Notes under the pieces: generated by a model
The model's input: only the letters and a program-made list of their open reading frames with translations
Told to the model about the DNA's origin: nothing
Database searches by the model: none
Source of the DNA: Kitasatospora cineracea
GTDB lineage: Bacteria; Actinomycetota; Actinomycetes; Streptomycetales; Streptomycetaceae
Assembly: GCF_003751605.1 (NCBI RefSeq)
Contig: NZ_RJVJ01000001.1
Location: forward strand, 868,001-932,000
Reading direction: 5' to 3'
DNA length: 64,000 nucleotides
Program-made: the position numbers and the translations under genes
Shown here: piece after piece, positions 1-64,000 of the stretch
Position numbering within the stretch: position 1 is the stretch's first letter
Layout of the letters: each line of letters begins with the position of its first letter

Positions 1-438
1 CACCTCCAGGTACCCGCTGCGCCCGTAGAACTTCTCCAGCCCGTGCCCGCCGCGCAGCGTCAGCCGCAGCCCGGCCAGCCCCCACCCCCGGGCCACCCGC
101 TCCGCCTCCGCCAGCAACTGCGCCCCGTAGCCGCGGCCCTGGAAGTCGGGGTGCACCATCACCCGCTTCAGCATCCGCCAGTGGTCCATCAGGTCGAAGC
201 GCATGTCCTCGAAGAAGACCACCGCGGCGACCCGCCCGCCCGGCTCGTGGCCGACCAGCAGCCGGTCCGGCCCCAGCGCCCCGAACTGCCGCTCCGCGAC
301 CGGCCGGACCTGCGCCGCCTCCACCGGCGGCACGAACCCCACCGCGCCCCCGGCGTTGGACACGTCCGTCCACAGCTGCGTGATCTCCTCGCGCAACGCG
401 GGCGTCGGGTCCGGGTCCAGCACGAATCGCAAGGTCAT
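1..438 (-). CDS. GNAT family N-acetyltransferase (C-terminus cut by window edge)
   Basis: Reading from the ATG at 438 towards base 1 gives an open frame of 146 codons with no stop. The translation contains the acetyl-CoA-binding motif A of GNAT enzymes (VMVHPDFQGRGYGAQLL, about residues 97-113) and a later FYGRSGY segment typical of motif B. The acetyl acceptor cannot be read from the sequence. The gene lies 9 bases from the stop of the upstream MFS gene at 448 and runs in the same direction, so the two are probably co-transcribed. Confidence 0.85.
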   Translation of the reverse strand, partial: MTLRFVLDPDPTPALREEITQLWTDVSNAGGAVGFVPPVEAAQVRPVAERQFGALGPDRLLVGHEPGGRVAAVVFFEDMRFDLMDHWRMLKRVMVHPDFQGRGYGAQLLAEAERVARGWGLAGLRLTLRGGHGLEKFYGRSGYLEV

Positions 439-447
439 GCGGCCAGC

Positions 448-1770
448 CTAGACGGGCGCGCCCGCACCCCCCGTGCCCGCTCGGCGCAGCGCCAGGCAGC
501 AGCCCACGGCCACCGCGCACAGCGCGCCCGCCGCGTACCAGGTGCTGTCGTAGTCGCCGAAGCTGTCGCGGGCCAGCCCCGCCAGGCCGGCCACCGCGGC
601 GGCGCCGACCTGGTGGGCGGCCAGCACCCAGCCGAAGACGATCGGGGCGTCCGGGCCGAAGTGGCGGCGGCAGAGCGCGACGGTGGGCGGGACGGTGGCC
701 ACCCAGTCGAGGCCGTAGAAGATCACGAAGGCCAGGATCGGCGGCCGCAGGCTCTCGCCGAACAGGGCGGGCAGGCAGGCCAGCGAGAGCCCGCGCAGCG
801 CGTAGTAGACGACCAGCAGCCGGACCGGCTCGAAGCGGTCGGTGAACCAGCCGCTGGCGATCGTCCCGGCGACGTCGAAGACGCCGATCAGGGCGAGCAG
901 CGAGGCGCCGGTGGTGACCGGCATGCCGTGGTCGTGGGCGGCCGGGATGAAGTGGGTGCCGACCAGGCCGACGGTGGTGGCGCCGCAGATGGCGAAGGAG
1001 CCGGCCAGCAGCCAGAACGCCCGCACCCGCAGCGCCCCGCGCAGCACCCGCAGCGAGCGGGCGACCGCCGACCCGTCGGTGGCCGGCGGCGGCGGGGCCG
1101 AGGTCGCGCCGTAGGGCAACTGCCCGACGTCGGCCGGGTGTTCGCGCATCAGCAGCAGGACGGGGACGGCCACCGCGGTGGCGCAGAGCGAGACCACCAC
1201 GACGGCCGTCCGCCAGCCGTGCCGCTCGACGAGCGCGGCGAGCACCGGCATGAAGACCAGGTTCCCGGCCGCGCCGGCCGCGGTGAGGACGCCGGTGACC
1301 AGGCCCTGCCGGGCCTCGAACCAGCGGCCGGAGATGGTGGTGGCGAAGGCCCCGGCCATCGAGCCGCTGCCGAGGCCGACCAGCACGCCCCAGCACAGGA
1401 TCAGCTGCCAGGGGTGGGTCATCAGCATGGTGAGCCCGGCGCCGGTGGAGATGGTCAGCAGCGCGCAGACCACCACCGGCCGGACGCCGAAGCGGTCCAT
1501 CAGGGCGGCGGCGAACGGCGCGGTGAGGCCGTAGAGGGCGAGGTTGACCGAGACGGCGCTGGAGATGGTGGCGCGGGACCAGCCGAACTCGTTGTGCAGG
1601 GCGTCCATCATCAGGCTGGGCGTGGAACGGAACCCGGCCGAGCCGATCAGCACGACCAGCGAGACGGCCACCACGATCCAGCCGTAGTGGACCCGGGGGG
1701 TGCGGCGGGGGCGGGGCGGGCCCCCGGCCGGTTCCGCGGCGGGGGCGGGGGTGAGTTCCAGTTCCTTCAC
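448..1770 (-). CDS. MFS transporter, MFS_1/monocarboxylate-like
   Basis: A protein of 440 residues from a GTG start at 1770. The N-terminus is cytoplasmic and proline/arginine-rich, then about twelve hydrophobic segments begin with HYGWIVVAVSLVVLIG. The pattern GWSRATISSAVSVN after the first helix, and the two-times-six helix layout, match bacterial MFS_1 members of the oxalate/formate or monocarboxylate branch. A long central cytoplasmic loop (about residues 220-245) separates the halves. The substrate cannot be inferred. Downstream on the same strand is the truncated GNAT gene; upstream another MFS gene ends in the same direction after an 84-base gap. Confidence 0.85.
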   Translation of the reverse strand: MKELELTPAPAAEPAGGPPRPRRTPRVHYGWIVVAVSLVVLIGSAGFRSTPSLMMDALHNEFGWSRATISSAVSVNLALYGLTAPFAAALMDRFGVRPVVVCALLTISTGAGLTMLMTHPWQLILCWGVLVGLGSGSMAGAFATTISGRWFEARQGLVTGVLTAAGAAGNLVFMPVLAALVERHGWRTAVVVVSLCATAVAVPVLLLMREHPADVGQLPYGATSAPPPPATDGSAVARSLRVLRGALRVRAFWLLAGSFAICGATTVGLVGTHFIPAAHDHGMPVTTGASLLALIGVFDVAGTIASGWFTDRFEPVRLLVVYYALRGLSLACLPALFGESLRPPILAFVIFYGLDWVATVPPTVALCRRHFGPDAPIVFGWVLAAHQVGAAAVAGLAGLARDSFGDYDSTWYAAGALCAVAVGCCLALRRAGTGGAGAPV

Positions 1771-1854
1771 CCGTCCGAGTCTCCCGGTCCGGCCCCGCCG
1801 CCACGACGGCTCCGGCTGCCACGAATGCCCGAATTCCTGACAGCGGGCGGCCGT

Positions 1855-3129
1855 TCAGTGCCCGGAGGCCACCGCCCCGCCGTCGGGCACCCGGCGCAGG
1901 CCGCGGATCGGCGGGCTGAGCAGCAGCGTCGCGGCGACGGCCAGGGTGACGACGCCGCCGATCAGGTACACCCGGGTCGCGCCCAGGGCGTCGACGGCGG
2001 GCCCGGCCAGCGCGGAGCCGATCGGGAACATGCAGACGGAGCCCGCCACCTCGTACGCGTGGATCCGGTTGAGCACCTCGCCGGGCACCTGGGTCTGCAC
2101 GCTGGTGGCCCACATGACGCCCCAGAAGCTGATGCCGATGCCGGAGACCAGCTGGGCGGTGCCGAGCAGCGGCCAGGGCAGTCCGGCCGCGAACGCGAAC
2201 TGCTGGACGGCGAAGGTGAACAGGGCCACCGCGCCGGCCGCGAGCGGGCGGGTCGGCTTGACCCGGATCGCCAGCAGGCCGCCGATCACGGTGCCCGCGC
2301 CGAACATGCCGTTGATCAGGCCGTAGACGGTGCCGCCCTCGCGCGCGATGACCTGGCCGGCCACCACCGGGCCGAGCGGGCCCCAGGAGAGCACGGTGAA
2401 GGCCATCCAGATCAGGATGACGCCCCACATCCAGCTGCGGGACCAGAACTCGTGCCAGCCGCCGACCAGGTTGCGCCACAGGCTGTCGCCGGGCGGCGGG
2501 GCGGGGACCGGGCCGAGCCGCAGCGCGAGCAGGCAGCAGGCGCTGATCGCGTACATCACGGCGGCGATCACCATCACCCAGCCGGTGGAGGCGGCGGCGA
2601 GCAGGCCGGCCAGCGGCGGGCCGACCAGGGTGGTGAGCGCCTCGGAGATCCGCAGCACGCCGTTGGCGCCCTGCACGTCGGTGGAGACCAGCGGGACGGT
2701 GGAGGCCGCGCCGGGCTGGAACATCGCGGCGGCGGTCCCGGCCAGTGCGAGCAGCAGGTAGAGCTGCCAGAGCTGGTCGACGCCGCGGAAGAAGAGCAGC
2801 GCGAGCAGGATCCGGGTGGTGAGGTTGAGCAGGTCCGCGAAGATCATCAGCCGCCGGGCGGTGAACCGGTCGGCCAGCACGCCGCCGAACAGCACCAGTC
2901 CGGCGAACGGGCCGAGCAGGAAGGCCATGGCGAACCCGACCGTGGAGGTCGAGTGGTGGGCGGCGATCAGGCCGGCCGAGACGGCGACGGGGAGCATCGC
3001 GTCGCTCAGCAGTCCGGCCGAGCGGGCGGTGAAGTAGAGGCGGAAGTTGCCCGACCAGATCGCGGGCGGTTTCACTGCGCTGACCTGCGGGATGGGGGCG
3101 GCGTGTAGTTCGGGTGCGGTCACCAGCAC
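1855..3129 (-). CDS. MFS transporter, EntS-like/MFS_3 type
   Basis: About 424 residues with twelve hydrophobic segments. It opens with WSGNFRLYFTARSAGLLSD and has the FGGVLADRFTARRLMI loop-2/3 motif of MFS_3 exporters (enterobactin exporter and macrolide efflux types). The frame stays open up to 3174, so several GTG starts are possible (3174, 3129, 3123). None has a clear ribosome site. I chose 3129 because a DasR-like operator occupies 3133-3148, which would otherwise lie inside the coding region. The role is probably efflux of a small molecule, substrate unknown. Confidence 0.8.
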   Translation of the reverse strand: MLVTAPELHAAPIPQVSAVKPPAIWSGNFRLYFTARSAGLLSDAMLPVAVSAGLIAAHHSTSTVGFAMAFLLGPFAGLVLFGGVLADRFTARRLMIFADLLNLTTRILLALLFFRGVDQLWQLYLLLALAGTAAAMFQPGAASTVPLVSTDVQGANGVLRISEALTTLVGPPLAGLLAAASTGWVMVIAAVMYAISACCLLALRLGPVPAPPPGDSLWRNLVGGWHEFWSRSWMWGVILIWMAFTVLSWGPLGPVVAGQVIAREGGTVYGLINGMFGAGTVIGGLLAIRVKPTRPLAAGAVALFTFAVQQFAFAAGLPWPLLGTAQLVSGIGISFWGVMWATSVQTQVPGEVLNRIHAYEVAGSVCMFPIGSALAGPAVDALGATRVYLIGGVVTLAVAATLLLSPPIRGLRRVPDGGAVASGH

Positions 3130-3132
3130 AGT

Positions 3133-3148
3133 TTTGGTGTAGACCACT
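3133..3148. promoter_or_regulatory. Candidate dre site (DasR operator)
   Basis: The plus strand reads TTTGGTGTAGACCACT. This agrees at 13 of 16 positions with the palindromic DasR-responsive element ACTGGTCTAGACCACT known from Streptomyces. It sits just before the candidate starts of the MFS gene at 1855-3129. A second dre-like site lies at 12694-12709. If functional, this exporter would be under N-acetylglucosamine/DasR control. Confidence 0.45.
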
Positions 3149-3516
3149 GCCGGTTTCCAGTGATTTCGGGTCACGATGCGGCGTCTGCGCGCCGGGTGAC
3201 CGCACGACGGCCCGCCGTGCGCACCCCGAGCACGGCACGGCGGACCGCCGTCCGGTCGGCGTCCGGGCCCTGAAGCCGTGACGCCCGGGCGGCCCGATTT
3301 CGCCGAGGTTCCGGACGGGGTCGGCCAACGACCCCCTGAGTGTCGGCACCGCCCGGTCTCCCTCGGCGTCCCCTCGCAACGGGCGCCGCACCCAAGAGTG
3401 ATCAGTCGGATACGTCACGTCAATGGGTTGTCCGAAATTCAGACAGGGTTGCCCGGGGCGTGGGCCGCGCGCAACCGGCGCGCGGCGCCGGGGACGGCCC
3501 CCGGGGCCGTCCCCGC
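3149..3516. other. Intergenic region with operator-like palindrome and hairpin
   Basis: No convincing gene is present. An imperfect 17-bp palindrome, TGTCCGAAATTCAGACA, lies at 3429-3445 (TGTC, spacer, GACA; one mismatched pair). On the minus strand a TTGACG hexamer lies at about 3417-3422, which could serve the MFS gene downstream. A perfect 12-bp hairpin at 3490-3501/3503-3514 sits directly behind the stop codon of the gene ending at 3517. Confidence 0.4.
3490..3514 (-). terminator. Hairpin terminator of ATP-binding protein gene
   Basis: GGGGACGGCCCC, one base, then its exact reverse complement. It starts 3 bases beyond the stop codon at 3517-3519 of the minus-strand gene. No T-tract follows, as is usual for actinomycete terminators. 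Confidence 0.7.
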
Positions 3517-3984
3517 TCAGCGGGCCGAGGCCACCGGGGCCGCCGGCTGCGCGGCCGCCGCGCAGGGCGCCCCGTCCGGGCCGCCGATCTCGCACCACAC
3601 CCGCTTGCCGGAGCCGTCCGGGTACCAGCCCCAGCGCTCGCAGAGCAGCTCGACCAGCTCCAGGCCGCGGCCGTTGGTGGCGTCCTCGTCGGCCCCGGCG
3701 TGCCGCGGCGCGGGGGCGGTGCGGCTGGCGTCGGCGACCTCCACCCGGACCGGCGCGGGCGCGGCGGCGGGGTCGACCGGCAGCAGCAGTCTGAGCACCG
3801 CCGGGTGGCCGGTGTGCACCACCGCGTTGGTGACCAGTTCGGAGACCACCAGCACCAGGGTCTCGGCCACCGGGGAGTCCTGGTCGATCCCGCCGGCCCG
3901 CAGCCGGTCGCGGACCCACCGCCTGGCCCGTGCCACCTCCGCCGGGTCCGCCTGGACCGCCAGCTGTACCTGGAGTACCTGCAC
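3517..3984 (-). CDS. ATP-binding protein, RsbW-like HATPase (anti-sigma/regulatory kinase family)
   Basis: 155 residues from GTG at 3984. The frame is open further upstream, but similarity-like features begin only here. The Bergerat ATP-binding fold is visible: N-box VSELVTNAVVHTG and G-box ATNGRGLELVELLCERWG. This is the large streptomycete family of single-domain RsbW/SpoIIAB-like proteins that bind sigma or anti-sigma partners. The usual partner gene (XRE plus DUF397) is not adjacent, so the target is unknown. A strong hairpin follows the stop. Confidence 0.8.
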   Translation of the reverse strand: MQVLQVQLAVQADPAEVARARRWVRDRLRAGGIDQDSPVAETLVLVVSELVTNAVVHTGHPAVLRLLLPVDPAAAPAPVRVEVADASRTAPAPRHAGADEDATNGRGLELVELLCERWGWYPDGSGKRVWCEIGGPDGAPCAAAAQPAAPVASAR

Positions 3985-4373
3985 CGTTCCACCACCCGCA
4001 CTAGGTATTCGGCCCGCTTGATCCCGCCGGTCCGGTCGGCCGCACGGAGCGGAGGTCACCGACCGGGACTGCCCATGGCATCGACACGAATACGCCCCAG
4101 AATGATTCCGCGACCGGGTCGCAGCAAGAGCTTCGGGCATATTCCAGCGTTCGGGGGACGGCTCGGTGCATACTGTCCCGCTCACCCTGCCGGGGTTCGC
4201 ACGACCGGTCGGCGGCACCGCCCTCGCGGGTACCCCCGACCGTACCGCCGGGGGGCGCTCCGGCACCGTCCCGCCACGGGCGAACCACCCTTCCTACAAA
4301 TGTCCGACGGGCCTCGAACGTCCGGGCCCCGTACGGGGGAAGGGTGCTGAACGGGCGTCAGGCGGGCCCGCCG
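3985..4373. other. Intergenic region with one weak small-ORF candidate
   Basis: Between the ATP-binding gene and purU. A minus-strand ATG at 4171 opens a 56-codon frame ending at 4001 (begins MHRAVPRTLEYARSS). It has no good ribosome site and no recognisable domain, so I do not call it a gene. The AT-richer patch around 4095-4175 more likely holds promoter elements for the gene at 3517-3984. Confidence 0.3.
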
Positions 4374-5237
4374 TCAGGCGAACACCACCGTGCGGGTGCC
4401 GTTCAGCAGCACCCGGCGCTCGCTGTGCCACTTCACCGCGCGGGCCAGCGCCTGGCACTCGACGTCCCGGCCGAGCGCCACCAGCTGCTCGGGGGTGACG
4501 TCGTGGGTGACCCGGGCGACCTCCTGCTCGATGATCGGGCCCTCGTCCAGGTCCGCGGTGACGTAGTGCGCGGTGGCGCCGATCAGCTTCACGCCCCGGG
4601 CGTGCGCCTGGTGGTACGGCTTGGCGCCCTTGAAGCTCGGCAGGAAGGAGTGGTGGATGTTGATGACCCGTCCGGAGAGCGCCTTGCACAGGTCGTCCGA
4701 GAGCACCTGCATGTAGCGGGCCAGCACCACCAGGTCGATCCGCTGCTCGGCGACCAGGTCGAGCAGCCGCTGCTCGGCGTCCGCCTTGGTGTCCTTGGTC
4801 ACCGGAAGGTGGTGGAACGGGATGCCGTACGACTCGGTCAGCTCGCGGAAGTCGGTGTGGTTGGAGACCACGCCGGCGATCTCCACCGGCAGCGCCCCGA
4901 TCCGGGTGCGGAACAGCAGGTCGTTCAGGCAGTGCCCGAACTTGGAGACCATCAGCAGCACCCGCATCCGCTCCGCGGACTCGTGGATCTGCCACTCCAT
5001 CCGGAACGAGGCGCCGACCGCCGCGAAGCTCGCCCGGAGCTTCTCCGCGGTCACCGGCTGCTCGGCCGAGAAGTGCACCCGCATGAAGAACAGGCCGGTG
5101 CCGCCGTCGCCGAACTGCTGGCTGTCGATGATGTTGCAGCCCGTCATGAACAGGTAGCTGGAGACCGCGTGCACGATGCCCTGCTTGTCGGGGCAGGACA
5201 GCGTCAGGACGTACTGGGAGCGGACGGTCTCTTCCAT
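4374..5237 (-). CDS. purU: Formyltetrahydrofolate deformylase
   Basis: Hydrolyses 10-formyl-THF to formate and THF, balancing one-carbon pools for purine synthesis. The N-terminal ACT domain starts at YVLTLSCPDKQGIVHAVSSY (residues about 7-26). The C-terminal formyltransferase domain contains INIHHSFLPSFKGAKPYHQA and the catalytic HYVTADLDEGPIIEQ segment with its Asp. I chose ATG 5237 (MEETVRSQYVL, 287 residues), which fits the usual family length. The longer frame to 5279 adds an unconserved tail. Confidence 0.95.
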   Translation of the reverse strand: MEETVRSQYVLTLSCPDKQGIVHAVSSYLFMTGCNIIDSQQFGDGGTGLFFMRVHFSAEQPVTAEKLRASFAAVGASFRMEWQIHESAERMRVLLMVSKFGHCLNDLLFRTRIGALPVEIAGVVSNHTDFRELTESYGIPFHHLPVTKDTKADAEQRLLDLVAEQRIDLVVLARYMQVLSDDLCKALSGRVINIHHSFLPSFKGAKPYHQAHARGVKLIGATAHYVTADLDEGPIIEQEVARVTHDVTPEQLVALGRDVECQALARAVKWHSERRVLLNGTRTVVFA

Positions 5238-5352
5238 CGTGCGGGGCCCCGTTTCTCGGCTCGGGTGGGTGGACGGCAACGGCCCAGCCTGGCACAGATC
5301 GCCCCGCCGCGGGGCCGCCGACCGCCACCCGAGACTCCCCCGCCGCCGCCGG

Positions 5353-5799
5353 TCAGCCGCGCGCGGTCAGCCGCCCCAGCTCCGCCGGCGAGCAGGGCGG
5401 CAGGTCCGGGTCGTCGCCGTCGGCCACCGCCAGCCGGTAGTGCGCCTCGCGGGCCGCCCGCACCGCCTCCGGCCAGTCCGGGTGGCCCAGGTACGCGGCG
5501 GCCGGGGCGTCCGCGCCGACCTGGTGCACGATCCGCAGCACCCGCAGCACCGCGCCGTCCACCGCGACCGCCTCCGCGGAGTCCCGGAACACCGAGCCGA
5601 CGTACTTCTCCGCCGACCAGCGGTCCAGCCAGCTGTCCTCCACCAGCCGGTACACGGCGTCGGTGAGGTCGCCGTACCCGCCGGGGCCGTCCAGCCAGGC
5701 CGCCCGCTGGAAACCGGGGTCGGAGAACATGTGCAGCGCCGAGCGGATCCGGGCCCGCCAGCGCCACCAGGGCAGATCGCTCAGGGGCATGCCGCCCAT
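5353..5799 (-). CDS. Conserved hypothetical protein, Streptomyces purU neighbour
   Basis: About 148 residues from ATG 5799 (5790 and 5871 are alternatives). Soluble, with no signal peptide. It has a Trp/Arg-rich start (LPWWRWRARIRSALHMF) and a helical body ending in CSPAELGRLTARG. I do not recognise a named domain. A gene of this kind follows purU in streptomycetes, which supports it being real. It ends 115 bases before purU begins, on the same strand, so weak co-expression is possible. Confidence 0.65.
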   Translation of the reverse strand: MGGMPLSDLPWWRWRARIRSALHMFSDPGFQRAAWLDGPGGYGDLTDAVYRLVEDSWLDRWSAEKYVGSVFRDSAEAVAVDGAVLRVLRIVHQVGADAPAAAYLGHPDWPEAVRAAREAHYRLAVADGDDPDLPPCSPAELGRLTARG

Positions 5800-6086
5800 G
5801 GTGCTGGAGCGGCCGCCCGTTCGAGAAGTGCTTCGGGCAGACCGGTACGCGGAATCCATGCTGTCTGACACGGGAGTCGATCGTACGTTCCCGGCCCCGC
5901 CCGCTCCACACCCCTCCCTCTACACGCGTCACGCACCGGTGGCGCTCCGTGTTACTCCCCCGTTGGCGATCCGTTCACATCACGTCCCTCTCGGCGTGCC
6001 CGGTGGCCACCACCCTTGATCCGCCGAGCCTGCGCAACGGAGCACGGGACAGCCCGCAGCAGCACGTCCAGGAGGAAGAGAGCGCC

Positions 6087-7376
6087 ATGACGCGGAACGG
6101 AACCCCCCAGCCGCCCCCCGCCGTCAGCGGACGCCGCCGCGCCACCGCCGCCCTCGCGGCCTCGGCCGCGCTGCTGCCCGCCCTGCTCTCCGCCTCCGCC
6201 TGCGGAGGGCCCGCCGCCGCCGACGCCGCCGGCAAGGACGTCACCGTGATGACCTGGGCCCCGTCCGGCACCGGCGCCGCCGACCGCCCCGGCATGACCG
6301 CCCTCGCCGAGGCCGTCGGCCGCGAACTCAACGACCACGACGGCCTGGCCGGCCGCAAGGTCCGGATCCTGACCTGCAACGAGCACGACACCACCGACGG
6401 CGCCACCGCCTGCGCCGACCAGGCCGTCAACGCCCACGCGGTGGCCGTGGTCGGCTCCGCCAGCCAGTACGGCAGCAACTTCATGCCGATCCTCGAACAG
6501 GCCGGCATCCCCTTCATCGGCGGCTACGGCCTCTCCGGCCCCGAGTTCAGCAGCCCGCTCTCCTACCCGGTCAACGGCGGCCTGCCCGCCCTGGTCGCGG
6601 GCAGCGGACGCCAGCTGGTCGAGGCCGGCTGCAAGCAGATCGCCCTGATCCGCCCCGACACCCGGGCCGGCGACGCCCTGGTCAACCACCTCGGCGGCGC
6701 CGTCAAGCAGACCGGGATCAAGGTCGTCGACATCAAGGCCCCCGAGAAGTCCAACGACTACTCGCAGGAGGCCCGCCGGGCCATCGGCGACGACCGGACC
6801 GGCAACTGCCTGCTCTCCGCCCTCGGCGCCGAACCCACCGCCAACCTGCTCGACCCGTACCGCCGCGCCAACCCGAAGAACACCCAACTCGCCTCGGTCA
6901 TCGGCTCCTTCCAGCAGTCCGTGGTCGACTCCACCGGCGGCGACAACGGCCCGCTGCGCGGCGCGTACGCCACCGGCTGGTTCCCCGCCGAGTCCTCCCC
7001 CGTCTGGGACGCCCTGCGCACCACCGCCCACAACTACGGCAACGGCGCCACCATCGACGTCTCCGACCCCGGCGTGCAGACCACCTGGGTCGCCTACCAG
7101 GTGCTCCGCCAGGCCGCCGGCCGGATCGACCGCAGCAAGCCGATCACCCCCAAGGCCCTCCAGGTGATCCTCGACAGCGGCGACCCCATCGACACCGCCG
7201 GCACCACCCCGCCCCTCGGCTGGGGCATCGCCAACATGCTCCCCAGCGCCGACTCCCCCCGCCTGGTCAACACCTCGGTGACCTTCCAACGCGTCCAGAA
7301 CGGCCGCCTCACCGAACAGCACCAGGGCTTCACCGACGTCCGCTGGGTCCTCACCGGCGACACGCCCCCGGCATAA
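6087..7376 (+). CDS. ABC-transporter substrate-binding lipoprotein, branched-chain amino acid type (Peripla_BP_6)
   Basis: 429 residues starting at ATG 6087 with GGAGGAAG 9-16 bases upstream. An Arg-rich n-region and hydrophobic stretch end in a lipobox-like LLSASAC, so the mature protein is probably lipid-anchored outside the membrane. The body is a type-I periplasmic-binding fold (LivJ-like): it has the segments VVGSASQYGSNFMPILEQ and GIPFIGGYGLSG and a late TTWVAYQVLRQA helix. No permease or ATPase gene lies nearby, so it is an orphan receptor. The ligand is unknown. Confidence 0.85.
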   Translation: MTRNGTPQPPPAVSGRRRATAALAASAALLPALLSASACGGPAAADAAGKDVTVMTWAPSGTGAADRPGMTALAEAVGRELNDHDGLAGRKVRILTCNEHDTTDGATACADQAVNAHAVAVVGSASQYGSNFMPILEQAGIPFIGGYGLSGPEFSSPLSYPVNGGLPALVAGSGRQLVEAGCKQIALIRPDTRAGDALVNHLGGAVKQTGIKVVDIKAPEKSNDYSQEARRAIGDDRTGNCLLSALGAEPTANLLDPYRRANPKNTQLASVIGSFQQSVVDSTGGDNGPLRGAYATGWFPAESSPVWDALRTTAHNYGNGATIDVSDPGVQTTWVAYQVLRQAAGRIDRSKPITPKALQVILDSGDPIDTAGTTPPLGWGIANMLPSADSPRLVNTSVTFQRVQNGRLTEQHQGFTDVRWVLTGDTPPA

Positions 7377-7403
7377 CCGGCACAAGCAGGGACGCGGGGG
7401 TGA

Positions 7404-7645
7404 CTGCTGCGCGCCGGACCCTGCGAAAGCCAGGGGCACGGGGGTGACTGCTGCGCGCCAGACCCTGCGCAAGCAGGGGCGCGGGGAACTGCGCGGCCAA
7501 CCGAGCACCCACAGCCAGATCGCCTCGCAGGACAGTGTGTTGCACTGTCCCGCGACCGCACCGACGTGCGACTCCCTTCGCGCGCAGTTCCCCGCGCCCC
7601 CGGTTTCGCACCATCCCGCTCGCGCAGCAGCTCCCGCCGGAAGGC
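7404..7645. repeat. Intergenic palindromic element, copy 1, with tandem leader units
   Basis: Two direct units (7404-7447 and 7448-7488, each starting CTGCTGCGCGCC) lead into perfect 20-bp inverted arms, GGGGCGCGGGGAACTGCGCG at 7476-7495 and its complement at 7581-7600, around an 85-base loop. An inner hairpin, GGACAGTG/CACTGTCC, sits at 7530-7550. It lies between convergent genes and can terminate both. Copies 2 and 3 are at 30401-30680 and 54334-54458. Confidence 0.85.
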
Positions 7646-8785
7646 TCAGAGTTCGCCGGCGCCCTTGTCCGGCAGCCCCGTCTTCGAGGCGATCGCGCCC
7701 CACAGCTCCGCCGCCTGCTTCTTCGCCGTGGTGGCCGTGCCACTCGCGGCGTCGCCCTTGCGGAGGTGGTCGTTGTCCTTGGCCTTGCCCGGGTCGCAGC
7801 CGCCCGCCAGGTCGCCCGCCCACTGGGCGTACTCGGAGTCGGCGGTGGCGGACGCCTGCCAGGCCTGCTGGAGCTGGTCGACCAGCTTGCTGCCGTCGGC
7901 CAGCTTGTCGACCTTCAGGGCGCCGAGCTTGGTGAGCAGGTCCTGCCGCTGGCCCGCGGCGGCGGTGAGCGCGCTCTGCGCGTCCGGCAGGTTCTGGCAC
8001 TTGCCGGCCGCGGCGACCGCGTTGACGACCGAGGTGCGACTGGCGCTGGCGGTGCCGAGCAGGTCGGACATGGCCTGGGCCTGGGCCTTGGTCTCGGGGG
8101 TGACGGCGGCGTTGCCGCTGTTCGCGCTGGGGGCGTTGGCGCTCTGGCTGGCGGAGGTCCCGCCCTTCCCCTTGGCGGTGTCGTTGCTCTTGTCCCCGCC
8201 GCTGGACAGCACGCCGATCAGCACCGCGATCACCGCGACGCCGGCCACGCCCGCGCCGATCAGGATCTTCGGGTCGGGCTTGCGGCGGCCGCCGTCCGGC
8301 TGCTGGTGGCCGTTCCCGCCGTACCCGCCGTCCCCGGCGTACGCCGGCTGCTGCTGCGGGGCGCCGTAGCCGCCGCCGTAGGTGGGCTGGGCGGGCTGGG
8401 GGGCGTACCCGGGCTGCGGCTGCTGCACCGCCTGCTGTCCGCCGAAGGTCGGGTCGCCGTACCCGGGCTGCGGGCCGCCGACGGGCGGGCCGCCGGCCGG
8501 GTAGGGCGGCAGGTACTGGGTGGCGCCCTCGTCGCCCGTGGGGGCCGCGGGGGCCTGCTGCGGGGGCGTGCCCCAGTACTCGGGGCTGCCGCTCTGGCCG
8601 AGCGGCGGCGCGGACTGCTGCTGCGGGACGGGTGCCTGCGGGGGTGCGGGCGGCTGGGGCTGGGCGTACGGGGGCTGCGCGGCGGCCTGCGCCGGACTGC
8701 CCTGGCCGTCTGCGGCGGGCTCCGGTCGGAACAGGTCGTCCAGATTGAATTCGCCGGAGTTGGGATACGAGCGGCGCTGGCTCAA
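7646..8785 (-). CDS. Membrane-anchored protein with Pro/Gln/Gly/Tyr-rich cytoplasmic tail
   Basis: 379 residues. Residues 1 to about 170 are a low-complexity Pro/Gln/Gly/Tyr tail with repeated PQPGY/PQQ units. One transmembrane helix follows (ILIGAGVAGVAVIAVLIGVL). After that come a Ser/Asn/Ala-rich linker and an extracytoplasmic helical domain with two Cys (GKCQNLPDAQ and AGGCDPGKA) that could form a disulfide. No known enzymatic motif. The architecture resembles many streptomycete envelope proteins with Pro-rich N-terminal tails. Function unknown. Element copy 1 lies directly behind its stop. Confidence 0.75.
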   Translation of the reverse strand: MSQRRSYPNSGEFNLDDLFRPEPAADGQGSPAQAAAQPPYAQPQPPAPPQAPVPQQQSAPPLGQSGSPEYWGTPPQQAPAAPTGDEGATQYLPPYPAGGPPVGGPQPGYGDPTFGGQQAVQQPQPGYAPQPAQPTYGGGYGAPQQQPAYAGDGGYGGNGHQQPDGGRRKPDPKILIGAGVAGVAVIAVLIGVLSSGGDKSNDTAKGKGGTSASQSANAPSANSGNAAVTPETKAQAQAMSDLLGTASASRTSVVNAVAAAGKCQNLPDAQSALTAAAGQRQDLLTKLGALKVDKLADGSKLVDQLQQAWQASATADSEYAQWAGDLAGGCDPGKAKDNDHLRKGDAASGTATTAKKQAAELWGAIASKTGLPDKGAGEL

Positions 8786-8934
8786 CGCGATTCCTCACCT
8801 GTGCACGGCACCGGGATCCCGGGCCTTTCGGTTGCCCCGCCGGATTGCTGACGGCGGACCACAACTGCGAGGCCACGGTACCGGTTCACCGGCGCAGGTG
8901 ACTACGTGGGCTGCTGTTCTGTGCTATTGCTTCA

Positions 8935-8968
8935 CGTCCGGGGGCCCGCCGCGGCGGGCCCCCGGACG
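8935..8968 (-). terminator. Hairpin terminator of XRE/TPR regulator
   Basis: A 16-bp perfect stem, CGTCCGGGGGCCCGCC and its complement, around two central bases. It starts 7 bases beyond the stop of the minus-strand gene at 8976. Confidence 0.8.
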
Positions 8969-8975
8969 CCGGGCG

Positions 8976-10352
8976 CTACGCGGCCTCGCCGTCCATCCGG
9001 GCGTGGAACTCCCGCACCGCCCGGTGGCCGCGGTACGGCTCCAGCCGGGTGCGGAAGTCGTCCAGGTACTCGACGCCGCGGTTGGAGCGCAGCCCGCTGA
9101 GCAGCCGGACCGCCTCGGTGCCGGTCTCGCAGGCCCGCTCCAGGTCGCGCTGCTGGAGCTGGGCGGTGGCGAGCAGGACCAGGTCGACGGCGCGGCGGCG
9201 GACCCGGTGCGCGGGGTGCAGTTCGAGCGCGGTGCGGGCGTAGTGCTCGGCCCGCTCGCCCTGCTGGAGGTCCCGGTGGCAGTGCGCCAACTCGTCGGCC
9301 AGGTAGGCCTCGTCGAAGTGCACGATCCAGTCGGGGTCGTCGACGGGGTTGCGCCGCTCCATCGCGGCCAGTGCCTTGGCGGCGACGCTCTCGCAGGCGT
9401 ACGCGTCGCCGAGCAGGGCGTGGCCGCGGGCCTCGGCGGCGTAGAACATCGCCATCGCGGTGGGGGTGGCCACCGTGCGGGCGCCCTCCTGGGCGGCGCG
9501 GGCGAGTTGGGCGATCTCCCGGGGGTTGCCGAGGGTCGCCGCGAGGTGGCTCATCGAGGCGGCCAGCACGTAGCCGCCGTAGCCGCGGTCGTCGGCGGCC
9601 TGGGCGAGGCGCAGCGCCTGGATGTAGTACCGCTGGGCGAGGCCGGGCTGGCCGGTGTCGACCGCCATGTAGCCGGCCAGTTCGGTCAGCCGGGCGACGG
9701 CGCCGAAGAGTTGACGGCCCGTCTCGTCGCGGTAGGAGCCGCCGAGGAAGCCGGAGACCACGCTGTTGAGGTAGTGCACCACGACCGGGCGGACGTGGCC
9801 GCTGCCGAAGCGGTGGTCGAGGTCGACCAGCATCTGGGTGGTGGCCCGGATCGCCGCGACGTCGGCCAGGCCGACCCGGGTGCCGCCGGTGCGGGCGACG
9901 ACGGGGTCGGGCGGGGTGATCAGCCAGTCCCGGCTGGGTTCGACCAGCGCGGAGGCGGCGACGGTGGTGCCGGCCAGGAAGTCCCGCTTGCCGACGTCGC
10001 TGCGCCACAGCTCGCAGATCTGCTCCAGCGCGGCGCCCAGGCTGGGCGCGAACTGCAGTCCGACGGCGGAGCTGAGGCTCTTGCCGTCGGCCATGCCGAT
10101 CTCGTCCACGGTCACGCCGCGGCCGAGTTTGCGGCCCAGCGCCTCGGCGATCACCGCGGGCGCCTGCCCGCGTGGTTGTTGCCCGCGCAGCCAGCGGGCG
10201 ACGGAGGTCTTGTCGTAGCGAAGGTCCAGTCCGTGCTCCGCGCCGCAGAGGTTGACCCGGCGGGCCAGGCCCGCGTTGGAGCAGCCCGCCTCCTGGATCA
10301 GCTGCTGCAGGCGCTCGTTCGGCTCTCGTGCGACGAGTGGTCTCGCGGCCAT
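8976..10352 (-). CDS. XRE-type transcriptional regulator with TPR-like sensor domain
   Basis: 458 residues from ATG 10352. The N-terminus (about residues 10-75) is an atypical helix-turn-helix region with SNAGLARRVN and KTSVARWLRGQQPRG. The rest is helical repeats of TPR type (for example LAQRYYIQALRLAQAADDRG and AEHYARTALELHP). The WRSDVGKRDFLAG hinge is shared with many streptomycete regulators of this build, including the one at 44435-45787. Divergent from the primase-like gene, with 255 bases between. Ligand and targets unknown. Confidence 0.8.
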   Translation of the reverse strand: MAARPLVAREPNERLQQLIQEAGCSNAGLARRVNLCGAEHGLDLRYDKTSVARWLRGQQPRGQAPAVIAEALGRKLGRGVTVDEIGMADGKSLSSAVGLQFAPSLGAALEQICELWRSDVGKRDFLAGTTVAASALVEPSRDWLITPPDPVVARTGGTRVGLADVAAIRATTQMLVDLDHRFGSGHVRPVVVHYLNSVVSGFLGGSYRDETGRQLFGAVARLTELAGYMAVDTGQPGLAQRYYIQALRLAQAADDRGYGGYVLAASMSHLAATLGNPREIAQLARAAQEGARTVATPTAMAMFYAAEARGHALLGDAYACESVAAKALAAMERRNPVDDPDWIVHFDEAYLADELAHCHRDLQQGERAEHYARTALELHPAHRVRRRAVDLVLLATAQLQQRDLERACETGTEAVRLLSGLRSNRGVEYLDDFRTRLEPYRGHRAVREFHARMDGEAA

Positions 10353-10607
10353 GGGATTTTTCCGCCTCCCCAACGCCGTCCGGACCCGACCGGAGGGCGA
10401 CGACTGTGCAACACCATGCGGAATACCCACGGTGACGTACCCACTCCCCACGCGCCCGGGTGAATGCCCCTGTGCGCCCCCACTGCGCCCGTTACCGCCC
10501 CTGCTCAGCCGACCGGTTCCGACCAGGATCACCGTCCCGGGTGACAAGCCCCGTTCCGTTCGAAGCGTTCGGCCCCGGGCCGTAACCCGCACTCACGGAC
10601 GGTAGTT

Positions 10608-11312
10608 GTGCAGCACGTGGACAACACCCCGGGAGCCCCCGAACAGAACCTGCCGCCGCTGCTGCTCGAAGCCGTCCGCTACGCCGAGGACCGGCACTGG
10701 GAGGTCGTGCCGGGCGCCTGGCTGCTCGACGGCGACGCCCCGGCCAGCTGCTCCTGCGGCGAGGAGCGCTGCGCGCTCCCCGGCGCGCACCCCCTCGGCG
10801 CGGACTGGCGGAGCCGGGCGAGCTCCGGGCCCGGGGTGGTCCGCACCTGGTGGACGGAGAACCCGGAGGCCTCGATCCTGCTGCCCACCGGCCGGACGTT
10901 CGACGTGCTGGACGTGCCGGAGGTGGCGGGCTGCCTGGCGCTGGCCCGGATGGAGCGGATGGGGCTGCAGCTGGGCCCGGTGGCGGCGGTGCCGGCCGCG
11001 CCGGGGCGCAGCGGGCGGCGGCTGCACTTCCTGGTGCTGCCCGGCGTGGTCGACAAGCTGCCGGACATGCTCCGGCAGATCGGCTGGTCGCCGGAGCGCC
11101 TGGACCTGGTGGCGCGCGGCGAGGGCGACTGGGTGGTGGCCCCGCCGTCCCGGGTCGGCGGGTACGCGTCCGCGCAGTGGGCCCGGCCGCCGTCCGCGCT
11201 GAACCGCTGGCTGCCGGACGCGCTGGAGCTGGTCAGCCCGCTCGCGTACGCCTGCGGGCGCGAGGCCGGGGCGCCGCGCCCCGTGCAGCGCGCGGCGGCG
11301 GCCGTGCGCTGA
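10608..11312 (+). CDS. Bifunctional DNA primase/polymerase-like protein (Prim-Pol N-terminal type)
   Basis: 234 residues from GTG 10608 (GTG 10617 also possible). The start resembles stand-alone streptomycete prim-pol proteins: LLLEAVRYAEDRHWEVVPGAWLL, then a CSCGEERCALPGAHPLG Cys patch and LPTGRTFDVLDVPEVAG. The last segment lies where classical prim-pol enzymes carry a metal-binding Asp. These chromosomal paralogues often lack a complete catalytic triad, and I cannot confirm one here. Strong hairpins lie downstream. Confidence 0.7.
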   Translation: MQHVDNTPGAPEQNLPPLLLEAVRYAEDRHWEVVPGAWLLDGDAPASCSCGEERCALPGAHPLGADWRSRASSGPGVVRTWWTENPEASILLPTGRTFDVLDVPEVAGCLALARMERMGLQLGPVAAVPAAPGRSGRRLHFLVLPGVVDKLPDMLRQIGWSPERLDLVARGEGDWVVAPPSRVGGYASAQWARPPSALNRWLPDALELVSPLAYACGREAGAPRPVQRAAAAVR

Positions 11313-11376
11313 CCTCCCGAGCGTGCCCCCGGCCGATCCGGTGGGGGGCCGTCCGCGCGACACCCCGCGCGGCCGT

Positions 11377-11414
11377 GGCGGGCCCGGCCTCCCGATCCGG
11401 AGGCCGGGCCCGCC
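11377..11414 (+). terminator. Hairpin terminator of primase-like gene
   Basis: A 16-bp perfect stem, GGCGGGCCCGGCCTCC at 11377-11392 with its complement at 11399-11414, and a 6-base loop. Confidence 0.8.
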
Positions 11415-11779
11415 GTTCGCCTGCTCGGGGCGCCCGCCGCGGGCCGTCCCGGGCCGCCGCCGGGCCGTCCGGAGCGCGATCTTCCGGAACCGGTCGTCAT
11501 ACCCGCAGGTCAAGGCGGGAAGCCCACCGATCGGGTGACATCGCTCAAGGATTGGCCCCGGTTGCCGAGGGGATCATCCTCAGCGTCGGCACGGAACCGG
11601 TGGAGCGGAAGGAGAGCGGACGGGCCGAGAGCGCGGGGGGCTGCCGGGAGGGCGTTCGGACGGGGAAGCCGAATGCGGCAGCGGGAGGGAGCAGGGAGGG
11701 AGCAGGGTACGGCCGGGCGCGGCCGGGGAGCCGCGCACGACCGGCCCGCAGCGGGTGGGGACAGGAGGGGAGCGGGGTG

Positions 11780-11829
11780 GGGAACGGCGCAGGGCCCGGT
11801 GTGGGGACACCGGGCCCTGCGCCGTTCCC
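11780..11829 (-). terminator. Long perfect hairpin behind dmdR1
   Basis: Arms of 23 bp, 11780-11802 and 11807-11829, are exact complements around a GGGG tetraloop (minus strand CCCC). It begins 21 bases past the stop of the minus-strand gene at 11851. Confidence 0.85.
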
Positions 11830-11850
11830 TACCCCGACCCGCTCCGCGGG

Positions 11851-12540
11851 CTACGCCTGGACGACGAAGACGTGCGCGGCGATCTCCTTGCCGAGCTCGG
11901 CCGCGCTCTCGCCGCTGCCGACCAGCACGCCGCCGGAGGCCGGGGCGACCCGGACCGTCGCCCCCGGGCGGACGCCCGCCCGGCGCAGGGTGCGCATCAG
12001 CTCGCCGTCGGTCTGGATCGGCTCGCCGATCCGGCGGACCACCACGTCCACCCCGTCCTTGCCCGCGACGGCCTCCAGCGTCACCAGCCCGGCGTCGTAG
12101 CCCTCGCCCTCGGCCTTGGTGTCACCGAGCTCGTCCAGGCCCGGGATCGGGTTGCCGTACGGGGACTGGGTGGGGTGGCCGAGCATGGCGAGCACCTTGC
12201 GCTCGACCGTCTCGCTCATCACGTGCTCCCAGCGGCAGGCCTCCTCGTGGACCTGCTCCCACTCCAGGCCGATCACGTCCACCAGCAGGCACTCGGCGAT
12301 CCGGTGCTTGCGCATCACCCGGACGGCCAACTTGCGTCCCTCGCCGGTCAGTTCGAGGTGCCGGTCCTCGGCGACCTGGAGCAGGCCGTCCCGCTCCATC
12401 CGGCCCACCGTCTGGCTCACCGTGGGGCCGGACTGCTCCAGCCGCTCGGCGATCCGGGCGCGCATCGGGGTGATGCCTTCCTCCTCCAGCTCCAGGATGG
12501 TGCGGAGGTACATCTCAGTGGTGTCGATCAGCCCTGACAT
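11851..12540 (-). CDS. dmdR1: DtxR/IdeR-family iron-dependent transcriptional repressor
   Basis: 229 residues from ATG 12540. An N-terminal winged helix is followed by the metal-binding/dimerisation domain (HRIAECLLVDVIGLEWEQVH, then CRWEHVMSETVE with the Cys/His/Glu ligand set). An SH3-like C-terminal domain follows (about residues 150-229). Length and order match IdeR and DmdR1, which use Fe(II) as co-repressor on siderophore and iron-storage genes. The arrangement divergent from a SIS-domain gene is that of the S. coelicolor dmdR1 locus. I found no clear iron box in the window. Confidence 0.9.
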   Translation of the reverse strand: MSGLIDTTEMYLRTILELEEEGITPMRARIAERLEQSGPTVSQTVGRMERDGLLQVAEDRHLELTGEGRKLAVRVMRKHRIAECLLVDVIGLEWEQVHEEACRWEHVMSETVERKVLAMLGHPTQSPYGNPIPGLDELGDTKAEGEGYDAGLVTLEAVAGKDGVDVVVRRIGEPIQTDGELMRTLRRAGVRPGATVRVAPASGGVLVGSGESAAELGKEIAAHVFVVQA

Positions 12541-12693
12541 CGCCCCTGGCTCCGTTCTTCGGTGTCCTCACCGCCAATTCTGACGCATGGGGATGACAAC
12601 CGGCTGCGGCCGCCCGCTATGCCCGGTCCTTTTCGTCGTGGTTGACAGCCGGGTCCGGCGCGGGCCACCGTGCACGCCGTAGCTTTCTCCCAG

Positions 12694-12709
12694 AGCGGTC
12701 TGGACCACC
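12694..12709. promoter_or_regulatory. Candidate dre site (DasR operator) before nagS
   Basis: AGCGGTCTGGACCACC matches the dre core GGTCTAGACCAC at all but one base. It lies 30 bases before the nagS start codon. A TTGACA hexamer at 12642-12647 upstream may be part of the promoter. The site fits an amino-sugar gene repressed by DasR. Confidence 0.65.
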
Positions 12710-12738
12710 CGGCCGCCCCGAACGCGGACGGAGCAGAG

Positions 12739-13488
12739 ATGAGCGAACTGGTCGGCCGGTACCTGGACGCCGCCGTGGCCCACCTGGAGCGGATCCGCGC
12801 CGAGGAGGGGGAGAACATCGAGGCCGCCGCGGAGCTGCTCGCCGAGGCCGTCGAGCACGGCCGGCGGATCTTCACCTACGGTGCCGGGCACTCCTCGCTG
12901 GCCGCCCAGGACGTGGTCTACCGGGCCGGCGGCCTGGTCGTGATGAACCTGCTGAACGTCCCCGGGATGACCGGCGTCAACGTGATGCCCGCCCACCTGG
13001 GCAGCGCCCTGGAGCGGGTCTCCGGCCTGGCCACCACCACGCTCGACCTCACCCCGGCCCGCAGCGGCGACCTGCTGTTCGTGATCTCGCTCTCCGGCCG
13101 CCAGGTGATGCCGGTCGAGCTGGCCCGGCACGCCCGCGACCGCGGCCTGAAGGTGATCGGCGTGACCTCGCTGGCCTACCCGGGCGCGGTCGGCTCCAAC
13201 GACCCGTCCGGCACCTACCTCAAGGACAACTGCGACGTCGTCCTGGACAGCAAGATCGGCCTCGGCGACGGCGAGCTCGACCACCCCGGCGCCGGCGCCC
13301 CGTTCGGCTCGGTCTCCACCATCACCACCAGCGCCCTGATGCAGTCCGTGACGGCCGCCGCGATCGGCAAGCTGGCCGACCGGGGCATCACCCCGCCGCT
13401 GTTCCGCTCCGGGAACGTGGACGGCGGCACCGAGTGGAACAACAAGGTGATCGCCGACAACGCGGACCGGATCTTCTACGCCTGGTAG
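12739..13488 (+). CDS. nagS: SIS-domain phosphosugar/aminosugar enzyme, NagS-type
   Basis: 249 residues from ATG 12739 (GGACGGAG upstream); the frame is open earlier, but a dre site occupies the leader. SIS fold signatures are clear: FTYGAGHSSLAAQDVVYRAG (sugar-binding Ser loop), GDLLFVISLSGRQVMPVELA and LKVIGVTSLAYPG. In S. coelicolor the gene next to dmdR1 in this arrangement has been reported as NagS, acting on N-acetylglucosamine-derived substrates in an aminosugar-toxicity pathway. I assign the name from family resemblance and gene order. Confidence 0.75.
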   Translation: MSELVGRYLDAAVAHLERIRAEEGENIEAAAELLAEAVEHGRRIFTYGAGHSSLAAQDVVYRAGGLVVMNLLNVPGMTGVNVMPAHLGSALERVSGLATTTLDLTPARSGDLLFVISLSGRQVMPVELARHARDRGLKVIGVTSLAYPGAVGSNDPSGTYLKDNCDVVLDSKIGLGDGELDHPGAGAPFGSVSTITTSALMQSVTAAAIGKLADRGITPPLFRSGNVDGGTEWNNKVIADNADRIFYAW

Positions 13489-13598
13489 CACCCTTCGGCG
13501 ACCCGCCCCATTCGGCCAACTCCGGCCTCGCCCGCGTAAGTTCACCCGGCGCTGGGAAGGACTCACGGGACCGGTGAGACTGCGCTGCGGGGGCGGGG

Positions 13599-14561
13599 AT
13601 GGCGGCTGGGACGGGGCGTTCGATCGGCTTCGTGCGGGAGCAGGACCTGCTCCCGCGCGTCTTCTGGGCCGCCGACGGCGCGTCCCTGCAGGGCCAGGCC
13701 CGGGCGGTGGCGCTCTCCCGCTGGGAGCTGCTGCTGCTGGTGGGCGCCGCCTTCGCGGGCTCCGCGGACGGCCCGGTCTGGGCCTGGGCCGCCGCCGTGG
13801 CCTACCTCGGCGCGCTGTTCATCGCCGTCACCGTCGCCCGGCAGAACCCGCAGCGGCTCTGGTACGACGGCCGGGCGGTCGCCGAGTCGGTGAAGACCCT
13901 GGTGTGGAAGTACGCGGTGCGCGCCGACTCCTACCAGCCGCCGCCGCGCAAGCTGCCCGACGCCGAGCGCCTCTACGACGTCCAACTCTCGGGAATCCTC
14001 GGCGAGTTCGACACCGACCTGGTCTCCCCCGGGGTCACCGAGGAGCTGAGCACCTGGCGCGCCCCGGCCCGCCACCCGCAGATCACCGACACCATGGAGA
14101 AGCTGCGCGAGCAGCCGCTGCCGGTGCGCCGCGAGGTCTACCTGCGCGAACGGGTGCAGAGCCAGCGCCAGTGGTACCAGGCCAAGGCCGTCCAGTGCCG
14201 CAACGCCACCCGCCGGGTCGGCCGGCTGGCCATCGTGCTGCCCGCGGCCGGCCTGCTGCTGGCCGTGCTGCGCGCGCTCGGCGAGTTCGGCTTCGACGCG
14301 CTCGGCTCGATCTCCGCCGTCGCCGCCTCCGTCTCCGCCTGGGCCCAGCTGCGCCAGTACCGTCCGCAGGCCGCCGCCTACACCCTGGCCGCCGCCGAAC
14401 TCTCCAAGGTGGAAGCCCTGTTGGCCTCCGTCGACCTGAGCGCCGCGGACTCCGAGGAGACCTGGGCCCGGCTCGCCCGGGACGCCGAGGACGCCATCTC
14501 CCGCGAGCACACCACCTGGCAGGCGCGCCGCGAGGTGCGCAGCCTCGACATCCCCAGCTGA
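13599..14561 (+). CDS. DUF4231/SLATT-like membrane protein
   Basis: 320 residues from ATG 13599. Two hydrophobic hairpins are visible. The first pair is at about 43-83 (WELLLLVGAAFAGS... and WAWAAAVAYLGALFIAV). The second is at about 207-248 (LAIVLPAAGLLLAVL... and ISAVAASVSAW). A conserved charged middle segment (YLRERVQSQRQWYQAKA) and a cytoplasmic helix with a Glu-rich C-terminus complete it. This is the layout of DUF4231/SLATT proteins, proposed as pore-forming effectors in nucleotide-signalling conflict systems. The downstream hydrolase gene begins 16 bases later. Confidence 0.65.
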   Translation: MAAGTGRSIGFVREQDLLPRVFWAADGASLQGQARAVALSRWELLLLVGAAFAGSADGPVWAWAAAVAYLGALFIAVTVARQNPQRLWYDGRAVAESVKTLVWKYAVRADSYQPPPRKLPDAERLYDVQLSGILGEFDTDLVSPGVTEELSTWRAPARHPQITDTMEKLREQPLPVRREVYLRERVQSQRQWYQAKAVQCRNATRRVGRLAIVLPAAGLLLAVLRALGEFGFDALGSISAVAASVSAWAQLRQYRPQAAAYTLAAAELSKVEALLASVDLSAADSEETWARLARDAEDAISREHTTWQARREVRSLDIPS

Positions 14562-14577
14562 GCAGGAGGGCCACCGC

Positions 14578-15447
14578 GTGGCGACACGGAGGATCGAGAC
14601 GCCGGACGGCGGCGTCCTCGCCGTCGAGACGTCCGGGGACCCGTCCGGCCACCCGGTGTTCCTGCTGCACGGGACGCCGGGCAGCCGGGTCGGCCCGGCT
14701 CCGCGCGGCGCCGTGCTGGCCCGGATGCGGGTCCGGCTGATCTCCTTCGACCGGCCCGGCTACGGCGACTCCACCCGGCTGCCCGGCCGCGACGTGGCCG
14801 CCGCGGCGACCGACGTCACCGTCATCGCCGACGCGCTCGGCCTCGACCGCTTCGCCGTGGTCGGCCGCTCCGGCGGCGGCCCGCACGCGCTGGCCTGCGC
14901 CGCGCTGCTGCCCGACCGGGTCCGCCGGGCGGCCACCCAGGTCTCGCTGGCCCCGCGCCACGCGGACGGCCTGGACTGGTTCGAGGGCATGACCCCGTCC
15001 AACGAACACGCCTACCGGCAGGCCGAGTTGGGCCAGCCGCGGATCGCCGGCCAGTTCCAGGTCCGGTCCCGGGTGATCCGCCGCGACCCGGCCCAGCTGA
15101 TCCGCAACCTGGTCCCCGAACTGACCCCGCCGGACCGCACCGTGGTCGCCGACATCGGCATCCGCCGGATCCTGCACTCCACCTACCGGCAGGCGTTCCG
15201 CTACGGCGCCGACGGCTGGATCGACGACGTGCTGGCCTTCATCGCCGACTGGGGCTTCGCCGTGGAGAGCATCCGCGCCCCGGTCCGGCTCTGGCACGGC
15301 GCCGAGGACCGGTTCTCCCCGGTCGGCCACTCCGCCTGGCTGGCCGACCACATCCCCGGCGCCCAGCTCTACCTCGAACCGGGCGCCGCCCACTTCGGCG
15401 CCCTCAAGGAGATGACCGACGCCATCCGCTGGGCCGCCCACGCCTAG
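14578..15447 (+). CDS. Alpha/beta-fold hydrolase
   Basis: 289 residues from GTG 14578 with AGGAGG 9 bases upstream. The catalytic triad is visible: nucleophile Ser in VVGRSGGGPHALAC, Asp in WHGAEDRFSPVGH and His in GAAHFGALKEM. The oxyanion-hole motif HGTPGSR is near residue 32. Substrate unknown. Probably an operon with the DUF4231-like gene. Transcription ends at the hairpin 15467-15513, where the FxS operon arrives from the other side. Confidence 0.85.
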   Translation: MATRRIETPDGGVLAVETSGDPSGHPVFLLHGTPGSRVGPAPRGAVLARMRVRLISFDRPGYGDSTRLPGRDVAAAATDVTVIADALGLDRFAVVGRSGGGPHALACAALLPDRVRRAATQVSLAPRHADGLDWFEGMTPSNEHAYRQAELGQPRIAGQFQVRSRVIRRDPAQLIRNLVPELTPPDRTVVADIGIRRILHSTYRQAFRYGADGWIDDVLAFIADWGFAVESIRAPVRLWHGAEDRFSPVGHSAWLADHIPGAQLYLEPGAAHFGALKEMTDAIRWAAHA

Positions 15448-15466
15448 CCCGCTGCGCGCGCTGCGT

Positions 15467-15513
15467 GGGAACAGGGGCGGGGGGGACCGCGCGGTTCCCC
15501 CGCCCCTGTTCCC
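15467..15513. terminator. Bidirectional hairpin terminator
   Basis: Arms of 17 bp (15467-15483 and 15497-15513, GGGAACAGGGGCGGGGG and its complement) around a loop containing ACCGCGCGGT, which can pair with itself. It lies between the convergent alpha/beta-hydrolase gene and fxsT, so it can stop both. Confidence 0.85.
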
Positions 15514-15522
15514 GTCCCCGCC

Positions 15523-18500
15523 TCACAGCGGCTGCGGCTCCAGGTCCCGGTTGCTGCGCTGCCAGCCGCGGGCCGCGACCACCGACGGGTGCTCCTCGCC
15601 GAAGAGTTCGACCAGTCCGGCGACCGCCTGCATCCGCAGCGCCTCCGCCTCGCTGCGGCGGCCCGCGTCGCGCAGCGTGATGGCGAGGTTGGCCTGGCAG
15701 ACCAGCGCGTCCGGGTGGGTGGCGCCGTACCGCTGGGAGAGGCCCTCGTGGGCGGTGCGGCCGAGCGTCTCGGCCTCCCGGTGCTCGCCGTTCTCGGCGA
15801 GCGCGTTGGCCAGGTTGATGGCGGCGTTGAGGACGAAGGGGTGGTCGTCGCCGAGGACCCGGGCCAGGCCGGCCGCCGCGGTGCGGCCGTGGGTGATGGC
15901 GCCCTCCAGGTCGCCGGAGCCGCGCAGGTAGATGGCGAGGTTGTTCTCGCAGGCGAAGGTGAACGGGTGGTCGTCGCCGAACAGCCGCCGGTGGCCCTCG
16001 TAGGCGTCGGTGGCGATGTCGCGGGCGGTCTCCTTGTCGCCGGCGGCGCTGTGGTCGGCGGCCAGGTTGAGCCGGCAGGCCAGCGCGTCGGCGAAGTCGG
16101 GGCCGAACAGGTCGACGTAGCGCTCGTAGGTCCGCTCGGTGAGTTCCCGGGCCTCGGTGTACTGGCCGGCCCGGCGCAGCGAGACGGCCAGCGACTTGGC
16201 GTTGCGCAGCTCCTCCGGCAGGTCGGACTGCTGGAGGTCGGCGAAGGCCTCGGTGACCTCCCGCAGCAGTTCCACCGAGCCCTTGTAGTCGCCCATCTCG
16301 CGCAGGTCGCGGGCCAGGTTGGACTTGGTGCCCAGGGTGTAGGGGTGGTGCGGGCCGCGGACGGCGGCGTTGCGCTCGACGGTGTCCTGGTCGAGGTCGC
16401 GGGCGGCGAGGCTGTTGCCGACCAGGCGGTGGTCGATGGCGAGGTTGTTGGCGACGGTGAGGGTGCGCGGGTCGTCCTCGCCGAAGAGTTCGACGAACTG
16501 GTCGTAGGTGTCCTGGTCGAGGGCGAGCGCCTCCTGGAACCGGTTGAGGTAGCGCAGGTCGGCGGCCATCGAGTTGGCGGTCATCAGGGTGTACGGGTGG
16601 TGCTCGCCGAGGAGTTCGCGCTGGCCGAGCAGGGTGGCCTGGTTGAGCGCCAGGGACTCGCCGTAGGAGCCCTTGGAGCGCAGCACGTTGGCGATCTGCA
16701 GGCGCAGGCTGAGGATCTGCCGGCGCCAGATCTTCTGCTCGGCCTGGTCGGGTTCGCTCTCGGAGCGGACGGTCCAGGCGGCGTCGAGCTGGCGGCCGAG
16801 CTGCAGGGCCTGGTCGAGGTCGACGCGCTTCCACAGGTAGCGGACCCGGTCGATGAGCAGTTCGCGCACCTCGCGCTCGTCGCAGTCCTGGGCCCGGGAC
16901 GGCGTGAGGTGGGGCCAGATCTTCTCCAGGGTGGGCCAGTTGGCGGGGTCGTCGGTGTCGCCGCGGGAGGGCCGGGCGTTGACCAGGATGCGGTGCACCT
17001 GGTGCATGGCGAGGTTGCGCTCGTTCTCGCTCATGCCGCTGCGGACGACGGCCTGGACCAGCCGGTGGACCTGGAAGGAGTCGGAGCCGGCGTCGGTCTT
17101 GGCCAGCGCGTAGCGGCTGACGGCGCGCAGCACCTTGCCGAGCAGGAAGGTGTCGGTGAGTTCCTCGTCGTACGGGAACAGCGCGATCCGCATCTGCTCG
17201 GAGAAGAAGAACTGCCGCAGCGAGATCGGCTCGGGCGCGAAGAACGCGCACAGTTCGAGCAGCCGCACGGCGGCCGGGGACTGCTCGCGCAGCCGGGCGA
17301 TCGAGACGTTCCAGGTGAGGCCGACGGGGGTCGGGTAGTCGACGGGGGTCTCGCCGGCCGCGAGGACCTTGGTGGCCTCGGCCTTGAGCTGGTTGACGTA
17401 GGTCTCCACCGGGGTGCGGGTGGTCTCCAGCCAGGCGGCGGCGACCTCGACGGCCAGCGGCAGGTCGCCGACCGCCTCGGCGACCCGGTCGGCGTCGGCG
17501 CGGGCCAGGCCGCGGACCCGGCGGGTGAGGTGGTCGACGGACTCGGTGCGGTCGAAGACGTCGACGTTGAGCACGCCGGCCTGCCCGGACCAGCCCTGGT
17601 TGCGGGAGGTGACCAGGATGTGGCCGGGGCCGTCGGGGAAGAACCGGCGGATCTCGCCCGGCTCGTCCGCGTTGTCGAAGATCAGCAGCCAGTTGGGGGT
17701 CGGGATGCCCTGCCGGAGCGCGTCGCGGGTGGCCTGGGCGGCCTCGCTGACGTTGTCGCCGACCCGCAGTCCGAGCCGCCCGGCGAGGTCGGCGAGGTCG
17801 GCGACCACGTTCTCGCTCTGCTCGGCGTCGATCCACCACACCAGGTCGTAGTGCGACATGTAGCGGTGCGCGTACTCCAGCGCGACCTGGGTCTTGCCGA
17901 CGCCGCCGAGGCCGTACAGGGTCTGCGGCGGCGGCAGCACCGCGGTGGTGCCGCCGGCCAGTTGGGCCCGCAGGTCGTCGAGGACCTTGACCCGGCCGGT
18001 GAACGAGTGGTTGCGCTGCGGCACCTCCCAGTAGGTGGGCTTGGTGCCGGGGAAGCGCGGCGCGCCGGGGCTGCGCTCGGGCAGTTCGGTCTCGGTGCGG
18101 CCGAGCGCCCGCAGCAGCGCGGTGGCGGCGGCGGCCTCGTCGCGGCCGATCAGGTCGACCGGGTTGCGGTTGTTGTACGGCGCGTTGAGGCGCACGTCGG
18201 AGACCCGGACCGGGATCAGCTGGCGGCGGGCCCCGGCCGGGTCCGCCAGCACGGTGCGGTCCCACAGCGCCTGGGCCTGCGGGGACTGCAGGTAGGAGGA
18301 GGACAGCAGGGCGACGGTGCGGTACGCGGAGTCGATGCCGCGGCCGGTGGCCTCGCGCGGGTTGGCCCCGGCGCCGAGGTCGCGCGGGACGACCCGGTAG
18401 CCGGCGTCGGCGAGCAGCGCGGAGATCCAGTCCGCCCAGGCCCGGTCCTCGGGGACGTAGCTGAGGTACAGGTCGGCGGGCGCGGTGGGGCGGCGGCGGG

Positions 18501-19524
18501 CGAAGCCGTCGAGGAAGCGCAGCCGCAGGTCCTCGGGCATCGGCGGCAGCCCGGCGACCTCGCCCCGGGTGACCTCCCGGGTGAGGCGCTCGTTGGCGGC
18601 GAGCATCGAGCCGGGCAGCCCGGTCTGGTCGCCGAACGGGGAGAGGATCTCCTCGTAGGCGTAGAACGGCCGGTAGGGGATCTCCACGCCGGCCCAGTAG
18701 CGGGCCAGGTCGGCCTCGCCGCGGCCGGCGGGCAGGCCGGCGAACTTGATCCGGGCCAGCGCCCGGCCCGCGTCGGCCTTCTCCTTCTCGCCCTCGTCGA
18801 TGCGCATCGGGACGGGCAGGATCCGGATCTCCCGGTCGCCGTAGCGGTCCTCGATCACCCGGGCGATCCGGGAGGCGCCGTCGATCGACTGGTCGCTGAG
18901 GGTGAAGCAGACCACCAGGTCGTCGGGCATCTCGACGGTGCAGATGTCGGCGGTGTCGGTGAGGCCGGTGCGGCTGTCGATCAGCACGTAGTCGTAGCGG
19001 CGCTTCATGTCGGCGCGCAGCGACTGGATGAACCGGCGCCCCTCGTAGCGCTCGTAGAGCAGGTCCCAGTCGAGCCGGGCGACGGAGTAGTCGCGGTTCT
19101 GCTGCCCGGCGGGGACGAGGTCGATCCGGCCGGTGCCGGGGAAGTGCGGCCAGGCCAGCGAGAGGGCGTGCGGGTGGATCCGGGCGAAGTCCTCGATCCA
19201 CTCCGGGTGCCGGTCGACCGGGCGGCGGGCCTCCTCCAGGTACTCGCCGAACAGGTCCATGATGCCGGTGGTGGCGGCGACCACCTCGGGGTTGAGGAAC
19301 GGCCGGAAGAACTGGGCGAGTCCGGGGGCCTCCAGGTCCCAGTCGACGACCAGCACCCGGTGCCCGTTGGCGGCCAGGATCCAGGCGGTGTTGGCCAGCG
19401 CCATGGTGCGGCCGGTGCCGCCCTTGTAGGAGTAGAAGGTGACGATCCGGCCCTGCCGGTCCTCGGTGGCGGTGTCGCGGCGGGGCGACTGGTGCTGCGG
19501 GCCCTTCGTCGGCCTCTCGGTCAT
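15523..19524 (-). CDS. fxsT: FxSxx-COOH system NB-ARC/TPR protein FxsT
   Basis: 1333 residues from ATG 19524 (GGAGGG 9 bases upstream). Four modules are visible. A ParA/MinD-like P-loop domain has YKGGTGRT (residues 33-40) and VLVVDWDLEAPG. A TIR-like domain at about 345-470 begins LYLSYVPEDRAWADW. An NB-ARC STAND ATPase has Walker A GLGGVGKTQ (about 535) and Walker B LLIFDNADEPGE. About 400 residues of TPRs follow, in which ALDQDTYDQF, LDQDTVERNA and related units repeat. This is the established FxsT layout. STAND/TIR builds suggest a signal-sensing or conflict role, but function is unproven. Confidence 0.9.
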   Translation of the reverse strand: MTERPTKGPQHQSPRRDTATEDRQGRIVTFYSYKGGTGRTMALANTAWILAANGHRVLVVDWDLEAPGLAQFFRPFLNPEVVAATTGIMDLFGEYLEEARRPVDRHPEWIEDFARIHPHALSLAWPHFPGTGRIDLVPAGQQNRDYSVARLDWDLLYERYEGRRFIQSLRADMKRRYDYVLIDSRTGLTDTADICTVEMPDDLVVCFTLSDQSIDGASRIARVIEDRYGDREIRILPVPMRIDEGEKEKADAGRALARIKFAGLPAGRGEADLARYWAGVEIPYRPFYAYEEILSPFGDQTGLPGSMLAANERLTREVTRGEVAGLPPMPEDLRLRFLDGFARRRPTAPADLYLSYVPEDRAWADWISALLADAGYRVVPRDLGAGANPREATGRGIDSAYRTVALLSSSYLQSPQAQALWDRTVLADPAGARRQLIPVRVSDVRLNAPYNNRNPVDLIGRDEAAAATALLRALGRTETELPERSPGAPRFPGTKPTYWEVPQRNHSFTGRVKVLDDLRAQLAGGTTAVLPPPQTLYGLGGVGKTQVALEYAHRYMSHYDLVWWIDAEQSENVVADLADLAGRLGLRVGDNVSEAAQATRDALRQGIPTPNWLLIFDNADEPGEIRRFFPDGPGHILVTSRNQGWSGQAGVLNVDVFDRTESVDHLTRRVRGLARADADRVAEAVGDLPLAVEVAAAWLETTRTPVETYVNQLKAEATKVLAAGETPVDYPTPVGLTWNVSIARLREQSPAAVRLLELCAFFAPEPISLRQFFFSEQMRIALFPYDEELTDTFLLGKVLRAVSRYALAKTDAGSDSFQVHRLVQAVVRSGMSENERNLAMHQVHRILVNARPSRGDTDDPANWPTLEKIWPHLTPSRAQDCDEREVRELLIDRVRYLWKRVDLDQALQLGRQLDAAWTVRSESEPDQAEQKIWRRQILSLRLQIANVLRSKGSYGESLALNQATLLGQRELLGEHHPYTLMTANSMAADLRYLNRFQEALALDQDTYDQFVELFGEDDPRTLTVANNLAIDHRLVGNSLAARDLDQDTVERNAAVRGPHHPYTLGTKSNLARDLREMGDYKGSVELLREVTEAFADLQQSDLPEELRNAKSLAVSLRRAGQYTEARELTERTYERYVDLFGPDFADALACRLNLAADHSAAGDKETARDIATDAYEGHRRLFGDDHPFTFACENNLAIYLRGSGDLEGAITHGRTAAAGLARVLGDDHPFVLNAAINLANALAENGEHREAETLGRTAHEGLSQRYGATHPDALVCQANLAITLRDAGRRSEAEALRMQAVAGLVELFGEEHPSVVAARGWQRSNRDLEPQPL

Positions 19525-19637
19525 GAGATTCCCTCCCCCGGGCCCTTGGGTGCCCGTCGTGGTGCCGCACGCCGTGCTCACCGGTCGGAGTCCCGACCGT
19601 CCGGTGCCCTGCTGGCTGGTGCCGTTCCGGGCCCGGT

Positions 19638-20888
19638 TCAGGGCCCGATGCTGGGTCTGCGGTCGACCGGGCCGTCCTCGGGCCGGTCCTGGTACTGCTG
19701 CTGCTCGTGGGCGGTGCAGGCGCGCATCACGGCGCGCTCCATCTCGCCGCGGAACTCCTCGATGCTGCCGGGGGCGCCCACCGCGGGCTCCTCGCGCAGG
19801 GTGGGCCGCCGCCGGGAGCCGCGGCTGACGGTCAGCACGCTGTCGCCGAGTTCGTCGAGCATCCGCTCGTGGTCGAGGTTCTGCTGGTCGGCGCGGTTCC
19901 AGGGCTCGATGACGGCGACCGCGCCGTGGTTGCGCCGGTCGAGCCGGCGCACCGTCTCGGAGCGCCGCCCGTCCAGGAACGCCCACCGGTCGACCAGCAG
20001 CACGCAGGGCGCGTTCGGCCGCTCCCCGGTCAGCAGCTGTTCGGACTCCTCCTCGAACTCCCCGACGGTGGGGTGGAAGCCCATCCCGCGGGCGATGTCG
20101 GCGGCGTCCTGGGCCAGCGGCCGGGCGGAGTCCGGGCGGTAGGGCTGCCAGTCGGTGCGCCGCTCGCCGTAGCAGAGCGGGCTGCGCTGGGGCGGCAGTT
20201 CGCGCTCCCGGTAGGAGAACACCGCGATCCGCACCTGGTCGGCGGCGTCGGGCGGGTCGAAGGCGGACGGCTGGGACTCGAAGTCGAGCACCTGCCCGGC
20301 CGGGATGACGGTCTGCTCGGCGACGTCGACGATCCGCCGGGCCAGCCGCCACACCGCGGTGTGGTACTCGGAGCTGAACGCGGCGATCTTCATCAGCGCG
20401 TACAGGCCCTCGTTGGCGTACTCGGCGCCGAAGCTGTCGTGGTTGAACTGGAGTTCACCGGCCACCCGGGGCAGCTGGTAGTGCTCCATCGACACCCACA
20501 GCGCCGGGACGATGCCGGTCATCCGCTCGGCGGTGGGCCGCCGCTGGTAGACCGAGCGGCGGGTGAACAGGTGCCACTCCCGGCCGCACGCCTCGGACTT
20601 GAAGTAGCGGGGCGAGTACAGCGGCACGAACACCCGGCAGCTGGCCAGCTCCCGCGACAGCCGCTCGGCCCACTTCTGCCCCTGGTGCATCGAGCGGTCC
20701 ATGAACCCGACGGGGTGGCCGGACGGCGCGTCGGTGATCTGCAGGATCGCCTCGCACAGGTCCTGGTAGAGCTTGGCCACCCACAGGTTGGGGTCGGCCG
20801 CGCCCCGCGAGTTGATCCGCGGGGTGTGTGCGTAGCTGAGGAAGAAGTACGGCCTGGGAGCGTCCTTCCGCTGGCCCCCGCTGCTCAC
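19638..20888 (-). CDS. fxsC: TIR-like protein FxsC
   Basis: 416 residues from GTG 20888 (GGGAGG upstream). The N-terminal TIR-like domain begins PYFFLSYAHTPR and contains LASCRVFVPLYSPRYFKSEACGREWHLF, the usual TIR beta-D region. The C-terminal FxsC-specific domain runs from about residue 210 (VRIAVFSYRERELPP) and has CVLLVDRWAFLDGRR. It lies between the acetyltransferase and fxsT on the same strand (108 and 113-base gaps). FxsC members occur with FxSxx-COOH peptides. Whether the TIR domain hydrolyses NAD is unknown. Confidence 0.9.
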   Translation of the reverse strand: MSSGGQRKDAPRPYFFLSYAHTPRINSRGAADPNLWVAKLYQDLCEAILQITDAPSGHPVGFMDRSMHQGQKWAERLSRELASCRVFVPLYSPRYFKSEACGREWHLFTRRSVYQRRPTAERMTGIVPALWVSMEHYQLPRVAGELQFNHDSFGAEYANEGLYALMKIAAFSSEYHTAVWRLARRIVDVAEQTVIPAGQVLDFESQPSAFDPPDAADQVRIAVFSYRERELPPQRSPLCYGERRTDWQPYRPDSARPLAQDAADIARGMGFHPTVGEFEEESEQLLTGERPNAPCVLLVDRWAFLDGRRSETVRRLDRRNHGAVAVIEPWNRADQQNLDHERMLDELGDSVLTVSRGSRRRPTLREEPAVGAPGSIEEFRGEMERAVMRACTAHEQQQYQDRPEDGPVDRRPSIGP

Positions 20889-20996
20889 ACGCGCCTCCCC
20901 CGAGCCCGCCTGTCACTGTCTCCCCGAAAGGGACTCAAGTGTAGGAAGACCGGAGGTCCGAATGGAATAGGGCCTTGATCTGATGGCGACTCAACT

Positions 20997-21827
20997 TCAC
21001 CTGTTGCGGTACCAGTTGGCTGCGAGATCGACCGCTTCGCGGATCGGCATCAGGACGCTCGGGGCGGCGCCGACCGGGCCGCGCCGCAGGGTCGGCAGCT
21101 CCCGGAGCAGCATCGCGCCCATCGCCTCGAAGTGCCCGTCGTCCAGCCGGGTGGCGGTGAACTCCTCGACCACCCGCCGGGCGTCCTCGGTGCGCCGGAC
21201 GCAGGTGTACAGCTGCTCGGGCCGGTCGGGCTGCCAGTACTCCAGCAGGTGGAGGGGGGTGCAGTGGCGCATCGGCGCGCCCAGCATCAGGTGCTGGGCG
21301 CCGCTCCGGTACATCCGGCCGACGGGCGAGTCGTCGCCGAGGTGGCAGTCCAGCGGGTGCACCGAGGTGAGCTCCGCGGCGGCCGGGCCGAGCGCGGCGA
21401 ACGAGGTCTGCGGGTGCGGGCTGCGCAGCGCGCCGGGCCACTGCCGGACCACCTCGGCGAGCCGTCCCATGGCCGGGGAGGCGGCGGTGCGGCGGCGGTC
21501 CCAGGCGGGCATCCGGTCGTGGTAACCGGCCAGCTCGGCGCCGGTCAGGCCGGCGGTGTGCTCCCGGTAGTGGGGGGAGGTGCGGGAGTTCTCGGGTGTA
21601 GCGGTGTAGACGACCAGCGTGCCGCGCGCCCCCAGCGCCGACAGGAGCGCCTTCACCACCCCGTGCGCGCCCCCCGCGACCGGCCCGACCGCCCGCAGCG
21701 AGGACTGCACCAGCAGCGTCCCGCCCTCCCGGACGCCCAGGTCGCGCAGCTGGCCGGCCAGCCGGTCGACCGTCCCGGGCCGCCCGGTGCGCCCGGGTGC
21801 GGCCCGGAGCAGCGCGGTGTCGGTCAC
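20997..21827 (-). CDS. AAC(3)-fold N-acetyltransferase inside the FxS operon
   Basis: 276 residues from GTG 21827. The start overlaps the fxsB stop in a GTGA, so translation is coupled. Family motifs of aminoglycoside 3-N-acetyltransferases are present: LLVQSSLRAVGPVAGGAHGV, GTLVVYTATPENSR, MGRLAEVVRQWPGALRSPHP, and LGAPMRHCTPLHLLEY with an active-site-region His. Position and coupling argue that its substrate belongs to the FxS product (peptide or a linked amine), not an environmental aminoglycoside. That is inference. Confidence 0.88.
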   Translation of the reverse strand: MTDTALLRAAPGRTGRPGTVDRLAGQLRDLGVREGGTLLVQSSLRAVGPVAGGAHGVVKALLSALGARGTLVVYTATPENSRTSPHYREHTAGLTGAELAGYHDRMPAWDRRRTAASPAMGRLAEVVRQWPGALRSPHPQTSFAALGPAAAELTSVHPLDCHLGDDSPVGRMYRSGAQHLMLGAPMRHCTPLHLLEYWQPDRPEQLYTCVRRTEDARRVVEEFTATRLDDGHFEAMGAMLLRELPTLRRGPVGAAPSVLMPIREAVDLAANWYRNR

Positions 21828-24208
21828 CGCCGTCCCGCCGCGGCCCGCCAGGCGGCCAGGTTCTCGGCGGCGGCCGCCCGGGCGGCCCGCTCGGCGGCGG
21901 CGCCGACCGGCACCGCCAGCGCGGGGGCGAGCGCGGTGCGCATCCCCGCGGTGAAGCGCCGGCCGAGCGGGGTGAGCGCGCCGGAGCCGTCCAGCGTCCC
22001 GATCGCGTCGGCGGTGTGCGCCCGCCAGGTGGCCAGCTGCAGCCGGGCCGCGGCGGCCTCGTCGCCCCCGGCGCCGTCGAGCGCCCGCACCCGGCTCGCC
22101 CAGTACGCGGCGACCGCGAGGTGCGCGTAGGTGCCCTGCAGCAGGCCCTCCAGCGGGCGCGGGTCGGGCCGCCACGGCGCGTGGTAGAGCCGCTCGTCGG
22201 CCCGGTCGTGCAGGTCGTGCAGGTCGAGCACCGCGCCGAGCTTGACGTGCTGGAACTCGTGGGCGAGCAGCAGCGCCAGCACCGGCCCGGTGGTCGGCCG
22301 GGCGATGCCGACCGCCCCGTACGCCTGCCGGGCGGCGGCGCTGATGTCGCGCCCGGCCGGGCCGGGGGCGAGCGGGGTAACGGTGTCCAGACCGGCCGCG
22401 AGGCCGGCCGCGTACTCGGGCAGGTCCCGGCCGAGCAGGTCCCAGGCTTCGCCCAACGCGCCCGTCCAGGCGAGCAGTTCGGCGTCGTCGAGCCGGTCGG
22501 CGGGGGCCCACTGGTGGCTGTCGCGGTGCGGGTCGGTGTCCTCCAGGGCGAGCGTCCAGCCGGGCAGGGCGACCCGGCGGACGGGCTGCCACCGGTGGTC
22601 GCCGGGCCGGTCCCAGCCGACGGTGTGCCCGTCGCAGGCCAGCCCGTCGGCGGTGCCGCGCAGCACCGCCTCGGCCTTGCCGTCCACCCGCAGCCGGCCG
22701 AGCGTCGGCAGGTGCAGCCATCCCGCGCGGACCGGCAGCAGCAGTTCGAAGCCGATCCGCCCGCGGGCCGCGGCCGCCGCCGCCAGTTCGGCCAGCCCGC
22801 CGAGGTCCGCGCGCCCGTCCCCGCCGAGCAGCCGCACCGCCCAGGCCCGGGTGTACGGGTGGGCGAGCACCGCGTCGAGCGCGCCCGAGGCGCTGCGGTC
22901 GACCTCGGTCAGCAGCTGCCAGGCGGCGCTGTTCCCGGCCGCCCCGGCGGCGGTCACCAGCCGCCGGGAGAGCTCGAGTTGGGACTTCCCGAGGGCGGCG
23001 ACGGCGTCCGGTCCGCCGAGTCCGCGGGCCAGTTCGTCCAGGTGCCGGTCGGTGAGCGGCTGCCGCTGCTGGGCGGGCACGGCCGCCGGGGCGGCGGCGG
23101 TCCGGTCGCGGATGGTGGTGATGAGCTTCAAGAGGTCCCCGCAGTACACCGACGGGTGGTCGAAGCCCCCGCCGGTCCGGTATCGGTGGGCGTAGAGGCC
23201 ACCGCCGCAGCTGCGCACCACCGGGCAGGCCCGGCACTGCTCGGCGAGGCCCGCGAGGCCGGACTGCCGCTCGCGCATCCCCGGGTGCCGGGCGACCTCG
23301 TCCAGGCTGTGCGCGAACACGTCGAAGCCGGTGGCGGGCGCGCCGTCGTAGGCGGTCTTGAGGCTGTCGGCCTGCTCCAGCGTCCCGTCGGTCTCGACGA
23401 CCACCAGGTCGGCCGGGTCCAGGCCGAGCGACTCGGTGAGGCTGGAGCGGCCGCGCAGGGTGCGGTGCACCGAGTCGAAGATCCGCACCGGCACCGGGCG
23501 GCCCTGCGCGGTCCAGTGCCGGTGGACCGCCAGCAGCCAGTCCGCGTACGGGGTCGGGCCGGCGCCCTCGGGGGCGGTCGGCGGGTGGTCCCAGGTGGCG
23601 TGCGGGAGCAGGAAGTCGATCCGCGGCGGCCGTTCGGCGACCAGCGCCTCGTAGACGGCGACCGGGTCGTTGGCGACGTCGATCGTGCACAGCAGCCCGG
23701 CGTACAGGTGCCGGAACTCCGGTTCGCGCAGCAGGGCGAGGGCGGCCAGCACCTTGGCGTGGCTGGAGCGGCCGTCCGGGAAGAGCCGGTGCCGGTCGTT
23801 GGCGAGCCGGTCGCCGTCCAGCGAGACGCCGACCTTGACGTCCTGGTCGGCGAAGAGCTCCAGGAAGCGGCGGCTCAGCAGCACCCCGTTGGTGTGGATC
23901 CGCAGGTCCAGCGCGCACCCGGCGGGCAGGGCGGCGCGCAGCAGTTCGGCGGCCCGGCGCAGCCGGTCCGGGCCGGCCAGCAGCGGCTCCCCGCCGTGCA
24001 GCACGACGTGCACGGCGGGGAGCCGGTGGGTCCTGGCGTGTTCGCCGATCCGCCCGGCCGTCCGTTCCAGCACCGCGTCCGAGGCCGCCCTGGCCTTGCG
24101 GCTCCAGCTCGTGTCGGCGTGCTCGTACACGTAGCAGTGGTCGCAGGCCAGGTCACAGCGGCTGTGGACCTTCAGCACGAACTGGCTGAACGGCACGGTT
24201 CCGGACAT
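21824..24208 (-). CDS. fxsB: FxsB radical SAM/SPASM peptide maturase with fused HEXXH domain
   Basis: 794 residues. Radical SAM cluster motif C18-x3-C22-x2-C25 (HSRCDLACDHCYVYEH) is followed by the TIM-barrel strands. A SPASM region has CRACPVVRSCGGGLYAHRYR and a late Cys (SVYCGDLLK). About 300 helical residues follow, then a C-terminal domain with LLLAHEFQHVKLG (about residue 648), the HEXXH peptide-modification motif. FxsB-family enzymes form cyclophane crosslinks on the aromatic residue of FxS motifs. The HEXXH family includes alpha-ketoglutarate-dependent peptide beta-hydroxylases. The substrate is encoded 33 bases upstream. Confidence 0.93.
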   Translation of the reverse strand: MSGTVPFSQFVLKVHSRCDLACDHCYVYEHADTSWSRKARAASDAVLERTAGRIGEHARTHRLPAVHVVLHGGEPLLAGPDRLRRAAELLRAALPAGCALDLRIHTNGVLLSRRFLELFADQDVKVGVSLDGDRLANDRHRLFPDGRSSHAKVLAALALLREPEFRHLYAGLLCTIDVANDPVAVYEALVAERPPRIDFLLPHATWDHPPTAPEGAGPTPYADWLLAVHRHWTAQGRPVPVRIFDSVHRTLRGRSSLTESLGLDPADLVVVETDGTLEQADSLKTAYDGAPATGFDVFAHSLDEVARHPGMRERQSGLAGLAEQCRACPVVRSCGGGLYAHRYRTGGGFDHPSVYCGDLLKLITTIRDRTAAAPAAVPAQQRQPLTDRHLDELARGLGGPDAVAALGKSQLELSRRLVTAAGAAGNSAAWQLLTEVDRSASGALDAVLAHPYTRAWAVRLLGGDGRADLGGLAELAAAAAARGRIGFELLLPVRAGWLHLPTLGRLRVDGKAEAVLRGTADGLACDGHTVGWDRPGDHRWQPVRRVALPGWTLALEDTDPHRDSHQWAPADRLDDAELLAWTGALGEAWDLLGRDLPEYAAGLAAGLDTVTPLAPGPAGRDISAAARQAYGAVGIARPTTGPVLALLLAHEFQHVKLGAVLDLHDLHDRADERLYHAPWRPDPRPLEGLLQGTYAHLAVAAYWASRVRALDGAGGDEAAAARLQLATWRAHTADAIGTLDGSGALTPLGRRFTAGMRTALAPALAVPVGAAAERAARAAAAENLAAWRAAAGRR

Positions 24209-24241
24209 CGCGGGCGGACCGATCCGGCTGTTCCGCCCCGG

Positions 24242-24415
24242 TCAGATCGAGGACTGGAACGCGGCCACCGCCACCTGGCGGGCCGCCGCGGCCGGCAGCA
24301 CCCGGGCGATCTGTGCGGTGAGCTCTTCGGCGTCCAGGGCGGCGAGGTCCGCCAGGGCGGCGCGCTCGAGAGCGACCTGGGGCTCGGACAGGTCTTCGGC
24401 GAGTGCAGTGGTCAT
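24242..24415 (-). CDS. fxsA: FxSxx-COOH precursor peptide FxsA
   Basis: 57 residues from ATG 24415 (GAAGAAGG 9 bases upstream). The acidic, Ala/Leu-rich leader (DLAALDAEELTAQIARVL) ends with the C-terminus AAFQSSI, an exact F-x-S-x-x-COOH signature. The Phe53/Ser55 pair is the expected crosslink site for FxsB. It is the first gene of the minus-strand fxsA-fxsB-aac-fxsC-fxsT operon. A longer frame to 24499 lacks a better start. Confidence 0.92.
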   Translation of the reverse strand: MTTALAEDLSEPQVALERAALADLAALDAEELTAQIARVLPAAAARQVAVAAFQSSI

Positions 24416-24507
24416 CGGCGTTGCCTTCTTCACTGAGGCGTGCGGACGGGGAATCGCCGCAGCCGGAAGCCAGTGTCGTGAGTCACTGCGGCCTGACACC
24501 GATGTAC

Positions 24508-24534
24508 AGCATAGCCCCCGCAGGTTACCGCCAA
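24508..24534 (-). promoter_or_regulatory. Weak promoter candidate for the fxs operon
   Basis: Minus strand reads TTGGCG, 15 bases, TATGCT, about 95 bases before fxsA. The spacing is short of the ideal 17, so confidence is low. The rest of the 24416-24682 gap shows nothing else. Confidence 0.25.
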
Positions 24535-24682
24535 CCCCTTCACGAGAACCCCCGATTCGGCCTCCGGAGCCTGCCGCGCAAGGGAGTTGAAGCCGCGTCA
24601 GACCTCCTCCGTTTCACCCGTTCGGCGGTTCCCCGGTTCGACCGACCGTGCTAGCGGGAGTCGAACTGGGAGCCGGTGCCGG

Positions 24683-25402
24683 TCACGGGCAGAGCCGCTC
24701 CACCTGCCAACCTTCCTCGGAGGCGACGAAGCGCAGGCGGTCGTGCAGCCGGTTCTCCCGGCCCTGCCAGAACTCGACGGAGCGCGGGACGACCCGGTAG
24801 CCGCCCCAGAACGGCGGGACCGGAACGCCCTCGCCCTCCGGGTACCTGGCGGCCAGGTCGGCGTAGCGCCGCTCGAGCACCGCGCGATCCGCGACCGGGC
24901 TGGACTGCTCGCTGGCCCAGGCGCCGAGCTGGGAGCCGTGCGGGCGGGTGCGGAAGTAGGCGGCGGTCTCGTCCCGGCCGACCTTCTCCACCCGGCCGGC
25001 CACGATCACCTGGCGGGCCAGCGTGATCCACGGGAAGAGCAGCGCCGCGTTCGGGTTGGCGGCCAGGTCGGTGCCCTTGCGGGAGCCGTAGTTGGTGAAG
25101 AAGACGAAGCCGCGCCGGTCGTAGCCCTTGAGCAGGACGGTGCGCGCGGAGGGCACCCCGTGGGCGTCGGCGGTGGAGAGCACCATCGCGTTGGGCTCGG
25201 CCACCCCCGCCTCGCCCGCCTCGTGGAACCAGCGGCCGAACTGCTGGTAGGGGTCGTCGGCGAGCTGCTCCTCGGCCAGCCCCGCGTGCCGGTAGTGCTC
25301 GCGCATCGCGGACAGGTCCGGCCGGGGGAGCTCCCCGGTGGGCTCGACGGACAGGGACGGGGCGCTCGGCTCGGCGTTCGGGTGGCGTTCCGCGGTAGGC
25401 AC
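24683..25402 (-). CDS. pdxH: Pyridoxamine 5'-phosphate oxidase
   Basis: 239 residues from ATG 25402. Oxidises PNP/PMP to pyridoxal phosphate with FMN. Family segments: [42 protein letters not shown] (FMN and substrate contacts), [10 protein letters not shown] and the C-terminal signature [17 protein letters not shown] with the Arg/His pair that binds PLP. Slightly long because of a 25-residue unconserved N-terminus. Divergent from the citrate synthase gene. Supplies cofactor for serC and the decarboxylase elsewhere in the window. Confidence 0.95.
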
Positions 25403-25724
25403 GCCCCCATCATCCCGTACGACAAGCGCCGGGCGCCGCTGCGTCCGGGGAAACGGCTGGGGATAGGGTGGCTCGCCACCGCTTCACCACCCACTGCGCG
25501 GGAATTCGTCCGGCTGTCGCCCGGGACGTCCCGAAAAATCCGCCGAGGACGCCGGAGACGACAGGGGTTCGAGCGGCCCTCGGGGGAAACATCACCGTCG
25601 TGGTGTATGGCGCAATGCACTCCGTGCCTGACAATCTGACACCGAGTGCCAATCACCATCGGCCACCGGCGTGCCGCCCCACCACGGCCGCGTGCCGCAC
25701 CGGATCATTGAAGGAGCCGTTCTG
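25403..25724. other. Divergent promoter region of pdxH and citrate synthase
   Basis: 322 bases without a gene. A good ribosome site, AAGGAG, at 25711-25716 serves the citrate synthase. I could not pick confident -35/-10 pairs and see no riboswitch. Confidence 0.4.
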
Positions 25725-26825
25725 ATGTCGGATTTCGTACCCGGCCTTGAGGGTGTAGTCGCCTTCGAGAGCGAGATCGCCGAACCCGACCGCGAGGGCG
25801 GGGCGCTGCGCTACCGCGGGGTGGACATCGAGGACCTGGTCGGCCAGGTCTCCTTCGGGCACGTCTGGGGCCTGCTGGTGGACGGCAAGTTCGCCCCCGG
25901 CCTGCCGGCCGCCGAACCGTTCCCGATCCCGGTCCACTCCGGCGACATCCGGGTCGACGTGCAGTCCGCCCTCGCCATGCTCGCCCCGGTCTGGGGCCTC
26001 AAGCCGCTGCTGGACATCTCCGCCGAGCAGGCCCGCGACGACCTCGCCCGGGCCGCCGTGATGGCGCTGTCGTACGTGGCCCAGTCGGCCCGCGGCCAGG
26101 GCCGGCCGATGGTGCCGCAGCGCGAGATCGACAAGGCCGAGACGATCGTCGAGCGGTTCATGATCCGCTGGCGCGGCGAGCCGGACCCGAAGCACGTCAA
26201 GGCCGTCGACGCGTACTGGACCTCGGCCGCCGAGCACGGCATGAACGCCTCCACCTTCACCGCCCGGGTGATCGCCTCCACCGGCGCGGACGTGGCGGCG
26301 GCGCTGTCCGGCGCGGTCGGCGCGATGTCCGGCCCGCTGCACGGCGGCGCGCCGTCCCGCGTGCTCGGCATGATCGAGGAGATCGAGCGCACCGGCGACG
26401 CGGCCGGCTACGTGAAGAACGCCCTGGACAAGGGCGAGCGCCTGATGGGCTTCGGCCACCGGGTCTACCGCGCCGAGGACCCGCGCGCCCGGGTGCTGCG
26501 CCGCACCGCCAAGGAGCTCGGCGCGCCGCGCTTCGAGATCGCCGAGGCGCTGGAGAAGGCCGCCCTGGAGGAGCTGCACAACCGCCGCCCCGACCGCGTG
26601 CTGGCCACCAACGTCGAGTTCTGGGCCGCCATCATGCTGGACTTCGCCGAGGTCCCGGCGCACATGTTCACCTCGATGTTCACCTGCGCCCGCACGGCCG
26701 GCTGGTCGGCGCACATCCTGGAGCAGAAGCGCACCGGCCGGCTGGTCCGCCCGGCCGCCCGCTACATCGGCCCGGGCTCGCGCGGGCCGCAGGAGATCGA
26801 GGGCTGGGACCAGATCGCCGGCTGA
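25725..26825 (+). CDS. Citrate synthase 2 (short actinobacterial form)
   Basis: 366 residues from ATG 25725. The fold motifs of citrate synthase are present: GPLHGGAPSRV (first catalytic His) and LMGFGHRVYRAEDPR (second His), then MFTCARTAGWSAHILEQ (CoA/substrate Arg). Where most enzymes read NVDFY with the catalytic Asp, this protein reads NVEFW, an Asp-to-Glu change. It could be an active citrate or methylcitrate synthase or a specialised paralogue. It is shorter than the usual 430-residue type-II enzyme. Confidence 0.88.
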   Translation: MSDFVPGLEGVVAFESEIAEPDREGGALRYRGVDIEDLVGQVSFGHVWGLLVDGKFAPGLPAAEPFPIPVHSGDIRVDVQSALAMLAPVWGLKPLLDISAEQARDDLARAAVMALSYVAQSARGQGRPMVPQREIDKAETIVERFMIRWRGEPDPKHVKAVDAYWTSAAEHGMNASTFTARVIASTGADVAAALSGAVGAMSGPLHGGAPSRVLGMIEEIERTGDAAGYVKNALDKGERLMGFGHRVYRAEDPRARVLRRTAKELGAPRFEIAEALEKAALEELHNRRPDRVLATNVEFWAAIMLDFAEVPAHMFTSMFTCARTAGWSAHILEQKRTGRLVRPAARYIGPGSRGPQEIEGWDQIAG

Positions 26826-26843
26826 ACCCCTTCCGGGTGAAAA

Positions 26844-26874
26844 GCGGTCCGGCCACCGGCTCCGGCCGGACCGC
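26844..26874 (+). terminator. Hairpin terminator of citrate synthase gene
   Basis: GCGGTCCGGCC at 26844-26854 pairs perfectly with 26864-26874 over a 9-base loop, 19 bases after the stop. Confidence 0.75.
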
Positions 26875-26996
26875 CTCCGGGCGCGTGCGCACCCCCTGAC
26901 CAGGGGTCACGCGTCCCGGTGCGGGCTGTCCGGGGCGGCCAAGATCACGTCTCACCGGCCGGACGGACGTACCGCCGCCGCAGCGCCGGGCGATAG

Positions 26997-28130
<1,134 letters not shown>

Positions 28131-28148
28131 TCCGGCGCCTTCCCGCAA

Positions 28149-28179
28149 GGCCCCGGTCCGCGCCGAGCGGACCGGGGCC
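28149..28179 (+). terminator. Hairpin terminator of serC
   Basis: A 13-bp perfect stem, GGCCCCGGTCCGC and its complement, with a 5-base loop, 18 bases after the serC stop. Confidence 0.8.
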
Positions 28180-28386
28180 CTGCGCGTTCCGGCCCGACGG
28201 GCCCCGGGCCGCGTTCGGGCCGAACCGGTCGGGGAAGCGCCCTGCGCACCGAAGCCGCCGAACACGGCGAGCCCCCTGCCCGAACGCCTCGCCGCCCGGT
28301 GGCGGTTGCTCCTGCCCGGCCTCGCCGCCCCCGGCGTGATCAGCCGGCTGCGCGCCACCCGCCACCGCCGGACGGGGCCGCCGCCA

Positions 28387-28476
28387 CTACTTCTGCACGA
28401 TCGCGCTGATGATCACCACGACCAGCAGCAGGACGAACGCGCCGGTGACGATCCGCATACGAGTCTTCGGGTCCAC
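28387..28476 (-). CDS. 29-residue single-helix membrane protein
   Basis: GTG at 28476 gives VDPKTRMRIVTGAFVLLL, continuing to VVIISAIVQK: a short basic head and one transmembrane helix. Tiny proteins with a DPKTR-type start and one helix are common in streptomycetes near serC-type loci. GGAGG lies immediately before the GTG, unusually close, so the internal ATG at 28458 is an alternative. Function unknown. Confidence 0.55.
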   Translation of the reverse strand: MDPKTRMRIVTGAFVLLLVVVIISAIVQK

Positions 28477-28597
28477 CCTCCGAGGGTAATCGGTCGAACG
28501 CCCCGCCCCGCACACAGGGCACTCGTCCCGACCGCCTCCCCCGACCGCCGTGCATGTCCCCGGGGCTGACACCGGCACCGTTGGGCAGGCTAGGGAC

Positions 28598-30364
28598 ATG
28601 CTCACCTACGACTCGAACGGCTTCCGCCTCGACGGCCGACCGCTGCGCATCCTGTCCGGCGCGGTGCACTACTTCCGCAGCCGCCCCGAGCAGTGGCCCG
28701 ACCGGCTGGCCGCGGTGCGCGCGATGGGGCTGAACACCGTCGAGACGTACGTGCCGTGGAACCTGCACGAACCCGCGCCCGGCCGCTTCACCCGGCTCGA
28801 CGAACTCGGCGCGTTCCTCGACGAGGCGCACCGCCAGGGCCTGTGGACGATCGTCCGCCCCGGCCCGTACATCTGCGCCGAGTGGGACAACGGCGGCCTC
28901 CCCGGCTGGCTCACCGCCCGGGTCGGCCGCCGGGCCCGCACCAGCGACCCCGGGTTCCTCGCCGCCGTCGACGCGTTCTTCGACGTCCTGCTGCCCCAGG
29001 TGGTGGAGCGCCAGTGGGGCCGGCCCGGCGGCACCGTGCTGATGGTGCAGGTCGAGAACGAGTACGGGGCCCACGGCAGCGACGCCGACTACCTCGCCCA
29101 CCTGGCCCGCGGACTGCGCGAACGCGGCATCACCGTCCCGCTGTTCACCTCCGACGGCCCCGAGGACCACATGCTCGCGGCCGGCACCGTCCCCGGCGTG
29201 CTGGCCACCGTCAACTTCGGCTCCGACCCCGAAGGCGCCTTCGCCGCGCTGCGCCGCCACCGCCCCGAGGACCCGCCGTTCTGCATGGAGTACTGGAACG
29301 GCTGGTTCGACCGGTGGGGCGGGCCCCACCACACCCGGGACGCCGGCGACGCCGCCGACACCCTGCGCCGCATCCTCGCCGCCGGCGGCTCCGTCAACCT
29401 CTACATGGCCCACGGCGGCACCAACTTCGGCACCACCGCCGGCGCCAACCACGCCGACCCGCCGTTCAACTCCACCGACTGGACGCACTCCCCCTACCAG
29501 CCGATCACCACCTCCTACGACTACGACGCCCCGCTCGACGAACGCGGCCTGCCCACCGCCAAGTTCGACGCCTTCCGGCAGGTCATCGCCGACTTCGCCG
29601 CCGAACACCCCGAACCCGCCCGGTACCTGGACCACCGCGAACCCGAACTCCCCGCCCCCGCACCCGTCCTGGACGCCCGCGAGGTCCTCCTCGACGAGTA
29701 CGCCGAGCTGCCGTTCGGACCCGCCGTGCACTCCCCCGTACCGCCGCTGTTCGAGGAACTCGGCCTGGAGCACGGCCTGGTCCGCTACACCACCACGGTG
29801 CCCGACCGCAGCCCCGACCTCCCGCTCACCGTCGAAGGACTCCACGACCGGGCCACCCTCCACCTCGACGGCAAACCCGCCGCCACCCTCGAACGCGGCG
29901 TCGCCCCCGAACCCGTCACCGCCGGCGGCGGCACCCGGATCCGGCTCCTGGTCGAATCGCTCGGCCGGGTCAACTACGGCCCGCAGGTCGGCGAGACCAA
30001 GGGCCTCACCGGCGTCCGCCACGAACGCCAGTACCTGCACGGCTGGCAGGCCGAACCCCTCCCCCTCGACCCGCTCCCCACCCCCGCCTGGACCCCCGGC
30101 ACCCCCGCCCCGGAACTCCTCGCCCGCGGCACCCTCCACCTCGACGCCCCCGGCGACACCTTCCTCACCGTCCCCGAGGGCGAACACGGCTACCTCTGGG
30201 TCAACGACTTCCTCCTCGGCCGCTACGACACCCGCGGCCCCCAGCACACCCTCTACTGCCCCTGGCCCCTCCTCCGCCCCGGCCCCAACACCCTCACCCT
30301 CCTGGAACTCGGCCCCACCACCCCGTCCCGCATCCACCTCCACCCGTCCCCCGACCTCGGCTGA
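28598..30364 (+). CDS. Glycoside hydrolase family 35 beta-galactosidase
   Basis: 588 residues from ATG 28598, no signal peptide, so cytoplasmic. GH35 signatures: ILSGAVHYFRS, TVETYVPWNLHEPAPG, RPGPYICAEWDNGGLPGWL, acid/base Glu in VQVENEYGAHG and nucleophile Glu in FCMEYWNGWFDRWGG. A Gly/Asn-rich loop HGGTNFGTT follows. The C-terminal half carries beta-jelly-roll domains ending in WVNDFLLGRYDTRGPQ. It releases terminal beta-galactose. No transporter or regulator is adjacent. Confidence 0.93.
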   Translation: MLTYDSNGFRLDGRPLRILSGAVHYFRSRPEQWPDRLAAVRAMGLNTVETYVPWNLHEPAPGRFTRLDELGAFLDEAHRQGLWTIVRPGPYICAEWDNGGLPGWLTARVGRRARTSDPGFLAAVDAFFDVLLPQVVERQWGRPGGTVLMVQVENEYGAHGSDADYLAHLARGLRERGITVPLFTSDGPEDHMLAAGTVPGVLATVNFGSDPEGAFAALRRHRPEDPPFCMEYWNGWFDRWGGPHHTRDAGDAADTLRRILAAGGSVNLYMAHGGTNFGTTAGANHADPPFNSTDWTHSPYQPITTSYDYDAPLDERGLPTAKFDAFRQVIADFAAEHPEPARYLDHREPELPAPAPVLDAREVLLDEYAELPFGPAVHSPVPPLFEELGLEHGLVRYTTTVPDRSPDLPLTVEGLHDRATLHLDGKPAATLERGVAPEPVTAGGGTRIRLLVESLGRVNYGPQVGETKGLTGVRHERQYLHGWQAEPLPLDPLPTPAWTPGTPAPELLARGTLHLDAPGDTFLTVPEGEHGYLWVNDFLLGRYDTRGPQHTLYCPWPLLRPGPNTLTLLELGPTTPSRIHLHPSPDLG

Positions 30365-30400
30365 CCGCGCCAGGACGAAAGCCAGGGGCCCTGGGACAAA

Positions 30401-30680
30401 CTGCTGCGCGCCAGACCCTGCGAGAGCCAGGGGCGCGAGGAACTGCTGCGCGCCAGACCCTGCGAAAGCCAGGGGCGCGGGGAACTGCGCGGCCAACCGA
30501 GCACGCACAGCCAGATCGCCTCGTGGGACAGTGTGTTGCACTATCCCGCGAACTCGCTGACGTGCGACTCCCGCTGCGCGCAGTTCCCCGCGCCCCCGGT
30601 TTCGCACCATCCCGCCCGCGCCCCCGGTCTCGCACCATCCCGCCCGCGCATCCGGCTTCGCACCGTTCCCGCCCGCGCAG
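30401..30680. repeat. Intergenic palindromic element, copy 2, with tandem flanks
   Basis: Two 42-bp direct units (30401-30442 and 30443-30484) lead into 20-bp perfect arms at 30472-30491 and 30577-30596 with an 85-base loop, about 74 of 85 bases identical to copy 1. The inner hairpin GGGACAGTG/CACTATCCC has one mismatch that becomes a G-U pair on the other strand. About 28-bp units with the core TTCGCACCATCCCGCC repeat after the right arm. It lies between the convergent beta-galactosidase and thpR genes. Confidence 0.85.
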
Positions 30681-30684
30681 CGGC

Positions 30685-31245
30685 TCACGTGCCGAGCGGC
30701 CAGCCCTCCACCGCCGTGTAGCGGGCCGGCCCGTAGCCCGTCTCGCTGCGCATCAGTTGGATCCGCCCGGCCGGCCATTCGCTGCCCCGGAACTCCCGCA
30801 GTGCGCCGGCCATCGCCCGCAGGTCGGCCGGGCCGCCCGGGCCGCGGCGGCGGGTGGTGCCGGCCCGGGCGAGGGTCAGGTGCGGGTGGAAGCCGCGTTC
30901 CTCGTCGGTGGCGCCGAGCGCGTGCTGCACGGCGGCGGCCAGCTCGCGCAGGTCCCGGACGTCCCCCTCGACGCCTGCCCACAGGGCCCGTTGGCCGAAG
31001 GTGCCGCCGCCGGCCAGTCGCAGCCGGTGGGCCGGGTGCTCGCCCGCGACCCGGGCCAGCGCGTGTTCGAGCGCGGGCACCTCGTCGGCCGGTACCTCGC
31101 CGAGGAACGCCAGGGTGAGGTGCCATCCGGCGGGTTCGGTCCAGCGCAGCCCGCCCGCCCCGGGGAGTCGGCGCAGCGGCGCGGCGGCGTCGGTGAGTTC
31201 GATCTTGGCGAGGGGCGGAGGGTTCACCGCGACGAAGAGCCTCAT
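30685..31245 (-). CDS. thpR: RNA 2',3'-cyclic 3'-phosphodiesterase (2H phosphoesterase)
   Basis: 186 residues from ATG 31245. Begins MRLFVAVNPPP and carries both His-x-Thr-x motifs of the 2H/LigT superfamily, WHLTLAFLGEVP and FHPHLTLARAG, which form the active site. Acts on 2',3'-cyclic phosphate RNA ends. The stop is reached 4 bases after element copy 2. Confidence 0.92.
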   Translation of the reverse strand: MRLFVAVNPPPLAKIELTDAAAPLRRLPGAGGLRWTEPAGWHLTLAFLGEVPADEVPALEHALARVAGEHPAHRLRLAGGGTFGQRALWAGVEGDVRDLRELAAAVQHALGATDEERGFHPHLTLARAGTTRRRGPGGPADLRAMAGALREFRGSEWPAGRIQLMRSETGYGPARYTAVEGWPLGT

Positions 31246-31297
31246 CCCGTCATCCTGCCGCACCGCTCCGGTCCTGCCATCGGATAAAAAGGCAGTC

Positions 31298-31828
31298 ATG
31301 CACATCCGCACCGGAGGCCCCGGTTCCGCCCAGGACCTGCTCGCCCTGCTCGACGGCGCCGTCGCCTGGCTGGCCGCGCGCGGCCGCACCGGCCAGTGGG
31401 GCACCGTCCCGTGGTCGCAGCGGCCGGAGTCGGTGGCCCGGGCCGAGCGTTCCTGCCGCGAGCAGTTCGTCCGGATCGCCGAGCCCGACGGCGGCGGCGC
31501 CCCGCTCGGCATCTGCGTCATGTCCCGACAGGCCCCCGCGTACGCGGGGACGGCCGACCGGCCCGAGCTGTACGTCCACTGGCTGGTGACCGACCGCGCG
31601 CACCGCGGTTCCGGCGTCGGTGCGGCCCTGGTCGCGGACGCCCGCCGCGAGGCCCGCGAGCGCGGCCTCGGCCTGCTGCGGGTGGACTGCTACGCGGGCG
31701 GGGACGGCCGGCTGGTCGAGCAGTACGAGCGGCTCGGGTTCACCCGCACCACCGCGTTCACCGTCGACCGGCCGGACGGCCCCTGGCCCGGGCAGGTCCT
31801 GGAGCAGCGCGTCCCCGCCCGGGGTTAG
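31298..31828 (+). CDS. GNAT family N-acetyltransferase
   Basis: 176 residues from ATG 31298. Motif A is LVTDRAHRGSGVGAALVADAR (acetyl-CoA pyrophosphate loop RGSGVG) and motif B is YERLGFTRTTAF. Substrate unknown. Divergent from thpR (52 bases). Its stop overlaps the end of the convergent MFS gene by 4 bases. Confidence 0.88.
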   Translation: MHIRTGGPGSAQDLLALLDGAVAWLAARGRTGQWGTVPWSQRPESVARAERSCREQFVRIAEPDGGGAPLGICVMSRQAPAYAGTADRPELYVHWLVTDRAHRGSGVGAALVADARREARERGLGLLRVDCYAGGDGRLVEQYERLGFTRTTAFTVDRPDGPWPGQVLEQRVPARG

Positions 31829-33390
31829 CAGGCGGGCGCCAGGTCGCCCTTCTGCACCACCGAGAACACCCGGCCCCTGGTCCGCACCGGGTGCAGGTCC
31901 AGGCGCAGGCGCAGGCCGCTGATCCGGCCGAGGACCAGCGCGACCACGCCGGCCGCCGCCGCGGAGACCAGGCCGCAGGCGAGCAGGCCGAAGCGCGGGC
32001 CGTACTGGGCGGTGATCCAGCCGACCAGCGGGGCGCCGATCGGGGTGCCGCCGGTGAAGACCAGGACCAGCAGGCCCATCACCCGGCCGCGCATCTCGGG
32101 GTCGGTGCCGAGCTGCAGCGCCGAGTTGACCGAGGTGTTGAAGGTCAGGCCGAACACGCCGATCAGGGTGAGCAGCAGCGCGAAGGTCCAGTAGCCGGGC
32201 GCGAGCGCGGCCAGCACCTCCAGCGCGCCGAAGGCGAGCGCCGCGAACACCAGCCGGCGCAGCCGGGGCGCGCCGCGGCGGGCGGCGAGCAGGGCGCCGG
32301 TCAGCGAACCGACCGCCATCGCGGTGTTGAGCAGGCCGTACGCGCCCGCGCCGACGTGGAAGGTGTCGTGCGCGAAGCCGGCGAGCAGGGTCGGGAAGTT
32401 GAACCCGAAGGTGCCGATGAACCCGGCGAGCACCATCGGCCACAGCAGTTCGGGGCGTTCCCGGACGTACCGCAGGCCCTCGCGGAGCTGGCCGCGCTCG
32501 CGGGCGATCCGCTCGACGGGGCGCAGTTCGCTGCTGCGCATGGCGAGCAGGCCGCCGATGACCGCGACGAAGGAGAGCGCGTTGACGGCGAACGCCCAGC
32601 CGCTGCCGACCGCGGCGATCAGCGCGCCGGCGACGGCGGGGCCGACCAGGCGGGCGGTCTGGAAGTTGGCGGCGTTCAGGCTGACCGCGTTGGCCAGGTC
32701 CTTGGCGGGCACCATCTCGCTGACGAAGGCCTGCCGGGTCGGGTTGTCGACCACCGTGACCAGGCCGAGCAGCAGCGCGAACAGGTAGACCACGACGGGT
32801 GTGACGGCGCCGGTGATGGTGAGCAGGGCGAGGCCCGCGGCGAGCAGGCCCATCGCGCCCTGGGTGGCGACCAGCAGGCGGCGCTTGGGCAGCCGGTCGG
32901 CGAGGACGCCGCCCCACAGGCCGAGCAGCAGCATCGGCAGGAACTGCATGGCGGTGGTGATGCCGACCGCGAACGGGCTGCCGGTGAGGCTGAGCACCAG
33001 CCAGTCCTGGGCGATGCGCTGCATCCAGGTGCCGGTGTTGGAGACGACCTGGCCGGCGAAGTAGTACCGGTAGTTGCGGATGCGCAGGGACGAGAACATC
33101 CCTCCCGGGCGGGTGAACCGGCCCGGCGAAGCGGCGGGGGTCTCCGCCGCGGTGGGATGCTCGGGGTCGTCGTCGCCGCTGCCCGGCAGGCCCGTGGGGG
33201 CGGGTGCCTGGCTCTGCGCGGCGGGGGCGCCGGTGGGCGCGGTCCCGGTGGTGGTGGCCGCTTCGTCGGTGAGCGGTTCTTCGTGGCGCGGGCCCGCGGG
33301 GCGGGTGATCGGGCGCCGGGTGTCGGTGCGGAGGTCGGTGCGGATGGTCGCGGTGCGGATCGCGGCGGCGCGGGCGGCCGGCGGTGTCAA
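31825..33390 (-). CDS. MFS efflux transporter
   Basis: About 521 residues. The frame extends to 33561 but would overlap marR, so I chose TTG 33390, which has GAGGGGAGA upstream. A cytoplasmic Thr/Pro/Ala-rich tail of about 100 residues precedes FSSLRIRNYRYYFAGQVVSN, the usual first motif of MFS_3 exporters. Twelve helices follow, with GLWGGVLADRLPKRRLL. It lies 117 bases behind marR on the same strand, so it is likely a MarR-controlled exporter of a toxic compound. Confidence 0.85.
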   Translation of the reverse strand: MTPPAARAAAIRTATIRTDLRTDTRRPITRPAGPRHEEPLTDEAATTTGTAPTGAPAAQSQAPAPTGLPGSGDDDPEHPTAAETPAASPGRFTRPGGMFSSLRIRNYRYYFAGQVVSNTGTWMQRIAQDWLVLSLTGSPFAVGITTAMQFLPMLLLGLWGGVLADRLPKRRLLVATQGAMGLLAAGLALLTITGAVTPVVVYLFALLLGLVTVVDNPTRQAFVSEMVPAKDLANAVSLNAANFQTARLVGPAVAGALIAAVGSGWAFAVNALSFVAVIGGLLAMRSSELRPVERIARERGQLREGLRYVRERPELLWPMVLAGFIGTFGFNFPTLLAGFAHDTFHVGAGAYGLLNTAMAVGSLTGALLAARRGAPRLRRLVFAALAFGALEVLAALAPGYWTFALLLTLIGVFGLTFNTSVNSALQLGTDPEMRGRVMGLLVLVFTGGTPIGAPLVGWITAQYGPRFGLLACGLVSAAAAGVVALVLGRISGLRLRLDLHPVRTRGRVFSVVQKGDLAPAC

Positions 33391-33506
33391 GGTGGTCTCC
33401 CCTCGGCGCGCCGCGACCGGTTCGACGGTCGCGGCGCGGTGTGCGGTGCTGGTGGGTGCTGCGGTGATGCGGTTCTCCTTCGTACGCCCGGGACGGGACG
33501 GTCCGG

Positions 33507-33941
33507 CTACAGGTTGGCCAGCTTGTAGAGCACGGGTGCGGCGGCCTTCAGCCGCTCCCACTCCTCCGCGTCGAGGTTCTCGGCGAGGGCCGCCAGCCAG
33601 GCGTTGCGCCGGCGGCGGGACTCGTTGAGGATCTCCTCGGCCTGCTCCGTACTGCTGACAACCACCTGTCGGCGGTCCTCCGGGTGCGGTTCGCGCCGCA
33701 CCAGGCCCTTCTCCTCCAACATGGCGATGATCCTGGTCATCGACGGCGGCTGGACGTGCTCCTTGCGGGCCAGCTCGCCCGGTGTCGCCCTGCCGCAGCG
33801 GGCGAGGGTGCCGAGCACCCCCATCTCGGTGGGGCTCAGCGACTCTTCGACCCGCTGGTGTCGCAACCGTCGGGCCAGGCGCATCGCGGACGACCGCAGC
33901 TGGCTGACCGCCAGCAGGTCGTCCTCGGACATCTCGGGCAT
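33507..33941 (-). CDS. MarR family transcriptional regulator
   Basis: 144 residues from ATG 33941. Winged helix with LSPTEMGVLGTLARCGRATP, recognition helix in QPPSMTRIIAMLEEKGLV, and wing RREPHPEDRRQVVV. Typical dimer. No ribosome site precedes the ATG, so the message may be leaderless. It precedes an MFS exporter, the classic MarR pair, and probably represses both. Confidence 0.9.
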   Translation of the reverse strand: MPEMSEDDLLAVSQLRSSAMRLARRLRHQRVEESLSPTEMGVLGTLARCGRATPGELARKEHVQPPSMTRIIAMLEEKGLVRREPHPEDRRQVVVSSTEQAEEILNESRRRRNAWLAALAENLDAEEWERLKAAAPVLYKLANL

Positions 33942-33985
33942 GTCATTAGCTTACGTCATTACCGAGTCTAAGGAAAATTGATTTC
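33942..33985 (-). promoter_or_regulatory. AT-rich promoter/operator of the marR-MFS unit
   Basis: An AT-rich island in GC-rich DNA, directly before marR. The heptamer TAATGAC (minus strand) occurs at 33942-33948 and again at 33955-33961. TTAGAC and TAAGCT hexamers lie in the same stretch. No Shine-Dalgarno sequence is present, which fits leaderless transcription and autorepression. Confidence 0.5.
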
Positions 33986-34065
33986 GCCCGGCCCTGCGAC
34001 GCGGGTCCACCCGTTCGACCGACCCGGACCGTCCGACGCCGCCCGGACGCCACCCCGGTACGGGC

Positions 34066-34611
34066 TCAGTCCGCGGTGAGGTGGAAGCCCAGCCGCCCGA
34101 AGCGCAGCCGGTCGCCGGCCCGGACCACGGTGCCGCCGGCCACCCGGCGGTCGTTGACGAAGGTCCCGTTGCTGGAGCCCAGGTCGTACAGCACCCAGTC
34201 GCCGGCCTCGAAGCGCAGTTCGGCGTGGCGCCGGGAGACGGTCGAGTCGCCCAGCCGGAGGTCGCAGCCGGTCATCCGGCCGATCCGCAGCAGCCGGACG
34301 GCCGGGTCGGGCAGTTGCAGCCTGGTCAGCTGCTCGGCGTGCCAGGTCTGCCGGAGCCGGACCTGGAGCGCGGAGACCTTGGCGACGGTGCGCAGCAGCA
34401 CCCGGGAGACCGGGCCGTAGGTGCGCAGGTCGCCGACCACCTCGGCGAGCTCGGCGCGGCTGCGGGCGGTCAGCACCAGTTCCATCCGGCGGATGAAGGT
34501 GTCGTGCGAGAGCCGGCCGCTGCCGACCCCGTCCCGCAGCACCGCCAGGGCGTCGTCCCGCTCGGCCTGCGAGGGGCGGGCGAGCTGGGTGCTGAACTCC
34601 TGAGCGGCCAT
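34066..34611 (-). CDS. DUF1707-FHA domain protein
   Basis: 181 residues from ATG 34611. The N-terminal DUF1707 region (RPSQAERDDALAVLRDGVGS to AELAEVVGDL) is followed by a linker and a C-terminal FHA domain with LLRIGRMTGCDLRLGD, STVSRRHAELRF and DLGSSNGTFVNDRRV, the phosphothreonine-binding loops. No membrane helix. Probably an adaptor for a Ser/Thr kinase pathway; no kinase is in the window. Confidence 0.88.
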   Translation of the reverse strand: MAAQEFSTQLARPSQAERDDALAVLRDGVGSGRLSHDTFIRRMELVLTARSRAELAEVVGDLRTYGPVSRVLLRTVAKVSALQVRLRQTWHAEQLTRLQLPDPAVRLLRIGRMTGCDLRLGDSTVSRRHAELRFEAGDWVLYDLGSSNGTFVNDRRVAGGTVVRAGDRLRFGRLGFHLTAD

Positions 34612-34800
34612 AGCGTGATTGTCGGGTGACCGGCCCGCACTGTCCAGCACACTACCGGGACCGGTCCACCGACCCGTCCGACTCCGGCCCGGGGCACGGC
34701 TTTTCGGTCCGGTCCCGGACAACTCCCCCGCGCCGGGCCGCCGTCCTGGCAGGATCCATCCCGCCCGGCACCGACGACCGCCCTGCCGTCCCATCCGACG

Positions 34801-34837
34801 GTCGACCTGCCGACCTGTCGACCTGTCGACCGACCTG
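34801..34837. repeat. Octamer direct repeats, CGACCTG core
   Basis: CGACCTG occurs at 34803, 34811, 34819 and 34831 (8-bp steps with one 4-bp slip), with interspersed GTCGAC palindromes. It lies in the 267-bp gap between the divergent FHA and SLOG-like genes, about 45 bases before the latter. It could be a regulatory array or replication slippage. The remainder of the gap shows nothing else. Confidence 0.5.
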
Positions 34838-34878
34838 ACGATCCACCCGTCCGACGACCAGCCCGGGGAGCGCCCGCC

Positions 34879-35370
34879 ATGCCCGTGATCGCCGTGACCG
34901 GGCACCTCGACCTCGCCCCGGACACCGCCCGCGCCGTCCGCGCCGCCCTGGACGCGTTCCTCGCGCCGTACCCGGCGGGCGAGTTGACGGGGGTGTCCTG
35001 TCTCGCGCCGGGCGCCGACACGCTGTTCGCGGACGCCGTGCTGGCCCGCGGCGGCCGCCTGGTCGCCGTGCTGCCCGGCCCGTCCGCGCCGGGCCCGCAC
35101 GCCGACGCCGCCGAGCGCGCCGACTTCGACCGCCTGCGGGCCGCCGCGCACCGGGTGCTGGTGCTGCCCGCCGCCCGGCTCGACCCGGCCGCGTACGCCG
35201 CCGCCAACGACCGGCTGCTGCTGCTCGCCGACCGCGTGGTCGCGGTCTGGGACGGCGGGCCGGGCAACGGCCGGGGCGGGACGGCCGACATGGTCGCCGC
35301 CGCCCGGGCCGCCGGGCTGCCGGTGGACGTCCTGTGGCCGCCCGGCTCGGCCCGCACCGGAAGGCCCTGA
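34879..35370 (+). CDS. Rossmann-like protein, SLOG superfamily candidate
   Basis: 163 residues from ATG 34879. A compact alpha/beta protein: VIAVTGHLDLAPDTARAV, then GVSCLAPGADTLFADAVLARGG and VLPGPSAPG, later LLLLADRVVAVWDGGPGNGRGG and a closing TADMVAAARAAGLPV. The pattern (sugar/nucleotide-binding GADTLFA loop and WDGGPGNGRGGT) fits SLOG/DprA/LOG-like folds that bind nucleotide-derived ligands. Assignment is by eye. Convergent with the AspRS gene (6-base gap). Confidence 0.6.
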   Translation: MPVIAVTGHLDLAPDTARAVRAALDAFLAPYPAGELTGVSCLAPGADTLFADAVLARGGRLVAVLPGPSAPGPHADAAERADFDRLRAAAHRVLVLPAARLDPAAYAAANDRLLLLADRVVAVWDGGPGNGRGGTADMVAAARAAGLPVDVLWPPGSARTGRP

Positions 35371-35376
35371 ACGGCC

Positions 35377-36693
35377 TTACGGCTCCAGCCGGTTCGGGCC
35401 GCGGAACAGGAACACCGCGTCCCGGATCGAGGGCAGCCCGAGGGCCAGCATCAGCACCCGGCCCAGGCCCAGGCCGAACCCGCCGTGCGGCGGCATGCCG
35501 TACCGGAAGCAGTCCAGGTACCGGCCGAGCGGGCCCTCGGGGCTCGCGTCCATGCCCTTCTCCCGGGCCTGCGCGACCAGCCGGCCGTAGCGGTGCTCGC
35601 GTTGCGCACCGGTGGTGATCTCCACGCCCTTCCAGAGCAGGTCGAAGGACTCGGTGACGGCCGGGTCGCCGGCCGACCGCAGGTGGTAGAACGGCCGCAC
35701 CGAGGCCGGGAACCCGGTGACGAACACGAACTCGTGCCCGGTCTCCCGCTCCACCAGCGCGCTGAGCAGCCGCTCGCCCTCCGGGTCGAGGTCCTCCCGG
35801 ACGCCCTCCGGGTCCCATCCGGTGTCCCGCAGCCTCTTCACCGCCTCGGCCATCGTCAGCCGGGGGAAGGGCAGTTCGGGCACCACGACCCGTACGCCCC
35901 AGTGCCGCTCGATCTGCTCGCCGTGCCGCTCGGCGACCAGCTCCAGCGCCCGGCGCAGCATCCGCTCCTCGAAGGACATCACGTCCTCCACCCCGTCGAT
36001 CCACGCCAACTCGACGTCCACGCCGGTGAACTCGGTCGCGTGACGGGACGTGAAGGAAGGCTCCGCGCGGAACACCGGACCGATCTCGAAGACCCGGTCG
36101 ATGCCGCCCGCGATCGCCATCTGCTTGTAGAACTGCGGGGACTGCGCCAGGTACGCCTTCCGCTCGAAGTACCCGACCTCGAACACCTCCGCGCCGGACT
36201 CCGAGGCGGTGCCCATCAGCTTCGGCGTGTGCAGTTCGGTGCACCCCTGCTCGGCGGCGACCTCCCGCATCGCCTGCTCGACGGTGGTCTGCACCTCGAA
36301 CACCAGCCGCCGCTCCGGACGCCGGAGGTCCAGGAACCGCCAGTTCAGCCGCTGTTCGGGGCCGGTCTCCGGGCCGATCGGCAGCCCCGGCTCGGCGGCC
36401 GACACCACCTCGACCCGCTCCGGGACGATCTCCAGCCCGCCGAGCTTCACCACCGGGTTCGCCACCACCCGGCCGGTCACCACCACCGCCGACTCCACCG
36501 TCAGCCCCTGCAGCAGCTCCCCGAGCGCGTCCCCCTCACCCCCGCGCCGGTGCGTGACCTGCACCATCCCAGTGTGGTCGCGCACCACCACGAACTGCAC
36601 CTTGCTCTGCAGCCGCAGCGTGTTGACCCACCCCTTGACCGTCACCGTCCGACCGACCGCGGCCGGCAGCTCACCGACGAGGACACGCACCAT
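35377..36693 (-). CDS. aspS: Aspartate--tRNA(Asp/Asn) ligase, archaeal-type
   Basis: 438 residues from ATG 36693. OB-fold anticodon domain GRTVTVKGWVNTLRLQSKVQF, then class II motif 2 (GPVFRAEPSFTSRHATEFTGVD) and motif 3 (GGFGLGLGRVLMLALGL). It lacks the GAD insertion and is much shorter than the roughly 590-residue bacterial AspRS. It therefore belongs to the archaeal/eukaryal group, often non-discriminating. A normal bacterial AspRS is expected elsewhere in the genome, so this would be a second enzyme. No T-box or tRNA lies upstream. Confidence 0.9.
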   Translation of the reverse strand: MVRVLVGELPAAVGRTVTVKGWVNTLRLQSKVQFVVVRDHTGMVQVTHRRGGEGDALGELLQGLTVESAVVVTGRVVANPVVKLGGLEIVPERVEVVSAAEPGLPIGPETGPEQRLNWRFLDLRRPERRLVFEVQTTVEQAMREVAAEQGCTELHTPKLMGTASESGAEVFEVGYFERKAYLAQSPQFYKQMAIAGGIDRVFEIGPVFRAEPSFTSRHATEFTGVDVELAWIDGVEDVMSFEERMLRRALELVAERHGEQIERHWGVRVVVPELPFPRLTMAEAVKRLRDTGWDPEGVREDLDPEGERLLSALVERETGHEFVFVTGFPASVRPFYHLRSAGDPAVTESFDLLWKGVEITTGAQREHRYGRLVAQAREKGMDASPEGPLGRYLDCFRYGMPPHGGFGLGLGRVLMLALGLPSIRDAVFLFRGPNRLEP

Positions 36694-37021
36694 GCCGAAG
36701 CAACTCCCTGGGTTGCGGGCGCGTTGTTCGCGCCACGAGAAGAGCGGTAGACAGCCGCCCGAGGACACGCCCACGCTAACCCGCCCACCCCCACCGCCAC
36801 CTCCGGTTTTTCCCCGCACCCGGCCCGCCACCCGACCCCCGCCACGCCGACGGCCCGACTCGGCAGCGCCCCTCCCTCTCTCCTCCGCGCCCTTCCCACC
36901 TCCCCTCTCCTCTCCTCTCCTCCCCACCCCTCCACCGCCACTACGATGACCCGACTCGGCAGCGTCCGAGTAGAAGTGACTGCCCGTCAGTCATGTGCGC
37001 GTTCCCTGGGGAGGACGTCCG
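36694..37021. other. Divergent intergenic region with pyrimidine tract
   Basis: 328 bases between aspS and the PucR gene. Apart from the C/T-rich tract at about 36870-36932, I see a ribosome site GGGGAGGA at 37009-37016 for the PucR gene and no gene. Confidence 0.5.
36899..36925. repeat. Homopyrimidine tract with TCTCC repeats
   Basis: 27 consecutive pyrimidines built from TCTCC units. The centre is a mirror repeat. It forms the core of a longer C/T-rich stretch (about 36870-36932). Such tracts can form triplex DNA under supercoiling. Confidence 0.6.
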
Positions 37022-38680
37022 GTGGACGAGGATGCGTGGGACAGTTCCGCCCTGCGGGCGAAGACCCTGGCGGGGCTGCTGGCCCTGGTCGGCCCGCTGG
37101 TCGAGACCGCGGCCCTGCCGCAGCCGCAGGCCCCCGTCCGGCGCCTGGAGGTGTTCGACCCGCTCGACCGGCTCGCCGGGGCCCGGGACGGGACGGTGCT
37201 GGTGGCCGTCGGCGTCGACCCGCACGCGGCGGCCGCCGAGGACCTGCTGCGTGCGGCGGGGGACGGCCGGGCGGCGGCGGTGGTGCTGCGGGAGGTCGGG
37301 GACGGCGCGCGCAAGGACGCCCTGCGGGAGGCCGCCCGGCGGGCCGGCACGGCGCTGCTGCTGCGGGCCGCCTGGGCGGGCTGGCCGGAGCTGATCACCG
37401 CGCTGCGGGCCGCCGTCGAGAGCCCCGCGCCCGGCGGCACCGACGTGCCGCTCGGCGACCTCGGCGGCCTGGCCCGCCGGATCGCCCTGCAGGTCGGCGG
37501 TGCGGTGACCATCGAGGACCCGGACTCCCGGGTCCTCGCGCACCACGCGGAGAGCGCCGACCTGGACGGCATCCGGCTCCGGACGGTCCTGACCGGCACC
37601 GTCCCCGAGGAGCGGCGCCGGGCGATGGACCGGGACGGCTTCCTCCGGGAGCTGTGGTCCTCCCACCGGGTCCTCCACCGCCGGGCCGGCCCGGACGCCC
37701 CGGAGCGGATGGCGGTGGCGGTGCAGGCGGGCGGCGAGCGCCTCGGCTCGATCTGGGTGGCCGCGATCACCGGCCGGCCGCTCCAGGAGAGCGCCATCGA
37801 GGTGCTCCGGGACGCCGCCCGGGCCGCCGCCGTCCACCTGCTGCACCACCACTCCCGCCGCGACGCCCGGCAGGCCCTGCTGCTCGACGCCGCCCGCGCG
37901 GTGCTCGACGGCCCGGGCGCGGGCACCCTGCTCGCCGGGTACAGCGGCATCCCGGCCGACGCGCCCTGCGCCGTGCTGGCCGTCGGCACGCCCGGCCCGG
38001 TCGACGACGGCCGGCGCGTCCGGCTGGAGCGGCAGGTGCGCCTGCACCAGCCCCGCCCCGGCCGGGGCTCCCTGGTGCTGCCCGCCGACCGCGGCGTCCT
38101 GGTCCTGCTCGGCGGCCTCGCCGACCGGCCCGCCACCGCCGCCGCCCAGGCCGCCGACTTCGGCCACCGGCTGGCCACCGAGCTCTCGCACCGCTCCGAC
38201 GCCCCGGTCCTGGTCGGCCTCGGCCCGGTCCGGGCCCGGCTGGACGACGCCGCCCGCTCCCGCCACCACGCCGAACTCGCCCTGGGCGGCCTGCTGTTCG
38301 GCCGCCCAGGGCCCGAAGGCCGGTGCGCCACCGTCGAACAGGTCGCCGACGCGGTGGCCCTGCGCCACCTGCTCGAAGCCCTGCACGACCTGCCCCTGCC
38401 GGTACGGACCTCGGTCTCCCGCCTGATCGAGCAGACCGGACCGCCGGACGAACCGCGCAAGGGCGAACCCGACCCGCCGGCCATGCTGTACGCCTACCTC
38501 CGCCGCTCCGGCGCCCTGGGCCCGGCCGCCGACGACCTCGGCCTCGCCCGCACCACCTTCGCGGCCCGCTTCCAGGCCCGGGTCCTCAAACCCTCCGGCC
38601 TGGACGTGAACGACCCCGACGCCCGCCTGCTCGCCCACCTCCAACTCCGCGCCCTGCGCCACCGCGCCGAGGAACACTGA
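37022..38680 (+). CDS. PucR-family transcriptional regulator
   Basis: 552 residues from GTG 37022 with GGGGAGGA upstream. An N-terminal PucR-like region is followed by a GGDEF-like middle domain, visible around DAPVLVGLGPVRARLDDAAR and SRHHAELALGGLL. The C-terminal PucR helix-turn-helix reads AYLRRSGALGPAADDLGLAR and TTFAARFQARVL. Members control purine, amino-acid or polyamine use. The PLP decarboxylase gene lies 310 bases downstream on the same strand and is the most obvious target. Confidence 0.82.
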   Translation: MDEDAWDSSALRAKTLAGLLALVGPLVETAALPQPQAPVRRLEVFDPLDRLAGARDGTVLVAVGVDPHAAAAEDLLRAAGDGRAAAVVLREVGDGARKDALREAARRAGTALLLRAAWAGWPELITALRAAVESPAPGGTDVPLGDLGGLARRIALQVGGAVTIEDPDSRVLAHHAESADLDGIRLRTVLTGTVPEERRRAMDRDGFLRELWSSHRVLHRRAGPDAPERMAVAVQAGGERLGSIWVAAITGRPLQESAIEVLRDAARAAAVHLLHHHSRRDARQALLLDAARAVLDGPGAGTLLAGYSGIPADAPCAVLAVGTPGPVDDGRRVRLERQVRLHQPRPGRGSLVLPADRGVLVLLGGLADRPATAAAQAADFGHRLATELSHRSDAPVLVGLGPVRARLDDAARSRHHAELALGGLLFGRPGPEGRCATVEQVADAVALRHLLEALHDLPLPVRTSVSRLIEQTGPPDEPRKGEPDPPAMLYAYLRRSGALGPAADDLGLARTTFAARFQARVLKPSGLDVNDPDARLLAHLQLRALRHRAEEH

Positions 38681-38990
38681 CCACCCGGACCCGCGTCCGG
38701 ACACCGGTTCCGCCCGCCGGCCCGGTGCCCGTGCACCGCCCCCGTCCGCCGAACGCCCCGCCCGAGCCGCCCGCACCGTCCGACCCGCTCCTCCCCGGCG
38801 CCTCCGCACCGGACCGCCGCGCACCGGGGCCGACGCCGCGCACAGCGCCCGGCCCGGCGCCCGGAACCCGGCCCGGCCGCTGCTGCCCGCGACCCGCCCC
38901 GGCCGCCATCCTGGGAAGCACGGCCCCGGCCCGCGTCCGGGCCCGGCCCCTTCCGGTTCCTGCCCGACCGACCCGTGCGGAGCGTGCCCC
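38681..38990. other. Gene-free gap between PucR regulator and decarboxylase
   Basis: 310 bases of very GC-rich, proline/arginine-codon-like sequence with no supported gene, hairpin or promoter. Confidence 0.5.
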
Positions 38991-40325
38991 ATGCCCGAGA
39001 ACCGCCCCCCGTCCGAGCACCTCCCCTCCCCACTGATCGGCGCCGAGCGGCGCGAACTCCTGCTGCGCGAGGCGGTCCGCCAGGGCCTGCTCGACCCGGA
39101 GGAGACCCCGCTCGCCGCCTTCCTCGACCTGGACGCCGTCACCGGGACGGTCGCCGCCCTGCACGCCGCGTTCCCCGCCGCGCTGGACGTCCGACACGCC
39201 TTCGCCGCCAAGGCCAACCCGCTCGGACCGGTGCTGCGCCGGCTGCGCGCCCTGGGCATGGGCTGCGAGGTGGCCAGCCCGGGCGAGTTCGCGCAGGCCC
39301 TGGCCGCGGGCTTCCCGCCGGAGCTGATCGTGCTGGACTCCCCCGCCAAGACCCGCCGCGAACTGGCCCTCGCCCTGGACCTCGGCGTCACGGTCAACAT
39401 CGACAACTGGCAGGAACTGGCCCGGATCGACGCCCTGCTGGCCGGCCGCCGCTCCGCCGCCCGGATCGGCGTCCGGATCAACCCGCAGGTCGGCGGCGGC
39501 AGCATCGCCGCGATGAGCACCGCCACCGCCACCTCCAAGTTCGGCATCCCGCTCGCCGACGCGGGCAACGCCACCCGCCTGATCGAGGCGTTCCGGGCCC
39601 GCCCCTGGCTCACCGAACTGCACTGCCACGTCGGCTCCCAGGGCGTCGACCTCGACCTGATGGCCACCGGCGTCGCCGCCACCGCCGCCTTCGCCGAACG
39701 GATCAACCGGGAACTGGGCCGCCGCCAGGTCACCGGCCTCGACATCGGCGGCGGCCTGCCCGTCAACTTCGCCGACGACCGGATCGCCCCCGGCTGGGAC
39801 GCCTACGTGGACCGGCTGCGCACCCACGCCCCCGTCCTGTTCGACGGCCGCTACCGGCTGACCACCGAGTTCGGCCGCTCGGTGCTCGCCAAGTCCGGCT
39901 TCATCGCCTCCTACATCGAGTACACCAAGGAGGCCGGCGGCCGCCCCATCGCCATCGGCCACGCCGGCGCCCAGGTCGCCACCCGCACCGTCTTCATGCC
40001 CGACAGCTGGCCCCTGCGGATCAGCGCCCACCACCCCTCCGGCCGCACCAAGCACGGCACCCCCGTCCCCCAGGACGTGGCCGGCCCCTGCTGCTTCGCC
40101 GGCGACCTGATCGCCCGCGCCCGCCCCCTCCCCCGCCTCGACCCCGGCGACCTGATCTGCCTCCTCGACTGCGGCGCCTACTACCCCTCCAACCACTTCT
40201 CCTACAACTCCCTCCCCGAACCCCCCGTCCACGGCGCCACCACCACCCCCACCGGCACCGTCCACTTCACCCCCCTCCGCCCCGCCCAACCCCTCGAAGC
40301 CCTCCTCACCCCCACCCCCGCCTGA
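38991..40325 (+). CDS. PLP-dependent decarboxylase, DAP/ornithine decarboxylase (LysA) family
   Basis: 444 residues from ATG 38991. Fold type III enzyme: PLP Lys in RHAFAAKANPLGPVLR, GCEVASPGEFAQALAAG, HCHVGSQG and GLDIGGGLPVN (phosphate-binding Gly loop), and a second-subunit active-site Cys in LICLLDCGAYYPSN. The sequence departs from housekeeping LysA, so the substrate may be another amino acid. Probably under the neighbouring PucR regulator. Confidence 0.82.
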   Translation: MPENRPPSEHLPSPLIGAERRELLLREAVRQGLLDPEETPLAAFLDLDAVTGTVAALHAAFPAALDVRHAFAAKANPLGPVLRRLRALGMGCEVASPGEFAQALAAGFPPELIVLDSPAKTRRELALALDLGVTVNIDNWQELARIDALLAGRRSAARIGVRINPQVGGGSIAAMSTATATSKFGIPLADAGNATRLIEAFRARPWLTELHCHVGSQGVDLDLMATGVAATAAFAERINRELGRRQVTGLDIGGGLPVNFADDRIAPGWDAYVDRLRTHAPVLFDGRYRLTTEFGRSVLAKSGFIASYIEYTKEAGGRPIAIGHAGAQVATRTVFMPDSWPLRISAHHPSGRTKHGTPVPQDVAGPCCFAGDLIARARPLPRLDPGDLICLLDCGAYYPSNHFSYNSLPEPPVHGATTTPTGTVHFTPLRPAQPLEALLTPTPA

Positions 40326-40394
40326 CCGTCCGGGGGCCGACCACCCTGCGAAGGTGCTCAGTCGGCCGTCGACGGACCCGGGCGCTGTGCAGGG

Positions 40395-40523
40395 TTGGCC
40401 ATCCCGACCACCGCGCTCACCGTCAGCAGCGCACCCGGGAGAGGTCGTCCAGGACCGGCCGAACGGTCGGCCCCCACCGCTCCGGGGGCCGGACCCGTCG
40501 ACCAGGTACCGCTCGCGGCTCAC
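40395..40523 (-). pseudogene. Decayed VapC-type PIN toxin fragment
   Basis: GTG at 40523 overlaps the vapB stop as GTGA, the usual vapBC coupling. The frame starts like VapC (VSRERYLVD, with the first acidic PIN residue) but then runs into nonsense. Shifting frames recovers PTVRPVLDDLSRVRC and then LLTVSAVVGMANPAQ, in the order expected of VapC residues about 18-50. The remaining two thirds, including later catalytic acids, are missing. Confidence 0.5.
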
Positions 40524-40720
40524 GCCACCGTCTGGCCGTCGGTCCCGCCGAGGAGGTCGAACTCCCCGCCGGCCACGGCGTCCGCGAGCGCTGTCCGGCG
40601 GGCGAGTCTGACGGCTTCGAGCAGAGCGGCGTTCACCGTGGCCACCTTGGTGGAGGTGCCGAAGAACTGCTGTGCCTCGGCGAGGAGGTCGTCGTCGAGG
40701 TCGATGACCGTGCGCGTCAT
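40520..40720 (-). CDS. vapB: VapB-type antitoxin, orphaned
   Basis: 66 residues from ATG 40720 (GGAAGGAAGG upstream). Ribbon-helix-helix-like start MTRTVIDLDDDLLAEAQQFF, TSTKVATVNAALLEAVRLAR, and an acidic toxin-binding tail GGEFDLLGGTDG. Normally it neutralises and autoregulates with VapC, but the adjacent vapC is a fragment. The longer frame to 40786 has no support. Confidence 0.82.
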   Translation of the reverse strand: MTRTVIDLDDDLLAEAQQFFGTSTKVATVNAALLEAVRLARRTALADAVAGGEFDLLGGTDGQTVA

Positions 40721-40788
40721 GGTCGTCCTTCCTTCCGTCAGCCGCCTCCATGATGTCGAGCCGACCCGCCATCCGATATCGAACAACG

Positions 40789-40829
40789 CGCACGGCCCTC
40801 CCCCGCGCGGTGCGGGGAAGGGCCGTGCG
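40789..40829 (-). terminator. Hairpin beside the permease remnant
   Basis: CGCACGGCCCTCCCCCG pairs with CGGGGAAGGGCCGTGCG (one mismatch) over an 8-base loop. It abuts the permease fragment at 40830 on its downstream side. Confidence 0.65.
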
Positions 40830-40887
40830 GCGGCCGGCGACGATGCGCAGGAGGCAGAAGGTGATGAAGCCGATGCCGTTGGTGATG
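40830..40887 (-). pseudogene. 58-bp fragment of AzgA-type purine permease gene (direct repeat of 46491-46554)
   Basis: All 58 bases match 46491-46554 apart from one in-frame 6-base deletion. On the minus strand it encodes ITNGIGFITFCLLRIVAGR, against ITNGIGFGFITFCLLRIVAGR in the intact permease. Both neighbours are unrelated to the parent gene. Same orientation as the parent, 5.66 kb away, so the two copies bracket the island. Confidence 0.85.
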
Positions 40888-41185
40888 AAAGTGGTCAACG
40901 TCTTGGGTGCGATGTCGGCCCGGCTACCTACTCGCCCCGCCGCTTCGCAGGCCGCACCGAGCTGGACGTAGACCCTGACCAGCTCGTTCGGGTCCTCTAT
41001 GCCCGAGAGTCCGGGGGTACGGGTGGGCGGGTCGAGAGCCAGAAGTCGAAAGCCCCCGCACCCGCAAGTGTCTGGGGAGGCTGCGGTGCGGGGGTCGAGC
41101 CCGCCGGCGGGGGAAGCCGACGGGGGTACGAGGGCGCTTAAGGGCTCGTACCCACACCTGATGAGGAACGGCTGTCCGGACGTGA
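40888..41185. other. Island edge without intact gene; two hairpins
   Basis: 298 bases. A plus-strand frame reads RTELDVDPDQLVRVLYARES (about 40955-41014), like the tail of a broken gene I cannot identify. Hairpins lie at 41053-41094 (one bulge) and 41124-41153 (GGGTACGAG/CTCGTACCC). The second can terminate the minus-strand oxygenase gene. Confidence 0.45.
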
Positions 41186-42418
41186 TTACGCCGGAACCGG
41201 GGGAAGGTCCGAGAGGACACGTCCGGCTTGGTCCCGCGTGCGGAATCCGAGGCTGATGAGGGTGACGCTCTCCCCGGCGCCCAGGGGCGTCCGGCCGTGC
41301 GGTGTGAGCGCCCCGTCGAAGACGACACCGCTGCCCGCTGCGAGGTCACATTCGAGGTAGCCGGCGGCGCTGATGAAGACGGTGGTGCTCGCCTTGGCCG
41401 TCCCGGGGCGACGGGTACGCGCGAGGCAGATGATCAGGTTGGCTTCACCGAATCCGGCCTCGTCCACGTGGAAGTCGAGGAACTGTCCTTCCGTGTAGCC
41501 GATGTAGACGCCGGTGTGCGGCTGCTCGACGTCCAGGCCGGTGGACCGGGCCACGATCGCGGCCAGGTCGACCTGGGCGGCGAAGCGGTTCGCGGCGTCG
41601 CCGACGGCCGCGTTGCGCTTGCCGTTGTGCCGGTAGCCGTCAGCGGCGAGGGCCTGTTCGGCTTCCGCCGCCATGGCGGCGACCAGTTCACTGGGGAAGG
41701 GCTGGTCCCACAGGTGGCGGGGCTGCACCCGCTGGTGCACGGCGAGGCTCTGCACCGCACTCCGGACGGCGGTCAGGTCGTCGTGCCACCGGGTCGGGTC
41801 ACTCACGGTGGTGCGGGTCTGGAGCCAGGCTGTCCACTCGCGGCTCCACTCGCCCGGCGCCACGACGACCGGAGCTGACGCGGGGGCGCTGCCGATCAGG
41901 GTGTCCACCCGGTCGAGTGCGGCTTGCGTGGACTCGACCAACTCGGTGTTCCCCTTGGCGATCCGCAGCCGCAGCGCCTCTTGCAGATGTGTACGGGCGC
42001 CCATGAGGTCGCCGCGTTCCATGAGGTGCTTGCCGAAGTGCTGGAGCGCGAAGTCGAGGAGTTCCGGGCACTTGCTCCGCGCGGTGTCCAGGGCGTTGCG
42101 GTAGAACGTCTCCGCGGTCTCGACGTCGCCCGCGTAGCGGTGGGCGTCACCGAAGTTGAGTTCGGTGGCGACGACGGCCCGGACGTTCCCGCTGGTGATG
42201 GCCAGTTCGAGCGACCGTCGGAGGAACGTGTGTGCCTCGGCGTAGTTCCCGAGGCTCATCTCGGCGATGCCGATCCACCGGGTCAGGACACGAATCCGGT
42301 CGGGACCGGGGCTGGTGGCCAGCTCCTCCCGAAGCCCCTGCAATGCGGTGGTCAGCTCGGCCCGGTCGGTGGGAACCATCCGCAGGTCTGCGTCTTGTCT
42401 GATGAGGTGCTGGAGCAC
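41186..42418 (-). CDS. TPR protein fused to 2OG-Fe(II) oxygenase, putative peptide-modifying enzyme
   Basis: 410 residues from GTG 42418 (GAGGGAAGG upstream). Residues about 20-175 are TPR-like helices (GNYAEAHTFLRRSLELAITS, AETFYRNALDTARS, ARTHLQEALRLRIA). The C-terminal half is a double-stranded beta-helix: Fe ligands H and D in FLDFHVDEAGFGEANL (about 316-318) and the distal His with the 2OG-binding Arg in TPHGRTPLGAG (about 376). It follows the HEXXH gene by 36 bases. TPRs may bind the precursor. Hydroxylation of the peptide is inference. Confidence 0.75.
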   Translation of the reverse strand: MLQHLIRQDADLRMVPTDRAELTTALQGLREELATSPGPDRIRVLTRWIGIAEMSLGNYAEAHTFLRRSLELAITSGNVRAVVATELNFGDAHRYAGDVETAETFYRNALDTARSKCPELLDFALQHFGKHLMERGDLMGARTHLQEALRLRIAKGNTELVESTQAALDRVDTLIGSAPASAPVVVAPGEWSREWTAWLQTRTTVSDPTRWHDDLTAVRSAVQSLAVHQRVQPRHLWDQPFPSELVAAMAAEAEQALAADGYRHNGKRNAAVGDAANRFAAQVDLAAIVARSTGLDVEQPHTGVYIGYTEGQFLDFHVDEAGFGEANLIICLARTRRPGTAKASTTVFISAAGYLECDLAAGSGVVFDGALTPHGRTPLGAGESVTLISLGFRTRDQAGRVLSDLPPVPA

Positions 42419-42454
42419 TGGGCCTTCCCTCGGTCGGTTGCGGTCAGCCTGGCA

Positions 42455-43381
42455 CTACAGCTGGTCGATCTGCTGGCGCAGACCGTTCAGCAGGTCCACC
42501 CCGTGCGGGGTGAAGTGCTCACCCAGGACTTCGAGTTCGCGCATGAGGTAGCGGGCCGCCGGCAGTCCTTCGTCGTAGGCGCTCCGGAAGCACCCCCGCT
42601 CGTTGGCGGTCAGGTCGTCACGGTCCAGCTCGGTACGGCGGAACCGCAGCAACTGGCTGTAGACGCAGGTCGCGTGGAAGGCGCGGTCGATCTCCCAGGA
42701 CTGGTTGCGTGCGACGCCCTGACCGGCCCGCCACGCGATCTCGATCTTCGGTGAGGCCTCGGAGGAGTACCCGTCGGCGAAGACCTGGTGCTGGTGGATG
42801 TGCAGGGCGATCGACTGGTGCGTCCCCTCGTGCAGCAGGTTCTCCGCCAGGAACAGCGGCGACGGCTCCGGGCTGACGGTGTTCGGCGGGATGTGGTGCC
42901 GGGCCTTGTCGGAGAACACGATGACGTACGGGAGCGCCGGGTCACTGGAGCTGGTCAGCGACGAGATGGGGACACCGGGCTTGAGGCCCACCCAGAGCAT
43001 GCCGCGAACGAACTCGCGCATGCGCTCGAAGCCCTGGGGGTGGACCAGCGACAGGCGGTCCAGCGCAGTCATCAGCGCCGCACGTCGCTCGTCGGTGTGC
43101 TCCACGATCTGGTAGTTCGCCAGGTTGATGTCGTCGGCGATCTCGCGGGGCAGCTCGGCGTCGAACCAGTCGAAGGTGGCTCCGGCAATCGTCAGTTGTT
43201 CGCTGCGCAGGGTGCGGGCGTGTTCCGCGTAGGGGGTGTTCGAACGGAGGATGCGGCCCATCAGCGCGAACGGGAGGACCGACTCGGCACCCTCTTCCCG
43301 GAGTCGGGTCAGCTCCGGGTCACTGCGGGTGAGGTCGAAGAAGGAGCCGGACGGAACGCGGGCGGCAATCGTGGTCGACAC
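42455..43381 (-). CDS. HEXXH-motif peptide modification protein (alpha-KG-HExxH-type family)
   Basis: 308 residues from GTG 43381 with AGGAGA upstream; the frame to 43477 is unconserved leader. The motif AENLLHEGTHQSIALH (about residue 180) has His-Glu-x-x-His plus a third His downstream. This is the signature of the TIGR04267-type proteins found beside ribosomal peptides, now regarded as iron/alpha-ketoglutarate peptide beta-hydroxylases. It is a stand-alone version of the domain fused to FxsB at 21824-24208. A hairpin separates it from the precursor gene. Confidence 0.85.
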   Translation of the reverse strand: MSTTIAARVPSGSFFDLTRSDPELTRLREEGAESVLPFALMGRILRSNTPYAEHARTLRSEQLTIAGATFDWFDAELPREIADDINLANYQIVEHTDERRAALMTALDRLSLVHPQGFERMREFVRGMLWVGLKPGVPISSLTSSSDPALPYVIVFSDKARHHIPPNTVSPEPSPLFLAENLLHEGTHQSIALHIHQHQVFADGYSSEASPKIEIAWRAGQGVARNQSWEIDRAFHATCVYSQLLRFRRTELDRDDLTANERGCFRSAYDEGLPAARYLMRELEVLGEHFTPHGVDLLNGLRQQIDQL

Positions 43382-43431
43382 AGTGGACTCTCCTCGGACG
43401 GAACGTGCGGAAGACGGATCGGGAGGGGAGC

Positions 43432-43464
43432 GGGCCGACTCGGCTGTGTGCGCCGAGCCGGCCC
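43432..43464 (-). terminator. Attenuator-like hairpin between precursor and HEXXH genes
   Basis: GGGCCGACTCGGC (43432-43444) pairs with GCCGAGCCGGCCC (43452-43464) at 12 of 13 positions over a 7-base loop. It lies in the 123-bp leader between the peptide stop and the enzyme start, where partial termination would give excess precursor. Confidence 0.6.
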
Positions 43465-43504
43465 GCCGAGCCGCCAACGAGACGGCGTCACTTCAGGGTT
43501 GAGG

Positions 43505-43663
43505 TCAGCTCTCGGTGACCGGGACGAAGTCGCCGTCCGGGACCATGTGGTCCAGGGCGCGGGTCAGGCCGGTGACCACCGGCACGAAGTCGCCGTCCGG
43601 GACGGAGTGGTCCAGCCGCCGGGTCAGGGCGGTGATCTCCGGGGCCTGCTTGCTGTCGCTCAT
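43505..43663 (-). CDS. Repeat-containing peptide, putative RiPP precursor
   Basis: 52 residues from ATG 43663, preceded by GGGAGAAG 4 bases upstream. Leader MSDSKQAPEIT is followed by two 20-residue repeats, LTRRLDHSVPDGDFVPV (13-29) and LTRALDHMVPDGDFVPV (33-49), 15 of 17 identical, then TES. The DNA repeats are 43571-43630 and 43511-43570. It lies directly upstream of two oxygenase-type genes, so it is the expected substrate: the Asp, His, Phe and Val positions are invariant between repeats. No Cys, so not a lanthipeptide. The name is inference from context. Confidence 0.75.
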   Translation of the reverse strand: MSDSKQAPEITALTRRLDHSVPDGDFVPVVTGLTRALDHMVPDGDFVPVTES

Positions 43664-43793
43664 GTGCTTCTCCCATCGGATTCGTTCTGCCCGTCCAGAG
43701 ATGGGCGGACAGTCACGCAGGGTGGTGCAGCCCAGCCCGCCGGAAGCGTCCTTCCGAAGGGCCGGGAGTTCGTGAGCGCCTTGAGGCGCATGG

Positions 43794-43940
43794 TCAGGTG
43801 CGGCCGGACACGATCAGCACCGTCACCAGCGCCAGCAGCACCAACAGGGCGAGCGGGTAGGCCACGGCGACCGGTTTGGGGGTGGGAAGTCGGTGGGCGG
43901 CCCGCTCGGCCGCCGCGCAGTACTCGTCCTGCTCGTCCAC
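43794..43940 (-). CDS. 48-residue single-pass membrane protein
   Basis: GTG 43940. Acidic head MDEQDEYCAAAERAAH, then one helix YPLALLVLLALVTVLIVSG ending in RT. It begins 7 bases after the stop of the Cys-rich gene and ends 130 bases before the precursor, in the same direction. It could anchor the modification complex or act in export or immunity. No homologue recognised. Confidence 0.6.
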   Translation of the reverse strand: MDEQDEYCAAAERAAHRLPTPKPVAVAYPLALLVLLALVTVLIVSGRT

Positions 43941-43947
43941 TCCGTGC

Positions 43948-44247
43948 CTACGCCGACCGCTGGGCGTCGAGTGAGGCCCGAAGCGCGGCGCGACGGTGGG
44001 GGGTTCGAGCACGGGCGATGCAGTCGTTGCAGATCGCGTGACAGGTGCCCTCGGCGTCCTCAGGCGCTTGAAGCGTCGATCCGGCGCAGACCAGCGTGTC
44101 CCGGGAACAGGCCCAGCAGGTTCCCCGGAAGTACCCGTCAGGCCGTTCGACCTTGAACTCCTCACCGACAAGGCGGAAGGGCGGAGGCTTGTCGGCCTCC
44201 CCGTTCGTGTGGCGGCCGACGAGCTGGGCGGCAGCGCTGACAGACAT
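43948..44247 (-). CDS. 99-residue Cys-rich zinc-ribbon-like protein
   Basis: ATG 44247 with a strong GGAGG 6 bases upstream. Residues 44-76 carry CWAC, a single Cys54, CH at 69-70 and CNDC at 73-76. Two CxxC knuckles of this type suggest a structural zinc site. The N-terminal 40 residues contain FRLVGEEFKVERPDGYF. It is the first gene of the minus-strand unit, divergent from the XRE/TPR regulator. Role unknown: DNA-binding, leader-binding or scaffold are possible. Confidence 0.68.
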   Translation of the reverse strand: MSVSAAAQLVGRHTNGEADKPPPFRLVGEEFKVERPDGYFRGTCWACSRDTLVCAGSTLQAPEDAEGTCHAICNDCIARARTPHRRAALRASLDAQRSA

Positions 44248-44338
44248 GCGACCTCCAGGACGTGAGCTGATCAGGACGGTGTGACGCTCGTGGCGGTGGT
44301 CCGGGCGATGCAAGGAGAGCCCGATTGCGTTGAGCGCC

Positions 44339-44411
44339 TTGACAGTTAGTGAACCGGGAGACCAGCACAATCGGTACGCTTGCCAGCACGTAGAGTGGTT
44401 TAAGTGGTTTA
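44339..44411 (+). promoter_or_regulatory. Divergent promoter region with 9-bp tandem operator-like repeat
   Basis: TTGACA at 44339-44344 and an exact tandem AGTGGTTTA at 44394-44402 and 44403-44411, 24 bases before the XRE/TPR start at 44435. The AT-rich repeat stands out in this DNA and could be the regulator's own operator. Confidence 0.5.
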
Positions 44412-44434
44412 CAGCGCCACCTGGGGGACTGGTC

Positions 44435-45787
44435 GTGGACCCGAGCAACGAACCCAACCACCTTCTGAGAGAAGCGATTTCAAGCACTCGCTGGACCTAT
44501 GAGGCGCTTGCCGCTGCCGTGCGACGGATCGGCGCCGAGAACGGCGAGAGCCTGCGCACCAACAAGTCGGCCGTGGCGCACTGGGTCAAGGGCAGGCAGC
44601 CGACCGGGCAAGTGGGCCAGTACGTCGCCGAAGCTCTCTCCCGGCGTGTCGGACGGTCGGTCACGACAGTGGAGATCGGGTTCGCCGAGCCCTCGGAATC
44701 CCTTGCCGGGAGCCACGATCCGATCGAAGCAGCGACCATCCTCGGCCGCGCCGATGTCGAGCGCCGCAACTTCCTTGCGGTGGCGGCGTTCTCGGCCGCC
44801 GGTGTGGCTATGCCCCTGGGCTACGACCCCGAGCCGATCTCACGCCTGATGCGGACCCGTACCACCGCCACCCGGGTTGGCGCCGAAGAGGTCGAGGTGG
44901 TCCGACAGATCACGGCGGTGTTCAGCTCGGCAGACGAACGGCTCGGCGGCGGACACGGGTTGACCACCGTCACCGCGTACCTCGCCGACACGGCCGCTCC
45001 CATGCTCAGTGCCCGGTTCCCCAACGAAGGTGTCCGACAGCAAGCATTCGGGGCCGTTGCCGAACTCGCCTACCTGGCAGGCTGGAAGCATCACGACCTC
45101 GGGCAGGAAGGTGCTGCCCAGCGCTACTACCAACTCGGCTACCAACTCGCCGTCGAAGCCGATCCGTACGGCCATGCAGGCTGGATGATGCGCGCGCTCG
45201 CCCACCAGGCGCTCAGCCTCAAACAGCCGCGCAACTGCCTCGCACTGATCGAGAACGCCCTCCGCCGAAGCGACGGGCGCGTGGACGGGCAGACCGAGGC
45301 GCTGCTCCACATCACCCTCGCGAGGGCGTTCGCGGCCACCCGAGACAAACCGTCCGCAGCCCGCGCGCTGTTGGCCGCAGAGGACGCCCTCGCCCGGCAC
45401 GACGACCCGCAGCCCAGCTTCTCCCTCATGAGCGGCCCGGCCGCCGGCACCGTCGCCAGCCACACCGCCCGCACCCTCACCGACCTCGACGACCACACGG
45501 GAACCGAGCAGCAGCACCGGGCGGCGCTGATCCGTTGGGACTCCGAGAAGTACAAGCGGGTCCACGCCCTCACCTACGCCGACCTCGGGGACAGCTTGGC
45601 TGCCCAAGCCCGAGCCGACGAGGCGGTGGGCACCTGGGGCCGCGCGCTCGACCTCATGGAGGGGATGACCTCCGACCGGACGAGAAAGGCGATCAGCTCG
45701 ATCCGGCCACAGTTGGCGATCTACCGTAGTCGCGGAGTCCCAGGGGCCAGCGACCTGGAACGCCGAGCACGCGAGGCACTGACCTGA
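44435..45787 (+). CDS. XRE-type regulator with TPR-like sensor domain
   Basis: 450 residues from GTG 44435 (GGGGGA upstream). The helix-turn-helix region spans LLREAISSTRWTYEALAAAV to KSAVAHWVKGRQPTGQV. The hinge RADVERRNFLAVAAFSAAGV leads into TPR-like repeats (RYYQLGYQLAVEADPYGHAG). Same build as the regulator at 8976-10352. Less extreme GC at third codon positions than core neighbours. Divergent from the peptide locus and probably its regulator. The NUDIX gene follows after 29 bases. Confidence 0.8.
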   Translation: MDPSNEPNHLLREAISSTRWTYEALAAAVRRIGAENGESLRTNKSAVAHWVKGRQPTGQVGQYVAEALSRRVGRSVTTVEIGFAEPSESLAGSHDPIEAATILGRADVERRNFLAVAAFSAAGVAMPLGYDPEPISRLMRTRTTATRVGAEEVEVVRQITAVFSSADERLGGGHGLTTVTAYLADTAAPMLSARFPNEGVRQQAFGAVAELAYLAGWKHHDLGQEGAAQRYYQLGYQLAVEADPYGHAGWMMRALAHQALSLKQPRNCLALIENALRRSDGRVDGQTEALLHITLARAFAATRDKPSAARALLAAEDALARHDDPQPSFSLMSGPAAGTVASHTARTLTDLDDHTGTEQQHRAALIRWDSEKYKRVHALTYADLGDSLAAQARADEAVGTWGRALDLMEGMTSDRTRKAISSIRPQLAIYRSRGVPGASDLERRAREALT

Positions 45788-45816
45788 CAGTCCCACCGCC
45801 GGAAGGAACCGAACCC

Positions 45817-46311
45817 GTGGCCCAGACAAGCACCGATCAGCCCGTCGCGCTCAAACCCGCCACGGAGTCGATGACACTGCTGGTCGCCGCTGTGATCGTC
45901 CACGACCGCGAGGCCCGACGAGTGGTCCTCCTCCGACGAGGTCCGAAAGCCAAGTTCGCACAGGGCATGTGGGACCTCCCCGTCGGCAAGAACGAGCCGG
46001 GCGAGCCGATCACTCAGACCGCCGTGCGCGAACTCGCCGAAGAGACCGGACTCGTCGTGTCGCCCGACGCCCTGAACCTGGTGCACGTCATCCACGGAGC
46101 ACGGGGCGTCGAGGCCCCCAACGGCTTCCTGACCGTGGTGTTCGCCGCCAACGAGTGGTCCGGCAGCCTCCGCAACGGCGAGCCCGAGAAGCACTCCGAA
46201 GTCGCCTGGGTGAGCACCGAGACCCTCCCCCAGGAATTCGTCTCCACCACCGGGACGGCCCTCAACCGCTACCTCCGGAGCGGCCCCAGCGTCTCGCTCG
46301 ACTCCTGGTGA
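45817..46311 (+). CDS. NUDIX hydrolase
   Basis: 164 residues from GTG 45817 (GGAAGGAA upstream). Complete Nudix box GKNEPGEPITQTAVRELAEETGLV matches Gx5Ex7REUxEExGU. The fold begins MTLLVAAVIVHDREARRVVL. It hydrolyses a nucleoside-diphosphate-linked substrate that cannot be named. In operon with the XRE/TPR regulator. Confidence 0.9.
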   Translation: MAQTSTDQPVALKPATESMTLLVAAVIVHDREARRVVLLRRGPKAKFAQGMWDLPVGKNEPGEPITQTAVRELAEETGLVVSPDALNLVHVIHGARGVEAPNGFLTVVFAANEWSGSLRNGEPEKHSEVAWVSTETLPQEFVSTTGTALNRYLRSGPSVSLDSW

Positions 46312-46350
46312 TCCGGCTCCGTCCGAACCCACGAACACAGCACAACGCAA

Positions 46351-46384
46351 GTGGCCCCGCACTCGCCCAGGAGTGCGGGGCCAC
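46351..46384. terminator. Bidirectional hairpin at the right island edge
   Basis: A 14-bp perfect stem, GTGGCCCCGCACTC and its complement, with a 6-base loop, between the convergent NUDIX and permease genes. Confidence 0.85.
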
Positions 46385-46406
46385 CGTCGTAGCCAGGCGG
46401 TTCAGA

Positions 46407-47870
46407 TCAGAGCAGGCCGAGGGCCGGCATCAGGTAGTAGAAGGCGAAGACCGCGGCGACGCCGTACATGGCGATCGGGACGGTGCGGGCGCGGCCGGCG
46501 ACGATGCGCAGGAGGCAGAAGGTGATGAAGCCGAAGCCGATGCCGTTGGTGATGGAGTAGGTGAACGGCATCATCACGATGGTGAGGAAGGCCGGCATGG
46601 CGATGGTGAAGTCGGACCAGTCGATCTCCTTGATGGAGTTCGCCAGGATCAGGAAGCCGACGGTGACCAGCGCGGGGGTGGCGGCCTGGGCCGGGACCAT
46701 GGTCGCCAGGGGGGTGAGGAAGAGGGCGAGCATGAAGAGCGCGCCGGTGACGATGGAGGCGAAGCCGGTGCGGGCGCCCTCGCCGACGCCGGCGGTGGAC
46801 TCGACGAAGCAGGTGTTGGCGGAGGCGGAGGTGGCGCCGCCCGCGGCGGTGGCGATGCCGTCGACCATCAGGATCTTGTTGATGCCGGGGAGGTCGCCCT
46901 TCTCGTCGAGCAGGTGGGCCTCGTCGGCGACGCCGAGGATGGTGCCCATCGCGTCGAAGAAGCAGCTCATCAGCACGGTGAAGACGAACAGGACGCCGGT
47001 GAGGACGCCGACGTGCGAGAAGCCGCCGAACAGGCTGAAGTGGCCGACCAGGCCGAAGTCGGGGGTGGCGACGGGGTTGCCGGGCCAGGTGGGGACGGTG
47101 AGGCCCCAGGTCTCGGGGGCGAGGTCGGCGGCCTGCTGGATGACCACGGCGACGGCGGTCATCACGGCGATCGAGATCAGGATCGCACCGGGGACCTTGC
47201 GGATGACCAGGGCCATGGTGAGCAGCAGGCCGAGGATGAAGATCAGCACGGGCCAGCCGTGCAGGTGCCCGCCGGCGCCGAGCTGGAGCGGGACGGTGGT
47301 GTGGGCGGCGTCCGGGACGCGGGTGACGAAGCCGGAGTCGACCAGGCCGACCAGGGTGATGAACAGGCCGATGCCGATGGCGATGGCCTTGCGCAGGCCG
47401 AGCGGGACGGCGTTCATGACGCGTTCGCGCAGGCCGGTGGCGACCAGCAGCATGATGGCGAAGCCGGCCAGGACGACCATGCCCATGGCGTCGGGCCAGG
47501 TCATCTTGGGGGCGAGCTGGAGCGCCACGATGGTGTTGACGCCCAGGCCGGCGGCGAGGCCGATCGGCACGTTGCCGATGACGCCCATCAGCAGGGTGGT
47601 CAGGCCCGCGGTGAGCGCGGTCGCGGTGACCAGCTGCCCGCCGGCGAGGTGGGTGCCGTTCATGTCCGTGGCCGAGGCCAGGATGATCGGGTTGAGCACC
47701 AGGATGTACGCCATCGTGAAGAAGGTGGCGACACCACCGCGGATCTCGCGGGGCAGGGTGGAGCCCCGCTGCGAGATCTTGAAGAAGCGGTCCAGGGCGC
47801 CGGACGGGGGCTGCGGCGCGTTCTGGGAGGGCTCGGGCGACGCGGTGGTCGACTGGGCCTGCGGAGACAT
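46407..47870 (-). CDS. NCS2 purine permease, AzgA/PbuG type
   Basis: 487 residues from ATG 47870. Opens with GSTLPREIRGGVATFFTMAYILVLNP, the start of AzgA-type adenine/guanine/hypoxanthine permeases, with about 12-14 helices. Family segments include GLGVNTIVALQL and CFFDAMGTILGVADE, and ESTAGVGEGARTGFASIVTG is the substrate-site signature. Imports purine bases with protons. A 58-bp internal piece of this gene is duplicated at 40830-40887. No purine-riboswitch core is recognisable in the leader. Confidence 0.92.
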   Translation of the reverse strand: MSPQAQSTTASPEPSQNAPQPPSGALDRFFKISQRGSTLPREIRGGVATFFTMAYILVLNPIILASATDMNGTHLAGGQLVTATALTAGLTTLLMGVIGNVPIGLAAGLGVNTIVALQLAPKMTWPDAMGMVVLAGFAIMLLVATGLRERVMNAVPLGLRKAIAIGIGLFITLVGLVDSGFVTRVPDAAHTTVPLQLGAGGHLHGWPVLIFILGLLLTMALVIRKVPGAILISIAVMTAVAVVIQQAADLAPETWGLTVPTWPGNPVATPDFGLVGHFSLFGGFSHVGVLTGVLFVFTVLMSCFFDAMGTILGVADEAHLLDEKGDLPGINKILMVDGIATAAGGATSASANTCFVESTAGVGEGARTGFASIVTGALFMLALFLTPLATMVPAQAATPALVTVGFLILANSIKEIDWSDFTIAMPAFLTIVMMPFTYSITNGIGFGFITFCLLRIVAGRARTVPIAMYGVAAVFAFYYLMPALGLL

Positions 47871-48084
47871 GTCGGGGGTCCTCGATCGGAAGGGGCCGGG
47901 GGAGACCGGGAGTCAAGGCGGGGGACATTTCAGTATGTCGATTCCGGTCGTGCACGCGCCATCTTCGCGCGTAGAGCAAGCCCATTACGGTCACGCTCGA
48001 TCACCATCGCTCACGTTCGGCCCCTCTGGAGGGCGGCCGACCACCTCTCCCGGACGCCCCGGGCCGCCCCGTAGGCTAGGGCCC

Positions 48085-48363
48085 ATGCCCAAGACCGCGC
48101 TGCGCTCCGCTCCCCCGCCCCTCGAGGGGAACGACGTCGCCATCGTCGGCACCGGCACGGTGCTGTGGTTCGTCGGCTTCGTGGCGCTGGTGCCGTTCCA
48201 GGGGTGGCTCTCCGACCACGGCCACGGCACCTGGCCGTGGATCTGCCTGTCCGGCGGCCTGCTCGGCCTGATCGGCCTCAAGTACTGCACCGCCCGCCGC
48301 GCCGCGATCCGCCGCGCCCGCGCCGCCGAGGCCGCCGGAGAACCCGGGGAAGCCGCGCTCTAG
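48085..48363 (+). CDS. DUF2530 small membrane protein
   Basis: 92 residues from ATG 48085. Begins with PPPLEGNDVAIVGTGTVLWF, then two helices (VLWFVGFVALVPF and WPWICLSGGLLGLIGLKYCT) and a basic C-terminal tail RRAAIRRARA. This is the conserved DUF2530 layout, regularly found divergent from the AzgA-type permease in streptomycetes. Function unknown. Confidence 0.85.
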   Translation: MPKTALRSAPPPLEGNDVAIVGTGTVLWFVGFVALVPFQGWLSDHGHGTWPWICLSGGLLGLIGLKYCTARRAAIRRARAAEAAGEPGEAAL

Positions 48364-48513
48364 CGCGCCGCCGCACCACGCCGCCGTAACGCGCCGCCGC
48401 ACCACGCCCCGCACCACGCCGCCGCAGCACGCCGCCGCCCCCGCCACCCGTCCGGCCGGAATCCGGCCCGAGGCGGGACGCACCGGGCAAATCGCCCACC
48501 TAGAGTCGGTGCC

Positions 48514-50940
48514 ATGACGCACTCAGCGGAAGGCACCGCCGCGCCCGGCCCGGGCCCCGGCGCGCACCCCACCGGCGCGGGCGGCGCGTACCAGCCCGGG
48601 CTGAGCGGCGCCGAGGTCGCCGAGCGGGTCGCCCGCGGGCAGCTGAACGACGTCCCGGTGCGTTCCAGCCGCTCGGTGCGGGAGATCGTCCGGGCGAACG
48701 TGTTCACCCGGTTCAACGCGATCATCGGGGTGATGTTCGGCATCATCCTGGTGGTCGGCCCGATCCAGGACGGCCTGTTCGGCCTGGTCATCGTCGCCAA
48801 CACGGCGATCGGCATCGTCCAGGAGATGCGCGCCAAGAAGACCCTGGACAGCCTCGCGCTGATCGGCGAGGCCCGCCCCCAGGTCCGCCGGGACGGCGCC
48901 GCGGTGCAGGTCCCCGCCGGCGGGATCGTGCTGGACGACACCGTGCTGCTCGGCATCGGCGACAAGGTCGTGGTGGACGGCACCGTCACCGAGGCGGACG
49001 CCCTGGAGGTCGACGAGTCGCTGCTGACCGGCGAGCCGGACCCCGTCCACAAGCGCCCCGGCGACCACGTGATGTCCGGCTCCTTCGTGGTGGCCGGCGC
49101 GGGCGCGTTCACCGCCACCAAGGTCGGCCGGGAGGCGTACGCCGCGAAGCTCGCCGAGGAGGCCAGCCGGTTCACCCTGGTCAAGTCCGAGCTGCGCACC
49201 GGCATCGACCAGATCCTGCGGTTCATCACCTACCTGCTGATCCCCACCGCGATCGGCCTGGTGATCAGCCAGCTCGCGGTGCAGCGCAACGACTGGAAGG
49301 AGGCCGTCCGCCGGATGGTGGCCGGCATCGTGCCGATGGTCCCCGAGGGCCTGGTGCTGCTCACCTCGGTGGCCTTCGCCATCGGCGTGGTCCGGCTCGG
49401 CCGCAAGCAGTGCCTGGTCCAGGAACTGCCCGCGATCGAGGGCCTGGCCCGGGTCGACACCGTCTGCCTCGACAAGACCGGCACCCTCACCGAGGGCGGC
49501 ATGGACCTGGTCGACCTCCGCCCGCTCGCCGACCCGGCACGGGCCCCGCAGGCCGACAAGGCCGTGCTGGCCGAGGCGCTGGGCGCGATCGGCGCCGCCG
49601 ACACCCGGCCCAACCCCAGCATGCAGGCCGTCATCGACGCGTATGGGCCCCCGCCGGAGGGGCGCTGGCGGCTGCTGGAGGCGATCCCGTTCTCCTCCGC
49701 CCGCAAGTGGAGCGGCGTCCAGCTGCTGGAGCCCGGCGGCACCGAGGGCAGCTGGCTGCTCGGCGCCCCCGACGTGCTGCTCCCGCCCGGCTCCCCCGCG
49801 CTGGCCGAGGTCGACGAGCTGGGCGCGCAGGGCCTGCGGGTCCTGCTGCTGGGCCGCAGCCCGCTGCCGCTGGACGACCCGGACCCGGCCGCCCGGCTGG
49901 AGCCGCTGGCCCTGCTGGTGCTGCAGCAGCGGCTGCGCGAGGACGCCGCGGACACCCTGCGCTACTTCCGCTCCCAGGACGTCCGGGCCAAGGTCATCTC
50001 CGGCGACAGCGCCGTCTCGGTCGGCGCCGTCGCCGCCCACCTCGGCCTGCCCGGCGCGGAGACCGCGACCGACGCCCGCACCCTGCCCACCGACCCCGAG
50101 CAGCTCGCCGAGGCCGCCGACCGCACCGCCGTCTTCGGCCGGGTCACCCCGCAGCAGAAGCGCGCCCTGGTCGGCGCCCTGCAGTCGAAGGGCCACACCG
50201 TGGCGATGACCGGCGACGGCGTCAACGACGTCCTCGCCCTCAAGGACGCCGACATCGGCGTGGCGATGGGCACCGGCTCGGACGCCACCCGGGCCGTCGC
50301 CCAGATCGTGCTGCTGGACGACCGGTTCGCCACCCTGCCCTCGGTGGTCGCCGAGGGCCGCCGGGTGATCGGCAACATCGAGCGGGTCGCCGGGCTGTTC
50401 CTGGTCAAGACGGTCTACTCGGTGCTGCTGGCCCTGCTGGTGGTGTTCACCCAGGTGCCGTACCCGTTCCTGCCCCGGCACTCGACGGTGCTGTCCTCGC
50501 TGACCATCGGCATCCCGGCGTTCTTCCTCGCCCTCGCCCCCAACAACGAGCGGGCCCGCACCGGCTTCGTCCGCCGCGTGCTGCGGCTGGCCGTCCCCGG
50601 CGGCGTCGTCTGCGGCGCGGCGACCTTCACCGCCTACGCGCTGGCCCGCGGCGACGACGAGACCACCCTGAAGGCCGACACCTCGGTCGCCACCCTGACC
50701 CTGTTCATCACCGCCATCTGGGTCCTGGCGATCGTCGCCCGCCCCTACACCTGGTGGCGCCTGCTGCTGATCGGCGCCATGTCCGGCGCGTTCGCGCTGG
50801 TCCTGCTGGTGCCCTGGCTCGCCGACTTCTTCCAGCTCCAACTCGTCGGCTGGCGCGACCCGTTGACGGGCGTGGCGATCGCCCTGGTGGCGGGCTGCCT
50901 GCTGGAGGTCAGCGCCCGGGTCTTCGCGGAGCGGAAGTAG
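48514..50940 (+). CDS. P-type cation ATPase, CtpE-like
   Basis: 808 residues from ATG 48514. Phosphorylation site DKTGTLT with Asp320, actuator loop LLTGEPDPVH, hinge TGDGVNDVLALKDADIG and membrane motif VPEGLVLLTSVAFAIGVVRLG. The VQELPAIEGLARVDT segment preceding the site is typical of mycobacterial CtpE, implicated in Ca2+ uptake. About ten transmembrane helices. No N-terminal heavy-metal domain. Convergent with the sacsin-like gene, 13 bases apart. Confidence 0.9.
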   Translation: MTHSAEGTAAPGPGPGAHPTGAGGAYQPGLSGAEVAERVARGQLNDVPVRSSRSVREIVRANVFTRFNAIIGVMFGIILVVGPIQDGLFGLVIVANTAIGIVQEMRAKKTLDSLALIGEARPQVRRDGAAVQVPAGGIVLDDTVLLGIGDKVVVDGTVTEADALEVDESLLTGEPDPVHKRPGDHVMSGSFVVAGAGAFTATKVGREAYAAKLAEEASRFTLVKSELRTGIDQILRFITYLLIPTAIGLVISQLAVQRNDWKEAVRRMVAGIVPMVPEGLVLLTSVAFAIGVVRLGRKQCLVQELPAIEGLARVDTVCLDKTGTLTEGGMDLVDLRPLADPARAPQADKAVLAEALGAIGAADTRPNPSMQAVIDAYGPPPEGRWRLLEAIPFSSARKWSGVQLLEPGGTEGSWLLGAPDVLLPPGSPALAEVDELGAQGLRVLLLGRSPLPLDDPDPAARLEPLALLVLQQRLREDAADTLRYFRSQDVRAKVISGDSAVSVGAVAAHLGLPGAETATDARTLPTDPEQLAEAADRTAVFGRVTPQQKRALVGALQSKGHTVAMTGDGVNDVLALKDADIGVAMGTGSDATRAVAQIVLLDDRFATLPSVVAEGRRVIGNIERVAGLFLVKTVYSVLLALLVVFTQVPYPFLPRHSTVLSSLTIGIPAFFLALAPNNERARTGFVRRVLRLAVPGGVVCGAATFTAYALARGDDETTLKADTSVATLTLFITAIWVLAIVARPYTWWRLLLIGAMSGAFALVLLVPWLADFFQLQLVGWRDPLTGVAIALVAGCLLEVSARVFAERK

Positions 50941-50953
50941 CCGCCGGGGCCCG

Positions 50954-53900
50954 CTACTCGTAGTCGCGGGCCGCCAGCAGTTCGTACGCCCGGTCGGGTT
51001 CGGTGAGGGCGGCGAGGATCTCGAAGCGGCGGTGCCACTGGTGCACGGACCAGGCCAGGCCGGCCGCCAGCCCCTCGGGGGTGGCGGCGTGCAGCAGGCC
51101 GGGGACCGGCGGGACGTCGAACTCGTCGTCCTCGTCGGCGGCTTCGGCGTCCTCCGGGTCGTAGGGCAGTTCGGGGGCGGTCGCGGCGGTGTCCCAGCGC
51201 CAGGCGACGTGCGCCTCCTCGCCGTCGGGGCCGACCACCAGGAGTTCCTCGTGCTCCTCGTAGACGGCGGGGCAGCCGGGCAGCAGCTCGCGGACCACGG
51301 CGGGGGTGCGGTGCAGGGTGCCCTCGGACAGGACGCGGCCGCCGGCCACCTCGCTGGCCAGCGAGACGTGCAGGCGCTCGGCGAGGGCCGGGGCGAGCAG
51401 CGGGTGGACGGGCAGCACGGCGTGGTCGTGAAGGAGTTCGACCAGGTCGGGGGCGTCGGCGACGACCGCGCTCGCGGCGTCCACGATGACGGTGCGGTCG
51501 TCCCGGCGGCCGGACTCGGAGTCCAGCGGGGCCAGGGCCCGCACCACGTCGAGGGCTTCGACGCGTTCGGCCGGGAGGGCCGCCAACAGGCTGTAGATGC
51601 CGTGCAGTTGGCGGTGGCTGACCTCGGAGAGCGGGTCGGCGAGCCGGTCGACCAGCTCGTCCGGGCCGTGCGGTTCGGCGAGCAGCGCGTTCAGCGTGGT
51701 GCGCACGCCGAGCGCGTGCAGGAACTGCGGGTCGAGCGTGGTGCGGGCCTCGTCGTAGAGGCCGCGCAGCAGCGGGTCGGCCCCGGCGGCGCGCAGGCCG
51801 GCCGGTTCGCGGCCGTCCAGCACCGGGTGGTCGCGCAGCCACCAGGCGGTGTAGGAGGGCAGGTCGGTGTAGCTGCCGTCGGGCAGCAGGGTGCGCACCG
51901 GCGTCACCACGGCGTCCCGGTACGGGGGCCGGGCGAGCAGGGCGAGGGCCTCGGGCCAGGCGTCGGCGGCGACCAGGTCGAGGTCGCGGACGGCGAGCAG
52001 TTCGGCGGCGACCGGCGGGACGCCCAACTCCCCGGCGTCGTCGGTGTGCAGGGCCTCCAGGGCGTCCTCGCACCACTCGGCGAGGCCGTCGGGGGCCTCG
52101 TCGATCAGGCCGGTGGGGGCGCCGCCGGCCGCCCGGTCGGCGGGGGCGGTGGGGTCGAGGCGCTCCAGGTCGTCCGGGTCGAGGACGACGTCCTCGGCGC
52201 GCACCAGCGTGAAGGCGGTGAGCGCGCCGGCCGCGGCCAGCACCTCGGGGCCCCAGCGCTCGAACAGGTCGTCGTCGACGAAGGCGGCCTCGTCCTCGTC
52301 CACCAGGAGGGCCAACGGGCTTTCGGGGAGCAGGAGTTCACCGGCGCGGGCGAGTTCGCCCTCGTCGTCGGGCAGGGCCAGGCGGGCCAGCCAGGGGTGC
52401 TCGCCGGGGGCCGGGGCGGCGGCCTTGACCAGGGCGAGGACGGCGTCGGCGAGGTCGACGGCGGCGTCGTAGTCGTCCTCGCCGAGCTCCAGCGAGCGGG
52501 CGACGGCGGCGCGGACCTCGGGGGTGTCCAGGACGCCCGCGGGGGTGGCGGTGGCGGCGCCGAGCTTGGCCAGCAGCGGGTGGGCGGCGTCGGGGTGGGC
52601 CAGGCGCAGGTCGAGCAGGTCGAGGGACTCGGCGAGCGTCTCGGGGTAGCCCTCGTAGCCGGCCCAGTCGGCCGGGTCGGAGGGCAGCAGGACCCGGCGC
52701 GGGCCGGTGACGGTGCGGCCGTCGGCGAGCGGGACGGGCAGCGCGCCGAGCGCCTCCGGGTCGGCGCCGGCCAGCGCCGCGTACAGGCCGCGCCACCAGG
52801 CGGGTTCGCGCTCCAGGCCGCCGAGCTGGTCGACCACCTCGGCGAGCGGGGTGCGGCGCACGCCCAGGGTGCGCAGTTCGGTGCGGCGCTCCAGGCCGGC
52901 CGGGAGCAGGCCGGGGAAGATCGGGGCGAGCGCCTCGACCACCGAGTGGTCGGCGCCCTCCAGCACGACGGCGTCGCGCGGGCGCAGCGCGGGGGTGCCC
53001 TCCTCGGCGCCCTTCGGGTGCGGCAGGAAGGGCGTCTCGGGCAGGCGGGCCAGCACGGCGGTGCGCAGCGCGTTGTCGAGGGCGCCCTGGCCGAGCGGGC
53101 CCGGGACGAGGTCCAGCGAGTGCGGGTCGGCGCCGCGGGCGCGCAGCAGGTCGGCGTAGGCGTCGGCGGCGCGCTCGGTGAGGAAGTCGGTGAGCGGGCC
53201 GGGCGCGACGTGCCGCCGGGTCGGGTCGAGCGGGTAGGAGGCGATCAGCAGGGCGGGGACGCCGAGCGGTTCGTCGCTGGGCGTGGGCGCGTGCAGCACG
53301 GGGGTGGTGCGCGGGCGCTGCGGGCGGCCCTGCCCGTCGACCGGGACGGCCCAGGTGAGCGTCCAGTACGGGCGGGCGCGCTCCTCGGTGGTCCGGTCGG
53401 CCAGCAGCTCGGGGGCGGCGGTGCCGGCGGCACTGACGGTCTGCCAGGTGGTGCTGCGCTCCCCGTCGGTGATGGTGACGGCGGGCAGCTGCTCGGGGCG
53501 CGGCGGGTGCGCGGTGCGGGTCAGGGTGCGCACGCCCTCGGGGGTGTCGACGACCACCTCGGCCAGGCCGGGCAGGGTCAGCAGCAGGGCGTCGTCGACC
53601 TCGGCGAGCAGGCGGCGGGTGAGGTCCTCGGCGGCGGCGTCGCGCAGCGGCAGGACGACCACCGTGTGGTAGCCCTCGGGGGCCTCGCCCTCGGCCGGGA
53701 ACGGCACCCGGAGCACCGGCAGGTGGCCCTCGCGCCGGGTCAACTCCGCGGCGAGCTGCGGGATTTCGGCGACCAGCGCGCGGGCGTCGGTGAGCGACCA
53801 GCGCACCCCGCCGGTGTGGCCGAGCACGGCGGGCTCGTCGCTGACGGCCAGCACCGCGGCGAAGCCGACACCGAACCGGCCGACCACCTCCCGCTCGTCC

Positions 53901-54283
53901 TCGCGCTTCGCGGAGGCCCGCAGCGTGGACAGCGACTCGACGCCCGCCGCGTCCAGCGGGGCGCCGGTGTTGGCGGCCGCCAGCACGCCGTCCCGCAGGG
54001 TCAGCCGGAGCCGACCGGTGACGCCGGCCCGGGCGGCCGCGTCGGCGGCGTTCTGGGCGAGTTCGACGATCAGCCGGTCCCGGTAGCCGCCGAGCGCGAG
54101 CTCCTCCTCGGCGTTGGCGTCCTCCCGGAATCTGGCGGGCGCGGCCGTCCAGGCGGTGAGCACGGTGTGCCGCAGCCGGGCCGTGTCGAAGACATCCGGC
54201 CCCTGGGGGGACGCCGCGCTGCCGATGATCCGAGACTCCACGTGCCGAGCCGCCCTTCGCGTGGTCTGCGTACGAGTCGGCAT
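50954..54283 (-). CDS. Sacsin-N-like HATPase (Hsp90-type) large protein
   Basis: 1109 residues if the ATG at 54283 is used; starts at GTG 54241 (VESRIIGSAAS) or nearer VFDTARLR are plausible, as only the later part looks conserved. A GHKL ATP-binding domain lies near the N-terminus: RLIVELAQNAADAAARAG (N-box) and GRFGVGFAAVLAVSDEPAV (G-box). About 850 residues of acidic, Leu/Ala-rich sequence without a known domain follow. Members are annotated as sacsin N-terminal-like or molecular-chaperone-like ATPases. Function unknown. Confidence 0.82.
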   Translation of the reverse strand: MPTRTQTTRRAARHVESRIIGSAASPQGPDVFDTARLRHTVLTAWTAAPARFREDANAEEELALGGYRDRLIVELAQNAADAAARAGVTGRLRLTLRDGVLAAANTGAPLDAAGVESLSTLRASAKREDEREVVGRFGVGFAAVLAVSDEPAVLGHTGGVRWSLTDARALVAEIPQLAAELTRREGHLPVLRVPFPAEGEAPEGYHTVVVLPLRDAAAEDLTRRLLAEVDDALLLTLPGLAEVVVDTPEGVRTLTRTAHPPRPEQLPAVTITDGERSTTWQTVSAAGTAAPELLADRTTEERARPYWTLTWAVPVDGQGRPQRPRTTPVLHAPTPSDEPLGVPALLIASYPLDPTRRHVAPGPLTDFLTERAADAYADLLRARGADPHSLDLVPGPLGQGALDNALRTAVLARLPETPFLPHPKGAEEGTPALRPRDAVVLEGADHSVVEALAPIFPGLLPAGLERRTELRTLGVRRTPLAEVVDQLGGLEREPAWWRGLYAALAGADPEALGALPVPLADGRTVTGPRRVLLPSDPADWAGYEGYPETLAESLDLLDLRLAHPDAAHPLLAKLGAATATPAGVLDTPEVRAAVARSLELGEDDYDAAVDLADAVLALVKAAAPAPGEHPWLARLALPDDEGELARAGELLLPESPLALLVDEDEAAFVDDDLFERWGPEVLAAAGALTAFTLVRAEDVVLDPDDLERLDPTAPADRAAGGAPTGLIDEAPDGLAEWCEDALEALHTDDAGELGVPPVAAELLAVRDLDLVAADAWPEALALLARPPYRDAVVTPVRTLLPDGSYTDLPSYTAWWLRDHPVLDGREPAGLRAAGADPLLRGLYDEARTTLDPQFLHALGVRTTLNALLAEPHGPDELVDRLADPLSEVSHRQLHGIYSLLAALPAERVEALDVVRALAPLDSESGRRDDRTVIVDAASAVVADAPDLVELLHDHAVLPVHPLLAPALAERLHVSLASEVAGGRVLSEGTLHRTPAVVRELLPGCPAVYEEHEELLVVGPDGEEAHVAWRWDTAATAPELPYDPEDAEAADEDDEFDVPPVPGLLHAATPEGLAAGLAWSVHQWHRRFEILAALTEPDRAYELLAARDYE

Positions 54284-54333
54284 TCTGCCAGGGGTCTGAG
54301 ACGGCGCCGCACGAAAGCAGGATGCGCACGACA

Positions 54334-54458
54334 GGGGCGCGGGGAACCGCGCGGCGGACCGGGCACCCGCCGCGAGGCCGCGAGGTGACGGCAGGTGGTG
54401 CTCGTCGTCGCGGTCCTGCCGGCGTTCCCCTGCCGCTGCGCGCGGTTCCCCGCGCCCC
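54334..54458. repeat. Intergenic palindromic element, copy 3
   Basis: Perfect 20-bp arms at 54334-54353 (GGGGCGCGGGGAACCGCGCG) and 54439-54458 with an 85-base loop, the same size as copies 1 and 2. The arm differs by one base from the others, and the opposite arm carries the compensating change. The loop is mostly different but has its own inner stem, CGGCAGG/CCTGCCG at 54389-54421. It lies between two same-strand genes. Confidence 0.85.
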
Positions 54459-54487
54459 CGGTCTCGCGCTCCGCTCAGCGCGCGGCG

Positions 54488-55378
54488 TTACGCGTGGCCG
54501 AGTTCCTCGACCGGCGCGTCCGGTTCGACCGAGCCGGAGGTGCGGTCGGGGTGCAGCGGGAGGGGTTCGACGACCGTCTCGTCGAGGATCAGCTCGCTGG
54601 GGACGGGCGGGGCGGGGAGGACGGCGGCCTCGGAGTGCGCGCCGCAGCCGTAGGCGAGCGAGACGACCTGGCCGTCGGCGGGGCCGAACTCGTTGCCGCA
54701 GACGCCGAACGCCTGGCCGAGCGAGCCGCCGATCGGGACCAGGAAGCCGCAGGTGTCGCAGGAGGCCGGGGCGGACTGTGCCATCGGGGTCTGCGGGCCG
54801 TACGCGGTCTCCCAGCGCTCGGCGGCCTGGTGCAGGCCGCGCCGGGAGAGGACGCGGGGGCGGCCGAGGCCGAGCTCCTCGGCGATCGCGCCGATCTCGG
54901 CGCGGGCGGGCGCCTGCTGGACGTCCTCGACGGTGGCGATCTCGTCCTCGGCGGCCTCGGCGAGCGCCGAGTTGGGGGCGATCTCGTCCTCGCCGGTCCA
55001 GCCGGGCTCCAGGCGCAGGTCGTCGGCGCCGGTGGGCAGCAGGTCGCCGGGGCCGAGGTCGCCGGGCCGCAGGCGCTCGCTCCACGGCACCCACTGCGGG
55101 GCGAGGACGGCACCCGCGCCGGGCAGCAGCGCGACCTCGTCGAGGGTGACGTTCTTGGCGCGCGGGGCGCGGGCGACGGTCACCGCCCAGTGCCAGCCGC
55201 GGTAGGCCGGGTCGAGGCACTCGAAGGTGTGGGTGACGACGCGCTCGGCGTCCGCGCCCGCCTTCACGTGGGGGCCGACGACGGCCTCCCCGACGCTGTC
55301 GACCACGGCCTGGCGGGCGAGGTCGACGGCCTCTGCACAGAGCCGGTCAGGGGTACGGCTTCGCATCGCAGCACTCAC
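54488..55378 (-). CDS. DUF3027 domain protein
   Basis: 296 residues from GTG 55378 (ATG 55366 also possible). The N-terminal DUF3027 region has GWHWAVTVARAPRAKNVTLDEVALLPG and WVPWSERLRPGDLGPGDLLP. The C-terminal zinc-ribbon-like part has SCDTCGFLVPIGGSLGQAFGVC, GNEFGPADG and YGCGAHSEA. Conserved and widespread in actinobacteria, function unknown. Confidence 0.88.
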   Translation of the reverse strand: MSAAMRSRTPDRLCAEAVDLARQAVVDSVGEAVVGPHVKAGADAERVVTHTFECLDPAYRGWHWAVTVARAPRAKNVTLDEVALLPGAGAVLAPQWVPWSERLRPGDLGPGDLLPTGADDLRLEPGWTGEDEIAPNSALAEAAEDEIATVEDVQQAPARAEIGAIAEELGLGRPRVLSRRGLHQAAERWETAYGPQTPMAQSAPASCDTCGFLVPIGGSLGQAFGVCGNEFGPADGQVVSLAYGCGAHSEAAVLPAPPVPSELILDETVVEPLPLHPDRTSGSVEPDAPVEELGHA

Positions 55379-55694
55379 GGCGTCGGTTCTCTCCCAGTCC
55401 TGTCATCCTGCGGCCTTGCGGTGGCCGCCGTCGGGCGGGCGCACCGGCTGCCGCTGCCACGTCTCCGGGGCGGCCCCCGCGAGCACGGGGCCGGTCCATT
55501 CTGCTAGACCCGGGGCCGCTCCGGGACCGGGCCGCGCCGCCCAGGTCGGCCACCCCCCTGCGGGAGGCCGGGCATGCGCGTAGTGCAGGCTACCCGTCGG
55601 TCGGTGGTGCAGCACAGTCCGGGCCGTGGGGGCGGGCGCGCCGACGCCCGGACAATCACTCGTTAGGTCGGCGATTCTCGGGCAGGATGGGTGT
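55379..55694. other. Divergent gap between DUF3027 and MFS genes
   Basis: 316 bases. No supported gene, no strong hairpin. The GTG start of the MFS gene at 55695 has only a weak ribosome site (GGATGG). Confidence 0.4.
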
Positions 55695-57278
55695 GTGGCG
55701 GAGGAGATTCCGCCGCGGCACGAGCCGGGTCCCGCGCAGGCCGAAGGCCGTTCGGGGGCGTCCGCCGTGTCGCGGCAGCATCCGGTGGCCCCCGGTGAGC
55801 CGGAGGCCGATGCCACCTGTCCGACGCCCCGTCAGCCGGGCCCGGACCTCTCGAAGCACCCGGCGCCGGACTCCCCCGCCGACCCCGCCGACCCCGCCGG
55901 CCCCGCCGACCCGGACGCGCCGACGGTGCGGGCCCGGGGCCTCTGGGCGCGCGGCGCGTCGGCGGCGGGGGTGCGCACCGGCCGGGTGGTGCACGGCACG
56001 GGCCGGCGGATCCGGCGGGCGACGTCGGCGGAGGGCGCGGGCGAGTCCGGCCTGGCGAAGCTGATCGAGCTGCACGCGCTGAACTCGTTCGGCGACATGC
56101 TGATCACGGTGGCGCTGGCGTCCACCATCTTCTTCTCGGTGCCGACCGGCGAGGCCCGCGGCCGGGTCTCGCTGTACCTGCTGATCACGATGGCGCCGTT
56201 CGCGGTGCTGGCCCCGGTGATCGGCCCGCTGCTGGACCGGCTGCCGAACGGCCGCCGCTCGGCGATGGCGATGTCGATGCTGGCCCGGGCGGCGCTGGCC
56301 TGGGTGATGGCGGGGGCGGTGACCGGCGGCGGGCTGGCGCTGTACCCGGAGGCGCTGGGCGTGCTGGTGGCGTCGAAGGCGTACGGGGTGGTGCGCAGCG
56401 TGGTGGTGCCGCGGCTGCTGCCCGCCCAGTTGTCGCTGGTGAAGGCGAACTCGCGGGTGACGCTGGCGGGTCTGCTGACCACGCTGGTGGCGGGCGGGGT
56501 GGGCGGGCTGCTGCACCTGATCGGGCCGGGGTGGCCGCTGCGCGGGGCGTTCGTGGTGTTCGTGATCGGCACGCTGATGGCCTTCCACCTGCCGCACCAG
56601 GTGGATTCGGCGAGGGGCGAGCAGCGGGCGGAGCTGCACGCCGAACCGCACGCCGAGCCGCACGGGGCGCGGCCCAAGGGGGTGCTGCGGGCGGTCGGCC
56701 CGTCGGTGGTGATGGCGCTGCGCGGGGTGGCGTCGCTGCGCTGGCTGGTCGGGTTCCTGGTGATGTTCCTGGCGTTCCTGATCCGCCGGGACCCGCCGGG
56801 CGGCCTGCCGGGGACGGTGGCGCTGGGCCTGGTCGCGGCGGCGGCGGGACTGGGCAACGCCCTGGGGTCGGTGCTGGGCTCGTGGCTGCGCACCCGCGGC
56901 TCGGAGGTGACGGTGACGGCGGTGCTGGCGCTGGCGACGATCGCGGCGGGCGCGGCGGCGCTCTGGTACGGGGTGGTGACGGTGACGGTGGTGGCGGGCG
57001 TCGCGGGGATGGCGGCGTCGCTGGGCAAGCTGGCGCTGGACGCGCTGATCCAGCGGGACGTGCCGGAGGCGGTGCGGACCTCGGCGTTCGCCCGGTCGGA
57101 GACGGTGCTGCAGCTGAGCTGGGTGGCGGGCGGCGCGGTGGGCATCGCGCTGCCGCTGAACGCGGTGCTGGGGCTGACGGTGGCGGCGTCGGTGATGACG
57201 GTGATGCTGCTGTGGACGTTCCGTTCGCTGCTGCGGGTCGGGCCGCGCCGGTCGGCCGCGCGGCCCCGGGTGGCCTGA
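55695..57278 (+). CDS. MFS-type membrane transporter
   Basis: 527 residues from GTG 55695. A cytoplasmic tail of about 130 residues rich in Pro/Ala/Asp comes first, then ten to twelve hydrophobic segments starting with LNSFGDMLITVALASTIFFS. A central loop contains tandem AEPH repeats (LHAEPHAEPHGARP, about residues 315-330). Probably a lysophospholipid-transporter- or efflux-like MFS protein, substrate unknown. Confidence 0.78.
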   Translation: MAEEIPPRHEPGPAQAEGRSGASAVSRQHPVAPGEPEADATCPTPRQPGPDLSKHPAPDSPADPADPAGPADPDAPTVRARGLWARGASAAGVRTGRVVHGTGRRIRRATSAEGAGESGLAKLIELHALNSFGDMLITVALASTIFFSVPTGEARGRVSLYLLITMAPFAVLAPVIGPLLDRLPNGRRSAMAMSMLARAALAWVMAGAVTGGGLALYPEALGVLVASKAYGVVRSVVVPRLLPAQLSLVKANSRVTLAGLLTTLVAGGVGGLLHLIGPGWPLRGAFVVFVIGTLMAFHLPHQVDSARGEQRAELHAEPHAEPHGARPKGVLRAVGPSVVMALRGVASLRWLVGFLVMFLAFLIRRDPPGGLPGTVALGLVAAAAGLGNALGSVLGSWLRTRGSEVTVTAVLALATIAAGAAALWYGVVTVTVVAGVAGMAASLGKLALDALIQRDVPEAVRTSAFARSETVLQLSWVAGGAVGIALPLNAVLGLTVAASVMTVMLLWTFRSLLRVGPRRSAARPRVA

Positions 57279-57385
57279 GCGGCGGGCCGGGCCGGGGTGC
57301 GCGGCGCGCCCGCGCTCGGCGTAACCTCGGGCGACTCGGGCACCCCGGCGTCGTGTGATCACGGAAGGCGAGTAGCCTCTTGCGC

Positions 57386-57922
57386 ATGAGCCTCAGCACC
57401 CGTGCCATCGCCGGTATCGCCGGCGTCGTCGTCGTCGGCGCCGCCTCCCTCGGTACCGGTATCTACTGGGCGAACGACGCCGGCAAGCCCCGTGAGAACG
57501 TGGCGACGATGGTCGTCGGCACCTCGACCACCACCGCCGCCCCCTTCTGCTACAACGACGGCAAGCCGCTCGACGAGGACTACCTCACCAAGTGCCTGTC
57601 GGACATCAAGCAGGCCCGCAAGGACGCCAAGCTCCCGAAGCTGGACGTCCGCGCCAGTGACCAGATCGGCGTCGGCGTGCCGAAGGACCTGGCCGACAAG
57701 GGCTGGTTCGCGCTGACCAACGGCGGCTCCAACGGCCAGGTGCCGCTGGCCGGCGGCGCCGACGGCTCGGTCATCACCGGGGTGACCTACTCCGGTTCGA
57801 AGAGCGCCGGCGCCCTGATGTCGAGCAACGACGTGACGTCGGTGACGGTGGTCTCGCAGGACAAGAAGTCCCAGGAGTACTACGCGGTCTGGGCCTTCGA
57901 CCTGGACAACAAGAGCAGCTGA
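57386..57922 (+). CDS. DUF2771-like membrane-anchored protein
   Basis: 178 residues from ATG 57386. A single N-terminal helix (AIAGIAGVVVVGAASLGTGIYW) acts as signal anchor. The exported domain has two Cys (APFCYNDGKPL and YLTKCLSDIKQ), a likely disulfide. It precedes mqnB by 11 bases, so it is probably the first gene of the mqnB-mqnD unit. Function unknown. Confidence 0.75.
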   Translation: MSLSTRAIAGIAGVVVVGAASLGTGIYWANDAGKPRENVATMVVGTSTTTAAPFCYNDGKPLDEDYLTKCLSDIKQARKDAKLPKLDVRASDQIGVGVPKDLADKGWFALTNGGSNGQVPLAGGADGSVITGVTYSGSKSAGALMSSNDVTSVTVVSQDKKSQEYYAVWAFDLDNKSS

Positions 57923-57933
57923 ACCCCCGGTCG

Positions 57934-58614
57934 ATGACCGCTGAGCGCACCGACGAGCAGCCCGGCCCCGCCGCCGGGCTGCTCGTCGTCGTCGCCGTGG
58001 AGGCGGAGGCCGGGGCGGTGCGGCGCGGGCTGGGCGAGGGTTCGGGCGCCGTGGTGCTGGCGGCCGGGGTCGGCCCGGCGGCCGCGGCGGCGGGCACGGC
58101 GGCGGCGCTGGCCGGCGGCCGGTACCGGCTGGTGCTGTCGGCGGGCATCGCGGGCGGGTTCGCGCCCGCGGCGCCGCTCGGGTCGCTGGTGGTGGCGGAC
58201 GCCGTGCTGGCGGCCGACCTGGGCGCCGAGACGCCGGACGGCTTCGCGGACGTCACCGAGCTGGGCTTCGGCACGGTGCGGCACCTAGTGCCGCCGGGCC
58301 TGGTGGCAGCGCTCGCGGGGGCCACCGGCGGGGCGGTCGGCGAGGTGCTGACGGTGTCCACGGTGACCGGCTCGGCGGAGCGCGCCGCGGTGCTGAGGGG
58401 GCGTCACCCGCGGGCGCTGGCCGAGGCGATGGAGGGTTTCGGGGTGGCCGAGGCGGCCGCCCGCTGCGGTCTCGCGGCCGGTGAGCTGCGGGCCGTGTCC
58501 AATGCCGTCGGGCCGCGCGACCGCGCGTCCTGGCGGATCGGCGACGCGCTGGCGGCCCTGGAGCGGGCCTTCGCGGCGCTGCCGCCGGTGTCCGTCCTGC
58601 TCAAGGAGGTCTGA
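57934..58614 (+). CDS. mqnB: Futalosine hydrolase
   Basis: 226 residues from ATG 57934. Cleaves futalosine to hypoxanthine and dehypoxanthine futalosine in the alternative menaquinone pathway. Nucleoside-phosphorylase-type fold: LLVVVAVEAEAGAVRRGLGE, LSAGIAGGFAPAAPLGSLVV, and catalytic region AMEGFGVAEAAARCGL. The stop lies 1 base before the mqnD start, whose ribosome site lies inside mqnB. Confidence 0.92.
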   Translation: MTAERTDEQPGPAAGLLVVVAVEAEAGAVRRGLGEGSGAVVLAAGVGPAAAAAGTAAALAGGRYRLVLSAGIAGGFAPAAPLGSLVVADAVLAADLGAETPDGFADVTELGFGTVRHLVPPGLVAALAGATGGAVGEVLTVSTVTGSAERAAVLRGRHPRALAEAMEGFGVAEAAARCGLAAGELRAVSNAVGPRDRASWRIGDALAALERAFAALPPVSVLLKEV

Positions 58615-58615
58615 G

Positions 58616-59467
58616 ATGGCCGAGCCGCTCAGCGTCGCGTACTCGCCCTGCCCGAACGACACCTTCGTGTTCCACGCCTGGGCGCACGGCCTGGTGCCGG
58701 GCGCGGACGCCCCCGCGGTCAGGTTCGCGGACATCGACGTCACCAACGGGCTGGCCGAGCGCGGCGAGCTGGACGTGCTGAAGATCTCCTACGGCCAACT
58801 GCCCTGGGTGCTGGACGAGTACGCGCTGCTGCCGTGCGGCGGGGCGCTGGGCCGGGGCTGCGGGCCGCTGGTGCTGACGGCCGGCCCGCGGGAGGCCGCG
58901 GAGCTGGCCGGGCGGCGGGTCGCGGTGCCCAGCGAGCGCTCGACGGCGTACCTGCTGTTCCGGCTGTGGGCGGCCGAGGCGGTGCCGGGCGGGTTCGGCG
59001 AGATCGTGGTGCTGCCGTTCCACGAGATCATGCCGGCCGTCCGGGACGGGAAGGTGGACGCCGGGCTGGTGATCCACGAGGCCCGGTTCACGTACCAGGA
59101 GTACGGGCTGCACTGCCTGGCCGACATGGGCGAGGCGTGGGAGGCGGCGACCGGGCTGCCGATCCCGCTGGGCGCGATCGTGGCCCGGCGCTCGCTGGGC
59201 GCCGAGCGGCTGCGCGAACTGGCCGACACCGTACGGGCGTCGGTGCGCGCGGCCTGGGCGGACCCGGCGGCCTCCCGGGAGTACGTGCTGGCGCACGCCC
59301 AGGAGATGGACCCGGCCGTCGCCGAGCAGCACATCGGGCTGTACGTCAACGAGTTCACCGAGGACCTCGGCGAGGCCGGCTACGCGGCGGTGCGCGGCCT
59401 GCTCGCCCGGGCCGCCGAGCGGGGACTCGTCCCCGCCGTCGACCCGGGCGCGCTGGCGTTCGCCTGA
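58616..59467 (+). CDS. mqnD: 1,4-dihydroxy-6-naphthoate synthase
   Basis: 283 residues from ATG 58616 (AAGGAGGT upstream, inside mqnB). Converts cyclic dehypoxanthine futalosine to 1,4-dihydroxy-6-naphthoate. Periplasmic-binding-like fold with SVAYSPCPNDTFVFHAW, LDVLKISYGQLPWVL, VAVPSERSTAYLLFRLW, the catalytic His in LPFHEIMPAVRDG, and LVIHEARFTYQEYGL. Together with mqnB it shows that the host makes menaquinone by the futalosine route. Confidence 0.95.
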   Translation: MAEPLSVAYSPCPNDTFVFHAWAHGLVPGADAPAVRFADIDVTNGLAERGELDVLKISYGQLPWVLDEYALLPCGGALGRGCGPLVLTAGPREAAELAGRRVAVPSERSTAYLLFRLWAAEAVPGGFGEIVVLPFHEIMPAVRDGKVDAGLVIHEARFTYQEYGLHCLADMGEAWEAATGLPIPLGAIVARRSLGAERLRELADTVRASVRAAWADPAASREYVLAHAQEMDPAVAEQHIGLYVNEFTEDLGEAGYAAVRGLLARAAERGLVPAVDPGALAFA

Positions 59468-59474
59468 CGGCCGG

Positions 59475-59858
59475 TCAGACGTCGAACTGGTCGGCGATGG
59501 CGCGCAGCACCATGGCGATCTTCTGGCCCTCCGGCTTGCCCGGGTAGCGGCCGCGCTGCAGGCCCGGCAGCACGCTGTCCAGCTTGGTGATCAGGTCCTG
59601 GACGATCGGGGCCATGTCGTCGGCGCTCTTGCGCTGGGCGGCGGCCACCGAGGGCAGCGCGTCCAGCAGTTGGACGCTCATCGCCTGGTCGCCGCGGTGG
59701 CCCGCGGCGATCCCGAACTCGACCCGCTGACCCGGCCTCAGCGTGGTGACGCCCGCGGGCAGCGCCTTGGTGTGGACGAAGACCTCGCCCCCGTCGTCGC
59801 GCGACAGGAAGCCGTAGCCCTTCGTCTCGTTGAACCACTTGACCTGGCCGGTGGGCAT
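59475..59858 (-). CDS. Cold-shock domain protein with C-terminal extension
   Basis: 127 residues from ATG 59858. The CSD (residues 1-66) has RNP1 ETKGYGFLSRDD and RNP2 EVFVHTKAL, the nucleic-acid-binding aromatics. A second, helical part (IVQDLITKLDSVLPGLQRGR to IADQFDV) makes it twice the size of CspA. Such extended cold-shock proteins are frequent in actinobacteria. Convergent with mqnD (7 bases). Confidence 0.92.
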   Translation of the reverse strand: MPTGQVKWFNETKGYGFLSRDDGGEVFVHTKALPAGVTTLRPGQRVEFGIAAGHRGDQAMSVQLLDALPSVAAAQRKSADDMAPIVQDLITKLDSVLPGLQRGRYPGKPEGQKIAMVLRAIADQFDV

Positions 59859-60182
59859 CTCGAACAGTCCTCGGTATCGGGTGCGTGCGGCCTCGTCGGG
59901 CCGCGGGTGGATGTGCGGGCGGGCGCCCCGGTCGGGCGGCCGGTCTCGCTCAGTGGAGCAATGATCCCTCAGCGTTCACCGGAACGGCGAAGGGATTCCG
60001 GACCGGGGCGCGGCCGTGCCCCGCGCTCGCTGCGCCTCCCACTGGCTCACACCCCCGATCGGTGCCGGGCGGGCGTTCGTGGACCATCGGCAGGTCCGCC
60101 CGCGCGATGGCTGCATACCCGGGGGCGGCGCGGGTCGAAACTCCTTGCGCGCACGGAGTTGCGCGCTGTGACGCCGGGCCGG
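59859..60182. other. Promoter/leader region of the cold-shock gene
   Basis: 324 bases without a gene. Direct repeats TTGCGCGC and overlapping hairpin arms (GCGCGCA/TGCGCGC, about 60149-60169) lie just beyond the esterase stop. The cold-shock start has only a weak ribosome site (CCGAGGACTGTTCGAG). Confidence 0.4.
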
Positions 60183-61316
60183 TCAGGAGGGGTCGGCGAG
60201 GTGGCCGCCGAGCCAGCCCAGCGAGGCCGGGAGCATCCGGGACCAGGTGGTGAAGTTGTGGCCGCCGCTGTCCAGGGTGATCGCCGAGACCTTGGTCGGG
60301 GTGCCCTTGGCGGCGGCCCGGAACCGCTCGGTCTGGCCGTAGTAGTCGCCGTCGCCCTCCCGGCTGCCGCCGACCAGCAGCGCGGTGGCCGGGGCCGGCA
60401 GGTGGGCGAGGCGCCACTCCAGGTCGGCCTGGTCGCGGCGGGCCCCGTCGCCGCCGAACAGGTCCCCGGTGGTCGGGTCCTCGGCGGCCTTGTAGTAGCC
60501 GGACAGCGACACCGCGGCGGCGAACACGTCGGGGTGACGCATCGCCAGCTTCAGCGCGCAGTAGCCGCCGGTGGAGTTGCCGATCACGCCCAGGCTGCCC
60601 GGCCCCTCCGCGATCCGGTAGGAGGTGCGCAGCGCGGCGGGCACGTCGGCGCTGAAGTACCGGTCGGCCTGCGGGCCGCCCGGCACGTCCTCGCACTCGG
60701 TGTCCCGCGGCATCGCCGGGGAGGGGCGCATCAGCACCAGCACGGTGGGCTTGGCCCGGCCCTGCTCGGCCAGCTTGAACTGCACGGACGGGTAGTTGAG
60801 CTTGGTGACCAGGTTCTTGGCGTCGCCGGGGAAGCCGGTGATGGCGATCACCGCGGGGAAGCGCTTGGCCCGGTACTCGGGGCGGAAGTACTGCGGCGGC
60901 AGGTAGACGTAGCCCTCGGTGGCCAGGCCGGTGCTCGCCCCGGGCAGCCGGACCCGCTCCAGCCGGCCGACCTGCTCGGGGGCCCGGCCGGCCGCGCCGG
61001 TGTCGCGGACGTTCTCGGCGGACAGCGTCTGGACGGCGGGGGTGCGGCCGAGCAGCTGGTTCTGGATGGTCACCGGGCCGTCGTCGCCGGTGCCCAGCAG
61101 GTCGTCCCAACTGCTGTAGAAGGCGAAGGAGTTGTTGGCCAGCAGGGCCAGCGTGCAGAGCACCGCCAGCTGGGTGCCGACGACGGTGCCGAGCCGGCCC
61201 AGCACCGCCCGCCAGCCGCGCCCGGCCAGCCGGGGCCAGACCCAGACCGTGCCCCCCACCGCCAGCACCGACAGCAGCGCGGACAGTGCCAGCACCTTGT
61301 GACTGGTCAGACCCAT
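60183..61316 (-). CDS. Membrane-anchored esterase (esterase D/antigen 85-like alpha/beta hydrolase)
   Basis: 377 residues from ATG 61316. Two N-terminal helices (LALSALLSVLAVGGTVWVW and LGTVVGTQLAVLCTLALLA) anchor the protein, and the catalytic domain is outside. Nucleophile Ser in LGVIGNSTGGYCALKLA, His in LDSGGHNFTTWSRMLP; RFPAVIAITGFPGDA is the strand before the oxyanion hole. Similar to PF00756 esterases. Substrate unknown. Confidence 0.85.
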   Translation of the reverse strand: MGLTSHKVLALSALLSVLAVGGTVWVWPRLAGRGWRAVLGRLGTVVGTQLAVLCTLALLANNSFAFYSSWDDLLGTGDDGPVTIQNQLLGRTPAVQTLSAENVRDTGAAGRAPEQVGRLERVRLPGASTGLATEGYVYLPPQYFRPEYRAKRFPAVIAITGFPGDAKNLVTKLNYPSVQFKLAEQGRAKPTVLVLMRPSPAMPRDTECEDVPGGPQADRYFSADVPAALRTSYRIAEGPGSLGVIGNSTGGYCALKLAMRHPDVFAAAVSLSGYYKAAEDPTTGDLFGGDGARRDQADLEWRLAHLPAPATALLVGGSREGDGDYYGQTERFRAAAKGTPTKVSAITLDSGGHNFTTWSRMLPASLGWLGGHLADPS

Positions 61317-61517
61317 GTGCCCGTACGCCCCGCTCGCCCGTCGCCGTTCCCGTTGCCGCCCTTCAGCATGCCTGAGGGATTCCTGGGAATCCTGAGCGTT
61401 CAGTCGGAACGTGTGTCGCCGCGCCCCCGCCGATCGGAGGGGGCGCGCGGTGGGACAATCGACGGGAGTGCCCCGCGCGAAGGCGCCGGGAGCGCCCCGT
61501 GCGAAGGAGTGGTGAGA

Positions 61518-61790
61518 GTGAGCGACCGTCCCGACGACCCCGGTGACGTGCTGGTCCGCGTCGGCGGCATCGTGTTCGGCATCGGGATGCTGGCCACCGT
61601 CGCCACCTTCGTGCCGCTCTTCCTCGACCTGACCCGGCTGCCCACCTTCGCGTACTGGCTGTCGATGCTGATGCCGCTGGGCCTGCTGGTCGCCCTGGTC
61701 GGGCTGTTCGCCAACGCCCGGAGCAGCTCCCGGCGGCGGCGCGCCCGGCAGGCCGCCGCCACCGGCACCGGTACCACCGCCGCGGGCTGA
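61518..61790 (+). CDS. Small two-helix membrane protein
   Basis: 90 residues from GTG 61518 with AAGGAG upstream (GTG 61512 in frame also possible). Two helices, IVFGIGMLATVATFVPLFL and WLSMLMPLGLLVALVGLFA, with a basic tail RSSSRRRRARQ. Widespread streptomycete small membrane protein type, function unknown. It ends 7 bases before the HAD gene end. Confidence 0.7.
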   Translation: MSDRPDDPGDVLVRVGGIVFGIGMLATVATFVPLFLDLTRLPTFAYWLSMLMPLGLLVALVGLFANARSSSRRRRARQAAATGTGTTAAG

Positions 61791-61797
61791 GGCCCCG

Positions 61798-62403
61798 TCA
61801 GGCCCGGTGCGCGGCCAGCCAGGCCGGGAACTCGGTGAGGTCGCCCAGCACCGCGTCCGCCCCGGCCCCGGCCAGCTCGGCGGCGCTGTACGGGCCGGTG
61901 GCCACGCCCACCGCGACGGCGTCCGCGGCCCGGGCGCCGCGGATGTCGCCCAGGTGGTCGCCGACGTAGACGTCCGCGCCGTGCGCGCGCAGCGCCTCGC
62001 CCTTGGTCTCCGCCCACAGGTCGCCGACCAGCGCGTCCACCTCCAGCCCGATCGCGTCCAGGTGGCGGCGGGCGTTCGGCTCCCACTTGCCGGTGATCAC
62101 CAGCACCCGGCCGCCCGCCGCCCGGACCGCGGCCACCGCCGCCAGCGCACCGGGCAGCTCGACGGTCGGCGCGATGGCGTGCTCCACGTACAGCTCGCGG
62201 TAGCGGTCGGCCACCGCCTCCAGCCGCTCCGGCGGGTACCAGTTGGCCAGTTCCCGCACCAGCGGCGGCCCGAGCCGGCTGACCACCAGGTCGGAGTCGA
62301 TGACGGTGCCGGTCTCGGCGGCCAGCACGTCGTACGTGGCCTTGATGCCGGGGCGGGTGTCGAGGAGCGTCATGTCGAGGTCGAAACCGACGGTGAGAGC
62401 CAT
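61798..62403 (-). CDS. HAD-superfamily phosphatase, phosphoglycolate phosphatase-like
   Basis: 201 residues from ATG 62403. HAD motifs: I, VGFDLDMTLLDTRPG (nucleophile Asp and general acid Asp); II, VLVITGKWEPN; III, AETKGEALRA; IV, VYVGDHLGDIRGA. A helical cap between I and II puts it in the Gph/PGP branch. Substrate not predictable. Confidence 0.9.
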   Translation of the reverse strand: MALTVGFDLDMTLLDTRPGIKATYDVLAAETGTVIDSDLVVSRLGPPLVRELANWYPPERLEAVADRYRELYVEHAIAPTVELPGALAAVAAVRAAGGRVLVITGKWEPNARRHLDAIGLEVDALVGDLWAETKGEALRAHGADVYVGDHLGDIRGARAADAVAVGVATGPYSAAELAGAGADAVLGDLTEFPAWLAAHRA

Positions 62404-62523
62404 GCGGCCAGCCTAGCCAGCGGGGTTTCAGGCCCGAAAAGCCGGGGGGAAAGCCGCATCGCGGACATACTGGCTGCGGACGTACTGGCTGACGACCGAC
62501 CGTGCCGCCGGAGGAGGTCCCGG

Positions 62524-63546
62524 GTGCCACCCCCGCTGTCCCGCCGGGCCGCTCTCGCCGGGCTCGGCGCCGCCCTGCTCACCGGCTGCGGCCCGCACCC
62601 GCTGCCCGAGGGGCCGCCGCTGCCCGCCGCCGCCGACGGCTCGCCCACCGGCAGCGGCACCCCCGCGCCGGTCCAGCCCAGCCCCCCGCCGCGCCCCGCC
62701 GTCACCGTCGACGCCGCGGACGGGCCGGTCACCGTGCCCGGCGGGGTGCTCCGGGTGGTCGTCCGGGACACCGCCGAGCTGGACTCCGCGATGACCCTGG
62801 GCATCACCCCCGTCGGCGCCGCCAAGGCCCCGCTGGACGCCGGCCTGCCCGGCTACTGGCCCGCCTCCCGGCTCGCCCGGATCGCCGTGGTCGGCGACCT
62901 CGGGACCGCCCCCGACACCGCCGCGATCACCGCCCTGCGACCGCAGCTGCTCCTCACCAACCTGACCCGCGACGCCGACCGCCTCCCGGCCCTGCGGGCG
63001 ATCGCCCCGACCGTGGCGACCCGGACCACCGGCGCGCCCTGGCGGGAGGACTTCCAGCTGCACGCCGCCGCCCTGGACCGCCGCGAACAGGCCGCCGCCG
63101 TGGTCGCCGGGTACGAGCGGCACGTCGGCCAGGCCAGGGCCGCCCTCGCCGCGGCCGGGGCCGACGGGCAGCGGATCAGCCTGGTCCGCTTCGTCGAGGG
63201 CTCCCCCGCCGTCCGGCTGTACGCCCGGCAGAACTTCCCCGGCAGCGTCCTGGCCGACCTCGCGCTGCCCCGCCCCGACCCGCAGAACGCCGACCGCTTC
63301 GACACCGGGACCGCCCCCGACCGGCTCGCCCCCGCCGACGGCGACCTGCTGCTGTACGCCGGCTACGGCGACCCCGCCCGCAACGGCCTGGCCACCGCCC
63401 TCGCCTCCCCCGCCTGGCAGGCGCTGGGCGCCGTCCGCGCCCACCGCGCCTTCCGGGTCGACGACCAGCTGTGGTTCCAGGGCATCGGCTACACCGGCGC
63501 GCACTTCCTGATCGCCGAACTGCTGTACCTCCTCGGCGCGGACTGA
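62524..63546 (+). CDS. Iron-siderophore ABC transporter substrate-binding lipoprotein
   Basis: 340 residues from GTG 62524 with GGAGGAGG 7-14 bases upstream. Signal peptide with twin-Arg-like start PPPLSRRAALAGLGAALLTGC and lipobox LTGC. A Pro/Ser linker leads to a class-III binding fold (FhuD/FecB type): VVGDLGTAPDTAAITALRPQ, LLTNLTRDADRLPALRAIAP, DLLLYAGYGDP and a closing WFQGIGYTGAHFLIAEL. Permease genes are not in the window. No iron box was found upstream. Confidence 0.88.
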   Translation: MPPPLSRRAALAGLGAALLTGCGPHPLPEGPPLPAAADGSPTGSGTPAPVQPSPPPRPAVTVDAADGPVTVPGGVLRVVVRDTAELDSAMTLGITPVGAAKAPLDAGLPGYWPASRLARIAVVGDLGTAPDTAAITALRPQLLLTNLTRDADRLPALRAIAPTVATRTTGAPWREDFQLHAAALDRREQAAAVVAGYERHVGQARAALAAAGADGQRISLVRFVEGSPAVRLYARQNFPGSVLADLALPRPDPQNADRFDTGTAPDRLAPADGDLLLYAGYGDPARNGLATALASPAWQALGAVRAHRAFRVDDQLWFQGIGYTGAHFLIAELLYLLGAD

Positions 63547-63888
63547 GCCCCGCCGGGCGCGCCCGCCGCCGGGGTCCGGCCGCACGCCCGGCCCGCCCGG
63601 CCGGGGCCGCCGGGGACACATCGGAACCCGCCCGGTCCCGCTCCGGCCGCCGGACCGTCTTCCGCCGAGCCACCGTGCACCGGACTGCCCGCCGGCACGG
63701 CACGCACCGCCGAGGTCCGGCCGCACACCCGACGCGACCGGCCGGGGCCGCCAAGGCCCCGCAGGCGCCACGGGGTCCGGCCCGGCCGCCGGGGACACCC
63801 TGGAACCCGCCCTGCCGGACCCGCCACCGGGCCGCCAGGCCCTCGGGGGCCGGCCCGGTCCGGTCCGGACCGGCCCGGCCGCGGCGTG
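63547..63888. other. Gene-free stretch with degenerate direct repeats
   Basis: 342 bases. GTCCGGCCGCAC-type units recur near 63575 and 63716, and GCCGGGGACAC...GGAACCCGCC recurs near 63609 and 63789. No supported gene. Confidence 0.5.
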
Positions 63889-64000
63889 CTACCCCTTGCG
63901 GCGGCGCAGCGTCACCGCCAGCACGAACAGCGCCGTCAGCACCGCCGCGGCCCGCAGCACGCCCGGCGCGGCCGCCCAGGTGGTGGCGCCCGCGTCGCTG
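63889..64000 (-). CDS. C-terminus of a membrane-anchored protein (cut by window edge)
   Basis: A minus-strand frame from 64000 to the TAG at 63889-63891. It ends with a hydrophobic helix LRAAAVLTALFVLAVTL and a basic RRRKG tail, the usual end of a secreted protein with a C-terminal anchor. The rest lies outside the window. Confidence 0.6.
   Translation of the reverse strand, partial: SDAGATTWAAAPGVLRAAAVLTALFVLAVTLRRRKG

Follow-up and report, generated by a model that had tools for sequence, protein, structure and literature searches.

The 64,000-nucleotide stretch of Kitasatospora cineracea DNA analysed here (hereafter the window) encodes a 52-residue peptide built of two repeat units, followed on the same strand by genes for two predicted oxygenases. 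The peptide is probably a RiPP-type precursor that these two enzymes would hydroxylate at conserved Asp, His, Phe or Pro positions, a reading that derives from sequence comparison. The relevant features, in window coordinates, are as follows.

43505..43663, minus strand: gene for the 52-aa two-unit precursor-like peptide (translation, relatives, selection)
43580..43627, minus strand: repeat unit 1, LTRRLDHSVPDGDFVP, residues 13-28 (16 residues)
43520..43567, minus strand: repeat unit 2, LTRALDHMVPDGDFVP, residues 33-48 (16 residues)
43667..43674, minus strand: ribosome-binding-site-like sequence GGGAGAAG, 3 bases ahead of the precursor ATG
43429..43467, minus strand: covarying RNA hairpin with a 14-bp stem, between the precursor and HExxH genes
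42455..43381, minus strand: 308-aa HExxH protein, predicted alpha-ketoglutarate HExxH peptide hydroxylase (motif, predicted fold)
42818-42832, minus strand: HEGTH motif of the HExxH protein
41186..42418, minus strand: 410-aa TPR plus 2OG-oxygenase-like protein (TPR about residues 18-180, 2OG-like about 190-410)
44435..45787, plus strand: NsdA-family TPR-like regulator, divergent, upstream of the precursor
43794..43940, minus strand: ORF of 48 aa containing a single strongly hydrophobic segment; some of the loci have such an ORF ahead of the precursor

Translation of the minus strand over 43505-43663 gives MSDSKQAPEITALTRRLDHSVPDGDFVPVVTGLTRALDHMVPDGDFVPVTES followed by a stop, and the plus strand over the same interval has no similar translation. 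The initial annotation had proposed a hidden 52-aa peptide with two near-identical repeats, a good ribosome site and two neighbouring genes of peptide-oxidation type. Translation, relatives and selection uphold the peptide, a ribosome-site-like sequence precedes its ATG, and the HExxH and TPR/2OG-like genes, both assigned by prediction, lie on the same strand at spacings of 123 nt (precursor to HExxH gene) and 36 nt (HExxH to TPR-2OG gene). The repeats had been given 20 residues each; two units are indeed present, with a conserved unit of 16 residues and an inter-unit linker of 4 to 7 residues that varies in length among relatives. The N-terminal 9-16 residues are weakly conserved, and LTRRLDHxVP sits within each unit and recurs in the peptides of sister clusters described below. 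The precursor matches no Pfam family. A database search with the peptide returned 13 proteins with an E-value of at most 1, their values running from 8.5e-22 to 1.3e-8; wherever a source is named, these are hypothetical proteins from Kitasatospora and Streptomyces. The gene is thus hidden in the window, as had been claimed, and already annotated in several relatives. A profile built from 14 precursor peptides matched 15 of the 70 genus genomes. Two of these matches (G022 and G035) were rejected as chance, being low-scoring and lacking enzyme genes in their 3-kb loci, which leaves 13 genus genomes with 14 precursor loci. The 21 precursor loci that were read (L017-L030, L058, L060, L061, L062, L064, L077 and L079) include several close relatives and are not independent samples. 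Start, ribosome-site-like sequence and reading frame are preserved in all of them. Given the low E-values of the 13 database matches and the presence of the precursor in 21 loci, the 52-aa ORF is, on comparative evidence, a real gene beyond chance.

Both repeat units are under purifying selection, as estimated from the 21 loci: pN/pS is 0.095 for unit 1 and 0.286 for unit 2, and 12 of the 16 positions of unit 1 are invariant across the 21 rows. Homologs and selection together rule out a chance repeat or shadow ORF. Two findings that had been named in advance as able to overturn the proposal, a lack of homologous short ORFs beside related enzyme pairs and non-synonymous drift within the repeats, did not materialize. 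The residues conserved in the units are Asp, His, Phe, Pro and the Val preceding Pro. Asp, His, Phe and Val had been put forward as modification candidates, and the first three are conserved; the Val following Phe in the window is a poor candidate, since position 15 of unit 1 is occupied by A in 11, V in 8, T in 1 and P in 1 of the 21 loci. Synonymous divergence between the two units within a locus (pS = 0.19) is below that of like units between loci (0.30 and 0.31), a sign that units 1 and 2 may recombine with each other. The single-unit relative P0017, in which the precursor start and unit 1 are fused to the end of unit 2, fits such an exchange.

All three genes stand intact and in the order peptide, HExxH, TPR-2OG in 18 loci from Kitasatospora, Streptomyces and close relatives, comprising all 14 genus loci together with L058, L060, L077 and L079; L028, whose HExxH start has masked bases, was counted as intact. 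Two hallmarks of a RiPP locus are seen at the level of sequence, namely a genetically encoded short precursor (an ORF that 21 loci conserve and that purifying selection maintains) and predicted modifying enzymes adjacent to it (18 ordered three-gene loci). The remaining three precursors accompany damaged partners: a frameshifted TPR-2OG gene in L061, which keeps both units; an in-frame stop in the TPR-2OG gene of L062; and a truncated HExxH gene with no TPR-2OG match in L064. The Asp at unit position 13 is present in all 36 units of the 18 intact loci, lost from both units of L062 and from unit 2 of L064, and retained in L061 despite the frameshift. This pattern of natural knockouts links Asp 13 to partner-gene damage in a suggestive manner only, because L062 and L064 have common peptide ends and may represent one lineage. 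Enzyme genes, whole or in pieces, lie without a precursor motif in eight further loci (L059, L063, L065, L067, L068, L085, L088 and L089), of which L085, L088 and L089 hold TPR-2OG pieces. In L059 both enzyme genes appear intact with no precursor upstream, and a profile search of its genome (G004) found no precursor match anywhere.

Precursor and HExxH genes are separated by a hairpin whose alignment covers 20 of the 21 loci (L028 was left out for its masked bases). In the two-helix structure 97.5% of cells pair across these 20 loci, and sliding the columns by 1 to 3 lowers pairing to 26-46%. Five pairs changed on both sides, a number reached in 4 of 500 shuffles, and the covariation score of 0.239, against 0.117 for shuffled alignments, was reached in none of 500. 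The window spacer has a folding z of -3.5. No Rfam family matched at gathering score between 40500 and 46500. A role as terminator was considered and discarded, with no T-run and no terminator-like site found. The hairpin likely keeps the precursor message above the enzyme message.

The HExxH motif is present in 20 of 20 aligned rows of the HExxH protein, and the predicted fold is that of ChlB/SjiH. The NCBIfam model TIGR04267 scored 31.9 bits (E 1.2e-7), below its curated cut-off of 40, and the protein is for this reason termed a structural relative and is not filed under TIGR04267. A profile-to-sequence search of the PDB with the HExxH alignment gave no match. Relatives at an E-value of 1e-5 occur in 25 of 394 family genomes and in 4 of 17 genera, some being fragments or distant members; two distant matches (L069 and L070) were set aside. 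A profile search of 394 genomes of the class gave three matches: the window's own, one of the window's family, and one whose contig position identifies it as the Planobispora cluster. PMC12636437 and PMC13060819 report hydroxylation by HExxH members at His, Asp, Phe, Gln and Pro, and for PflC/PosC cleavage of the backbone as well; the ChlB-type alpha-ketoglutarate enzymes are described in the former as fused to radical SAM and as beta-hydroxylating Asp and His. The window protein shares with the ChlB type (structure 8s5f) the predicted HExxH-domain fold and motif and a gene position adjoining a short precursor in which Asp and His are conserved. However, it is a 308-aa ORF without a radical SAM domain, its NCBIfam score is sub-threshold, sequence identity across the structural match is 11-14%, and here the precursor has tandem units and the partner is a TPR-2OG protein. 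The fused or adjacent radical SAM enzyme expected of a radical SAM cyclophane or FxSxx RiPP was not found among 13 distinct window proteins between 35377 and 54283 (Pfam; 7 of the 13 also by NCBIfam). A stand-alone HExxH gene in a small peptide cluster is a feature shared with PflC/PosC and PesO, the partners of MNIO enzymes in Pseudomonas and Peribacillus, for which hydroxylation of several residue types is reported in PMC12636437 and PMC13060819. In contrast to those systems, no MNIO match was found among the genes scanned around the window, the precursor sequence is unlike theirs and without a Pfam family, and none of their kind of acetyltransferase or transporter was seen.

The HxD...H triad of the third protein (H317, D319, H374) is invariant in 21 of 21 rows. 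No Pfam 2OG model matched the window copy (P0004) over its cut-off, and the protein is therefore called 2OG-like. Foldseek searches retrieved AspH, the prolyl hydroxylase entries 4j25/4iw3 (TMt 0.61-0.70) and others at E-values below 1e-4. Human AspH combines TPR and 2OG domains and hydroxylates Asp/Asn; the window protein likewise joins TPR and 2OG-oxygenase-like domains in a single chain, and in the comparison with AspH and the bacterial prolyl hydroxylase 4j25 its HxD...H residues are a further likeness. Sequence identity is about 11% (AspH) to 20% (4j25), and the whole-chain TM to AspH is low (about 0.25), implying that the domain arrangement differs. AspH relies on just two His residues. 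2OG oxygenases usually carry an Arg or Lys about ten residues after the distal His; here that position is not conserved, and an Arg at +2 is. An alignment of the TPR-2OG protein searched against genome contigs found 19 loci, which belong to Kitasatospora, Streptomyces, Streptacidiphilus and Planobispora. Over 17 loci, among them L059, the HExxH distances track those of TPR-2OG (r 0.91).

Within 2 kb downstream, no ORF cluster is common to more than 2 of 20 loci (L064 has no downstream stretch and that of L029 is shorter). The trio is probably a mobile cassette, considering the downstream flanks common to at most two loci, the frequent decay, and the genome (G026) that carries two divergent cassettes, L022 and L030. 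No recombinase was identified, no transporter or protease gene is common to the flanks examined, and PADLOC reported no defence family, apart from a weak generic TPR match.

Upstream, ORF clusters are common to 11, 10, 9 and 6 of the 21 loci; the examples to which an identity could be given, a part of the total, represent regulator genes or frames antisense to such genes. In 19 of the 21 loci an HTH regulator is encoded no more than 2.6 kb upstream of the precursor. It belongs to the NsdA family in L018, L019, L024, L027, L028 and L030 by HMM and, judged by 53-98% identity to the window's protein, also in L017, L058 and L079. HTH plus DUF5753 proteins occupy this place in L021, L022, L029 and L062, and HTH_3 or HTH_31 proteins in L023, L026, L060, L061, L064 and L077 (L060 and L064 below the curated cut-off); no upstream HTH regulator was detected by HMM among the ORFs tested in L020 and L025. 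In the 8.76-Mb genome of the window, scoring 150 of 539 candidates gave at least 73 HTH_31 matches; the NsdA family has 23 rows above the cut-off, equal to 22 genes, and several genes appear under both. At such a density, about one regulator per 92 kb or lower, chance alone should place one this near in a few per cent of loci. The cassette thus appears to be a mobile unit that swaps its regulator. An iron-box consensus had no match in the window with up to 3 mismatches, which is weak evidence against iron regulation.

Sister clusters were found in Streptacidiphilus pinicola (L066/L086) and Planobispora takensis (L087, whose genes were read by eye from translations). Their peptide of 46-47 aa contains VSV[ED]RLTRRLDHMVPEPxMLATITS and so likewise bears LTRRLDHMVPE. 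Their 2OG protein is 45% identical to the window's, and the HExxH protein of L066 about 30% (31%); the sister 2OG protein scored 15.4 bits with a Pfam 2OG model whose cut-off is 27. Unlike the window precursor, the sister peptide has one unit only, with the core PEPxMLATITS, and these clusters also encode an additional protein of 150 aa, another 2OG-like protein, an M13 peptidase and TPR repeats as a gene of their own. That LTRRLDHxVP is common to these peptides despite a different core suggests either that the shared enzymes recognise it or that it holds sites common to both.

Taken together, we propose that the predicted alpha-ketoglutarate HExxH hydroxylase and the predicted TPR-2OG oxygenase would hydroxylate both units, each of which would carry its own recognition part, LTRRLDHxVP, ahead of a core, DGDFxP. 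The TPR domain may hold the peptide while the 2OG domain acts, and the hairpin may set the precursor level above that of the enzymes. A swappable upstream HTH regulator would control the three-gene unit, and the trio would spread as a cassette. Against this reading stand the sub-threshold TIGR04267 score, the absence of a Pfam 2OG match, the unconserved +10 Arg/Lys, the lack of a common transporter or protease, the L059 enzymes without a precursor, and the units kept in L061 despite the frameshift. It is unlikely that the HExxH enzyme instead mainly cleaves the backbone, oxidatively or hydrolytically, between or after the units, giving a pair of trimmed peptides with hydroxylation a minor activity. 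We regard as quite unlikely a role of the peptide, modified or not, as an intracellular ligand of the adjacent HTH regulator, with the enzymes tuning the signal and no exported product. Many neighbouring regulators carry TPR-like peptide-binding folds, no exporter is common to the flanks examined, and an HTH gene lies within 2.6 kb far more often (19/21) than the few per cent due to chance; nevertheless, at least three regulator types occur although the peptide hardly varies, and cytosolic peptide signalling is not known for NsdA proteins.

That the short ORF is an untranslated or non-functional repeat beside two unrelated enzyme genes is very improbable: its shortness and the existence of cassette remnants without a precursor would suit such a view, but start, ribosome-site-like sequence and frame are retained in 21 loci, pN/pS is 0.095 and 0.286, and a conserved hairpin follows the ORF. 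A bolder extension, which we hold to be a long shot, is a new peptide class with per-repeat recognition and two unrelated iron oxygenases, whose uncut, unexported product would serve as an intracellular oxygen- or 2-oxoglutarate-dependent switch read by a swappable HTH/TPR regulator, in logic a bacterial counterpart of protein hydroxylation switches. Should the hydroxylated-precursor reading be correct, the trio would represent a compact peptide-oxidation unit, whole in 18 loci and decayed elsewhere, in which recently discovered HExxH hydroxylases are paired with an AspH-like TPR-2OG protein on one tandem-repeat substrate. The repeat design would offer a way to test within-unit recognition and a handle for engineering hydroxylated peptides; the genes are small and quick to express, and from the hairpin and the swapping of upstream regulators one can derive testable predictions on the expression and spread of such units. 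The enzyme kinds are already partly known (PMC12636437, PMC13060819). Searches of open-licence PMC literature gave no paper on the peptide, its motif, or an HExxH plus TPR-2OG pair in Kitasatospora. As far as these searches show, what is new lies in how the enzymes are paired, in the tandem units and the hairpin, and in an apparently mobile setting with exchange of regulators.

Several minor features accompany these loci. A 49-bp direct repeat (98% identity, 40830-40878 and 46491-46539) brackets cassette and regulator in the window, one copy lying within the 3' part of a permease gene (46407-47870); in the related locus L017 it matches at the permease only and not beside the cassette. An HD-domain gene (Pfam) accompanies the HTH regulator in L060, and similar-looking genes were seen by eye in L023 and L026. 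In L017, L021, L029, L062 and L064 the precursor is immediately preceded by a small ORF with one strongly hydrophobic stretch (KD above 2), and L018 has a less similar one; the window's 48-aa copy (43794-43940) matches no Pfam family and could encode an immunity or export helper. About 50-80 nt before the precursor start, a GCACCA[C/T/A]CC-like element was noted by eye in the alignment of about 15 of the 21 loci, within otherwise diverged DNA, and may serve as promoter or operator. The extra 150-aa protein found in the sister clusters (L066:10002-10454, minus strand; L087 about 8722-9177, plus strand) belongs to a family of 18 matches that includes Bacillus, Brevibacillus and Psychrobacillus. 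A search of 396 genomes of the phylum found no copy of it, an outcome that carries no weight. A DxD[FY]xP motif common to it and the precursor seemed promising on two sequences (shuffle probability about 0.003) and was rejected as a link, since it is not conserved across the family of 18. Well conserved in that family are LPDPSLGPDERLERIARVVP-like and LRxRLDELVP-like stretches, the latter resembling LTRRLDHxVP of the precursor.
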